Origin: Arenicola marina
Taxonomy: Eukaryota > Annelida > Polychaeta > Arenicolidae
DNA length: 64,000 bases
Direction: 5' to 3'
NCBI GenBank assembly: GCA_964019135.1
Contig: OZ025252.1
Coordinates: 44,118,959 to 44,182,958, forward strand
The position numbers were made by a program, and so were the translations under genes. Position 1 is the stretch's first letter, and each line of letters starts with the position of its first letter. Shown one piece after another: positions 1-64,000 of this stretch. The notes below the pieces were generated by a model. The model made no database searches and had not been told where the DNA came from. It was given only the letters and a program-made list of their open reading frames with translations.

Positions 1-832
1 GCGGGAGGCAGGGCGGGAGGCAGGGCGGGTGGCAGGGCGGGAGGCAGGGCGGGGGGCAGGGCGAGTGGCAGGGCGGGAGGCAGGGCGGGTGGCAGGGCGG
101 ACGGCAGGGCGGGAGGCAGGGCGGGAGGCAGGGCGGGTGACAGGGCGGGTGGCAGGGCGGGAGGCAGGCAGAGTGGCAGGGCGGGAGGCAGGGCGGGAGG
201 CAGGGCGGGAGGCAGGGCGGGAGGCAGGGCGGGAGGCAGGGCGGGTGGCAGGGCGGGAGGCAGGGTGGGAGGCAGGGCGGGAGGCAGGGCGGGAGGCAGG
301 GCGGGAGGCAGGGCGGGTTGCAGGGCGGGAGGGAGGGCGGGTGGCAGGGCGGGTGGCAGGGCGGGAGGCAGGGCGGGAGGCAAGGCGGGAGGCAAGGCGG
401 GAGGCAGGGCGGGAGGCAGGGCGGGAGGCAAGGTGGGAGGCAGGGCGGGTGGCAGGGCGGGAGGCAGGGCGGGAGGCAGGGCGGGTGACAGGGCGGGTGG
501 CAGGGCGGGAGGCAGGGCGGGAGGCAGGAAGAGTGGCAGGGCGGGAGGCAGGGCGGGAGGCAGGGCGGGAAGCAGGGCGGGTGGCAGGGCGGGAGGCAGG
601 GCGGGAGGCAGGGCGGGTGGCAGGGCGGGACGCAGGGTGGGAGGCAGGGCGGGAGGCAGGGCGGGTGGCAGGGCGGGAGGCAGGGCGGGTTGCAGGGCGG
701 GAGGGAGGGAGGCGGGTGGCAGGGCGGGTGGCAGGGCGGGAGGCAGGGCGGGAGGCAAGGCGGGAGGCAAGGCGGGAGGCAGGGCGGGAGGCAGGGCGGG
801 AGGCAAGGCGGGAGGCAAGGCGGGTGGCATAT
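1..832. repeat. 12-bp G-rich minisatellite (GGGCGGGAGGCA), about 69 copies
   Basis: The unit GGGCGGGAGGCA repeats from the left edge of the window, with scattered A/T swaps (GGGCGGGTGGCA) and a few GGCAAGGC variants. The array probably continues to the left. Adjacent G3 runs separated by 1 and 5 bases fit the canonical G-quadruplex pattern on the plus strand. It should lie in ACBD3 intron 3, where the transcript would carry the C-rich complement. Long Gly/Arg-rich reading frames cross it because 12 is a multiple of three; they are not genes. Confidence 0.95.
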
Positions 833-2353
833 CAAACTTCGAGTCCGTATCGCCGCCTGGAGACGGCGTGCCAATGACACACCCCCTTGTCCCCCCCGCC
901 CCCCGCCAATGACAGAAACGGGCTCCGGCAGGACACATATAAACGCCAAGGTCACCACAGTAGGCTCACACATAACGCGATACAGTCATATAGATGACAA
1001 AGCAAATATGATCTATGTAGTATATATAGAGCCATATCTATTTCTGACTATTCAAAAGTTCAAAACTCGATTTCGCTTCGGCCCCGTGTGGATAGGGACG
1101 AGATGGCGCCACTGGGCGAGATTTATGCCATTTCGCTCATTGGCTTTCCGGCTGTCCGTCGGGGGGACCAACGAGCTATACTTAGAGTAACGACCCCCGG
1201 TAGAACACCCTCGCCACGGTGGCGCCTCACCCCCACCCTCACCCCCGCCCCGGCCCCTGCCCGCCTATTCCCCATAGAAAGGAGCCGCCGCATCACCCAT
1301 CAGCTGACGGTCGTATGTCCTAACAAAGTCTATGCCTTGTCTGCTCATTGGTTTTTCACAGCTCCACGCCGAACAGTGAAAGGAAATCTTATCATGATGG
1401 AGGCCCTGATCACAGCACTGATAGTAGGGAGGCAGTTTACGGCAGGACTTCTCACTCCAGACGAGTTCCCACCCACGCCTCATACCACAGGGGTCCACAA
1501 AGCACCGATAACCGCCAAGCATCTCGTCTAGACTTCAATATGCCATCCCTGCATCGTCGGGACTATCGAGATCCTCTGCACCCCCACCCCCCCAACCCCC
1601 CAGACTCAGCCCCCGGGGTGCTGGCTTCGCATCCCACTTATGTTCATGTCACAGATTTCAAAGTAGTGAATGTTATGTTGCATACATGAAGGCAAAATTG
1701 GGACAATAAACCACAAGATATACTACTCCCCAATCTGTGTCCAATCTGTTACTCGTGTGCCACAATGCATGGTGAAGGCAAACGTCTTTGTATTATAGTA
1801 GAATTACATAGTCACATGTTATACACTCATATATCTCTGCATAGAGGTGATCCTTAGCAAATTGTGAGTAGTATATGATGAGTTTGATTCGCAAACATGC
1901 CCAAAATCCACTTCACTCCCCCGGAAGTCACGTGCACAACTGTCGCCTAAAGAACCAGCATCGCCTTTCACCCATATCTTCACCAGGGCGCAAGGACCAC
2001 GTGTAAGTATCAGTGGCCTTCCGACTTGCCACACGACAGCCGCAGACCACGCGCGACCAGACCAGGCTGCCATGGAGTCATCCACGGGTGCGTTATGATG
2101 CGAACATCGGTGGGCAAGTTAATCCTAGCACATAGATATCAGGTAACCCACCTAAACACAATCGGGTTCAGGACATCAGAGTTGACACATTATCCGAGTA
2201 AAAGTAGTAACTCGTTTGGTGGATTACGCAATATATCTGTATTGATAAAAATACATCTACTATTTTATATAATATGTATATAAGCAATGACCTGCCTTAC
2301 CCACAAAGCCTGCTATCTTGAAGTGAACATGTCAGGTGGTTTGCTGGACGTAC
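833..2353. other. Presumed ACBD3 intron 3, no exon recognised
   Basis: No conserved coding segment was found on either strand in this stretch downstream of ACBD3 exon 3. It holds C-rich low-complexity patches near 1230 and 1580. The remaining ACBD3 exons (coiled coil, Gln-rich linker, GOLD domain) must lie beyond the left edge. Confidence 0.5.
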
Positions 2354-2494
2354 CTCTGTCGCTCCAGCTCCTCCCGCTCGGCACGCTGGGCTTCAACGTA
2401 GGCCTTGAACAGCGGGCACAGACCGTCCAGCTTCTGGACGAACCGGTGCATGGCGTCCTCTCGACTCAGCTGTCCCAGCGCTTGCCACGCCTGC
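2354..2494 (-). CDS. ACBD3: ACBD3 coding exon 3
   Basis: Codes residues 102-149: the end of the acyl-CoA-binding domain ([14 protein letters not shown]) and the start of the charged coiled coil. The acceptor is TTGCAG before 2494 and the donor is GTACGT below 2354. The exon enters with 1 nt and leaves with 2 nt of a split codon, in agreement with exon 2. Confidence 0.9.
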
Positions 2495-5400
2495 CTGCAA
2501 CGACAACACGGGACAATGCTCAGGCTGCGGAAAGGATGTGGTTAGGAAGGAGGGCCTTGAAGGCGAGGAGGGGCAGCGCTTGGGGAGGGAGGAGGGCCTT
2601 GAAAGCGAGGAGGGGCAGCGCTTGGGGAGGAAGGAGGGCCTTGAAGGCGAGGAGAGACAGCGCTTGGGGAGGAAGGAGGGCCTTGCAGGCGAGGAGGGGC
2701 AGCGCTTGGGGGGGGGAAGGACGGCCTTGAAGGCGAGGAGGGGCAGCGCTTGGGGAGGAAGGAGGGCCTTGAAGGCGAGGAGGGGCAGCGCTTAGGGAGG
2801 AAGGAGGGCCTTGAAGGCGAGGAGGGGCAGCCCTTGGGGAGGAAGGAGGGCCTTGAAGGCGAGGAAGGGCAGCGCTTGGGGAGGAAGGAGGACCTTGAAG
2901 GCGAGGAGGGGCAGCGCTTGGGAAGGAAGGAGGGCCTTGAAGGCGAGGAGGGGCAGCGCTTGGGGAGGAAGGAGGGCCTTGAAGGCGAGGAGGGGCAGCG
3001 CTTGGGGAGGAAGGGTGGCCTTGAAGGCGAGGAGGGGCAGCGCTTTGGGAGGAAGGAGGGCCTTGAAGGCGAGGAGGGGCAGCGCTTGGGGAGGAAGGAG
3101 GGCCTTGAAGGCGAGGAGGGGCAGCGCTTGGGGAGGAAGGAGGGCCTTGAAAGCAAATCTGTAAGATTACACTGTTCCGGAAGTGGATCTAAACCATAAC
3201 ACGGTTCAGAAAATGGATCTGAAAGATAACACAGTTCAGGAAGTGGATCTGTAAAAAAACACGGTTCAGGAAGTGGATCTGAAACATAACACGGTTCAGG
3301 AAGTTGATCTGAAACATAACACGGTTCAGGAAGTTGATCTGAAACATAACACGGTTCAGGAAGTGGATCTGAAACATAACAAGGTTCAGGAAGTTGATCT
3401 GAATCATAACACGGTTCAGGAAGTTGATCTGAAACATAACACGGTTCAGGAAGTTGATCTGAAACATAACACGGTTCAGGAAGTTGATCTGAAACATAAC
3501 ACGGTTCAGGAAGTGGATCTGAAACATAACGAGGTTCAGGAAGTTGATCTGAAACATAACACGGTTCAGGAAGTGGATCTGAAACATAACACGGTTCAGG
3601 AAGTGAACCTGAAACATAACAAGAATCATGAACTGAATCTTTGAAAGAACAAAACTCAAAAAGTAGATGATCTTTCAATGAACAAAGCTCAATAAGTATA
3701 TATTTAAAAAAAAATCAGGAAGTAGTACATCTTTAAACAAAAAAAGTCTTGTGCAACGCCCGGGAAGTGAGTCTTTTAAAGGTCAGATGGTAGGAGGTAT
3801 ATCATCACAGGAAAAGATCAGACGCGGATCTGATGAAAGCCAACGCGCGTTACTTCGGTTCGCGCCTGAGGCTCGGATTGGCATAGAATCAAAGGACATG
3901 TTTGCACACGTTAATCCAGGGCCCACCTCGGCAGGTAGGTTTTGTAAATACAAGGCTCGGAAGGCGGATATGGAAACAGCACCAGCGCAAGGAAGCGGAT
4001 ACTTTACAGCATAGACCACGCCACTTTACTATCGCCAGGAAATGGCTGCATATTACGGGAATACACCCGTGCGACGCGGCAGGCTAGTCAGGGCTTAAGG
4101 CAAGGCTCGGGATACCCAGTGCCCAGTATGGCTTCGCCTTATAGCAACCTTCAAAACCAGACAGCCGCATGGTTCACATCTTTTTTTCGAATGTTTAGGA
4201 CCATTATGAGGGGCAGCTTTAGGCGGGCCGCTCGTTCTGCTAAACGCTTGTACGACAACGAATAGCTCTCATGGCACAAATGTAACAAGGTAAGCCGCGA
4301 CATAACCTACAGGCGGCATTGCCATATTCTGTGAGATAGGACCTCCAACAGTCATATGACGACAATCCAGCCCAACTGCAGCGTTCACTATCATGTCCGA
4401 TATCCTCCGCTTTGCCAAGTACCGAAGACCAACATTTTTCGGAGCTACGTTGTTGAACGTTAAATGTACACAATGGCGGTACCATAGTCAACGGCCATTC
4501 TGGTTAAAAATTAAGGTTTTATCGTGTACGCCTAACCGACTGGCAAAACTTGTCTATATCAAGATTCTAGATCTGTTATATTCGCAACATGATGAGCGTA
4601 TGATTAGTGTATGGATGGGTGGATGATTAGGGTAAGGATGGGTGGATGATTAGTGTATGGATGGGTGGATGATGAGTGTATGGATGGGTGGATGATGAGT
4701 GTATGGATGGGTGGATGATGAGTGTATGGATGGGTGGATGATGAGTGTATGGGATGGGTGGATGATGAGTGTATGGATGGGTGGATGATGAGTGTATGGA
4801 TGGGTGGATGATGAGTGTATGGATGGGTAGATGATGAGTGTATGGATGGGTGGATGATTAGTGTATGGATGGGTGGATGATCAGTGTATGGATGGGTGGA
4901 TGATGAGTGTATGGATGGGTAGATGATGAGTGTATGGATGGGTGGATGATGAGTGTATGGATGGGTGGATGATGAGTGTATGGATGGGTGGATGATGAGT
5001 GTATGGATGGGTGGATGATTAGTGTATGGATGGGTGGATGATGAGTGTATGGATGGGTGGATGATGAGTGTATGGATGGGTAGATGATGAGTGTATGGAT
5101 GGGTGGATGATGAGTGTATGGATGGGTGGATGATGAGCGTATGGATGGATGGATGATCAGTGTATGGATGGGTGGATGATCAGTGTATGGATGGGTGGAT
5201 GATCAGTGTATGGATGGGTGGATGATCAGTGTATGGATGGGTGGATGATCAGTGTATGGATGGGTGGATGATCAGTGTATGGATGGGTAGATGATGAGTG
5301 CATGGATGGGTGGATGATGAGTGTATGGATGGGTGGATGATGAGTGTATGGATGAATGTATGGATGGGTGGATGATGGGTGTATGGATGGGTGGATGATG

Positions 5401-8400
5401 AGTGTATGGATGGGTGGATGATGAGTGTATGGATGGGTGGATGATGAGGGCAAGGATGGGTGTATGACGAGTGTATGGATGGGTGGATGATGAGTGTATA
5501 GATGGTTGGATGATGAGTGTATGGATGGGTAGATGATGAGTGTATGGATGGGTGGATGATGAGTATGGATGGGTGGATGATGGGTGGATGAGTGTATGGA
5601 TGGGTGGATGATGAGTGTATGAATGGGTGGATGATGGGTGTATGGGTGGTTGGATGATGGGTGGAAAAATGGTTGGGTGATGGGTGGATGGATGGGTGGA
5701 TGATGAGTGTATGGATGGGTGGGTAATGGGTGTATGGGTGAGCGTATGATGAGTGGATTGATGGATGATGGTTGTATGGATGGGTGGATGGATGGGTGGA
5801 TGATGAGTGTATGGATGGGTGGGTGATGGGTGTATGGGTGAGCGTATGATGAGTGGATTGATGGATGATGAGTGTATGGATGGGTGGATGATGGGTGTAT
5901 GGATGAGTGGGCGGATGGTTGGATGATGGGTGGATGTTGAATGAGATATTGAGTCGATGTTGGCTGAGATGATAGATAGATAGGTGAATAACGGACAGGC
6001 AGATCATGGATGGATGAATCACGGACATGTAGATGATGGATGGATGAATCACGGACAGGTAGATGATGGATGGGTGAGTCATGGACAGGTAGATGATGGA
6101 TGGGTAAATGCTTCATTGATGGATAGATAGATGAACGATAGATTGTTCAACATCCTGGGACACTGAGATGAAACATATGTGACGTCATTTCCAGACCCAG
6201 ATACCAGGCTAAAACGATATATTAGGGCCACACAATAGCAAACACAAAAGAATGGACAAGGAAGTAGACACATACACCTTAATGCGGATCTTACATCACA
6301 CTGGTTCAACAGGTTACAAACACATATACCAGAAGAGGAAGTGACCTACACACCGGACACAGTTGAGCGTAAGCCACGAAAGGCTGTAAACGGCTGCTAC
6401 ATCACAAAACAGTTCCCCCTTATGGGTCAACACATTTGAAATGAAGGATACAAAAAGACTACTTAGTTAATTGCACACCAACAATACATAGAGGAACAAC
6501 AATCACCGGCGAACCTTACAACACGAAAACACATTGCGGCCAAACTAACTGACACCGGCCATCAGTCCAGCTACATGTAAAAGCCGTCCACGACCAGTTT
6601 ACTGACCCAGGAGACGATCGTTGCTTACCTATGGAGTTACTTTAGCAAAAGTTTGAAAACACTATCTTTTACACGCTAACTTAACGTAGGTGTACGAGGA
6701 ACAAAATTAGACGCCATATAACGACCATTAGTGCGTAGCACCTTCCAGCCAATATTTTTCAAATTAATGTATCCTAAAGTTGTTTGATGATTTGTTATCG
6801 ATGTTTTTTTTCGGGACGCCAGCCCAGTTAGCAACTGGGGTAAGTGCCCAAACAGTAAAAGTACTTTCCGGCCAGCTGGAGTGGCACGCCTGGACTGCAG
6901 GGAGAAGAGGTATGGTGTCTAGTGCCTGAGACATTGCAACATTCCACAAAAAAAGCCAGCTCTACTCACCATTGACTAATGTCAGTGCTAAGCAAAAGTA
7001 CGGAGGAGGAAGAACAAAAACGGCAGTAATACTCAGACAAAAGTAATTTAATCTCTTGACCACGTTTTGTTTAAAATAAATGCCACCTAAGGTCTTTGAT
7101 TTCCATTCACGGGGACACATTAAGCTGAATAAGTTAATAATTCAAAACAATAGTAACTTAATGGAAGTAAAGGTTTATGATGCTAAGGGTGCTAACATGT
7201 CCAAACAATAACAATGACTAGAGGACATAAAATCCAGATTCTCACACAATTAGGGCATTAAATTGGATCATTGTTAGTGTTGCATTATCATACACCAGAC
7301 TTCTTCAACGACCTGCATCAATGACATTTGCCACAAAGGTTAATTTTCCAGAAATATGAAACCCATGGGCATGGGTAATTGATACAACAGTAGATTAGAG
7401 GTTATTTACATCACAATATAACAAAGGAACAACACTGCAATTACCATTTCTATCAATTAACACTACAAGCTTTTTCAGAACCAACAGTCAGGTACACAGT
7501 GCTTGATACAAACTGCTTTTATTTGCTTGCTGCAAACTACAGACTGAACAACTGGGAAACTCAAATATCCAGACAGCACATGCCATGAATAAACAGTATG
7601 AATGTGATAAAATATGTCTCATCCTACACGCAAGAAGACAAATAAAGAGACAAACTACGGTAATAAATAATATAAAAACTAATTTAACTAGATCTATATT
7701 ATTATATTTTATGAGATTTTTTATAAATAAGAGATCAACCAGATCAAATATATGAACTGAGATCCAATTGGTTTTATAGATTATAGCACAGAACCAAGCT
7801 AAGTAAGGATACATGCTTCATTTCGCTATATTTCCTCATTAAGTCAATTAGAAATATTTAGAATATTACAGTGCCACATAATATCCCATACTGCTTAAGG
7901 CAATGAAGGCATGAACTTATTTGTCAATACTTACCTCCTGTCATTGCCGACAAAGTCAAGGACACCAACTTCTGGTGACACATCTGAGCGGTACTTCCCA
8001 TAGGATACTTGTTTGGTGAGGGCAACCAGCTGGAGTTTGTCCTTGTATGAGAGCTTGATGGCTTTGCCTTCCTTATCTGCAACAACAAGTATCAGAAAAA
8101 ATTTAAACAATTCATCTTCCTGGTAACATATTACCTTGCATGTGTTTTTACCTTGAAGTATTTTAAGCATTCTTTGTAAATATCAAGTTTAACACAACCA
8201 AACCAAAAGAAATCATCTTGTTGCATTGCTTGAGTATTCTGATTACAGCAGTTTCCGGGGCATAAGTCACATTGGTGTATAAGTCCCCCCAGCCAATTTT
8301 GATATTTCGACTTAAGCCGTTTACAAGTCGCAACTTCCACGTAAGATTCGCCTGTGCGTGGAAGCCCTGTGTGCATGAAATAACATTATGTTAGTAAAAG

Positions 8401-11400
8401 ATTGATTTGTAAATGCAGACAACATATGAGGCATTGCAATTTGCGTTTGTTATTGTGATTAATACTATTTTTGCACATTTTACACACATATAAACTGCCC
8501 TTTTCTCTCAGTCTCCAAGTCTTGACTAAGCCCTACAAAGTTTGTCCTGACAGGCATTAGTAAAATTTGACAGTTTTCTCTTGTGGAAGCGAGATTTATT
8601 ATTCAGACTATGTGTATTGGCCATAATGTGCCCATATGCCATTTGTAGTTAAAGGATATAAAAACTGACGAATCTATATCTCTTCAATTGGTCCTCAGGT
8701 CACAGTGTCAGCGGCATCGGCTTATCACCCTGCGGCTAACAGTCTATCAAATTAAAGAGCTGGCAAGTTAATAAGGTATTGCTGATATAGGTGGTTGATA
8801 TGTCGCATAGTCAGTGAAGCCATGTTGCAATGGCAGAGAGGGAGGGACGTGAGGGGTCCATCATCGTTGGCGGGGTGCCCAATGTTGGAGTGATGGTGCA
8901 TGGTTCGGGAAGGCGCAGTCGATGGTGTAACTTGATACAACTGCTGTCTATGATTAAGTGGGCATAAACGACAGTGGTTCTACAATTGGCGCCAGAGCAA
9001 TTGGCTTCATTCGCCTGATGGGCACTGACATTGCAAGAACAGGGTTCATACAGGCAAGGTACCATCAAATTAAAGCCTTTTTAAGGCAAGCACTAGAAAA
9101 ATTCAAGGACTTTTCAAGGACAATTTTTTTACCTTCTCTGGTCTATTTTAAGCTTATAAATTGCAAAACTTTGGACTAAATTTTATGCATACAATCTTTG
9201 ATATGCGGGAATAAGGAATGACAAGAAGGCAGTATCCATGTTTATTTATTACCAACCAACAGCATTTATTGGACTTAACCACTTTACTTTTATTAATTGT
9301 TACTTCTTCAATTCAGCCAGCTTTTGTTTGATTTTTTCTTGGTCTCTACACGAGTGCCTGGTCCAGTTTGAAATCAAGCACTTTTCAGCGTAACTGCCCT
9401 ATTTTCAAGCAAATTCAAGTTCATTGGATCGACATCAAGGCCCATTTCTGTTTTTATGACCTTTTCCAGGCATCAGTCATAATTTAAGCACTTTCAAACC
9501 TGTGCGCACCTTGAAGAATGATTCCCAATTAGGGTATTAGCCAAAGACCCGCCTGCTCGCCGAATGGGTGGGCAGTTTCAATTTTGGCGGGCAGATTTTC
9601 AATTTGGCAGGCACTCAGGTGCTGTTTACCCGCCCAAAAAGGACCTTTTTGTCAGGAGGTTTAGCAGAAAATCACAATTTTACATGACATCGAAGACTAC
9701 TTTTGTTCATAGAATTGTAAATTTTGTTCGCTCAAAATGCACCCTGACTGGCTGGCTCCATGTTTTGTGTGCACACAGAACACTTTTTGGCTGGCAAAAA
9801 AAACCTTCTGGCTAATTAACACCCTGCTCCCAATCTCATGGCTGGTCAAGTAGGTAGGGGAGAGGTGTCTTGGACTTAGTTTATATGTAGGTTGCACTGG
9901 TGTATAAGTCACACCCTTCGGCTGCTAGGTCAGATCAGATCATTGATCAGTAGCTTAGCAGCCATGTAGTGAAAACGCAAGTGGCTCTATAAACAGCCGT
10001 TTTATTGGCATTGGATACCTTAGGTCAATCCTTTCATATCAGTATAAATTGTATGTTTGTAACTATTATTAAGTCCTCATAAAAAAATCAACTCCTGTGA
10101 TAGTTGAACATTTTCTTGTGGCCATTCTCCTAACATATGAAAATATTATTGCCCAGATAAATATATAGCCTGAATTTTTGCCGTCATCCATACATATATG
10201 ACAAAATCTCCTAGTACTAGCCTTTAATTGATGCCTCAAACATTATAAAATGGTTTGAAACCATATGGCTTTACAGTAGCCCTGTCACATGGCCCTTGGC
10301 CGCAGGGCGGACCGGAGGGCCAGGGGCAGATCTAGGAATTTGCCAAGTGGGGGGGGTTACTCTCTGAAAACTTCCAACCGAGGGTTGTGCGCTCTGAAAA
10401 ACTTGCAACCGGGGCGGGGGGAAGGGCCTTGGGCTTTGAGAACCCGACTTTAACAGTGTATATTCAGTTTCCCAAGGGGGGGTTGCTCTCTGAAGACTTC
10501 GGACTTGTATGTTAACATGTATGTTGTATGTTCTGGTGCCCAAGGCGGGGATTGCAACCCCACCCCTAGACCCACCATTGAGGGCCATGGATTCTCGAGC
10601 ACGACCCGCCATCCGAGAGCAGGGGGTAGTGACAACGATTTCTGGATTATATAAAAATGTGATGAAGATGCCACATATATATCACATATTCATATCCAGG
10701 ATACATTTATGAAGAGTTAGGCATAAAGATTGAAGACCCCAAACGCTACTAACAAATTCATCAGCCCACAAGATCTCTACCAAAACTTTAACCTTCTGCC
10801 ACTCACCGCCATATATGTGGCATCTTCATCAAATTGTTATGAAATCCAGAAATGTTTCTCACTACCCCTTGCTCTCGGATGGCAAGCCAAGATCGGTACT
10901 CATGGCCCTCCAGTCCGCCCTGTGGCCGTTGGGCTATGTTACAGGGCTAGCTTTAAGCGCGAATACACGGTCCGTTTTTTTGCATGCATCGCCGCGAGCG
11001 CCGTCCATCATCGTCTTAAAGGGATCCACTATAATTCAATAGAGCGAACACACCAGTCCGCGCTCAGGTCTGCATCCTTCCCGGCTGAGTCGACTTCGGT
11101 CCAGGGCCAAATTTGACGCAGGCAGAGAAGGTGGCGGAACATCAATTACAAAGGAGTGAGGTTATCCAGATGGTTTTGCTGGCTCTGCTAGCCTTTGCAC
11201 CCCAGGTTTTGAATTAACCCAGCGTAGAACATGGAAACTGGGCATGGAGAGGCATTTAAAACAAATCATACGATTTCAGAAAAAATTAAATTAGGTAATA
11301 AGTAGCTGAAATCGTTTTTACTGTCATTATAATTAGGTTGCCAAATGAAGTCAGTGTATGATATATATCATCATATTCCGTGATGATATATAATGATATG

Positions 11401-12149
11401 ACGCTCTGTAGTTTGATTCAGCCAGAATCCATGGGCTTACTGGCCTGGAATGACCTGGAACAATAGCTTTCATATGGAAAAGTGGACCAGGCGACAGACC
11501 TGAAGATGAACATGTGTGTTCGCAAAAGACGCATGACCCACGACGCTTGCGGACGCGGCGACGCATGCAAAAAAACAGACCGTGTATTCGCTGCTTTATA
11601 ACATACAAATTATATAGCTATGATAACATACAGCAACAATTTTATACCCCCCCATTTATAGAGAAGTGGGCTTGCCTGGGGCCACGAATTAACAGCCTTA
11701 CGGCCACAGAAATAAGATGTTCAGCCTATGTAATAAATTCATTTATTGGTCCTTATTTTGTTTATTGTGAAAGTATGCATATCCACACTAGAATCTTAGA
11801 TTGCATGCATATTATAGGCATAGCTATGACCTAACTATAGTCGAAAAATTCAATCTTAATCAATAACTTAAAAAATCCAGTCAGTAGGTAGATTCTAGAT
11901 TAAATAATAGGGCCTAAGCTGTCTGGAGCTTGCTTGTTGTTGTTAATGTTGTATTGTTGATCAAACGTCAGACTAAGCTTACTTACCTTTATAAAACTTG
12001 AGAGCTATTTTGTATAAATCTTCAGCAACAAAGCCCCAGTCATTTTCAAGGCATTCCACCTCATTTGTACCACCGTTGGGCTTATGGTTACCATTTATTT
12101 TAAGATTATTCATCACCGGAGAGATACTGTCTCCTTCCTCGGTCGCCAT
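2354..12149 (-). CDS. ACBD3: ACBD3 (GCP60/PAP7), 5' part: acyl-CoA-binding domain exons 1-3
   Basis: ACBD3 is a Golgi scaffold that binds giantin and recruits PI4-kinase beta. It has an N-terminal acyl-CoA-binding domain, a charged coiled coil and a C-terminal GOLD domain. Three minus-strand exons join in phase: 12149-11987, 8076-7935 and 2494-2354 (149 residues so far). Recognisable segments are [17 protein letters not shown] (exon 1), [16 protein letters not shown] and [15 protein letters not shown] (exon 2), and [14 protein letters not shown] followed by charged [16 protein letters not shown] sequence (exon 3). These align in order with the ACB domain of animal ACBD3 and lead into its coiled coil. 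I chose the ATG at 12149 because it has A at -3 and G at +4; an upstream in-frame ATG at 12272 would add residues unlike the family. The gene is incomplete only because the window ends. It is divergent from AIDA. Confidence 0.9.
2540..3158. repeat. 42-bp minisatellite, about 14-15 copies, next to ACBD3 exon 3
   Basis: Tandem unit of 42 bp containing GAGGGCCTTGAAGGCGAGG and GGGGCAGCGCTTGGGGAGG. It lies in ACBD3 intron 2 about 45 bp upstream, in gene sense, of the exon 3 acceptor. In the transcript it is strongly pyrimidine-rich. Because 42 is divisible by three, repetitive open frames occur on both strands; they are not genes. Confidence 0.95.
3165..3645. repeat. 30-bp minisatellite, about 15-16 copies
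   Basis: Tandem unit of 30 bp, AGGAAGTTGATCTGAAACAT followed by AACACGGTTC, abutting the 42-bp array in ACBD3 intron 2. Copies differ at a few sites (GTGGAT/GTTGAT, ACGG/AAGG) and decay at the right end (3600-3700). Confidence 0.95.
3646..4594. other. ACBD3 intron 2 sequence, no feature recognised
   Basis: Unique-looking sequence between two minisatellites. I see no conserved exon, RNA gene or mobile-element end. Confidence 0.5.
4595..5960. repeat. 23-bp minisatellite, nearly 60 copies, degenerating rightward
   Basis: Unit of 23 bp, TGGATGGGTGGATGATGAGTG plus TA, in ACBD3 intron 2. Copies are regular to about 5340 and then become mixed-length. From 5990 to 6115 a related decayed form occurs with GGACAGGTAGATGATGGATG. 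The complementary strand gives His/Pro/Ser/Thr-rich open frames that are artefacts of the repeat. Confidence 0.95.
6116..7934. other. ACBD3 intron 2 sequence, no feature recognised
   Basis: AT-rich unique sequence up to the donor of exon 2. No conserved coding segment or clear transposon end was seen. Confidence 0.5.
7935..8076 (-). CDS. ACBD3: ACBD3 coding exon 2 (core of acyl-CoA-binding domain)
   Basis: Codes residues 55-102, including [16 protein letters not shown] and [15 protein letters not shown], the most diagnostic part of the ACB domain of ACBD3. The acceptor is TTGCAG before 8076 and the donor GTAAGT follows 7935. Confidence 0.92.
8244..9015 (+). repeat. Dispersed repeat, copy A (GTATAAGTC family)
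   Basis: Shares an ordered series of blocks with 15345-15885 in the same orientation: the GTGTATAAGTC motif, a CTGCCC...CAGTCTC block, GGGGTCCATC...TCGTTGGC, ATGGTTCGGGAA, GGTGTAACTTGATACA and CGACAGTGGTTCTACAATTGGC. It is a diverged interspersed element in ACBD3 intron 1. No coding capacity was seen; the class is unknown but a non-autonomous DNA transposon is plausible. A short fragment of the family (TGGTGTATAAGTCACACCC) lies near 9898. Confidence 0.7.
9016..10276. other. ACBD3 intron 1 sequence, no gene recognised
   Basis: AT-rich intronic sequence with a short GTATAAGTC fragment near 9898. Nothing else is supported. Confidence 0.45.
10277..10949. mobile_element. Foldback/TIR element in ACBD3 intron 1
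   Basis: The left end reads TAGCCCTGTCACATGGCCC and the right end is its near complement, ending GGGCTA at 10949. A second pair of arms matches inward: CCATCCGAGAGC...GATGAAGATGCCACATATAT at 10605-10685 and its complement at 10808-10885. About 260 bp of G/C-rich sequence interrupts the left arm (10331-10590). The outer flanks share GCTTTA, which may be a decayed target duplication. No transposase was seen; it is non-autonomous. Confidence 0.7.
10951..11605. mobile_element. TIR element adjoining the foldback element
   Basis: CGAATACACGGTCCGTTTTT with GCATGCATCGCCGCG at 10959-11000 recurs in inverted orientation at 11545-11592. This gives terminal inverted repeats of about 60 bp around a roughly 500-bp interior without coding capacity. 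The target duplication is not clear because it directly abuts the neighbouring element. Confidence 0.6.
11987..12149 (-). CDS. ACBD3: ACBD3 coding exon 1 with start codon
   Basis: Codes residues 1-55: [15 protein letters not shown], a short polar N-terminus, then the first helix of the acyl-CoA-binding domain ([17 protein letters not shown]). The donor is GTAAGT (11986-11981). The start codon lies in an ATCATGG context. Confidence 0.9.
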
Positions 12150-13488
12150 GATCGATGCTAGATACGTGGACCGGAAGCCGTCAAAGCGCCACCTGGCGAT
12201 TGAACATGGGGCACTCCATAACAAATAAAGGGTCACGTTATGATCCGATAAGCTCCAACACGGTCCAAGCAATGCCGTTGATTATAGAAACCGGACACAA
12301 TCAAGTCATGAAGAGACATTTCTAACCAAAGAAATCCGAATTAAATTTGACCTTCATGAGTAAATTTACATATCTTACGAGATGCAACACGTAGTAAACT
12401 TAGATTGCAAGTAATAATCGTATCATATGTCCATAATGAGGATGGCCCATGCACTCTCTATATAACCGGCCCTGGGAAATAATATCCAGACAATTAACTG
12501 TACATTTTTATATTCTAATTTTCTACTAAAGTTTTTATAGTTTCTTATGCCGATTCCGCCCATTAGCCCCAAACTGCAATTCTTTCACATCAATGTAAAG
12601 GCAGAGCAGGAGGCAGGTCAGAATATATAATAGGGTCACTGCCTGGATCTAAGGGGAGGATCGAGGCACGAGGGGATGAGGAGACACCTTTTGGGCCCCC
12701 GTGACCTGCTTTTTGCACTTTTTAGACCCCATTGAGGACGCGTACGTCATAGCTATGCGTTCCTTTTTTAAACAATCGTTATTTTAAACTTTTATACCCC
12801 CCCCCCCTCCCCTCTTAATCCCCCAACGATAATCGGCGGGAGCGTTCCACCCCTGATGCTCGAGCTCGACGGAAATTAGTATTTAAACAAATCTAGAATT
12901 AGACTAGATATAAAAACCCCTCAAATACTGCTTTAATTTAGAAATATATTAACTTGCCTAACTGTTTTTTACATTACTTACATTTTTGTTATCTAATTAT
13001 GACACAGACATGTATGTACTTTTGTGTCAGATGAAAATGAGAAACGACTTACAGTGCCCAAAAAAGCATTTTGATATTTGGTGGTGTACACCCTTCCGCT
13101 TAGCTACCGGATGTTTATACATTTGTCTATTTTGTCTCGAATATGCATTTCAAATGATGTGAACTGTATAAACGTTAAGACCAAGTGTGTATATTTTATT
13201 ATTAGAGACTTTTATGACACTTTATAATGTACAGGTGCGTGCCTTTACACCTAAGTGAAATGTATTACCCAAATACTTCTATTATCGCTCAGTCTTTCGC
13301 AGGCATTCCTGATTTCTTTGCCTCCTGCCATCTTATTAAAGTTGCATATCGAGCTCTTTCCCGCCAAAACTAAGCCCAGGCGACACGTATATCACAATTT
13401 GCAGAAACCTCGATTGTTTCATTCTATGAATTCAGAAACGTAAAAAACTTCGCCGTCTTGACTGTGATATGGCAATCTCCTCGGACCC
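12150..13488. other. ACBD3 5' flank, divergent spacer toward AIDA
   Basis: This should contain the ACBD3 promoter. An ETS-type ACCGGAAG lies about 22 bp upstream of the ATG (12170-12177), and a GCGCCACCTGGCGA palindrome-like site, which matches a CTCF core on the minus strand, is at 12186-12199. Both are motif observations only. No other gene was seen. Confidence 0.4.
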
Positions 13489-13497
13489 CATAGAACT

Positions 13498-14182
13498 TTG
13501 GCGCAGGTGCCCCCAGGCAAGCCCGCTTCTCTAGGGGCTCAACGGTAACAATGCTAAAATCCTTCGACGTTAGTAGGGAATCGACTATAGCTTTTATTAT
13601 GATGTGGGCACATATAATTATAGTGCTTATATATTGTATATACCTTGTTCTATCTTCTGTTATCAAGAAAGCGAACAAATGTTGGAGCATGCGACTTTTC
13701 CCTACCAACCGCCATGAGTATGCAGCGCCACCTGGCGAATCCTGCCACCATTCGAACCATTTGTAGCCTGGGTCCCAAACTTTGTAACAGTTGATGACCT
13801 GTGAAAGAGGGCGCTGCTGTTGTCGGTAAGTTCAAAGTGAGCGACTGACAAGGCCCTCTAGCTGAGAGTCATATGTAACGGAGAGGAGGAACCAAGTCGC
13901 ATTCACAGGTACCGGCATCCGCCAAAACCAATATGGCCGATGGTGAACAGTTGTGTACTCCAACATTTCTTTGCGAAAATATAACCGAAACAACCTAGTG
14001 TCGATGCACTTTATTGATGTCAGATGATAGAACAAGGTATATTGAATATGTAAACACTATGATTGTTCGAGTACACATTATAATAAAAGCTACAGTCGAT
14101 TCCCTACTAACGTCGGAGGATTTTAACATTGTTACCATTGTGCCCCTAGAGAAGCGGGCTTACCTGGGGGCACTTGCGCCAA
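13498..14182. mobile_element. Mutator-like (MULE-type) non-autonomous element with 9-bp TSD
   Basis: The element starts TTGGCGCA...TGCCCCC and ends GGGGGCACTTGCGCCAA. The terminal inverted repeats run about 165 bp (13498-13665 against 14031-14182). Both flanks carry a perfect 9-bp direct repeat, CATAGAACT, at 13489-13497 and 14183-14191. Long TIRs plus a 9-bp duplication are typical of Mutator-like elements. The interior has no transposase. A third, partial end of the family (AGAGAAGTGGGCTTGCCTGG) is at 11660-11680. Confidence 0.85.
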
Positions 14183-14191
14183 CATAGAACT

Positions 14192-15344
14192 CTGTCACGG
14201 CACTGCTACTTAAGTTGTAACAAAGCCTCGCAAAGCACACAAACTGTAGCGATGACAGCGAGACATCATAACACACTTTTCTATTCTGTCACCATTGAAA
14301 AGTAGGTCGCAAGAATCCATCATTTCTGACATTTAATATTTCACCTTTTCCTTTTGAGTGCCAAGCAAAATTAACGAAGCAACGCTTTTTGCTTAAAGCC
14401 TGACCAAAGCTGGATGTGTGAAACTGCCCTCCTTATCACCCACCTCATCATTTGTTTACAATGGCAGAAGATGTCAAAAAGTGTCAGCTTTCAACAGCTG
14501 ATTACTCACTTATGAATAAAGATATTTAAATAAAGTCTTTTTTTGTGGGCTTTCCCTCATTAGCTTTCATTTAAGCTATCATATGATGATGTGAACGAAA
14601 AATAAAAAATTGACCTGTTATACCTACAAACTGACTACCACTAAGTTTAAAACTTGTGGTAAATTGACAATCACAGGCAAGGCTAAGAGACTCCATTTGG
14701 CAGTCTGGCATGCATGGAATATAGACAAAAGAAATTTTGGATGATTCTTATTTGTATTTTCACCTCTTCAGTTTTGGCGGGAAAGAGCCTGATATGCAAC
14801 TTTAACCATTCACACATTTGACATTTACTGTAGTACATGTACATGTAGGAAAATAAATAGGCTGAACTGAAGAGAACTGGTGCAAATTTTTCCATTAGCT
14901 TTGGAATTGGAGGCTTTTTTGTCAACACTGCCACTGCCCTGGCTGCTGGGGAAGAAAGGCCAAAGGGGTTTGATTTACTATTTAAACCTGCTCATACAGC
15001 AATTGATCACTTGCCTCATAATTTTTCAAAGGTTTTCAAGAAACGTCCTGGACACATTGTCTGACTGCAAATGTAAGCTTGATGAGAAATAGCTGTATGT
15101 GTCCTTATGCATTGAAAGGTCAGGGAAACAACTGCTGTCCTGCTGCAATTTTCCGTATGAGATATATATGAGATACATTAATTTGTCCAAAAAAAGGGGT
15201 TTAACAACATGTCCAGGTTTTTATTGCATACAATATATCTGTTAAAAATATAAATATATCATTTCCAGTCAAAATAAGTTTTTCAAGAAAAATGTTGCTG
15301 TATATGAGTAAATTTAATATATGCTGAGGCTACCAGGCACTTAC
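14192..15344. other. Divergent spacer, no feature recognised
   Basis: AT-rich sequence between ACBD3 and AIDA. An untranslated first AIDA exon could lie here, but I cannot identify one. Confidence 0.4.
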
Positions 15345-15885
15345 CGTAATTTCCAGGGTATAAGTCGGACCCTCCGATTTTGAGAAATATTTAGACTTTA
15401 GCCATATATAAGTTGTACCAGTGTATAATTTATACCTTTATATTGTATTTGTACATCTTACAAATTCACTGCCCTCCTCGCACAGTCTCTAAGGCTGGGC
15501 CAAACCCCTCAAAGATCATTGCAGCAAGCATCGGTATACAGGCACTAGCTTAACACCGCGCAGCTGATACTCGACCAAAAGAGTGGACAAGTCAATTAGG
15601 CATTGTTTATATAAGTGGCTGATGCATGGCGTGATCGGTTAAAACCTTGTTTCATTTCCAGGGAAGGGTTGGAGTGAAGGGGTCCATCGTCATCGTTGGC
15701 AGAGTGCCCAATTTTGACTTGACTTGTTGAGTGGTGCAGCGTGGTTCGGGAAGCGGCAGTCAGTGGTGTAACTTGATACAGCTGCTGTCTTAGACTGTGG
15801 GCCATAAAGAAAGTTGATACCGGGTTGCGCGACACGACAGTGGTTCTACAATTGGCACTGGAGTAATTTGCTTCATTCGCGGGAT
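15345..15885 (+). repeat. Dispersed repeat, copy B (GTATAAGTC family)
   Basis: Second copy of the element described at 8244-9015, same strand, with the same block order from CAGGGTATAAGTCGGACCC to CGACAGTGGTTCTACAATTG. A G14 tract (15949-15962) follows just beyond it. Confidence 0.7.
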
Positions 15886-16091
15886 GGGATTATATATAAT
15901 AACCGGGGACAGGCGAAAAATGAGCCCCGGTCAAGTCGGCAAGAGGGTGGGGGGGGGGGGGGAGGGAAGTCCTTAACTTACGGTAGACCAGCTAATACAT
16001 TTCAACAACAATATAATTATGGGGAAGATCAGTTGAAAGTTTCTAATAATTCAAGCTTGATATCATTACTGATATCCATAATATATATATA

Positions 16092-16875
16092 CAGTGCATG
16101 GTCCCTGCGTTATACGACTTCCGTTCTGCCAGCCCGAAAATACCGCATAACGGAGGGAGTCGTATAATAGAGAGCTGCCCCGAGATGGGCAGTTTTCGCT
16201 CCAGTATCGCGAACACCAATCAGTTACCGTCTCCGGGTTAACTTCAGTTGACTATCCACTCAGCACTGATGCTTTTGTATTGTGGCGTCGCTGAAAACTA
16301 TAGAGCCGTGCATCCATGCATTGATAGCGGAGAAAGGTCCAACGAGAAGAGCAATGTAAGAGCAAGCTTTCCCATCAAACGAATGTTGTTGTACCGTGCT
16401 GTGCTAAAGCAGTCAGTCTTAACCTCATCGTACAATATCTTCCTAAGATTCAGTCTTTGATGCAGCTCTGGCTCCTCTTTCCCTCTTATCCAGGATAGCA
16501 TCAGCATTCAGTCTAACAAAGTTGCTAAGCTTATGTGCTGATTATGGTTTCTCCAGCTTTGTGCCGTTAACTTGCATCAACAATCTGATCCTAAGATCAG
16601 CATTTTGATTGTGTTTTCCAGCAATTGTCTGCATGTACACAAAAGGTGTGACTAACAATGATGCGCTCTTTGACGTCTTCTCATTTACAACCAGTCAGAT
16701 TAGCGCAATGTGTTGTTTGTTCAGAGCCAATCGGGTCGACTGCCACGCCGCGCCGCCACGCAGCGAATTAACAAAGGGATTCAATTGTGTGCTGGTCGCA
16801 TAACGAGCACAGAGAAAAGACCGGATAATGCAGGGAGTCGTATAATACAGGGACCGTATAATGCAGGGACCACTG
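16092..16875. mobile_element. Pogo/Tigger-like MITE, TA-flanked, just upstream of AIDA
   Basis: The left end CAGTGCATGGTCCCTGCGTT is mirrored by a right end that reads, on the minus strand, CAGTGGTCCCTGCATTATAC. Both ends are flanked by TA (16090-16091 and 16876-16877). The TIR sequence resembles pogo-type Tc1/mariner elements. Its 784 bp hold no transposase. The right end lies 43 bp before the first AIDA coding exon. A lone fragment of the TIR (TTCCCTGCGTTATATGAC) is near 55643. Confidence 0.8.
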
Positions 16876-16918
16876 TACCGGTATATATCATTTATTAAAA
16901 TATTTTTTTTTTATTCAG

Positions 16919-17057
16919 GCTTAAATGATCTACCAATGGATGATGAAGAAGAGCTGGAGAAACAAAGTTATGTTGAGGAGTGGCACAAGACTTTAAAGGA
17001 AGGTCTTGACATTGATTCATGGGGACAACCAGTTGAAGCCATTGACCATTATGCCAG
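16919..17057 (+). CDS. AIDA: AIDA coding exon 1
   Basis: Acceptor TTATTCAG before 16919, ATG at 16936, donor GTAAAT after 17057. Codes residues 1-41, including the family signature DSWGQPVEAID. Confidence 0.9.
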
Positions 17058-20000
17058 GTAAATATTTATCTGTAACTGAACTGTAACTTGATTGATTATT
17101 AAAGAATGAATTCTCACACATTAAATTGCTGGTATAGTCATTCATGCAGATACAAAATACCGGTAGTTATATATGTGTGAATTAAGTAGTGCAGTTTAAA
17201 TTTGTATTTATTTCAGTTAACTTCAGTAAAATGTGTAGGCTAAAAAGGCTGAGATGTTGCATACATACAGTGATATATCAGTCGTTCTGTTTTTTATTCA
17301 GTCTTGCATCATGCATGGGACATATGGTTCAACCACATTGCATGCTGTTTAATGATGAACAAAAGGTAATGACACAACCTAGCCCAAAGGATTATTAACA
17401 GAATAAAGAAAGTATAATGAATGTGATTGATACACAACCAATGTGTAATGCCATAATGACGCTGTAAGCAGAACAGCAAAATTTAGGCCCTAAAATTCGA
17501 TTAACCTGGTAATAGCAAAATGTATACTGGTATTTTTTTTTATCTTCATTTTTGCTTAAATATACAAATGAACTACTATATTGCATTGCAGTTTTACATG
17601 TCCGAAGCACCTTGTGAGTTCTTACTGCTGTATTTTACTTTCTTCAGAACTCTCTGGAGTAACTTACCGTAATATGGATGTTCTCCCCCCCCCCCCTCCC
17701 TGTCCCAATAAATAAATTTGCCACCTGGATTCAGTGATGATACCATGTCTCACAAATAAATGTTTAGTTTAGTAATGTCTGAAAGTAAATTTATGAAACA
17801 TGGCATAGTGAAGATGGAGACTGATAAGAAGATATATAGATATATCTTGGCACACACTTTACCTTGGCTTCTTGTGACTTGTAGAAGACAGTAAGGAAGA
17901 TAATCATCTGTCTGGACATGATATATCTTGTCACACACTTTACCTTGGCTTCTTGTGACTTGTAGAAGACAGTAAGGAAGATAATCATCTGTCTGGACAT
18001 GATATATCTTGTCACACACTTTACCTTGGCTTCTTGTGACTTGTAGAAGACAGTAAGGAAGATAATCATCTGTCTGGACATGATATATCTTGTCACACAC
18101 TTTACCTTGGCTTCTTGTGACTTGTAGAAGACAGTAAGGAAGATAATCATCTGTCTGGACATGATATATCTTGTCACACACTTTACCTTGGCTTCTTGTG
18201 ACTTGTAGAAGACAGTAAGGAAGATAATCATCTGTCTGGACATGAGAAGCCAGTCGTTACAGGTAAACAAACTTGTTGCACCTCTTGTTGAACAATCTTT
18301 TAAACAATAATTTTTTTCTATGAAACTATATATTGGTAAATATTTCACCAAGATGCCCATTGTGTTTGTACAGTTGGAGAAACTGTTGTTCCACATATAA
18401 TATAGTTTTTATAAACATCCTCCAATGTGCTCTAATTACTGTACACAACCAGGCCTTAAACTGTGAAATGCAGTTTACATTGGTCTATATATTCCTAGTT
18501 TGCAGCAGACAAGCAAGCATTTGCTTTGACAGAAGTACAAAAGTTGGAAAAAGGTGAAGTGCTATATTGTTTCTGTCTTTTTTTTTAATTGCACTATTAT
18601 TTTGCCCTATATTAACACAATGACACACCGCTATTGTGTGTCGGTAACTATCTAATGGTGGGTCACATGTGAAGCAGAAAGCCATTATTCATATGTTGCA
18701 CCGTCGGTAAGCAAGCTGCGCTTCATATCAACAGGTCGTGGGTACTGCCACTGAGCCAAGTTTCATGTAACTCTATTTTATTGTACCGAGAGTGTTCTTG
18801 GCCCAATTTAACCTCCATGTGTATAGAATTAAGTGGGCTAAAACACCAACATTTCATTACTTTTCCTCTTTTCAGAACTCAAGTCGCTACTTCTCCAGGA
18901 CGCAAGAGAGTTTCCAGTGGACATAAGTAACTACAGCAGTGAGTTATCGTCCCTGCGATATCTGGAAGAGGAGGAGGTGTCGATAAACGTCCAAGCCAAC
19001 ACGGAACAAGACCCACAACGGTAAGAGTGTCAGCCAAACTATTAGTTACCTACATCCATACCCATTATTCTACTACAACTATTGCGGTAGTTACCTACAT
19101 CAATACCCATTATTGTACTACAACGATTACGGTAGTTACCTACATCCATACCCATTATTCTACTACAACTATTACGGTAGTTACCTACATCAATACCCAT
19201 TATTGTACTACAACGATTACGGTAGTTACCTACATCCATACCCTTTATTCTACTACAACTATTACGATAGTTACCTACATCCATACCCTTTATTCTACTA
19301 CAACTATTACGGTAGTTACCTACATCAATACCCATTATTGTACTACAACGATTACGGTAGTTACCTACATCCATACCCTTTATTCTACTACAACTATTAC
19401 GATAGTTACCTACATCCATACCCATTATTCTACTACAACTATTACGGTAGTTATCTACATCCATACCCTTTATTCTACTACAACTATTACGGTAGTTACC
19501 TACATCAATACCCTTTATTCTACTACAACTATTACGGTAGTTACCTACATCCATACCCATTATTCTACTACAAATATTACGGTAATTACCTACATCAATA
19601 CCCATTATTCTACTACAACTATTACGGTGGTTACCTACATCCATACTCTTTATTCTACTACAACTATTGCGGTAGTTACCTACATCCATACCCTTTATTC
19701 TACTACAACTATTACGGTAGTTACCTACATCAATACCCTTTATTCTACTACAACTATTACGGTAGTTACCTACATCCATACCCTTTATTCTACTACAACT
19801 ATTACGGTAGTTACCTACATCAATACCCATTATTCTACTACAACGATTACGGTAGTTACCTACATCCATACCCTTTATTCTACTACAACTATTACGGTAG
19901 TTACCTACATCCATACCCATTATTCTACTACAACTATTACGGTAGTTACCTACATCCATACCCATTATTGTACTACAACGATTACGGTAGTTACCTACAT

Positions 20001-23000
20001 CCATACCCTTTATTCTACTACAACTATTACGGTAGTTACCTACATCCATACCCATTATTCTACTACAAGTATTACGGTAGTTCCCTACATCCATACCCAT
20101 TATTCTACTACAACTATTACGGTAGTTACCTACATCCATACCCTTTATTCTACTACAACTATTACGGTAGTTACCTACATCCATACCCATTATTGTACTA
20201 CAACGATTACGGTAGTTACCTACATCCATACCCATTATTCTACTACAACTATTACGGTAGTTACCTACATCCATACCCATTATTCTACTACAACTATTGC
20301 GGTAGTTACCTACATCCATACCCTTTATTCTACTACAACTATTACGGTAGTTACCTACATCCATACCCTTTATTCAACTACAACTATTACGGTAGTTACC
20401 TACATCCATACCCTTTATTCTACTACAACTATTACGGTAGTTACCTACATCCATACCCATTATTGTACTACAACGATTACGGTAGTTACCTACATCCATA
20501 CCCTTTATTCTACTACAACTATTACGGTAGTTACCTACATCCATACCCATTATTCTACTACAACGATTGCGGTAGTTACCTACATCCATACCCTTTATTC
20601 TACTACAACTATTACGGTAGTTACCTACATCCATACCCATTATTCTACTACAACTATTACGGTACTTACCTACATCCATACCCTTTATTCAACTACAACT
20701 ATTACGGTAGTTACCTACATCCATACCCATTATTGTACTACAACGATTACGGTAGTTACCTACATCCATACCCATTATTGTACTACAACGATTACGGTAG
20801 TTACCTACATCCATACCCTTTATTCTACTACAACTATTACGGTAGTTACCTACATCCATACCCATTATTCTACTACAACTATTACGGTAGTTACCTACAT
20901 CCATACCCATTATTGTACTACAACGATTACGGTAGTTACCTACATCCATACCCATTATTGTACTACAACGATTACGGTAGTTACCTACATCCATACCCAT
21001 TATTGTACTACAACGATTACGGTAGTTACCTACATCCATACCCATTACTGTACTACAACGATTACGGTAGTTACCTACATCCATACCCATTATTCTACTA
21101 CAACGATTACGGTAGTTACCTACATCCATACCCATTATTGTACTACAACGATTACGGTAGTTACCTACATCCATACCCATTATTGTACTACAACTATTAC
21201 GGTAGTTACCTACATCCATACCCATTATTCTACTACAACTATTACGGTAGTTACCTACATCCATACCCATTATTGTACTACAACGATTACGGTAGTTACC
21301 TACATCCATACCCATTATTGTACTACAACGATTACGGTAGTTACCTACATCCATACCCATTATTGTACTACAACGATTACGGTAGTTACCTACATCCATA
21401 CCCTTTATTCTACTACAACTATTACGGTAGTTACCTACATCCATACCCATTATTCTACTACAACTATTACGGTAGTTACCTACATCTATACCCTTTATTC
21501 AACTACAACTATTACGGTAGTTACCTACATCCATACCCATTATTCTACTACAACTACTACGGTAGTTACCTACATCCATACCCATTATTCTACTGGGGCC
21601 GGCGCGACAGCTCAGTGGGCTAGAGCGCTCGCATTGAGTGCTCTGGTCACCTGAGAGCCTAACGGCACGTGGGTCGGTGGTTCGAGCCCTGCTGTGGCCA
21701 TGTCTATGTGGTCGCAAGATAAAGATCCCATGTCTTTCTTCGTAAAGAGTAGGGGGTTACCTCGGGGACATGGCTCCACTCTCCCTTCCTTCTCCCATTG
21801 ACGCGATATAACCAAAAGTGGTTAAAGCGTCCTGAATATGCAACCCGCCAAACCAAGCATGTCTATGTCTGACTATCTTGCTGGCAGTGTAGCTATTGTT
21901 TGTCTAGTAATAATTTGTTTTCCATAATATTTATATTATTTTTTTAAGACCGTCCTGCCACGTTGATAGCGTCGATGAGGACTCGGATGAGGAAGGTGAG
22001 TTGTTTTTATGGTAGTTATTGGTAATAGTATATGTCGATTATACTTAGTCATATAACATCATACCTCAAATTGCCTCGGGTTTCTCTCCCTTCCATGATC
22101 CGTTCAAAGTTCATACAGAACGCAAAGGGGGGTATACTTGGAGTGGTACCCTGGGGGTATATAGCTTGGAATGTATACCCTGTAAGTTTATACCCTGGGG
22201 GTGTATACACTGGGAGTCTATACCCTGGGAGTTTATACCCTGGGATTGTATACCATGGGTGTGTGTACCCTAGGAGTGTATACCCTGGTAGTGTATACCC
22301 TGGGCGTGTATACCCTGGGAGTGTACCATGGGTGTGTATACCCTGGGAGTGTATAACCAGCTGATATATACCCTGGGAGTGTATACCCTGGGGGTGTATA
22401 CCCTGGGAGTGTATACCCTGGGAGTGTATACCCTGGGAGTGTATACCCAGCTAGTGTATACCCTGAGGGTGTATATATTCTATAACCTCCGGTAGGCACG
22501 CGATAGTAAGTGACATCATTTACACACTCGCCTGACCGTGTTTTTTGCAGATACAGACACTGGCAGCCTCCTGTCACCCATCCCACCAGTGGAAGGCTTC
22601 ACCTCTATCACATTGCGACTGGAAAAGATCGGTCTAAAGGATCCCGCCCAGTACATTAACCCCTTTATTACTGTCACCGTCAAAGGTAAGATCATTATAA
22701 AAAAAGAATTACACATTGCCTGAATTAAAGGTGTGTTCTCCCGTACGCCATCTTATCTTAATGACGTGATTTCCTCTGATAAGTTATATAATGGCTTTTA
22801 GTTACTCTGCCGAGTGCTCCACCACGGACTGTATAGCAGTCAGGGTCAGGGTCAGGGTCAGGGTCAGGGCCAGGGTCAGGGCCAGGGTCAGGGTCAGGGT
22901 CAGGGCCAGGGTCAGGGTCAGGGTCAGGGCCAGGGTCAGGGCCAGGGCCAGGGTCAGGGTCAGGGCCAGGGCCAGGGCCAGGGTCAGGGCCAGGGTCAGG

Positions 23001-24854
23001 GCCAGGGTCAGGGTTAGGGCCAGGGTCAGGGCCAGGGTCAGGGCCAGGGTCCCAGTGCCAGGAGGCGTCAGAACACCAAGGCCAGGGTCAGGGCCAGGGT
23101 CAGGGCCAGGGCCAGGGTCAGGGTCAGGGCCAGGGTCAGGGCCAGGGTCAGGGCCAGGGTCCCAGTGCCAGGAGGCGTCAGAACACCAAGCGGCGCTCTG
23201 TATGACACACATACACTGGTACCTGGCCGAGACACCTGGCTGAATAGTGACGTCCCATATATCACGGATAAGTGACGAATCGTCCCATATATCACGGATA
23301 AGTGACGAATCGTTCCATATATCACGGATAAGTGACGAATCGTCCCATATATCACGGATAAGTGACGAATCGTCCCATATATCACGGATAAGTGACGAAT
23401 CGTCCCATATATCACGGATAAGTGACGAATCGTCCCATATATTACGGATAAGTGACGAATCGTCCCATATATCACGGATAAGTGACGAATCGTCCCATAT
23501 ATCACGGATAAGTGACGAATCGTCCCATATATCACGGATAAGTGACGAATCGTCCCATATATCACGGATAAGTGACGAATCGTCCCATATATTACGGATA
23601 AGTGACGAATCGTCCCATATATCACGGATAAGTGACGAATCGTCCCATATATCACGGATAAGTGACGAATCGTCCCATATATCACGGATAAGTGACGAAT
23701 CGTCCCATATATTACGGATAAGTGACGAATCGTCCCATATATCACGGATAAGTGACGAATCGTCCCATATATCACGGATAAGTGACGAATCGTCCCATAT
23801 ATCAAGTGTAAGTGAGAAATCGTCCCATATATCAAGGATAAGTGACGAATCGTCCCATATATCAAGGATAAGTGACGAATCGTCCCATATATCAAGGATA
23901 AGTGACGATCGAGTTTCTTAGAGGAGTTGGTTCCTTTGCTAACGCGCTATCGATTTGTAGACCACTACGGAGTGGACCTCACGGCATCTCAAGACACACC
24001 AGTGGCTACTCGCAAAGACCACACCTTCGTCTACCTAAGCGTAGCTGTTCACATACAGAAGCCTCTTGAACTCTTAGGACCTGGTAGGTTTGACACTTTT
24101 TTGTATTTTGCGTATGCAAATTACATTTACGCAAGACCAGACCTGTATTGGCGACAGTATATGGCTCTGAAATAGGTCTTTGTTGTTAAAATTACACGGT
24201 TTGGATTGTATTTTCATCAGAACGGTCACTGAAACTTTCTACTCCTTGACGTAAACAGATAATTTTACAATATGGCGATAATTGCTGATCACCACGAATA
24301 TGGGAGTCGGTAAATGTTAAGCACTGTTTCTAACTTGTATTAGAGCGTACGATAGTCGGCATTTGAAGGCATTTCAATTACTTAAAATGGCGCGGTTGTT
24401 TGCAGGTTTCGGGATTTTCCTTGAGTTCAAGCACTACAAACCCAAGAAGGGGAAGGTGAGCACGAGGTGCTGGGCGTTCATGGAGGCGGACGAGATCAAG
24501 GACGGACCTGCCGCTCTGGAACTGTGAGTAGGACACCTCCTCACGCGGGATTTACAGGCTTTGGTTTACGAAGCCGTAGGAACACCACTGGATGTCTCGT
24601 CTGTAGTGTATAGTTGTAATTAATAATTTATTTCCAAATACATATTGCGTATTATCTTTGTATTCACTTTTTTTTTAATTTGAAGACCTGTAGAATATGA
24701 GAAGACCTTCATGCAGACATGTAGAATGTAACTAGTATTTGTTTATAGATACAAGAAACCAACGGATTTCAAGCGCAAGAAGATCCGCCTGTTGACCGTG
24801 AAACCACTTTATCTACAACTGAAAGTAGTCTGCAATGGAAGAAAGGCCCCCTGA
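16936..24854 (+). CDS. AIDA: AIDA, axin interactor dorsalization-associated protein, complete
   Basis: AIDA binds Axin and restrains Axin-driven JNK signalling; in mammals it also acts with HRD1 in ER-associated degradation. It has an N-terminal helical region and a C-terminal C2 domain. Ten coding exons join in phase: 16936-17057, 17302-17365, 18209-18262, 18499-18553, 18876-19020, 21949-21995, 22551-22685, 23961-24083, 24406-24523 and 24749-24854, giving 322 aa (human about 306). Diagnostic segments are DSWGQPVEAID (residues 28-38), KIIICLDMRSQSLQ, LRLEKIGLKDPAQYINPFIT (C2), SQDTPVATRK, FLEFKHYKPKKG and YKKPTDFKRKK near the C-terminus. I start at 16936 because the residues before it are intron-like and the length then matches the family; the exon itself begins at 16919 after a TTATTCAG acceptor, so a non-coding 5' exon should exist upstream. 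Exon 4 uses the acceptor at 18497-18498; the tempting TGCAGCAG further on would put a stop in frame. Four introns carry minisatellites. Confidence 0.95.
17302..17365 (+). CDS. AIDA: AIDA coding exon 2
   Basis: Acceptor TTTATTCAG, donor GTAATG. Codes residues 41-62, ending FNDEQK, which corresponds to the conserved EEQK of vertebrate AIDA. Confidence 0.85.
17840..18245 (+). repeat. 81-bp tandem repeat x5 containing the AIDA exon 3 acceptor and exon start
   Basis: The CACACACTTTACC landmark recurs at 17851, 17932, 18013, 18094 and 18175, a period of 81 bp. Each unit holds about 44 bp of intron end, the acceptor TTGTGACTTGTAG, and the first 37 nt of AIDA exon 3 (AAGACAGTAAGGAAG ... GGACATGA). 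The fifth copy runs on into the only complete exon. Entry at an earlier copy meets the TAG of the next acceptor in frame after 26 codons. Confidence 0.93.
18209..18262 (+). CDS. AIDA: AIDA coding exon 3 (last copy of the 81-bp array)
   Basis: Codes residues 63-80, KTVRKIIICLDMRSQSLQ, colinear with KTIGKIATCLELRSAALQ of vertebrate AIDA. Only this copy has the final 17 nt and a donor (CAG|GTAAAC). Confidence 0.9.
18499..18553 (+). CDS. AIDA: AIDA coding exon 4
   Basis: Acceptor ATTCCTAG, donor GTGAAG. Codes residues 81-99, ending LTEVQKLEK, which corresponds to the KLEDLKKLEP region of the vertebrate protein. Confidence 0.85.
18876..19020 (+). CDS. AIDA: AIDA coding exon 5
   Basis: Acceptor CTTTTCAG, donor GTAAGA. 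Codes residues 99-147, including EFPVDISNYS (vertebrate EFPFDV...) and an acidic linker. The intron gives an in-frame TAA directly after the splice site, so the repeat that follows cannot be read through. Confidence 0.9.
19042..21595. repeat. 45-bp minisatellite, about 57 copies, AIDA intron 5
   Basis: Unit of 45 bp, GTTACCTACATCCATACCC, ATTATTCTACTACAACTATT, ACGGTA. Most variation is at three sites (CATC/CATCA, ATTC/ATTG, ACTAT/ACGAT). Because 45 is a multiple of three, several frames on both strands stay open for hundreds of codons. Not coding: it lies in a well-defined intron. Confidence 0.97.
21596..21845 (+). mobile_element. tRNA-derived SINE, near full length
   Basis: Head resembling a tRNA gene: A-box-like AGCTCAGTGGGCTAG (21609-21623) and B box GGTTCGAGCCC (21679-21689), followed by a tRNA-unrelated body (GATAAAGATCCCATGTCTTT, AGAGTAGGGGGTTACC, TCTCCCATTGACGCGATATA). 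The body recurs on the minus strand at 63593-63777. It starts exactly where the 45-bp array ends, in AIDA intron 5. The tRNA part does not fold into a functional tRNA by eye. Confidence 0.85.
21949..21995 (+). CDS. AIDA: AIDA coding exon 6
   Basis: Acceptor TTTTTAAG, donor GTGAGT. Codes residues 147-163, an acidic segment VDSVDEDSDEE like the acidic linker of vertebrate AIDA. Confidence 0.85.
22125..22478. repeat. 15-bp minisatellite (ACCCTGGGAGTGTAT), about 23 copies
   Basis: Unit ACCCTGGGAGTGTAT with variants in the GGAG/GGGG/GCGT position, in AIDA intron 6 and ending about 70 bp before exon 7. Confidence 0.95.
22551..22685 (+). CDS. AIDA: AIDA coding exon 7 (start of C2 domain)
   Basis: Acceptor TTTTTTGCAG, donor GTAAGA. 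Codes residues 163-208. LRLEKIGLKDPAQYINPFIT aligns with the first strands of the AIDA C2 domain. Confidence 0.95.
22836..23195. repeat. Hexanucleotide array GGGTCA/GGGCCA with an internal duplication
   Basis: About 50 hexamers of GGGTCA and GGGCCA in AIDA intron 7. A non-repeat spacer (CCCAGTGCCAGGAGGCGTCA then GAACACCAAG) occurs twice, at about 23050 and 23161, showing that a block of about 111 bp was duplicated. Confidence 0.95.
23250..23910. repeat. 30-bp minisatellite, 22 copies, AIDA intron 7
   Basis: Unit CGTCCCATATATCACGGATA plus AGTGACGAAT. Copies are almost identical except the last four (ATCAAGGATA), which lie nearest exon 8. The array ends about 50 bp before the exon 8 acceptor. 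Confidence 0.97.
23961..24083 (+). CDS. AIDA: AIDA coding exon 8 (C2 domain)
   Basis: Acceptor CGATTTGTAG, donor GTAGGT. Codes residues 208-249, with GVDLTASQDTPVATRKDHTF matching vertebrate GIDLTPVQDTPVASRKEDTY. Confidence 0.95.
24406..24523 (+). CDS. AIDA: AIDA coding exon 9 (C2 domain)
   Basis: Acceptor TGTTTGCAG, donor GTGAGT. Codes residues 249-288, with FLEFKHYKPKKGKVSTRCWA and FMEADEIKDGP. Confidence 0.95.
24749..24854 (+). CDS. AIDA: AIDA coding exon 10 with stop codon
   Basis: Acceptor TTTATAG, stop TGA at 24852-24854. Codes residues 288-322, beginning YKKPTDFKRKKIRLLTVKPL; the last dozen residues diverge from vertebrates. Confidence 0.95.
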
Positions 24855-26460
24855 GTTCATTGTCCGCAATACGCTTTTAGGTCACAAGTTTATTGTCACA
24901 GTAGTGATGAGGCAAAGTTTACTTTCACCAGTTCTGTGGTACAGTTTATTGTCACTTGAGTGCCAAGGTACATTATTTCACTTGAGTGCTGAGGTACATT
25001 TGCTAAGGTCATTGTCACAATTTTGATGAGTTGAAGTTTATTGTCACGAGTGGGATGAAGTAAAGTTTAATGTAGCAGTGTGTTGAGGACTCAGTTCATT
25101 ATCAATAGAGTGACGAAAAAGTTTGTCACAATTGGGATGAGGTCTATTTTATTGTCAGTAGTAGGATGAAATAGGGTAAATGTCGAAAGTGTGATTAAGT
25201 AAAGTTTTGATTGTGTATCGTCAGCCAATTCAGCAGTGTGATTAAGTAAAGTTTTGATTGTGTATCGTCAGCCAATTCAGCAGTACATGTATTATGAAAT
25301 GTAGTCCATTGTCAACAATGCTTCATCGGACGCATATATTGTCAGTAATGTGATGAAGTGAAATTAATTGTCACCAGTGCTGAGTGGGTACATTGTTATC
25401 AGTGAGAGTAGAGTGTATTGTGCATATTATACATGTAAACCTCGGAGTTCTGTGGTGGGTACCGAAGTACAGGATTGCTATTCCAGCCAAATCGCTGCTA
25501 AACTTATTAGAGCTTTCCGTCCACTGACACTGCTATATGGGATCACATCAGTGATATATTTGTTAATTAATCTAGTCTAGTGCGTTTCGAACTATCACGG
25601 CAGCATTAAATGATAGGTTCAGTGACATGTTATCTAATATGGCGTTTTTAGTTTCTAAACATCAAGACAGCTTTAATTATATTTCTTAACAAAAGTGTAC
25701 TTTGCACTGTTGGTTTCTTAGTGGCACAGTTGTTGTTTACATGTCTATTATATTTATATATATTATTGTACCTTTCTTGTTTGCGTATGAATATTTTAGT
25801 GAAGGTTTCATAGGGACTGTTCACGAACGGCGTGAAGTGAATTTATGTATTCAGAATAGTTAACCTCAGCGACCATGCAGGTGTTCCACTTCAAACCATT
25901 AGTTCCCCGGCTTTATATAGCCTCCCAGGCTGAAAGTGCCTTTTATCCCAAAGGAAATTAAATGTGTTCTGCATAATGGTCCATTTAATGGTTTAACTAT
26001 TTTAGAAAAATTTAGTAACGTTACAAAGGTGACACCTCGTGTGAATGATTGATGTAACAGTGGGAGGGCGGATTTCTCTGGGCGCTTCCTAGAGGTACAT
26101 GTGCGTACCTTGTACGTACGAGCCACAATTTCCATTCCATATTCGGTGTAATCGACATCTGAACAAAGTAGACCCTACGTCTGCTTTGCAATGATGGCTC
26201 GAATACTTATTAGGGCGATATGTTCACACGCACATTGTAATAGAAATAATTAGGTTGGTGTTGCGATGAAACGTTGCAAATCTCGTTATTTTATAACCTA
26301 TAATATTCCACTACTAATAATTTTTTAATATTTTATATGAAATGAGCATTTACTGTGATTTATGTCACTTTTTGTCATGTTTCACTAATTTTATCCATCT
26401 ATTTTTCACTGAAATTGATTCACATTGCAGAGAAATAAACAGTTATCAATAAAGGCTAAG
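24855..26460 (+). other. Probable AIDA 3' untranslated region with a decayed repeat
   Basis: The first AATAAA signals downstream of the AIDA stop are at 26434-26439 and 26448-26453, suggesting a 3' UTR of about 1.6 kb. Between 24880 and 25390 a degenerate phrase of the form GTTTATTGTCAC with GATGAAGT-like sequence recurs roughly every 30-40 bp, and one 47-bp piece (from 25189) is duplicated in tandem. Confidence 0.5.
26434..26453 (+). terminator. Candidate AIDA polyadenylation signals (two AATAAA)
   Basis: Two AATAAA hexamers 8 bp apart, the first clear ones after the AIDA stop codon. There are no transcript data to confirm use. Confidence 0.45.
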
Positions 26461-26611
26461 TTGTGGTGTGAGTACATTAAAAACTGGAGAGTATATATTA
26501 AAGCTATGATCAATGCGATTAGGCGAACTGTCTGGCATCACTTGGATTCAGTCTGTTTAGAAGTGACCTCCAGTAAAAGTAGGGGAGGGAGTATGTAAAA
26601 CACTTAGATCC

Positions 26612-26858
26612 TAGATACGGCGCACAATCAGGATCTGCTCCAGCCATAATCAATGTCACCTGGATACGGCGCACAATCAGGATCTGCTCCAGCCATAATC
26701 AATGTCACCTGGATACGGCGCACAATCAGGATCTGCTCCAGCCATAATCAATGTCACCTGGATACGGCGCACAATCAGGATCTGCTCCAGCCATAATCAA
26801 TGTCACCTAGATACGGCGCACAATCAGGATCTGCTGAAGCCATAATCAATGTCAAACA
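26612..26858. repeat. 49-bp minisatellite x5
   Basis: ATACGGCGCACAATCAGGAT recurs at 26615, 26664, 26713, 26762 and 26811. The unit also holds CTGCTCCAGCCATAATCAAT and GTCACCTGG. The copies are nearly identical. Confidence 0.95.
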
Positions 26859-29800
26859 TTTACTCCTTTAACTTACATATCAATGCGGACACCTTTAACT
26901 GGTCTTACATGAACAGTTGTGCGGGGTTTACTGCGGCATCACCCACGGAACAGTAGTAGGTAAACGAACATTTTCGTCGCATAAATTAAACTTTGTTTTG
27001 AAACAGAACCCAAAGCCTGACTTATAGCCCAGGCGGAAGTTCCGGCTATTTGTAATTTTTCATAAATTATGTTCAATAACGTCACGCAAACACTTGTTTG
27101 TACATGACTACCGGTGATTCGCACGAAGAACTATTCAAACGGATGAGTGACAAAAGTCCATGAAGTATTCAACAAGGAGACTGAAACACTCGGTTATACT
27201 ATTTTTATTACAAGAATCATTGTATCAGGTAAAATACAAACAAGACTGCAACATATACGCAGCGATGCGCGCCTAACAGAGACGTAGGTATATATGCTAT
27301 AAGGCGAGCGGACTTGGAGGCCGAATCCTCGCCACAGCCACCGACAGGTTCTCTTGGTTGGCTCTACGTCACCAAACCTTGTGAGAGTGGGAGACTTTTA
27401 ACAGCTGGGGGTACGTACGGTACAAACGACGGACACTCAGCCAACACACACAGCTTCCCCCTCCCATCCCTCCTACCACCCCGCTCCTGTTCCACGTCTC
27501 ATTGGCACTTGAGCCCCGAATGCGGAGTGGTCGCCACACTATCCTTGGTCATAGCTTAATTCACAAGCCTATTTATAGCCAGTGCAATGGTACATTGGAT
27601 GTGTACCCAATCGCTATAAATCGACGTCATACAAAATAAATTACTTACAAATCAAATATACACTACATCTGTATGATGATCTAGTTATAGTAACGTGAAT
27701 GTATGACCTGCTCGTGGTCGTCTCCGTTAATTGCCGTGTGCGCAGTCGCCCTAGTCATGCTTTGTACACAAATGGATGCGTCTGACTAGGGATACGTACA
27801 ATAGGAGGGTCTCCTGCCAGCACACACGCGGCACACATGGCACCATCGTCACGTGACATACTACTAGTAGTTGCGCGCGCACCAGGGACGTGCGCACATT
27901 TTCTAAAACACAAAACCCCAGAAATAGCATACAACGACAACGTACAGGCATCAAATTTTCGTATTAACAACGGCAACGTTTTACATATCACCAGTTCAGA
28001 CACGGTAGATATGGTTTATGTCTTTAACATAATCCTATTTTCTCGCTTTTTTTAAATATATATATATATATATGTGTGTATGTATATATACGCATATGTC
28101 TGACGTAATACACCTTAGTCATATATGTGTAATTTCACGACCGCCGTTTCCTTGCTCATGTTTTCACTTATATTGTATCATGTTCATGACCACTGTACCC
28201 TTCTTCATACTATAGAACAACATATGCCGGATACGACGGACAGGCCATTCGGCTGTCCGCGTGTAGTACACTCAGCGGGCCCCGACGTCGCTGTCGGTCA
28301 GGCGGGAGCGCAATGGACACTGGGAAGATATACAACCATGACGGGCGTTCAAAGCAAACGTCGATGCATTTGCCACATATATATCACCCACACGTTCCAT
28401 AACATTACGCACACGACTCTCTCAAACACAGATATATAAACCAGTATTTCACTCAGATATGTAGACGGCATGCCCAAATAAAATAATCACAGCATCTATG
28501 AACTCCCATGTTCCTTGTGCTCTGCAGTCAAACTTTGCTATTCAGACGGGTCACACCGGTGTCACTCGCCCACCTAAAGCCCCGCTACATGGCTCTGTCG
28601 CGCGTTCGGTACCAGCGCGCTAAGGAACCATGTATCAGGGCTACCACCCTGCTGCACATAGCAATGTAACACTGCTGCTACCCTGTGTCGTCGACATCAG
28701 CGCCAGTCACAACTAAGGAAAATACTGACACCCTTCACAGTAACACGTTCGATCATTCCGCTAAAACCCATTCTTAATACACGCATATGGTCACCGCCCC
28801 CATGACAACGATGTAACAATCTCCCAATGATGACATCGGCGCGGTAGTTTTGTTTTTTCCGGGTAGGATATTGATTAATGAGAACGCTGAAATGTGCTTT
28901 TTTTTTCCTTTTTTTCCTAATTTTCTTGCAGAACAAGTCTTTTAGGTGAATCAATGGTATACGTAACGCGATGAGCCATACATACAGACGTGAGGGGGTC
29001 GCCAGGTGGCAGGTCTAAACCCACGAAACGCCCCTGGAGCACGTGATCTGAACCGGTGATCATAATATACATACATACAGGTTACATACATACATCCAAC
29101 CAGGACACAGGTAGGCAAGCAGGGTGTACTGGCACCATTATCACCTCATACATTATCAAAGCTCAACCGCACAAGTTACAAAACATTGTCACTAGATTCC
29201 CACTGAGAACCAATTAATACCAGTGAACCCATCACAGATGGTTTTCCTCCCATGATGAATTAAACAAGGCAATCGCCGATAAACTAATTCATATTTTTGT
29301 CATTATTGTGGCGAAGCCTTCAGTCAAATATCTACAACAAGTGCGCTACACCAATCATACAAAAATTACGCAATATCCCAGGCATGACGAGGTTCTCTTG
29401 TAAAAATTTGAAGTGCAGTTCATTTACATAGCTGAATAATCATAACCATCCTTGTGGCACATGGTATGGCGGCAATTTTACGCGAGAAGTGATACAGCGT
29501 AACCACAGACTATTACAATCAGAGTGCAGACTACAAACAAAGCCTTTGCTTTACCCGGCGAATCTATTCGACGTCAAAATATGAAACATCCGATTTTAAC
29601 GGATTATAATAATCGTGCACCATTTACAGGTTATAAAACGTAAATGGAAAGCGATCAATTCCAGACTATGGCAAATCACACAAAGCGCGAGAGGATGGCT
29701 ATATTTGGTATATTTGCTACTTCTAAAGCCTCTTCTCATTTCTATTCAATACAAGGAACACCTTTTCAAGAACAGTCCAATTTATGTAATCCAAAACAAA

Positions 29801-30394
29801 TCAGAGCCAATGCCCGTTCCATTTGCGACCAAGAAAGGGAAATACATACCCTGAAAGCCATAAAGCTACGACATTGAAGTCCGTGGACGTCAAATGCAGA
29901 AAACGACATACACGTTCAGTGGTCGTTGGTCCATGTTAACGCACCCGTTATCGTATAATCCCATAATATTATTCCATTTCAGAGGCCCCAGCACGGAAGG
30001 TGGATCCGATAGTTACTACAGCTTTGTTATTGTCTGTTTTATATTGGAATCCAATGGGACGCCAGTCGAACCGCGTTATTAATCTCTCACAAAGCCCCCA
30101 GCAGACAGTCTACCCCAACAGTGACATCCGAGCACATACACATCTGTAAGCACAGCCGACATGCACCACATAGCATTAGGTTTTCAATGCTTTGTTTTCG
30201 ACACATCGCTTGCAGATTTGCAAACTATGGCCGGCGTGAGTGACTCGAGACGGTTAGACCATGCTTCATTAGTGCCGCATGCCGTTAGCTCCCGCTAATC
30301 CCGATGCTGGATCCCAAAGAGGTTCTTCGTATTCCACAAGAAGCCAGGCCAGGAACGCCTAGACCCGGGTCCCGCATGTCTTTTTTTTAACCAC
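26859..30394. other. Intergenic, no gene recognised
   Basis: Between the convergent AIDA and PPP2R5 genes. It holds a short AT microsatellite (28055-28090) and an isolated TCGCCAGGTGGCAG site (28989-29002) resembling a CTCF core. I found no conserved exon on either strand. Confidence 0.4.
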
Positions 30395-31165
30395 GCCCTT
30401 CCGCCCCAATTGTAGTGTTTGGCTAGAGAAGACCACGCCCCTCGGATGCCAGGCCACGCCCACCAACAGCCTCCTACAGTGAATAGCATAGAGAAGACCA
30501 TATCTCTCAAAGGCCAGGCCACGCCCACCAATTGGTTGGTACAGTGAAGAGCCGAGAAGACAACGCCTCCGAGGCCAGGCTACGCCCACTAAGTCTCGTA
30601 CAGTGAGTATCCTAGAAAAGACCACGCCCGTTAAGAGGCCAGGCCACGCCCACAATTAGCCTTCAATTAGCTAGAGAAAGCCACGCCCCTTCGATGCTAG
30701 GCCACACCCACCAATATGTTCGAACAGTGAAGTGCCTGGAGAAGACCACGCCCACCAATTGGATCGTAAAGTGAAGAGCCAAGAGAAGACCACTCCCTTC
30801 CGCGGCCAGGCCACGCCCACCAATAGCCTCGTCCAATGAAGACGCTAGAGAAACCTACGGTCCTGTGAGGCTAGGTCACACCCACCAATGGTATTATACA
30901 GTGAGTATTCTACAGAAGACCACGCCCCTTAGAGGCCAGACCACGCCCACCATTAGCCTCGTCCAATGAAGACGCTAGAGAAGCCTACGGTCCTGTGAGG
31001 CTAGGTCACACCCACCAACGGTATTATACAGTGAGTATCCTACAGAAGACCACGCCCCTTAGAGGCCAGACCACGCCCACAAAGAGCCTTGTACAATGAA
31101 GACGATAGAGAAGACCACACCTCTCCGATCTCGGGCCACACCCACCAATACGTTCGTACAGTGAA
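30395..31165. repeat. Degenerate repeats of about 60 bp rich in CCACGCCC
   Basis: A phrase of the form GGCCAGGCCACGCCCACCAA, then about 20 bp ending CAGTGAAG, then AGAGAAGACCACGCCCCT, recurs about a dozen times. A block of about 126 bp is duplicated almost exactly (30828-30951 and 30957-31080). CCACGCCC is a GC-box/KLF-like motif; a functional role is unproven. Confidence 0.85.
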
Positions 31166-31407
31166 GCGCCTGGAGCAGATTCCGTCCAACACAGACAAGA
31201 AGGGGAGAATAACACGACACAAAACGAAGAACATCGACAAAGAGGAAAAGGTAGTGTGCGACATAGAAATGAAACATTCAAATAAAGAAAGGGAATGTTA
31301 TTCGCAACAAAGCGGTCGTACAGCACAGTCATCTGTTGTAAAGCTCAGAGGGTGGTCTAGGAAGAAACATCAGGAGAAGAGGACCATTATAACGCTACGG
31401 GACATTA

Positions 31408-31535
31408 AGGAGTAGAGGCCAATAGGCAGCATTGGGCGGACACTGCTGGACCGACGGCTGGCCATGGCAAGGGTGGAAGTAGAGGCCAATAGGCAGCATT
31501 GGGCAGACACTGCTGGACCGACGGCTGGTTATGGC
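31408..31535. repeat. Tandem duplication of about 65 bp
   Basis: Two successive copies of GTAGAGGCCAATAGGCAGCA ... CACTGCTGGACCGACGGCTGG. Confidence 0.9.
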
Positions 31536-31589
31536 CAGGCTTGAAGTGGTCATTCGGCCTGTGATGGGCGTCACGAGGGGCGAAGGCCG

Positions 31590-31775
31590 GGTTGGCTTGC
31601 ACCAGGAAGGGTTGGCTTGCATCAGACTGGATTAGCTTGCATCAGGCCGGGTTAGCTTGGAACAGACCGGGTTGGCGTGCACCAAGCCGGGTTAGCCTGT
31701 ACCAGGCCGGGTTAGCTTGCATCAGACCGGGTTAGCTTGCACCACGCCGGCTTAGCTTGCATCAGACCGAGGGGC
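31590..31775. repeat. 20-bp minisatellite (GGGTTAGCTTGCATCAGACC), about 9 copies
   Basis: Unit GGGTTAGCTTGCATCAGACC with GCATC/GCACC and AGACC/AGGCC variants. Related decayed phrases (TTGGCTTGGCTTGACTAGGC) occur to about 32110. Confidence 0.9.
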
Positions 31776-32504
31776 CGGGGCAGGTCGCCGTCAAAAGTTA
31801 TCTTGTCTGAGGTGCGCAATGTCTGCCTAAGTTAGGTGTTGCTGTCCCCAGCTGGGCAAGGGCCACTTAGGTCGACACAAGCCAACTTGTACCACGGCAT
31901 GTAAGCCCAGGTCAAACTAACGGTTAAACTAGGCAGTGCTGAACACTGTGTAGGGCGGGGCAGGTGGGGCTAGGACATGCCGGGGTTGGGGGCGGGGGGG
32001 TTACATACAACTGGCTAGGATTGGCTTGGCTTGACTAGGCCAGATTGCACTTGGCTGGCTAACTTTGGGATTAGCTTTGGTCGGCTGAACTAGGATGGAA
32101 TGGCCTAGCTGGGCCCGGCTAGGGAGGAGGAGCAGAGGAAGGAAGCGGTGTGAAAGACGCCTCTCCACTTTTAGCTGTTCTCGGACGAGGTGCACAGATA
32201 GTCATCCGGGCGTTTGTGATTCTCGAGGGCTTTCAGGGTGTACGTGTCATGCGGGAGCTCCGACTTCCGGCGAAGCAGCGGCTTCTCTCTATTGCGCTGC
32301 TTCTTTGTCACCTGTCAATTCAAAAACATGCCGAAAGAAAAAACACAAGTGTCAGTACTTAGTAAACATACAAAAAACACGCTATGATGTCAGCTCAGAA
32401 ACAAAGTTAACAAAATAAGGACACAAATTCGTTGGTAGCTGTAGCTAATAATTAAACAAACAACATGCTTCCCAAATGTAACGTCTAGCGAAAAAAACGT
32501 ATGC

Positions 32505-32605
32505 AGAGAAGCCGCTTGCGCGGGAACTACACGTGACACATGGTTTCTGTGGCCACTGCCGCTTGCGCGGGAACTACACGTGACACATGGTTTCTGTGGC
32601 CACTG
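32505..32605. repeat. Tandem duplication of about 47 bp
   Basis: GCCGCTTGCGCGGGAACTAC through GTTTCTGTGGCCACT occurs twice in a row; each copy holds a CACGTGACAC site. Confidence 0.9.
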
Positions 32606-33034
32606 AGCACGGTTATCTAAAGGGTAACTAACCACCTCATAATGATAAATAAAATTCACCATGCATGAAGCAAACTTTGGTAGTGGCAGTGTTAGTTGCA
32701 ACAACGACAACGGCATAGCCATGTAGATACAGGTATATATATACAGGTATATATATGCATATATATAAATGGTCTGCTTAGAGTAGGAAAAACGATAAAA
32801 GGCAATATTTTCATCTTTTCTGTCTCTTGGTTACATCGTGACCGAGCTATGAATTTGACTTATGATATAATGAACTGCGAGATGCCAGATTATCATATAA
32901 ATACCATTTAAATACAACAACTTACAGTAATAATATTACTCGATGAATGGGCTATCGACGGACTTGCTGGAACGACGTATGAACACCATTGTGCGAAAGA
33001 GAATTGTTAAGGGAATAAATCGGTATTCCGCATC

Positions 33035-33215
33035 GTAGAGAGCACGTGTAGAGATCAGGCGTAGAGAGCACATGTAGAAAGCACGCGTAAAGACCACGTG
33101 TAGAGAGACCACGTAGAGATCACACAGAGACCACGAGTACAGACCACGTGTAGAGCACGTGCAGACCACGCGTACAGACCACGTGTAGAGCACGTGCAGA
33201 CCACGTTCACAGAGC
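33035..33215. repeat. Degenerate repeats of about 20 bp with six CACGTG E-boxes
   Basis: Phrases such as AGACCACGTGTAGAGCACGTG recur. CACGTG is present six times in about 155 bp (near 33042, 33095, 33145, 33156, 33180 and 33191), with several one-base variants between. Confidence 0.85.
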
Positions 33216-34093
33216 AAATGTCGAACCAAGATCAAGGAATACTTTTCATCAGTACTAAGGAGGGAAGGAAGTGGCTTTACACTTAATGCACATCATTTAC
33301 ATGAATAATCAATGTAACTGATAAATAAATGCCGACACTAGTTCACAAACTTGTCGGAAGGGGATCATGTATGTATCGTCAGTATCAGTGTGGTAACGTG
33401 CATTTTGCGGACAGCGAACAAATAACACAGAAGTTTAAAATAAGTGGCCTACCAAGCGGTCATAAATAACCGTCATAAATAGCAATGACAAGGACACGCA
33501 ATCTTGGCACAAGACTCGTCTTTTTTTCCGTTTCTTTGAGCAATTGCTAATAATACATTATAAGTTTGCTTTCAACGCAGGAAAGTCAGAGCGAGGGGGC
33601 GACGCGACATGGGCACACACGTGACAAGTCGCCGACCTCATTGATTGTAACCATGACAACACAAAACCAACTACCACGTGGGCGATGAGACGATGGGAGG
33701 GGGGGGGGGTGGAGTTACTGGGGACTCGATGGCAGGTCTGGGAAGAGTTTATACTAATTAACTTCGTGCACACATCAGCTAAGCCGGGTCCTGATGGGAG
33801 GTGGGGATGAGGACGGTGTGGTCAGGGGGGGGGGGGGGGTCACATACGAAAGCATTACACGTGATAAGACACCAATAGTGAGGCAATAAGTACTGAGAGA
33901 AGACCTACACCGGTGACCACGGCGTGACGTCATCGACAGGGGACATCCAAGTCAAGCCACAGTATACAGCAAATGACGTCATCACACAAGGAGTAACTTT
34001 GGGTGACCGAACATGGTGGCTGGAGGGGAGAGGCGAGAGAGGGGGCACTGCATGCGAGGATAAGATGCACGAAAGGTGATGTGAGTGTAATCC

Positions 34094-34628
34094 GGGTTGG
34101 TACCAGTGTACAAGGGCCCGAGAAAGGACCCCCCCGGAGCAGGGTTGGTACCAGTGTACGAGGGCCCGAGAAAGGACCCCCCCGGAGCAGGGTTGGTACC
34201 AGTGTACAAGGGCCCGAGAAAGGACCCCCCCGGAGCAGGGTTGGTACCAGTGTACAAGGGCCCGAGAAAGGACCCCCCCGGAGCAGGGTTGGTACCAGTG
34301 TACAAGGGCCCGAGAAAGGACCCCCCCGGAGCAGGGTTGGTACCAGTGTACAAGGGCCCGAGAAAGGACCCCCCCGGAGCAGGGTTGGTACCAGTGTACA
34401 AGGGCCCGAGAAAGGACCCCCCCGGAGCAGGGTTGGTACCAGTGTACAAGGGCCCGAGAAAGGACCCCCCCGGAGCAGGGTTGGTACCAGTGTACAAGGG
34501 CCCGAGAAAGGACCCCCCCGGAGCAGGGTTGGTACCAGTGTACAAGGGCCCGAGAAAGGACCCCCCCGGAGCAGGGTTGGTACCAGTGTACAAGGGCCCG
34601 AGAAAGGACCCCTCCGGAGCAGGGTTGC
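34094..34628. repeat. 48-bp minisatellite, 11 nearly identical copies
   Basis: Unit GTTGGTACCAGTGTACAAGG, GCCCGAGAAAGGACC, CCCCCGGAGCAGG; only single-base changes between copies. Open frames cross it on both strands because 48 is a multiple of three; none resembles a protein. Confidence 0.97.
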
Positions 34629-35009
34629 AGCACGCGGCTCGTGAGTAATAGCAACACGCAGCGCGTACCTAGGGTCCAGCGTGATACGAGACACTCAGAT
34701 GAGAACCAGAAATACCTTCACAAAATAAAAATCGATAGTAAGACGCCAAACCGTTACATCAAGTCAGTCTCGGTCCAGATGGATAACATGCATTGCCAGT
34801 AGATACAAAAGCCAGAAGCAGATGTCGCGAGACCGGCTCTGAGCCAGGCCTCAAGGCGTGCACGTGTCTGGGGTAGATCGTGATACAGCAGTGACGGACA
34901 GGCCGATGTCATGGGGTGGAATCACACTGGTGGGTACTGATCACAGGGCGAGGAAGAGATTCATATTGATAATCACCAGACGAGGCGGCTCACTGACAGT
35001 GATTCCATG

Positions 35010-35140
35010 GAAACGCCAGACACCAATTATAACAATAATCAGAACACGTGATTCGATGGAACGCCAGACATCAATTATAACAATAATCAGAACACGTGAT
35101 TTGATGGAACGCCAGACACCAATTAATACAATAATCATGG
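35010..35140. repeat. 48-bp tandem repeat, nearly 3 copies
   Basis: ACGCCAGACACCAATTATAA with CAATAATCAGAACACGTGAT recurs at about 35013, 35061 and 35109. Confidence 0.85.
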
Positions 35141-36128
35141 TAGGACATGCCAAGGACGTATCACTTACAAGGCAGCATGTGGGATTAACAAGTACACGGC
35201 GCACACTGAGAGGAGGAGGCTTATGTTACCTTTACTATGGACTACATGTGACAAATAACGTGGAATGCCACCGAACCCATATATATATATGAAATAGGAC
35301 TCCACCGGCATTTTGTCTAACGTCTAATTTATCTTTAGTCAAACAGTCACACATCAAAATACATCCAGTGAGAGACTACTGGTGACAGTGAAGAAAGCCA
35401 GCTCTCCATATACAAAATAAAGGCGAGAAAGATAAGTCGACAGATGCAGGACAGCGAGCAGTGGTTTGAAGGGTAGCGCCTGGGGGGGGGGGGGTATACA
35501 TGTATATATATACGCAAGCCAGTCAGTCGCATTTCTATTCTGGTCCCACACGAGAAGCGATGGAGCTATCGTGACTGTTACGAGAGTTCAGTGGTGGGAA
35601 CACTACTCGCATTATGACGTCGATTCGCCAGGAAGACATTAACACATTCGTATACATATTTTTATATGTACGACGCAACCCACAAGCTGGATATTCATTA
35701 TAGACAATAATGTGATCATCATTATTCAATAAGGCCAGAAAAAGTTTCCACATTTGTTCAGTTTTTACCGGTGGATAGAATTCCGAATTCGTATGAGGTA
35801 GTCCACACTGCTTGTTTCCTTCTGAACCAGTTTTGGATATGATAATTATATGTCTACTACTTCACACGGTACCAAAGGGTAAAACACCAACAGGTAGTGC
35901 AATTCACTCACGGGCGACCAGCATGCAAACCCCATAAGTAATATCTTCCCACTACATATGACCCCATTAGGAATACTGGCTTTGGTGCCGCGATCGAAAA
36001 GTCACTGGTAAACGGCACCCATGTCCGTTGCGGGCCGAACGAAAAAAAAAAAGAAAGAAAAAAAAAAATCTGAAATCAAAATTGTACCCATGTGCAGTGA
36101 CCGTGATGCATGCAGTGCGACTCTATAG
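35141..36128 (-). other. PPP2R5 3' flank, probable 3' UTR
   Basis: Directly downstream of the PPP2R5 stop in gene sense. I could not find a clear AATAAA on the minus strand, so the transcript end is unresolved. It holds a G12 tract near 35481 and an A-rich tract near 36040-36068. Confidence 0.35.
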
Positions 36129-36689
36129 TCACTTGGACCGCAGCTTGCTGATCAGCTTGCTGCCGGCTGACTTGTTATTATTGCTGTTACTATTGCTTGG
36201 CGCGCTGTTGGCAGTGGCCACGTTATTAACGGTGGACGCCGCGTTTTTGTTGGCGGTCACGTGACCCGCCTGGCGCGGCTGGTTGCTCTTAGCGTTCGCG
36301 CCGCCGACACCAGAGGCGCTGCTAGACGCCAGGTTGTTGCCAGGGTTACCGGCCACGACGTTGCCACGCTGCTGGGGCGGCGCCGGCATCGCGGGGTTGT
36401 TGTTGTTGGCGGGGGGTCTGGAGACGCCCACCGCGGAGGAGGGGTTGGCCGGTTTGGCTTGAGAGGCGGTGGTGGAGGCGGAGGCGGAGGCGGTGGTGGT
36501 GGTGGTAGTGGTGGTGGCGGGGGGTGAATGTATTGCATTGAGGGCATTGAGACGCGGGACCTCCCTGACCTCTTGCTCTTTGTGCAGCGCCGTGATGTCA
36601 AGGTCCGAGTCGGCGTCGTCGCCCGGCCCGCCCTCCTGGGACGTGGGGCTGCCGCCCGGCAAGACACGGTTGTTCGCCAGGTCCTTGAA
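36129..36689 (-). CDS. PPP2R5: PPP2R5 last coding exon (15), low-complexity C-terminus
   Basis: Acceptor TCGTTGCAG before 36689, stop TGA at 36131-36129. It codes residues 493-678: [13 protein letters not shown], an acidic patch [17 protein letters not shown], a run of eight Thr then Ala/Ser repeats, and an Asn/Ala/Ser/Pro-rich tail ending KLISKLRSK. It does not resemble the C-terminal tails of vertebrate gamma or delta. The frame follows directly from exon 14 (SNPQ). Confidence 0.75.
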   Translation of the reverse strand, partial: FKDLANNRVLPGGSPTSQEGGPGDDADSDLDITALHKEQEVREVPRLNALNAIHSPPATTTTTTTTASASASTTASQAKPANPSSAVGVSRPPANNNNPAMPAPPQQRGNVVAGNPGNNLASSSASGVGGANAKSNQPRQAGHVTANKNAASTVNNVATANSAPSNSNSNNNKSAGSKLISKLRSK

Positions 36690-39600
36690 CTGCAACGAGG
36701 CAGCAACCATCACCATGGTTACTGGACAGCCAATACGGCGCTTGTCGCTGACCAGCTACCGCCACCCTTATATCTATGCAGTCAATAGCCGTGTCTACAG
36801 CCAGTGGCCAGAACGATACCATCGATTTGCTTTTACTCGATGTTCCAGTCATACTTTCTCCAAATACCGTGCCGAGAGACGCAGGAGACTGTACATAATT
36901 CCACGGTTATCACAGACAGGTCCAAGGTTCATATCGTTACCTGAGGATTTGACTTGGCCAAGTTGTTGATCTTTAACCACGCTTCGTCCCGTTCCTTCAG
37001 CTTCTCCTTCTCCCTGGAGATAGCAACAACAATTTTTAACACACAAATACGTGATCTCCAACAACATTTGAAGTGTACGTAGTTACTAACGTGTATACAC
37101 TGCAGCCATGTTCCAAATCAATAAATAACAGTAATGGAACTTAAAAGTGTCACAGCAACGAAACCTTGTAAATAGAATTTTGTGTTATTAACTCATGGAG
37201 CCTGCGTTTTCATGACAATGTTCAACAGCATTTTAATGTAAGTATCAGACAGAGGCCTTAACTTCTTTATCCCTTTATCAAAAGTCGTTCTCACAAGTTA
37301 GTCTAAAATAAACTACATTTACTTCATCACAATATGTTTTTAAACCCGGAGTTAATGCCACGGCGTTAGGTTTCCTTGGCGATCGGACGCCTACTTTTGT
37401 CGCTCTATCTTGTGCTGCTGCGTGCAGTCGTCGAACAGCTTCTGGTTCATCTCCATGAACAGCTTCAGCGCGTTGTAAATCAACCCGTGGATTGTCCTGC
37501 AAGGTATACATTCCACCATTACAACTGTCCACCAACCCGTGGATTATCCTGCAAGGTATACATTCCACCATTACAACTGTCCACCAACCCGTGGATTGTC
37601 CTGCAAGGTATACATTCCGCCATTACAACTGTCCACCAACCCGTGGATTGTCCTGTAAGGTATACATTCCGCCATTACAACTGTCCACCAACCCGTGGAT
37701 TGTCCTGTAAGGTATACATTCCGCCATTACAACTGTTCACCAACCCGTGGATTGTCCTGTAAGGTATACATTCCGCCATTACAACTGTCCACCAACCCGT
37801 GGATTGTCCTGCAAGGTATACATTCCGCCATTACAACTGTCCACCAACCCGTGGATTGTCCTGTAAGGTATACATTCCGCCATTACAATTGTCCACCAAC
37901 CCGTGGATTGTCCTGTAAGGTATACATTCCGCCATTACAACTGTCCATCAACCCGTGGATTGTCCTGCAAGGTATACATTCCGCCATTACAACTGTCCAC
38001 CAACCCGTGGATTGTCCTGTAAGGTATACATTTCGCCATTACAACTGTCCATCAACCCGTGGATTGTCCTGTAAGGTATACATTCCGCCATTACAACTGT
38101 CCATCAACCCGTGGATTGTCCTGCAAGGTATACATTCCGCCATTACAACTGTCCACCAACCCGTGGATTGTCCTGCAAGGTATACATTCCGCCATTACAA
38201 CTGTCCATCAACCCGTGGATTGTCCTGTAAGGTATACATTCCGCCATTACAACTGTCCACCAACCCGTGGATTGTCCTGTAAGGTATACATTCCGCCATT
38301 ACAACTGTCCATCAACCCGTGGATTGTCCTGCAAGGTATACATTCCGCCATTACAACTGTCCATCAACCCGTGGATTGTCCTGTAAGGTATACATTCCGC
38401 CATTACAACTGTCCACCAACCCGTGGATTGTCCTGTAAGGTATACATTCCGCCATTACAACTGTCCACCAACCCGTGGATTGTCCTGTAAGGTATACATT
38501 CCGCCATTACAACTGTCCACCAACCCGTGGATTGTCCTGTAAGGTATACATTCCGCCATTACAACTGTCCACCAACCGTGGATTGTCCTGTAAGGTATAC
38601 ATTCCGCCATTACAACTGTCCACCAACCCGTGGATTGTCCTGTAAGGTATACATTCCGCCATTACAACTGTCCACCAACCCGTGGATTGTCCTGTAAGGT
38701 ATACATTCCGCCATTACAACTGTCCACCAACTCGTGGATTGTCCTGTAAGGTATACATTCCGCCATTACAACTGTCTATCAACCCGTGGATTGTCCTGTA
38801 AGGTATACATTCCGCCATTACAACTGTCCACCAACCCGTGGATTGTCCTGTAAGGTATACATTCCGCCATTACAACTGTCCACCAACCCGTGGATTGTCC
38901 TGCAAGGTATACATTCCGCCATTACAACTGTCCACCAACCCGTGGGTTGTCCTGTAAGGTATACATTCCGCCATTACAACTGTCCACCAACCCGTGGATT
39001 GTCCTGCAAGGTATACATTCCGCCATTATAACTGTCCATCAACCCGTGGATTGTCCTGTAAGGTATACATTCCGCCATTACAACTGTCCACCAACCCGTG
39101 GGTTGTCCTGTAAGGTATACATTCCGCCATTACAACTGTCCACCAACCCGTGGGTTGTCCTGTAAGGTATACATTCCGCCATTACAACTGTCCACCAACC
39201 CGTGGATTGTCCTGCAGGGTATACATTCCGCCATTACAACTGTCCACCAACCCGTGGATTGTCCTGCAAGGTATACATTCCGCCATTACAACTGTCCACC
39301 AACCCGTGGATTGTCCTGTAAGGTATACATTCCGCCATTACAACTGTCCACCAACCCGTGGATTGTCCTGTAAGGTATACATTCCGCCATTACAACTGTC
39401 CATCAACCCGTGGATTGTCCTGCAAGGTATACATTCCGCCATTACAACTGTCCACCAACCCGTGGATTGTCCTGTAAGGTATACATTCCGCCATTACAAC
39501 TGTCCATCAACCCGTGGATTGTCCTGTAAGGTATACATTCCGCCATTACAACTGTCCATCAACCCGTGGATTGTCCTGCAAGGTATACATTCCGCCATTA

Positions 39601-42600
39601 CAACTGTCCACCAACCCGTGGATTGTCCTGCAAGGTATACATTCCGCCATTACAACTGTCCATCAACCCGTGGATTGTCCTGTAAGGTATACATTCCGCC
39701 ATTACAACTGTCCACCAACCCGTGGATTGTCCTGTAAGGTATACATTCCGCCATTACAACTGTCCATCAACCCGTGGATTGTCCTGCAAGGTATACATTC
39801 CGCCATTACAACTGTCCATCAACCCGTGGATTGTCCTGTAAGGTATACATTCCGCCATTACAACTGTCCACCAACCCGTGGATTGTCCTGTAAGGTATAC
39901 ATTCCGCCATTACAACTGTCCACCAACCCGTGGATTGTCCTGTAAGGTATACATTCCGCCATTACAACTGTCCACCAAACCGTGGATTGTCCTGTAAGGT
40001 ATACATTCCGCCATTACAACTGTCCACCAACCGTGGATTGTCCTGTAAGGTATACATTCCGCCATTACAACTGTCCACCAACCCGTGGATTGTCCTGTAA
40101 GGTATACATTCCGCCATTACAACTGTCCACCAACCCGTGGATTGTCCTGTAAGGTATACATTCCGCCATTACAACTGTCCACCAACTCGTGGATTGTCCT
40201 GTAAGGTATACATTCCGCCATTACAACTGTCCATCAACCCGTGGATTGTCCTGTAAGGTATACATTCCGCCATTACAACTGTCCACCAACCCGTGGATTG
40301 TCCTGTAAGGTATACATTCCGCCATTACAACTGTCCACCAACCCGTGGATTGTCCTGTAAGGTATACATTCCGCCATTACAACTGTCCACCAACCCGTGG
40401 ATTGTCCTGCAAGGTATACATTCCGCCATTACAACTGTCCATCAACCCGTGGATTGTCCTGTAAGGTATACATTCCGCCATTACAACTGTCCATCAACCC
40501 GTGGATTGTCCTGTAAGGTATACATTCCGCCATTACAACTGTCCACCAACCCGTGGGTTGTCCTGTAAGGTATACATTCCGCCATTACAACTGTCCACCA
40601 ACCCGTGGGTTGTCCTGTAAGGTATACATTCCGCCATTACAACTGTCCACCAACCCGTGGATTGTCCTGTAAGGTATACATTCCGCCATTACAACTGTCC
40701 ATCAACCCGTGGATTGTCCTGTAAGGTATACATTCCGCCATTACAACTGTCCACCAACCCGTGGATTGTCCTGCAAGGTATACATTCCGCCATTACAACT
40801 GTCCATCAACCCGTGGATTGTCCTGTAAGGTATACATTCCGCCATTACAACTGTCCACTAACCCGTGGATTGTCCTGTAAGGTATACACATTCCGCCATT
40901 ACAACTGTCCACCAACCCGTGGATTGTCCTGTAAGGTATACATTCCACCATTACAACTGTCCACCAACCCGTGGATTGTCCTGTAAGGTATACATTCCGC
41001 CATTACAACTGTCCACCAACCCGTGGATTGTCCTGCAAGATATACATTCCGCCATTACAACTGTCCACCAACCCGTGGATTGTCCTGCAAGGTATACATT
41101 CCGCCATTACAACTGTCCACCAACCCGTGGATTGTCCTGTAAGGTATGCATTCCGCCATTACAACTGTCCATCAACCCGTGGGTTGTCCTGTAAGGTATA
41201 CATTCCACCATTACAACTGTCCATCAACCCGTGGATTGTCCTGTAAGGTATACATTCCGCCATTACAACTGTCCATCAACCCGTGGATTGTCCTGTAAGG
41301 TATACATTCCGCCATTACAACTGTCCACCAACCCGTGGATTGTCCTGTAAGGTATACATTCCGCCATTACAACTGTCCACCAACCCGTGGATTGTCCTGT
41401 AAGGTATACATTCCGCCATTACAACTGTCCACCAACCCGTGGATTGTCCTGCAAGGTATACATTCCGCCATTACAACTGTCCACCAACCCGTGGGTTGTC
41501 CTGTAAGGTATACACATTCCGCCATTACAACTGTCCACCAACCCGTGGATTGTCCTCCAAGGTATACATTCCGCCATTACAACTGTCCATCAACCCGTGG
41601 ATTGTCCTGTAAGGTATACATTCCGCCATTACAACTGTCCACCAACCCGTGGATTGTCCTGTAAGGTATACATTCCGCCATTACAACTGTCCACCAACCC
41701 GTGGATTGTCCTGCAAGGTATACATTCCGCCATTACAACTGTCCACCAACCCGTGGATTGTCCTGCAAGGTATACATTCCGCCATTACGACTGTCCACCA
41801 ACCCGTGGATTGTCCTGTAAGGTATACATTCCGCCATTACAACTGTCCATCAACCCGTGGGTTGTCCTGTAAGGTATACATTACAACTGTCCACCAACCC
41901 GTGGATTGTCCTCCAAGGTATACATTCCGCCATTACAACTGTCCATCAACCCGTGGATTGTCCTGTAAGGTATACATTCCGCCATTACAACTGTCCACCA
42001 ACCCGTGGATTGTCCTGTAAGGTATACACATTCCGCCATTACAACTGTCCACCAACCCGTGGATTGTCCTGTGAGGTATACATTCCACCATTACAACTGT
42101 CCACCAACCCGTGGATTGTCCTGTAAGGTATACATTCCGCCATTACAACTGTCCACTAACCCGTGGATTGTCCTGCAAGGTATACATTCCGCCATTACAA
42201 CTGTCCACCAACCCGTGGATTGTCCTGCAAGGTATACATTCCGCCATTACGACTGTCCACCAACCCGTGGATTGTCCTGTAAGGTATACATTCCGCCATT
42301 ACAACTGTCCATCAACCCGTGGGTTGTCCTGTAAGGTATACATTACAACTGTCCACCAACCCGTGGATTGTCCTGTAAGGTATACATTCCACCATTACAA
42401 CTGTCCACCAACCCGTGGGTTGTCCTGTAAGGTATACATTCCGCCATTACAACTGTCCACCAACCCGTGGATTGTCCTGTAAGGTATACATTCCGCCATT
42501 ACAACTGTCCACCAACCCGTGGATTGTCCTGTAAGGTATACATTCCGCCATTACAACTGTCCACCAACCCGTGGATTGTCCTGTAAGGTATACATTCCGC

Positions 42601-45600
42601 CATTACAACTGTCCACCAACCCGTGGATTGTCCTGTAAGGTATACATTCCGCCATTACAACTGTCCACCAACCCGTGGATTGTCCTGTAAGGTATACACA
42701 TTCCGCCATTACAACTGTCCACCAACCCGTGAATTGTCCTGTAAGGTATACATTCCACCATTACAACTGTCCACCAACCCGTGGGTTGTCCTGTAAGGTA
42801 TAACATTCCGCCATTACAACTGTCCACCAACCCGTGGATTGTCCTGTAAGGTATACATTCCGCCATTACAACTGTCCACCAACCCGTGGGTTGTCCTGTA
42901 AGGTATACATTCCGCCATTACAACTGTCCACCAACCCGTGGATTGTCCTGTAAGGTATACATTCCGCCATTACAACTGTCCACCAACCCGTGGGTTGTCC
43001 TGTAAGGTATACATTCCGCCATTACAACTGTCCACCAACCCGTGGATTGTCCTGTAAGGTATACACATTCCGCCATTACAACTGTCCATCAACCCGTGGA
43101 TTGTCCTGTAAGGTATACATTCCGCCATTACAACTGTCCACCAACCCGTGGGTTGTCCTGTAAGGTATACATTCCGCCATTACAACTGTCCACCAACCCG
43201 TGGATTGTCCTGTAAGGTATACACATTCCGCCATTACAACTGTCCATCAACCCGTGGGTTGTCTTGTAAGGTATATATTCCGCCATTACAACTGTCAGCC
43301 ACGGGACACGTTACCAGTATCGGGCAATGCGCCATGTACGATTTCAACTATGTCGCAAATTTATAAAAATGAAATACCGATAACGTATAGTAGAACAAAA
43401 CCGTTCAAAAACTGTTACCGTCGACTTCAAAGTTATAGTTCATAGTTGTTCTATTCCCCGTTACCTCGATTGAAGGACAAGGCGACAAACTGTTTGTAGT
43501 TTCTCCACCCACAAAACCTCTTTGCGCTTGTACGGACAATGACTTTATCTCATGAATGGTCGCGACCGGTGGAAGGCCCTATTAAAATGTTTGAACCGTC
43601 CGTCGGTAACGCTACAGTTTATTGGAGAAATTCGCGTTAAAATCACTTACTTGTTCCAATGCTGCTTGGTTCTGTACAGGGCCGGAAATATGATGGGGAG
43701 TATTTCACTGACGTTGTCACTGATTAAACTCAAAATGTACTCATTGTTCCAGTAGTACAATGCTCGCTCGGCAACCTGGGGAGAAAAAAGAAACGAATGC
43801 GATTTCGAGCCAAGTAACCGGCAATACACATACATACGGAAACACTTTTGGCCCACTGAATACAAGAAACCATACAACCGGTAAATTAATCTTGGAACTA
43901 CATGGACTAGCAAATCCCTAGGACATCCCGTGAAATTTTGACACATTTTCCCATTGAACGTCATTAATGCCAACGAGCACTATTTTTACACACACAATTA
44001 CAATGTTACAGAAAAATAATATAGGTATTCATATTTAGGCCACTTTTGTGTATTATGTACCAAGACTCCTCCACAGACAAAGAAATAGGGTTTATCAAAC
44101 ACGCTGCCGGATGCAGGAACCAGTGTTCGTACTCTGGAACCGTCCTAACGCAGCTCAGCCTGCTTACCAACTGAGCAAGAGAGGCTCCTTAATGTTACAG
44201 AGGCAAGAGAATATCTGGCCACATAGTCTCACATCGCATGGATTGTACCTGGAAGTGTGGGCTGGAGACACATTTGGCCAGTTGTTTAAACAATGGGACC
44301 ATCACTTTGTGGAATTCTGCCGGCTCGATCACATCAAGGATCTCCTCCAGCTCGTTCAAGAACATCACCTGTAAAGTGCGAGGCGAGGCGTCACAACCAC
44401 AGAATACACGCCACTGAAACAGACCCAATACCCTATCAAGTGGCGCGGTCGCAATGATAATGTTAATGACACATAGAACCAATTAAATAATCTTAGTGTC
44501 ACAACCATAGCCTAAGTTACTCATATGAAATATACGTGAATATGTAATGAAGTCAAATACATATCATTTATCTTATTAATTTTACAGGCAGTTTATTTCC
44601 TCTATACCCACACCAGAGAGCTTACCTCTTTCGGACTGTGAACCTTTGGCCAGAATTTAAGTAGACCCATGATTACCTGAAAATAGCAACACCGTCAGGG
44701 TCAATGAAAAACACCTAAATCAGCACTGATAAAAACTGTGTTTTACAGACTACCACTTTATTTCGGCTATAAGACCCAAGGATCACATAAAGGAAAAACA
44801 CGTAGGCCAGTAAAGACAGAGGAAACCACAATAAGTTTTAGTGCGCCAAAGTAATAAAGGCATTTGCCCAAAACAAGAAAACTATGTGTGTATGTATGTT
44901 TATCGTCTATATTGAAGTATTTAGGGAATTGATCCTTATTAAGGGACTTACATAGAACTGCATTGATAGTTTTCCACGTTTGCTTCAGATCAGTCTTGTA
45001 TTTTTGAAAGAGGTAATCATAATGTTGTTTCTTTGCAAGTTGTATATTTCGGGTGAGGATGAGGTTATATGTGGCGAGGTTGGTTTTGAAAGTGGGGTAC
45101 TCAGGAGAGTTTGCCAAAGTTTGTTTTAATAAAAATATAATCTTTATTAAACTCACAGGCTCGGTTAAGCTGGGGTCCTTCTCCAGGAACTGGACGACAC
45201 AATAAGCAAGCTGCGGGTGATATACACTGAGCGACTTGACTTTGTGCAGAGGCAACAACACTCGCAGCAAGAAGACCTTATGTTCCTCCTTCAGAGGCAA
45301 CGCGAAGCCGTTGATTATACTGCAATGACAACAACAAGGCATTTAACGAACTGCACTCCCAAATAATTGATCCGGTCGGCCTAGACACGGTTTAACACGC
45401 ACGATAGATATCGATCCAGCTTGCCTATACACAAGCGGATACACATGCGCGGAATATGGCGCTATTAACATACGATTCGGATTGCGATGCAATGTATACA
45501 ACACGAAATTAAACGTCCAGTCCAGCTGGGATTAGCTGCATAATAATTTATATTACGCTTCGATAGAAGAACTCTTACCTTCCCAGAATTTCCAGTAGCT

Positions 45601-48600
45601 CTGCTACACCATTGTGGTGCTCTGTTTCAAATATAAAGCTGCACAAAACATAAAAAAATGGGTTAAAACAAGATATTAAAACACAAGCAGCATCTCTTGG
45701 GGCTCACATAATCAAGCTGAAACTTAAATGTTAACTATGATAATAATAATAATAACAAGACAGCCGTAGGCTGAGGTACTGACAGAAGTGACTTCATCTT
45801 CAGATCACCGTTTATGCGCCGAAAATATGGTACAGGCGATGACATGCAGAAACACATATACTATAAGCTGATTTTGCCTCATGCTGACTACATGATGCCT
45901 TCAGTGGGCATATTGGGTTAAACAGCTCCTTGAACGAACAACGTGGGCTAAATAGCGCTATAAACGGGCGAATTGGAATAATTACGGCCTTTAGCGGCCA
46001 ATTTGGGCTAAATATGGCCAAAATGGCCAATTTGGGATCAATAATGCCGATATCCGAAGGCGTCCTAGCCCACACTGCCCACTGAAAGCCGTATTGGGCT
46101 CGCTGAAAGCGCATTTTGGCCCAAATTGGACCTCTACAATGCGGATGCTGGAATAGCACAATCTAACGGCTGCTGTTCAACGCCGGCTGTTTTCCCATAT
46201 AGAGGGCGCCATTTTGAGTGAATTCGGCCAAATCCCGACTTTCTACGTGTGCTTGGTCCCGCCCTAATGCCTGTTCTCGGACTCATCATTGCTAAATTAC
46301 GGAGCCCTCCAGCGTCAAAACTAAGCGTGCTAGGCTAGAAGCGAATGCGGATTCCTCACCAAAGTCGACGTTTGCCCGTCCTTTCAAACCAGTCCCGACT
46401 CTCTTGCGTCGCTATTAAGGAAACGGCGGCCATCGCAAAGCAGAGGCATTGCCGGTCGATATCGCCGTTGACTCATAATGGGAGCTTCAGCAAAAGGGGG
46501 GTGCACCTTTTGCGGCGCCATGGTTCCCAGACTAAGCACACGACGTCAATTCTGAGCGCACGTATGTTCGGAGATAGTTCGGCCTTACTAAGTGCCGTAA
46601 AGATCGCAGCTCTACCTTGCTTTTCTGATTTTTGATGAATTTTCCAATTTGGCCAGAATCTCTATACTTTATCATTGGGCTTAGTTCCGTTACCATAGAA
46701 ACGTCAACGTGACGTCACATGACGTCACTGATGCTCACCAAAAATGAACAATTTGGCTTCTAAATTCCCATGTTACCTGCTTATATACTTACAGTGATGG
46801 TAGCTAGTGCCTAACTAGGCGTAAATGAAACGATTTTGCAATTACGTCGGGTAATGTAAACTTGGGCGTCATTTTTGACGCACACGTTTCAGTACCGCAA
46901 AAAAAGTTACGCATGGCACCAGTTGTGCCTTAGTATGAGGTATAACGTCAAATCAACCGGAAGTCGCTGTGACGTATTATAGCCGAGGAATGGCCTTCAA
47001 CAAATTAAGATGTCATCACGTCATGGTGACGTCATGGCATGACGCACGACAACGTCCAAATATCTAAACACAAACATTTGTGCCCTCAATCCAAAACGTT
47101 CATTAGAACGGCGGTAGGACTGTTAGTCCTTCAGATATAAGTTCACCCAATTTCCGAAAATTGCTATTGTTCACCATTGCGGATAAATGAAAAACGAGCA
47201 GACGAAGAAAAGACTCTGCAGCTAAGATGAGAAGGATAATAATGCTTTACTGCCAATAGTAATCTGGAGACATATCTACCCTACCATTATGCGCAAAGAT
47301 CGAAGGTCTAGCTAGTTTTTCTGATATTTGACGAATTTGCTAAGTTAGAGGGAATTTGTATACTTTATCATTGGGAAAAATTTCGGTTGCCATGGAAACG
47401 AAACTGAGACTAACCTTTGCCGTCAGCTTACCCTGAGTCTCTTGTACACGTCCAGATCTCGCACCGAGGTAAAGCAAAGTGAGATTGCATAACCGGAAGT
47501 ACGTCATATTGAAGGAAGTTTGATTATCTCCATAGGGTCCCATGTTAAACGCGTTCGACTATATACCGAAAAGTGACAAGGCTATGTCGCCGTGTTTATA
47601 GTTAATGACTCATCCTACTACTATCTATCAACAACTGAAAACATAGAGCGTTGGCTTCAATAGGACGCCCGTGGGAGCCCCTGCAAGCCCCAAAAATCCC
47701 TATCTTTCACAATAGGGGAATGTTCAAAAAAATCCTGTGACGTCAGTTCTTATCCGAATTCCATCTAGTAAGGACCATGGTTACTGGGTACCTTGTTTAA
47801 CCAACGAAAAAAATCCGAAACTGTTTGATGCAGGCACCTATGAAATACGGGGCAAACAAAATTTCCCCAGCCTGAGAGATTGAGGGCTTTAACATGGCAG
47901 GTCCCATAGGGAATTGCCGTCACCCCTGGAACCGGAAGTAAGATTGGAACATATTGTTTTTATTATTCTGCTGAACTAGGAATCTTTTTGCCTACCATAT
48001 GGCGCCATTTTTGTATTTTTAGCATTTTTTTCCGATTTTTGACGATTTTTTGTATGTACCAAAAGTGACGTCATCCTGACGTCATATGACCCATGCGAAA
48101 AATCTCAGATTTCACAGGGGCTAATTTCATTTATATTTTTATGAGAGGCCAGAACACCAGAGTGATATCTTTAACCTAAAGTGGTCAAATCGCAGCACAA
48201 CCGTTTAAGGTCATCTTTGGCGTTTTTCGGAAAACATAAAACGTCATGTAGCTCGAAAATGAGTATGACGCGTCAAAAAGTGATCAACGGCTGAAAGATG
48301 CGCCTTAAATAGTAGCACATTCTGAAACTTACCCGAAGTCTCTAGACCTAATATTAAGGGAGATAGACGCGTTCTTAACTTTTTTTTCAAAAAATCGCTG
48401 TGACCTTGACCTTTGACCTACATATGCCAATAACGAACTTAGCCGAGCTATTTCATATATCTATCACTTGGTGAACTTTGACAACCGTAACTCTAACCAT
48501 GCGCCCTAGATCGAGCGCAAAAACAAACAAACAAAAAAACAAATAAATAAATAAATAAATTTACAAACCGAACATAGCAGTATACTGACAGAAGTTTTCA

Positions 48601-51600
48601 ACTTCTGTCAGTAATAATACTAGAAAGTTAGTAAAGCAAGTCCCTGGCAATTTGTAATAGAATACCGATATTATCGAATGTATTTGAAACCAAACAAATA
48701 TAATTTAAAGACCACTGTTGAACGATTGTATCGGGGTAACGTACCTATAGAAGATGTTGTTTATCTGCTTTCTGATGTACGCTCTTAATCCCAGGAACTT
48801 CCCGTATATTCGATGTAGAATCGTTTTTAAGAAATCCCGTTCTCTGGGGTCCTCACTGTCGAACAGCTCGAGCAGCTAGAAGCAAAATGCATCAATATAT
48901 TGAAGAGCCCTGCATAATTATAAGACCAAGGTTAAACTAACATGTTCAGCAATCTACACTTGCCGATTAGAGATTAGAGGGGGGGGGGTTACTATTATGT
49001 ATCTATGCATTATATAGGCGGGTTACTGTGAATGTTTGTATTGATAGAAATGCCCTACGTACTATATGTCTGAGGCAATTTAGTACAATAAACATACTGT
49101 TACTGGTCAAAGAACGTGTTGAAAGCGCTGAAGCGCTGTTTCTTACCTGCAATACAAAACCTTGGTCTATGTACCGCTTGGCCGTGTTGGGCTGAAAGTC
49201 AGGAGACTCGAGAAACCGCAGGAAGTACTCATACACCAGCTGCAAAACAGATACAACAGGAGACGTGTAGCAATTATGCATAGCAAACACCAGGTTAATC
49301 CAATTAAATTATACTGAAGAATACCACAAAAAGGTAAATGCTAAACCGCTTCACGAGGTCATTGATGTGCACCCTTTGCCCTTGCACTGCCTTAACCATC
49401 CTAACTACAAATTCATGGTCATCACAGATCCTAACATCACTGACATCACCTAATAAAAATGGGTTACACCCATTTTGTTTTTTATTCTACAGTCGATATA
49501 TTTCTGCTGATGTGACATTGTACTGTAGTAGTAAAAAATACGGTACTTATGACTGGGTACACAAGCACCGCTTTTTACAATGATAAGTCTGTATGGTTTA
49601 AACGCGTATGGTTGGTTTCATTACATCCGCACGGATGTACAATGTCCACCCAAGCCTCTATGCCAAGTCACACCGTTCTCACACTGCGCATACCGCTCAG
49701 GACCTGGGGCCGTGTTCATAATCCCCACTTAGGCTACGCCACTAGACTTAGCGCTAAGTGGAAGATTTGTCGAGCGATTATCAGGTTCAAAATACATAAG
49801 TAGTCACTCAAGAAGTGGATCTTCTGAACTAAGAAAGTGCTAAAATTATATTAAAAGAGATTTATTAATTATGAGCACCATCACAACTAGGTGTTTAGGC
49901 TAAAACGAAATGCACTGTTTGTGCGTAACTTATGAGGGGATTATGAATATGGACACGGACAGCACTGCTCAAAATGTGTTACAGGGTTATATCTAAGGCG
50001 CCACGACCAATATGACAGGGTAGTGGGACAAATCCTAGAGCTTGTAGAGCAAACCGCAGCCGCCTATCGCTATACAGGGAGGGGGGAGCGGGGTGGTTAT
50101 GGTTCTGGGTAACTATCTGACACAACAAGTTGGATGGCTACACTGCTACAAACGGAGGACACCTGGCTGTCATACGTGAAAGACAAAGGTGCTTTCACTC
50201 AGGGGACGTAAGTTCATGTAACCCAATTTGATGGGCAAGTGTAAAATCAATTACTTTCTCTCGCTGAGAGCTCGATATTTTATTTATTAAACCAGGACAA
50301 ACACATCGATCGATCCACACGCCTGATCGACTAAGTAATATCCTGGTGGACACACGATAAAACCAAGACGCTGCACTCGAAATCTCGTTAGGAACGCCGA
50401 GATACGTCAAATTACATGTATACCGAATATATATAACTCGCTGGAAGACAGGGAATCAACCAATCACCAATAATGTCTTTGTTGCCATGGTCAACCAGTT
50501 TTTGCGCCTTTTGACCTAATTAGTGTGGTGGTCGGGATCCTTCGTTCTACCGGTATGTCGTGTAAGGGTGGAGGGGGGGGGGGAGGGGGGGGGGGAGGAG
50601 GGGGAGGACGGGGACGCGTGAGGAGGAAGGAAAGGGTGGCGTTCACATTAGGCTGTACATTTTCCGGGGGTGAGTTGGATTAACCTGATAAGCTACCGTG
50701 GAGCGCTGGCCTTTTGATAACTGCCTGAGCCAGTCACGGCGCCAGCGGACGCCGACTGTTACAACGGGGCTGCTGCCACCCACATCGATTGACGGGCGCA
50801 TTCAGCCGCCTCTCGTCGACGCCAAACGGATTTTCCTTTTGGGCGAGGGGAGAGCAAGATCTCTCGTGGTTCTGACCCCGCCCTGGACATCGATCGCATA
50901 TAACCAGGAAGGTGGAAACGGCAGTGTGTACAACCCAGCCGTAGTGTAGCGCCGTGTTGGTGAGGTTCCATAAACACACACCAACCCTTATACCCGTATG
51001 GCCACCGTCACTTTACACGGTAGCCTACCTCTACATGACAGAAATTCGACACGCAGGTCAATTTTTTTTTATGTAACAACGTAAATAAGAGAGTCTATCT
51101 AGCGAGACATGCGTCCCGACATGTCATGCCCTGTATTATGCACCCACAAAACTACGTTTTTTTAAGAAAAGAAAGATAGACGACGCCGCTCCCTTCACTT
51201 CGCTTCCCTTCGGTCAGGCGAGCGGTCGGGCGGGCGGGCAGGGTGAGCCTATCAGTGGGTGGGCCATGCCAGCGTCCCTGGGGCTATTTCATTGAGACGA
51301 AACGTTCCGGCGGGATGAGACCACTTAGACTCAGGGCCACGGACACACTCCACTCCTTCCCATCTCACTCGGTAATTGTTGGACAGACTCCCCGACCCGG
51401 TTCCTTAACCCACGCCGCCATTCCCCGAACTCGCGCCCACCACCTCTCTTGCCTTTTCTACCGCTCCCGATTTGCCTGGTACCCCCAGCCTTCCACGCTT
51501 TGCCAAGAATGAGGAGTTTCCAATGCCACCGTGGAGATCTTGTTAGCGAAACGTGTTGGGGGAGGATCAACTTTACAACATGAAAACGTCAGTTGACGAT

Positions 51601-54600
51601 GTCCATTAGGTAGCGTATGTAGTTTGCCCACTTTAAATCCACCCTGTATACCATAATACGGTATACAACAAAGTGGTCAGTGGCTCACGATACCAAGTAG
51701 GACACCCATATGGACCAAAACGGTACAACTGATGCACACTTCCCTGTCAATATCATCCCACCCAATTTTAACGTACATTTACCTCTGTGTGAAAGGGAAA
51801 CTAGCTTTTGGTGTTTTTAAATACTGACAACGACGTATGACCGAACATAAAAAGGGCATCAAACCAACCAGTGGTCGTTTGGGCGTATTGGATGCTCCTC
51901 AACGCACTTCACACACACAATCCGAAAAACAGTCTACGAACATTAAATGGGGTCAGACAAACTCAAGAATGCTCTGTTGGGCACTTCCTTGAAACACACC
52001 AGCGCGGTGAAAGGTAGTGATTTGAGTTTTAAACGCCTCTGGGCACGTTAGATCAGGGTGAAGCGCCGCAGTCACCGCGCAGACGCACCCTACTTAATCC
52101 TTAACAGGGACAGATAAATCAGCACGGTGGCCTCAAATCTAATGGACTTTGAACGAGTAATAAAAAGCCATCAAAATTTCGAAAACATAATTCAAACGAT
52201 TTTTCACCCAATATGAACTCGGGGTACGTAAAAAAAAAAAAAAAACATCATGAGATACGCTGCTTCTGAAGCTCCTTCGAGTGTGTACTTCAGCATAGAG
52301 CGGGTCCACAGAGCGGTTGTACACCACCGCTGAGGGCCGAGAGACAGTTATAACCACGAGTCGACCCAACCTCAAGGCGAACAGACGATAATATACGGTT
52401 TATCCTATCACAGCAGCTTCAATCTCCGGTTAACACTCCCGTCCGCCACTAGTGAGATTTGCTCCTCCGAGGCTTTTTGAGGGGGCAGGTATCCGGAGAG
52501 TCCAGGTGGGACGGACCACTGGCTCTGACGTCACCCCCCCCCCCCCCAACCCAACACCCCCAGGCCAGCCGACCACTTAGGCTTCCCGACGGGACGGCAA
52601 CACACGTCCTTGGGCTAGATGAAGGCCCCTAGTCCCCGCGCCCATGGATAGGATTACGTCTCTTCAGCCACATTCCCAGACAGGATTACGACAATATTTA
52701 TTCAGATATATTCCATATAAATATTGCTACACCTCATCCCGCCATGCGCTGTTTGTAATCATTTCCTAGACATCATTACGGTAATTTTCACACCGAGAGT
52801 ATTTCAGAATTACTCATTTACATTTCAGCTGTTTTAAGATTCCAGACAGGACTACTTATCTTGGTACCGGCAACCCACACAATCTCATTTCCGGACAACA
52901 CAACATCTTTGGTAAACCACTCATAAGGAAGGATTTACGTTAAATTTCAGTCAGCTTCGGCGACACGAAGCCATGTATCTCGGTCAGCACCTGTCAGGGA
53001 GGGATTCCGTTTGAACTCACACGGATCTCGATCTATCTTGGCTACTTACGCATCTTGCGAGGCCGCTTTCGATTTTCCCATACTGTAAGCCGCCCCCTAT
53101 AAAGTCGCCTCTTGGCATATATAACTAACGCTGCAAAAAAACAACACCACCCGTCTTAACTACAGCTCATCTCGAAGGCTCCCTGGACAGCGGCGCTACG
53201 GCCCGTCGCAATACATCCCTGACAGGTCTGCGTCGGTTTTGGGTTTCTCCCCAGGCACGACAGCGGCGCTTGACCTGTTTCCGAGACAGCACCCTATCCT
53301 CCCTTCCTGCCTCTGCCTCTCCCGATCACAGCCTGATCGCATGATAAGCCAAGGTTACGCGGCTCAGACGTGGGGCGGCACGGCACCCTCATCGATTCCG
53401 GGGCCCAAACCACGAGCCGTGTGTGACTTATCGATCGCTACATCTGTCCAAAACAACGCAATTATCCATTGCGTATTGAATAGCTTGGACATACAAAATG
53501 CATTTAAATGAGGTGGCCGGGAGAGTTCAAACACGGGTCAACATATTCAGCGCTTATTGACTGATGTCTGCATACACCCCTACCCATACCCCAGTCTGCC
53601 CTTCACCACAGGGAGGAGCGATATGATACAGCAGATTGTAATCTGTGATTAGGCCTCACAATATGTCAAATAGGGGGCGGGGGGTCTGGTCAAGGTGCTG
53701 TACAAACAACTGTAATCGGATTTCTCGTGCACCTGTAGATAAACCGAGAACATCCGACCCATGACGCCAGCGACCAATCAAAATCGCGATTGAACCAGCA
53801 ATGATGTTGAAGGGTGTCGCACGGATCCTTTATCAATGTTTACTGCGGTATCGCTCACATATTACTCACGCCTAGAATTTATTACAGCAATCACTTTCGT
53901 GGGCCCTAACATGGGAAAGGGACCTTTGAATATGGTGGACTGCCCTCGTTTACTGACCACCATTGGATGACCAGGCGGTTGGCCCGTTAGACCACACGGG
54001 TTCGGTGGGGGTACAATTGGGAAACCTACGGAGTCATGCTCGTGAGCGAGTTTCACCCCGCGAAGATGATAGAAGTGAAGGAAAACTTTCAGTCTGACAG
54101 TTTTCCTGCCTTTTCCGACGGGGAAGAGGATTGATGTTTGACCTCACCGGATAACGAGGTAGAGGACGCGTGAAGCACTCCTCGGAAACGTACTCAAAAG
54201 ATCCATCCCGTGTCGGGGGATGTAAACAAAATGTAACATTATTTTATCATTAAGTATCGAACGTCCCTTAAGACAGGATGACGAAATGGGATATTTAACA
54301 TCTGTGACAGAAGTCCAATGTCTTCCTTAACAGGCTGAAGGGCAGAATGGATGGATGGATTGCGGGTTTTAGGCCACCTTATGGCACATATGGGCTAAAC
54401 CGGACCACTCAACAGGCTAAAAATCAAGGTGGCTTCCTATTCTACAGACATGGAAGGTTCAAAACAACAAGTACATTGACAAGGACACCAAAAGAGCGCC
54501 ACAATAGACAGCAAGAAGGGGCTGAGATTGACACAAGAGCACCAAGAATGTTACCACAAGAACGCCTAGATTGACAGTAGAAGGGCGTCGAAATTTGTCA

Positions 54601-57600
54601 CCACAAGGGTGCCTAGATTCACACCACAGGGGTACCTAGATTCACACTACAATCGTGCCTAGATTCACACCAGAATGGTGCTTAGATTCACACCACAAGT
54701 GCCTAGATTCACACCAGAATGGTGCTTAGATTCACACCACAAGTGCCTAGATTCACACCAGAATGGTGCTTAGATTCACACCAAAAGAGTGCCTAGATTC
54801 AGACCACAATGGTGCCTAGATTCACCACAATGGTGCCTAGATTCACCACAATGGTGCAGATTCACACCACAATGGTGCCTAGATTCACACCACAAGACTG
54901 CCTAGATTCAGACCACAAGAATCCCGAGATTCACACCACAAGGGTGCCTAGATTCACACCACAAGGTTGCCCTGATTCACACCACAAGGGTGCCTAGATT
55001 CACACTATAATGGTGCCTAGATTCTCACAAGGGTGCCTAGATTCACACCACAAGGGTGCCTAGATTCACACCACAAGGGTGCCTAGATTCACACCACAAG
55101 GGTGCCTAGATTCACACCACAATGGTGCCTAGATTCACACCACAAGGACGCCGAGATTGACAGATTTACAAATGCGTCCAGACACAATGCATCAAGCGTC
55201 TGACATCACAAAGGCGTTGAGCAAAACGTGCCTAAAGTTCAGACAAAACCGGCCCAACTATAGTAACAAGAATAAACAAACTAATAGTTTAGCACATGGT
55301 TTAAAACGTATCTGAGGTGATGGGTACCATGTATTTTCCAGCGTTGGGGCGACGCTGGCAAATTTGGCGACGTACAATTTGAGAAACAGTCATGTCCGTT
55401 TGCCCATTCTCTTTTGAGTATAAAAAATCCATCAGCCCACCCAGCGTCAAAATCAGACAATAAAGCACAATAGACTGTGTAATGACCTTCAGTATATCCA
55501 TTCCACACCAAAAAAACTGTTTTGACCATATGCAACCCAACTTTATCGTAACTGAGACATACTACAATATAATAGATACAGGTTAGCTATTTCTATTACA
55601 TAGAACAAAATCTGTCATATATTAACGCATCTCTGTAATATGATTCCCTGCGTTATATGACCTCATCAGCTAGTCCCACAGTATAAAGCAGCGACCATTG
55701 TAGTTGCAGAGACGACATGTAAGCCCTGTTGGCCGCCAGTTAGTAAGTTAGTTACCTGTAGGTGCGGCCAGGCCGCTTCCAACGTGGGCTCGTCCTCCTC
55801 TGGATCAAACTCAGCCCCACTGGGGTTGGAGGACGGTGGCAATGCCCGGAACAAGTTGTATGCAAACTGGAAAAAAAAGAACACATATACTAATTGACAT
55901 TTAATAAGCCTTGCATTAAGAACAAAACAACAATAGCAAAACGTGATATGATCATCCTGAGACATTAGTTTTAATGAGAGATTACAGATCTCCAAGTAGA
56001 GGGCTTGATCAGCATTTCAGGGTCTTGTCAAGGTGAATCTTGTCTGGACTAAAGTGGAGCATTTGGGGGGCACTAATTTTCTAAACGTCCTCCATTCCTA
56101 ACATTTATAGGATTTTGCGCTGCAGATTTGTCTGATTTTTATTTGATATGGGTGGGATTAACAGCACTTTCAGCATGTAAGGCTACATTGTGCCATGTTT
56201 TATCTGACGGTTGAAGCGAAGTTGCTATGGTTATGACTAGGATCCTCCATCAAGCAGAAGTTAATCTCACAACAGCACAAACTTTTTTTTCTCTCCACTG
56301 CCGAACAACAGTTCACATATCCTCATTTCATACATTTCACAGGAAGCAAAGGAACATACCATATTAATGGCCTCTGGATATATGGCATCAGTGACGACGC
56401 CCCTGTTTTGTGATACATATTCCACCAGTTCGTTAAGAGCAGCTCTCTTAACTTCCTTGAATTTGAGGTCACTCAATGGATCCTGAACAAAGTCAAACAG
56501 CACCATACACTGACGCAACTTCTGGATGAAGAGATCCTCCCGCTCCCCAGGGGTGGCATCTGCAACAAGGCAACACAGATATGGCAATGACAATGGTCTT
56601 GATATATAAGACAATACTGTACAGATATGGTAATAACAATGGTCTTTATTTAATCTTGTACCAAAACCAAAATACAGGAAACCAAATGATAACTATCAGT
56701 CAAGCCAACTCTGCAAGTTGCTGGCAAGGTTAAATGTCAATAAGGCACAGATGTGCAATTTTAAAATTTATACATATAAACATTCCAAATGTATAATATA
56801 TAGTTATTTGTACTTTATATAAGCCAAAAACAGACCAGTACCTTTAAGGAGAGGCAGTTTTTGCAATTCTCGATTCTTCGTCAGATTAAACCTTGATGAG
56901 TTCTGACGTTTGTCTTTTTTAATTGTTGGAACCCCTGCCATTGGCTTTATCTTTGTCAACGCAGTAGTGGGAGGGTGATCCTGATTTGATGCTGCCTTTT
57001 TCTTCTGAAAAAAGAACATAGATTTCACATATTACTGTTGACATATGACCATGCATTGTTATCACAATATGTCAATAGACATAGACAATATGTCAATAAA
57101 CAAGATGTTGTCTTGCACCTAAATTGAGTAACATCTAGTACAATTTTAAATATTACATATTTCTCCCAATCAGTCTGTAATTCCATCAGATGTATAATGA
57201 TTGATCATATTTGTGGATAGATGCATATAACAGCTAAATATGTCCAAGAAACCAACTGACACAAGAAAGAAAGATCTGTGTAAAAACCTTTATCACAACA
57301 TAAATTACATACTTTATCTTCACAGAAAGGCAATAGGTACATGTTATGGATTTAGATAGCCAAAACAAACCAATGATGTTTCAGATTTAAAGGAAACACA
57401 TGGCACAGTAGGATGCAATTACAAAGCACACTGTCATACAACTGTTGTCTTGTAATGTAAAGAAGTCTCCAAGCCTGTTGTAAGATGCTTTACCATATAA
57501 AAGTATGTTATAACATTTAGAATGAAATTAACTATTTTTTTCTTTCAGGTCCTTTTGTGCAAATGAAGGGCTGAGATATGTCCACGGACCACAAAATTGG

Positions 57601-60600
57601 GTTTGATGAAGTATGCCCCAGATGCGGGAGCTAATAAGTGAACCCATGACTTCTTGATGTTCAGCTCAGCCAATTTAAGAACTGACTTTGGGAAATTCAA
57701 GGTTGAAGCATTAAAATATTGATCGTATTCTCTGCACAAAAGAATCCTGGGGGATAAAAGGAATTAAGCAAGTGGGAAGGTCTGTAGACTTTGTCTCAGC
57801 ATTTAGCTTGCTGTCAGCTGTTAGTTACTCTTGTGATATCATGATTTGCCATTGATTATCCTTGTTCTCAGTCACAGTTACATTTGACAGGCCACATTGC
57901 TGGTGTCATATTGATGTTATATGACACAGATGGGAAGAGATCTGCTTGACTGTATCTGGTGTTAAGTCAGTTTCTTAGCCAGTGCTAACTGAAATGGAAT
58001 GATGTTTTAGGCAGCTTTGGCGCGAACAAGGGCTAAACTGGGCCAAGAAACCCCCTGGGACAATGAATTGATAAGGATGAAACATGTCCAAGAGTAGGCG
58101 CCTTGGCCTTGATTTAAACCCAGAAATGTGATCTGCGGTCTAGCCTACAACACACTAACTCCAGGGAGGGGGAGCCTCTCTTAGCCAGCACTTAAACAAG
58201 GCTCTGATACCATCTGCAAGGAAAAATGTATAGAGAGGACATTTTCTACTTCACTGACCACCAGTTACGGAATGCTACCAGTGGACCTGAAGTATATTTT
58301 TATCTATAAAAAGATTAGGTCTATAAGGATATAGTTATTTATGATATGTATCATAATAATATACTATAATTATAATATATGTATCTTGATTCATTTTTAC
58401 AATTTTCATATCATATTTATTAGTAATTTAAAATCATGGGAATGAAATAACTAATTGATAACACATATTGAGGGCCAGTGGACATTAATACATGAGAACC
58501 AAACCCATGTGCTCTTGTATTACCAGCTGAAAATTGGCTGACTGAATGTGCTATGTCCTTAGTAGTGCAGTTTTGTGAGTTTTATTTACGACTGAGAGGA
58601 ATTTACAATACAACAGTTATACTAATGTCTGTCTAACAGCTAATCAGATATTTTACCATCCTGCAAGATTCACTGAAGTGACTAAAATCTTAAGTAATTT
58701 ACTACTTTACTTTAATTGTTATTAAACTTAAAAAGTAAGAGTATAGCCATTATTATCCTTTTACTTTTAGTTATTACTAAATTTACTTATCATGTTGAAT
58801 TAGTACAAAATTATGATTACACTATACTATAGTTTTACATACAGCTTGATGATTACAAATATATAATTAGATGATTTAATCTAGTTCAGCATTAGCCCTT
58901 TAAAAAAATGCATAGGCTTATATTCCCATATTTATGTTTGAGGTTTAAGTAGTGACAATTAATAATACTATCTACAGTCGAAACGGAAACTCTCCAGACA
59001 TCGAAATTTGCAAATTATTTGTTTACTCTACGAGTTGAGGATGAATTCTATGCATATTCCTTACTTATGAACTGGGGCCTGTCTGAATAATTGTTTATCC
59101 GATCTGCAGTTCGATTCCTATCCTTACAATACATGACCTGCCATGCTATTTAATAGAGCAGACGATGTTGTTTTTATCGTTCTCGTGTCAGTCGCGCAAA
59201 TGTAAAGGTCATCCAACTGCCACCTGATTGGTTCAAAATCTAGGTCAGGTTGGCAAAGTCCATCATGTCATTTGACAAGGGTACCGAGGTTGAATGCAAT
59301 GGTTAGGGGTTAATGGTTGATCTGTTGTACCCACTTTTGCAGGAGGCGCAATGAATCTAAGTTTAGCCTCAATTGATACTAAACTGATTTAAAGTTCCCT
59401 CTGGGTCACTTTAGGTATACGTCAATGCTTAAAAACAGAGTTAATGATAAAACACTACAAAGGAATTCAAACCTATGACCCCTTATAAAGATGTAAATGG
59501 TATCACCCAGTGACGTCACAGTAAACAGCGAATGGCGCCATCAAGCCGATCGGCTGCTTCGAAGTGCAGTAAAGCAACATTTGCTTATAGTTTATTTGCA
59601 AGTGTCTCAGGAAACGTAAGTTGATATACACTTATTAGGCCCCGATTTGAAGTTCACACAGAAAGTATTTTTTTCTTCGAATCAGTAAATATTTTCTTGT
59701 AAATGGGAAATTTCATTGTCCGAAGAGCCCTCGTTATGACTATAGTTAATGATTTAGTAAATAGAAAAATATAATATCTTTTCCATAACCAATCTGATAG
59801 ATATTTCTAAAGTATCTTAGTCTTAATTACTATTTGTATCAAGACCTCCATTTATGATATGTGCCTGAAGATATTAACTGCTAATTATATTAAGCTTAGA
59901 TCTAATGTAAAAAAAAAAAAATCATTTCATTCTCCACTGTTATGATTAAGCTTATTAACTTCAAGCAAATAGATCTATGCTGAGATTTCATATAGATCTA
60001 TATCAACCATTACAACGCTTAAACGCTGATGACTAAATTATCATAAGTTGATTGTTTGATAGCATACTTTTGACATATATGTACAAGTTGGGCCAGGCTA
60101 AGGCTAAACATTGCAGCCTAGCATACTCCATAGCCTGGACTGCTGACCATATATTTTGGCAAGAAGTAAATTCTGCTCAACATAATGTATCATGCAGCTT
60201 AACAAGATAACAAAGAGGAAATACTCAAGAGAGGTCATGTTCAGTGCATGAATCTTGGACCTTCAAGATGAAATTGTTCAGTGATTAACCGGACACTAAG
60301 ATCATAATTATGATACTTACAGTGAGTTAACTTCACACACAGAGAGACGCCATATTGAATTCTACTCTGACGTCAATGTCTCCAGAAAACCACTTCAGTC
60401 ATCACTTTCAAGAAATATCTCTTAAGACTTACCTCATTCTCAGCATTTTCAGGTTCTTTCTTCACAGCACTCCCTCCTTTTGTAGTATTCTGAAAACAGG
60501 TATTCGACGCATTTCTATAATATCATCGAACACATCAAAAGGAAACGGCACATCTGACAGCCGGCCAGCAATACCAGAACGTAAACAACACCAGTGGAAT

Positions 60601-60721
60601 ACAGGCTTCAGTTCATCACATCGCGTGCCTATTCTGCGATCTTTGGTATAATTTGAAAGATAGGAGATCGCTCTTCAATAAAATATAGACTTACCTTTTC
60701 TTTCTTGGCTGGTTTCGGCAT
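36129..60721 (-). CDS. PPP2R5: PPP2R5 (PP2A B56 regulatory subunit, gamma/delta type), complete
   Basis: B56 subunits target the PP2A catalytic core to LxxIxE-containing substrates. Fifteen minus-strand exons join in phase: 60721-60695, 60489-60433, 57004-56842, 56559-56360, 55866-55756, 49239-49147, 48875-48745, 45638-45579, 45319-45157, 44676-44626, 44368-44249, 43775-43651, 37496-37395, 37013-36941 and 36689-36129 (678 aa; human delta about 602). The N-terminus is Lys-rich with [16 protein letters not shown], typical of delta. The HEAT core is intact: [90 protein letters not shown] and [20 protein letters not shown]. Residues known to line the LxxIxE pocket in B56-gamma are present: His238, Arg239, Tyr241, Arg248, Ile278, Ile282, Lys291, His294. 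Oddities are Ser261 where an Arg is usual (codon split between exons 7 and 8), a novel 186-aa low-complexity C-terminus, and intron 12, which is mostly a 52-bp repeat. Confidence 0.95.
36941..37013 (-). CDS. PPP2R5: PPP2R5 coding exon 14
   Basis: Codes residues 468-492, [20 protein letters not shown] then SNPQ, matching the gamma-type EKLKMKEREEAW...NLAKANPQ. Acceptor CTCCAG, donor GTAACG. Confidence 0.93.
37395..37496 (-). CDS. PPP2R5: PPP2R5 coding exon 13 (its start is the end of the 52-bp array)
   Basis: Codes residues 434-468, [20 protein letters not shown] then [13 protein letters not shown], nearly identical to vertebrate B56. Acceptor ACCTTGCAG, donor GTAGGC. The first 16 nt, GACAATCCACGGGTTG, are repeated in every unit of the adjoining array. 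Confidence 0.95.
37481..43300 (-). repeat. 52-bp minisatellite, about 111 copies, carrying the exon 13 splice acceptor
   Basis: In gene sense each unit reads GTGGACAGTTGTAATGGCGG, AATGTATACCTTACAG, GACAATCCACGGGTTG: intron end, AG acceptor and the first 16 nt of exon 13. Most copies have CCTTACAG, a minority CCTTGCAG as in the real acceptor. It fills 5.8 of the 6.15 kb of intron 12, and its last copy is the real exon. Length variants include a 2-bp CA insertion (TATACACATTCC on the plus strand at about 40885, 41510, 42024, 42695, 43062 and 43221) and copies lacking 8 bp or more (41873, 42334). Confidence 0.97.
43651..43775 (-). CDS. PPP2R5: PPP2R5 coding exon 12
   Basis: Codes residues 393-434, [20 protein letters not shown] with [17 protein letters not shown]. 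Acceptor TCCCCCAG, donor GTAAGT. Confidence 0.95.
44249..44368 (-). CDS. PPP2R5: PPP2R5 coding exon 11
   Basis: Codes residues 353-392, [20 protein letters not shown] through [11 protein letters not shown]. Acceptor CTTTACAG, donor GTACAA. Confidence 0.95.
44626..44676 (-). CDS. PPP2R5: PPP2R5 coding exon 10
   Basis: A 51-nt exon coding residues 336-352, [17 protein letters not shown]. Acceptor ATTTTCAG, donor GTAAGC. Confidence 0.93.
45157..45319 (-). CDS. PPP2R5: PPP2R5 coding exon 9
   Basis: Codes residues 281-335, [20 protein letters not shown] and [20 protein letters not shown]. Acceptor CATTGCAG, donor GTGAGT. It includes pocket residues Ile282, Lys291 and His294. Confidence 0.95.
45579..45638 (-). 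CDS. PPP2R5: PPP2R5 coding exon 8
   Basis: Codes residues 261-281, [19 protein letters not shown]. Acceptor TTGTGCAG, donor GTAAGA. The split first codon is AG|C (Ser261), where vertebrate B56 proteins have Arg. Confidence 0.93.
45779..48611. mobile_element. 2.83-kb TA-flanked element with hairpin end, PPP2R5 intron 7
   Basis: The left end CTGACAGAAGT (45779-45789) is inverted at the right end, ACTTCTGTCAG (48601-48611); TA flanks both sides (45777-45778, 48612-48613). The right end is a perfect 12-bp stem hairpin (48585-48611, loop TTC), preceded by an A-rich tract. The interior has no transposase but contains two related blocks (46625-46710 and 47318-47400) and six TGACGTCA palindromes. 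It fills nearly all of the 3.1-kb intron. Confidence 0.65.
48745..48875 (-). CDS. PPP2R5: PPP2R5 coding exon 7
   Basis: Codes residues 218-261, [20 protein letters not shown] and [20 protein letters not shown]. It holds pocket residues His238, Arg239, Tyr241 and Arg248. Acceptor CTTCTAG, donor GTACGT. Confidence 0.95.
49147..49239 (-). CDS. PPP2R5: PPP2R5 coding exon 6
   Basis: Codes residues 187-217, [20 protein letters not shown] then [11 protein letters not shown]. Acceptor TTTTGCAG, donor GTAAGA. Confidence 0.95.
49240..54584. other. PPP2R5 intron 5, mostly unannotated
   Basis: This holds the small TIR element at 49711-49958, a G-rich tract at 50568-50620, a poly-C tract near 52537-52550 and a GC-richer stretch at 50690-51560. 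No exon of another gene was recognised on either strand. Confidence 0.45.
49711..49958. mobile_element. Small TIR element (MITE), about 250 bp
   Basis: CCGTGTTCATAATCCCC at 49711-49727 is inverted at 49936-49958, GGGGATTATGAATATGGACACGG reading, with a 6-bp insertion in one arm. No clear target duplication. Confidence 0.55.
54585..55155. repeat. 22-bp minisatellite (GGTGCCTAGATTCACACCACAA), about 25 copies
   Basis: Unit GGTGCCTAGATTCACACCAC plus AA with many small variants (GCTTAG, AGAATG), in PPP2R5 intron 5. The sequence before it (54460-54585) looks like decayed copies. Confidence 0.93.
55756..55866 (-). CDS. PPP2R5: PPP2R5 coding exon 5
   Basis: Codes residues 150-186, [20 protein letters not shown] and [17 protein letters not shown]. 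Acceptor TTTTCCAG, donor GTAACT. Confidence 0.95.
56360..56559 (-). CDS. PPP2R5: PPP2R5 coding exon 4
   Basis: Codes residues 83-149, from [16 protein letters not shown] to [10 protein letters not shown], the first HEAT repeats. Acceptor TTGTTGCAG, donor GTATGT. Confidence 0.95.
56842..57004 (-). CDS. PPP2R5: PPP2R5 coding exon 3
   Basis: Codes residues 29-83, a basic and Pro/Thr-rich segment ending [19 protein letters not shown], the delta-type N-terminal motif. Acceptor TTTTTTCAG, donor GTACTG. Confidence 0.93.
57005..60432. other. PPP2R5 intron 2, no feature recognised
   Basis: AT-rich intron between exons 2 and 3. I saw no exon of another gene and no clear transposon end. Confidence 0.5.
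60433..60489 (-). CDS. PPP2R5: PPP2R5 coding exon 2
   Basis: Codes residues 10-28, [19 protein letters not shown], a low-conservation linker. Supported by acceptor TGTTTTCAG, donor GTAAGT and phase 0 on both sides. Confidence 0.8.
60695..60721 (-). CDS. PPP2R5: PPP2R5 coding exon 1 with start codon
   Basis: Codes MPKPAKKEK, similar to the Lys-rich start of B56-delta. Donor GTAAGT. The ATG has A at -3. Confidence 0.8.
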
Positions 60722-61920
60722 TTCTGGGGTAGTTCTACCCACATATACACAATCGCATTCACCTTGATATTCGAGACCACTCGTCACTAAACAAGAACGG
60801 TCATTGGCGGGGAATGGTCACGTGGCCTGACTTCTTACACAAGCGCTACCTGGCGAGCGATACCAACATAGCGACTGTCAACACAACAGCAGTGAACTCA
60901 ACTGAGATTGCAGCACGCGGTTGAGGCACGTACAGCGGGGCATCACCGGGAGGGTGGTTGACCGGGGGTGGTTGGAGGGGGTAGTTACGGGTAAATTGGA
61001 GTGATTTCGTTAAGCTTTGATATCCACCGTTGTCTGATCTAGGATTATTTCACTTAGTTCATTTCAGGGGAACTTCATTCCGATAGGACGATCGTAGAGG
61101 CAGGCGAAGAGGGTTTGGACATGAGAAGATGAGGGTGGATATGGGGGGTGGGGGGGGGGGGGTCCGTCACTGGGCCCAGTACAAAAGTGGGGGGAGGGCA
61201 CATTTGCGCTGGTGTATGCTTACAGTTACCATTGAAAAGACCGCCCACAAGCCCCCCCCCCCCCCCCCCCGCTTCCTGGATCAGCCCTGTACCCCCGAAA
61301 CGCATTCCGAAACAAACCACGTACGTTCCGTTAATGGTTAACAAAATGTATGTAGGCTTATAAGGAAGGGCGAGTGGGGGCTGGGGAGGGGTGGGTGGGG
61401 GGGGTGCGCAGGGCGCGTTAATTACGATCCAATTGTTTTCGTGTCTTTCGTGAACTTGGATTGCGTAACAGCGACTATGGTAAACTGTGAATGAACATTC
61501 AGCCGACCGTCGGTATTAAGAAATAATTTTGGCTTATATATATTATATAGACCTATTAATTTGTAAATGCCTTACAAAGCCGAACTGTGCCAGTAGGCCT
61601 GCTTTGGAATTAATCTTAAAGACTTGTGAGCTAATTTAAGAGAGACATTTGTTATTTCTTATCGCTACGTACCGTTCTGAGCCAGAAAAATGACACATGA
61701 TTTATGTTGCATATAAAGCGTTACCCACTGTACAGGGTATAGCATCAAGCTGCAGGGTGTCGTTCGTGTGATACTAGATTCCCGACACGCTGAACAAAAA
61801 ATTCGGCAATAAGTGACAAGCCTACAAAACTCGAATAAATCTATTGGCGTGATCGGGCGTCCTAGGCGAATTGCGAATATTAGCGTGCGATTGTGAACAC
61901 GACAGCGTTCCCACTTCAAA
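60722..61920. other. PPP2R5 5' flank and upstream spacer
   Basis: The promoter should lie here. On the minus strand a CCGCCAATG (CCAAT-type) site is near 60811 and a CACGTG near 60820; these are motif calls only. Poly-G (61148-61162) and poly-C (61252-61270) tracts lie further upstream. Confidence 0.4.
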
Positions 61921-61992
61921 CACAGGCGCCTGAAACACCAGCCCCCCCCCCCCCCCCCCCCTCGTGCTGGGCTGGTGTTTCAGGAGCCTGTG
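61921..61992. repeat. Inverted repeat with a 20-nt poly-C loop region
   Basis: Arms of 24 bp at 61921-61944 and 61969-61992 (CACAGGCGCCTGAAACACCA and its complement) differ at one base. Between them is a run of C (61942-61961). Confidence 0.9.
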
Positions 61993-62289
61993 CTTCAAAT
62001 TCATATCTCATGCAGCTCCTATGCGTAATAACATAACTGACGACCGAGATTGGAAAAAGTAAACAATTTTAAGTTTTTATATGAATCTTGGATGAAGAAA
62101 GCATTAAAAAACATTGCCCGTTAAAAAGCGATGTAATATTATATCTTCCATCTGTTTTATTGGTGCGAATGTTAATGCCACATCTGAGTCCAAATGAAAA
62201 ATTAAGGACATTTGTTAAGTAGAAAAAGAACTTCAGTACGGAACCATATACCTTCGATATACATTAACTAGGTCACAATGGTCTCAATT

Positions 62290-62830
62290 GGGGCAACTAC
62301 GGTGCAGAATTTCACTAATTGAAATGGAAACAGGGCGTTTTACGAATATGCATTGAGAACAAATTTAGCATCCATGAATGCAAATGTCGTTTTTGTAGTA
62401 CTGGGGAAGTAGAAGACGAAATTCAGTTTCTTGGTAAATGAAGTAAGTTTGACATATTTAGAGATACACTGTACAAAGATGTCATGGGACAATGATTGAT
62501 TTCCCAAACCTGCCAATAGAGGACAAATTCATATATCTAATGCAAAATGGAAGTTGCGCGGTACTTAAATGAGGCGTGGGTATATATTCGAGAGTTATTG
62601 TACATAACCGGCTAAGTGTACATATGTTCTCGTTTTCTTTGTTTCATTTAAATACGTTATATGTTAACATACTAGTGCCGTCTGATGGCTGTTCTAGTGT
62701 GGTAGTTAATTTGAGGTCACTTATAAGTCCTGTGGGGATTAGATGAGATAACATTTGCATTTATGTATTGTGTGTGTATGTCTGTATTCTCGCATGTGAC
62801 TATAATAAAAGAATATCTATCTATCTGAAA
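62290..62830 (+). pseudogene. Decayed non-LTR retrotransposon, 3' end of ORF2
   Basis: A plus-strand frame at about 62370-62437 reads CKCRFCSTGEVEDEIQFLGK, a Cys-rich motif typical of the C-terminus of LINE reverse-transcriptase proteins, then a stop, then SKFDIFRDTLYKDVMGQ in the same frame. Upstream IEMETGRF-like sequence also fits, with another stop. The copy ends in a TATCTATCTATCT tail near 62815. The clade cannot be assigned. Confidence 0.75.
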
Positions 62831-63387
62831 AACTGTGTCTGGCCCATTTGAGAAGTGTCACACCAGATCAGATTCTAATTGGCTGTGAAGATTTAATGAT
62901 TTCGGTTGCTGGTTTCGTCATATACCAAACATATACTGATACATAATAAATTTGAAAAACGTGATAACAGGCATTGTATCCGGTTTTAAAGCTTAAATTA
63001 TTATACAATTATATATGAACATACACAGCTTAATTACGCATGCACATTGCTACGTGTACTGTATCTTTTACTTCAAATAGATTTTTCGCTTACAAAAAAG
63101 TTATGCTCCCCAAGCATTTTTTACGGCTCCCGGTTTAGGACATCGCGATACTTTTGGTTACAAAAAGTTCTCTTGGAGCACGACTTTTTTTTCACAAAAA
63201 AATAGGCCGTTCCACAATTTGTCGCAGAACGAGTTAAAAAAAATTTCCCTAAAAATGTCGTTCCACTCTCTCCCCTGAAGTGCATCCTCCGCCTTCATAC
63301 AAACCTGGCCAGTCGTTTCCTGCCAACAAAACAAACAGTTTACACATCCCTTTCCACCGACTCTTATCTCTTATCATCCCATCCCAA

Positions 63388-63540
63388 ATTAGTAATCGGT
63401 TAATGCGAATTTAATTTAGTAATCGGTTAATGCGAATTTAATTTAGTACTGGCAAATGCGAATTTTATTTAGTACTTGTCAAATGCGAACTTAATTTAGT
63501 ACTTGGCAAATGCGAATTTCATTCAGGACTTGGCAAACGT
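63388..63540. repeat. Tandem repeat of about 27 bp, 5 copies
   Basis: Unit TTTAGTACTTGGCAAATGCG plus AATTTAA with GTAATCGGTTAATG variants in the first two copies. Confidence 0.9.
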
Positions 63541-63592
63541 GAGTTATTAATTTCCCAATGGCGAATTGATTGGTTGTATATTCACGACATTT

Positions 63593-63777
63593 TAACCAAT
63601 TCTTGTCACATTGCTTCAATGGGAGAAGGGGGGGAAGAGCGGAGCCCTGTTCCCGGGATAACCCCCTACTCTTTGTGAAGAAGGACATGGGATCTTTATC
63701 CTGCGACCACACATGACCAGATATGATCAGAGCGGGGCTCAAACCACCGATCCACGTGCCTTTAGGCTCTGGGCCAC
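63593..63777 (-). mobile_element. tRNA-derived SINE, 5'-truncated copy
   Basis: Minus-strand match to the SINE at 21596: B box GGTTTGAGCCC (63735-63745), then GATAAAGATCCCATGTCCTT, AGAGTAGGGGGTTATCC and CTCCCATTGAAGC. The A-box half is missing. Confidence 0.85.
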
Positions 63778-63949
63778 CGGCGAATTGAAAAAGAAAGAGA
63801 ATGGCAGCCAGGCTGCCGTAACGGCCAGTGTGACCTATGTGATTCTTCCCCTGGTCCATTCCCATCCTCGTCCCGTTCAGCAAAAAACAAAATTTGGGAT
63901 GCGACTCAGGCTTTTCGAACGACTTAAGAAACAAAATACTTCCCCGAGT

Positions 63950-64000
63950 TAATTTTTTGATGGATTGGTGTTTTATGCCACCTTTGTGCACACATGGGAT
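63950..64000 (+). repeat. Fragment of a dispersed repeat, cut by the window edge
   Basis: GATTGGTGTTTTATGCCACC with TTTGTGCACACATGGG resembles GATTGCGGGTTTTAGGCCAC with TTATGGCACATATGGG at 54356-54397. It is probably part of an interspersed family; its class is unknown. Confidence 0.4.

Follow-up and report, generated by a model that had tools for sequence, protein, structure and literature searches.

The B56 (PPP2R5) gene on the minus strand of the 64,000-nt window, the whole stretch of DNA that was analysed, carries a tandem array made from one of its own intron-exon boundaries. We interpret it as a boundary minisatellite of the type described as mirages in amphioxus, mainly a tolerated mutational by-product whose last copy is chosen by cross-exon recognition, and we put the probability of this reading at roughly 78%. 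The minisatellite would have been seeded from a 3' intron-exon boundary of the gene. Slippage and unequal exchange would then have multiplied the unit to about 112 copies in a minisatellite-rich, annelid-like genome, leaving all copies but the exon-proximal one in the intron. The spliceosome would use the last copy because this copy alone is followed by the body of a real exon, with a donor close by. The decoys, as weak acceptors with no exon behind them, would be mostly ignored, and transcripts that enter them would be out of frame and probably decay.

The B56 gene and the array at one of its acceptors

The minus-strand exons can be joined into one open frame that matches B56/PPP2R5. The human gamma isoform chain of a solved structure matched the window protein at E 3.1e-240, and Pfam detected B56 (E 5.3e-24) in the single exon-bearing open reading frame scanned. 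Domain and structural homology together identify a B56 (PPP2R5) regulatory subunit, as the original prediction had proposed. The coding exons located were 14, of which 12 are in the joined frame and 2 more came from tblastn (Table 1); the 5'-most exons of the gene were not found in the window. The exon starting with TIHGL is the 11th of these 14; its earlier numbering as exon 13 is not established. The C-terminal exon at 32311-32171 indicates that the gene extends beyond the FKDL exon, which was first taken as the last.

In the protein search, the 8000 candidates sharing most words were scored and the best 120 were listed, many without an organism name. The best full-length match was Paralvinella palmiformis (89% over the query). 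Among the matches listed, the second by score was a nematode entry (69% over 83%), and the further ones with an organism shown were mainly molluscs, with some annelids, a brachiopod, a hemichordate and a termite. In a B56 tree of 14 hand-picked rows, with no lancelet row, the window protein grouped with the annelid Paralvinella (97/97). An annelid-like host is likely on these results, which do not favour a lancelet origin.

Table 1. Exons of the B56 gene and parts of the array-bearing intron, in the direction of transcription
Feature	Position	Strand	Basis
5'-most B56 exon found	56843..57007	(-)	tblastn; boundaries approximate
B56 coding exon upstream of the array (VAERALYYW...KQHWNK), donor GTAAGT	43651..43775	(-)	joined frame; tblastn, B56 homologs
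Non-array 5' part of the 6154-nt intron	43297..43650	(-)	other intron sequence, outside the repeat call
Intronic part of the 52-bp array, 111 decoy junctions	37497..43296	(-)	repeat call and junction reading
Genuine TIHGL exon, 102 nt, donor GTAGGC	37395..37496	(-)	repeat call, joined frame
B56 exon after the TIHGL exon (...SNPQ)	36941..37013	(-)	joined frame; aligned to human PPP2R5C
B56 FKDL exon (FKDLANN...HKEQE)	36570..36689	(-)	end at 36570 if spliced to 32311, as inferred
Conserved C-terminal B56 exon (...SENS*)	32171..32311	(-)	tblastn with P0121, E 4.6e-16; acceptor read

Two exons of the gene are continued by open frames. The FKDL exon either ends at 36570 and splices to 32311 or reads on to a TGA at 36129 (36129-36689). 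The read-through tail is of low complexity, rich in Thr, Ser and Asn, and is a possible alternative C-terminus. Past the IINGF exon, an open frame (44767-45157) runs about 130 codons into the intron; our impression is that it may be a mobile element remnant.

Tandem Repeats Finder called the array at 37481-43296 with a period of 52, 111.9 copies and 96% matches, and its score (10696) was the highest among the 51 rows of the window. Read on the minus strand, the unit consists of 16 nt of exon and 36 nt of intron end. The 16-nt part matches the first bases of the TIHGL exon exactly (GACAATCCACGGGTTG), and the intron-derived part is mostly CCTTACAG or CCTTGCAG. The first 16 nt of the genuine exon (37481-37496) form the last, partial unit. 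Most segments are exactly 52 nt long (100 of 112); the others measure 54 nt (six), 51 nt (two), 44 nt (two) and 53 nt (one), and the outermost is a partial segment of 37 nt. The unit and the copy number (about 111) had been predicted correctly, the unit being confirmed by both the repeat call and the segment reading. The predicted extent, 37481 to 43651, was too long, however: the array stops at 43296, and position 43651, outside the array, is the final base of the exon upstream.

An AG is present at 111 of the 112 acceptor junctions, and the outermost one (43263) has AA. The tally is therefore 110 AG decoys, one dead copy and one genuine site, and about 110 decoys had been foreseen. The innermost decoy junction lies at 37548. 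The whole exon follows only junction 37496, the last of the 112, which also agrees with the original prediction. Like a mirage, the unit spans the intron-exon boundary, and the gene-proximal copy alone joins an intact exon (frame check of 112 junctions). The intron between the HWNK exon (43651) and the TIHGL exon (37496) is 6154 nt long. From the outermost array junction to the true acceptor it measures 5767 nt, so about 390 nt would remain without the array.

An invading repeat with no more than a likeness to the exon was ruled out, because the 16 nt encode the conserved B56 residues TIHGL; the conservation of this exon start had been anticipated. Within the window, blastn with the unit hit only two chance-level places outside the array (12 and 22 nt, E 0.71).

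The array contains 34 unit types. Nine types were seen exactly twice, at lags of 7, 7, 9, 9, 9, 25, 28, 28 and 49 units, and a permutation test of the lag agreement among these pairs gave P=0.0005. Blocks separated by 28 units show differences at single units. Matching lags together with single-unit differences are as predicted by duplication of several units followed by mutation. This claim relies on the rare types; the lag-28 signal over all unit types was borderline (0.274; shuffles 95% 0.258, 99% 0.277) and was set aside. In this one assembly, the block duplications indicate past changes of length. In 28 units an A follows TTG, as in the real exon; somewhat more than 16 exonic nt may therefore have been included in the first duplication.

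Four polymorphic columns and the partial unit at the outer end were excluded from the count of variation. Changes were found in 7 of 1663 exon-derived and 13 of 3649 intron-derived cells of the decoys, and in none of the 222 cells of the two AG columns. The exonic and intronic parts vary alike, giving no sequence sign of selection on the decoys in this one array at low power; because variation is so low, weak selection would be missed.

Reading frame and strength of the splice sites

The phase of the upstream exon needs G|ACA ATC CAC GGG TTG ATT TAC, as was found at 37496, and the protein read through this junction keeps matching human B56. Among the 112 array junctions the B56 frame stays open at 37496 only, which rules out a genuine acceptor at any other array junction. 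All 111 decoy junctions lead to a frameshift or a stop. Entry at 97 of them gives TIHGL, 21 further residues and then TAA, so that the stop follows 377 residues when counting begins at the ATPG exon, and another 13 decoys stop at 370, 394, 395 or 430 residues. The penultimate copy shifts the frame, and its stop, at 456, lies 92 nt from the start of the downstream FKDL exon. The earlier estimate of about 25 novel codons before a stop thus fits the 97 decoys but not the penultimate copy. Nonsense-mediated decay is expected when 50 nt or more separate a stop from the junction that follows it. By this rule, decoy entry is predicted to trigger decay in 110 of 111 cases, as a poison exon would, and decoy-entering transcripts probably decay.

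Acceptors were scored against a position matrix built on the 11 acceptors other than 37496, and each of these 11 was withheld from the matrix when it was scored itself. With eleven training sites the model is rough. The true acceptor at 37496 scored -0.2 and ranked last of 12, while the remaining 11 ranged from 2.7 to 16.2. The 112 array junctions had a median of -2.7, a minimum of -6.0 and a maximum of 1.4, so certain decoys outscore the true acceptor; 15% of 2919 other AGs on the minus strand score at least as well. By this rough model both the decoys and the true acceptor are weak sites, which cuts both ways: the decoys should attract splicing poorly, yet the genuine site has no advantage over them. 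The donor of the TIHGL exon scored 5.03 with a donor frequency table, the second weakest of 11. Leakage is therefore quite possible, given the weakest of 12 acceptors, the second weakest of 11 donors and some decoys that score higher.

Local site strength alone cannot explain the expected use of the last copy, since 111 junctions share the intron end and the first 16 exonic nt. Only the last copy is followed by an exon body, with a donor at a distance of 102 nt. By analogy, exon definition plausibly picks this copy. According to the available text of PMC9225289, long flanking introns favour the closest sites across the exon; for acceptors of the long/long class, the upstream preference was significantly reduced rather than reversed. 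The array itself lengthened the intron and so may promote its own neglect. Concealment of the decoys by RNA structure was rejected, as only one of four folded stretches beat its shuffles (z -2.28; the others 0.14, -0.95 and -0.48).

Known boundary repeats and alternative readings

Mirages are minisatellites across an intron-exon boundary, reportedly without disturbing splicing (PMC3087553, PMC3902484). The available text of these reports places them in amphioxus Adh3, BflGb6, BflGb9, troponin C and PGBD5 as tandem copies across the boundary, as in the B56 gene. Adh3 units are given as 10-72 bp by papers that cite the original description. PGBD5 has 2 or 7 copies of 60 bp and 3 or 6 copies of 108 bp, with Adh and troponin C cited (PMC3902484). 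BflGb6 has units of 150-160 bp in 6 and 3 copies in two haplotypes; as in the B56 array, the unit joins the 3' end of an intron to the beginning of an exon. According to RT-PCR, its splicing appeared to be undisturbed, and the signals could serve as cryptic sites (PMC3087553). In mirages and in the B56 array alike, the outermost or boundary units differ and one copy is genuine. In contrast to the mirages described there, which have at most 7 copies where numbers are given and come from amphioxus, the B56 array has a 52-bp unit and 112 junctions in an annelid-like host; host and scale (111 decoys) are what is new. Tolerance is not simply transferable from the mirages, because 111 AG-bearing copies are far beyond the published ones. 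The B56 array is an extreme case of this known kind and not a proven new switch.

Splice-site arrays are reported from human genes as well, according to the available text of the following sources; the present one is an acceptor-side form with more than 100 copies. In the VNTR of ABCA7 intron 18, the 25-bp unit begins with a splice donor and alleles reach many kb. Use of the repeat-unit donor is about 2%, gives a premature stop and does not depend on length, while skipping of the next exon rises strongly with array length (PMC5954066). That array is on the donor side, whereas the B56 array, read from DNA, is on the acceptor side. In human duplicated genes, new introns are reported to arise from internal tandem repeats located at exon-intron boundaries (PMC2812944), and in Cryptococcus introns were gained through the expansion of repeats (PMC2395259). 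These repeats duplicate splice signals as the B56 array does. The altered introns have transcript support and the mirages have RT-PCR support, whereas the B56 array is known here from genome sequence alone. In an earthworm, minisatellite arrays in an intron and untranscribed copies of one exon were found, and the available text describes none across a splice site (PMC12783039).

The array could be a splicing rheostat, in which a steady fraction of transcripts enters the decoys and is lost to nonsense-mediated decay, so that array length sets the PP2A-B56 dose. This is unlikely. The original prediction had suggested such a role, tuned by copy number, and nothing in the present data supports either part of it. 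The stops at least 50 nt before the next junction (110 of 111 entries) and the weak acceptor and donor of the TIHGL exon are consistent with it, and in ABCA7 an array beside a splice site does alter splicing with length, as next-exon skipping (PMC5954066). However, selection on the decoys was not seen, the amphioxus mirages are reported without splicing disturbance (PMC3087553, PMC3902484), and use of the ABCA7 repeat-unit donor is constant across lengths. We consider it very improbable that the array is a working brake whose copy number sets the share of PPP2R5 pre-mRNA entering decoys, with escapees giving a truncated B56 core. If this were true, decoy mRNA that escapes decay would encode a core cut right after TIHGL (query residues 352-356). 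Such a core would retain the entire segment (query residues 3-346) that several solved human B56-gamma chains contain, and might fold and bind substrates without normal holoenzyme function.

An assembly artefact, with an inflated copy number or a misplaced array, is quite improbable. Long arrays are hard to assemble, and a mirage in the amphioxus draft was found to be wrongly assembled (PMC3087553), but the 34 unit types, the block duplicates that differ by point changes, the degenerate outer edge and the gene intact on both sides argue against it. The array is real in the assembly at about 112 copies; the exact copy number is unproven. It is highly improbable that the units are nascent exons, spliced as 16-nt exons now or later, or that the array is turning into a new arrangement of intron and exon, a course that the available text of the reports proposes for mirages and for splice signals duplicated in tandem. 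A GT directly after the exon part (TTG|GTG) exists in 81 of 112 units, and the new human and Cryptococcus introns (PMC2812944, PMC2395259) would be precedents. By the donor frequency table, however, the unit GT scores 0.98 versus 3.8-11.0 for 11 real donors, and a 16-nt exon shifts the frame. The least credible possibility is a working sponge, whose tandem weak acceptors would bind U2AF or U2, slow the intron and delay gene expression. A branch-like GTAAT motif, matching 4 of 5 consensus positions, occurs in all but one of the 112 units and lies 23 nt from the end of the one unit measured; it would suit this idea, but the acceptor scores are weak and the binding is hypothetical.

The array is also a natural experiment in acceptor choice, with 111 near-identical junctions against one true site. 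If copy-number alleles exist, the leak per decoy and the rule of exon definition would be measurable in a highly conserved gene.

The minisatellite-rich window

Arrays of at least three copies numbered 24 after they were taken by hand from the 51 repeat rows and merged, and they cover 25% of the window. In a circular-shift test, whose exon ends were off by 1-3 nt at three places, 1 of 26 B56 splice junctions lay inside arrays versus a mean of 6.6 expected (P of at most one, 0.047). Without the 52-bp array, 0 of 26 were covered and 4.2 were expected (P 0.11). Since 6.6 of 26 were expected by shift and one was seen, no special cause is needed for an array on a splice junction. We counted this result, the alike variation of the exonic and intronic parts and the normal splicing reported for BflGb6 (PMC3087553) for the by-product reading, in which we infer the array to be neutral.

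No Rfam family or tRNA was detected in the window at default thresholds. For other genes, 29 of 69 listed open reading frames (at least 75 aa, outside B56 and mostly outside arrays) and one B56 frame were scanned against Pfam, and of these 30 only the B56 frame matched. Two further long arrays lie at 19043-21594 (45-bp unit, 56.7 copies) and 4600-5940 (23-bp unit, 58.3 copies). At 17839-18245 no gene was recognised, and two neighbouring open reading frames had no Pfam match; the array there, a possible second splice-site array, has an 81-bp unit in 5.0 copies with 99% matches, and its minus strand holds the donor-like motif AAG|GTAAAG.
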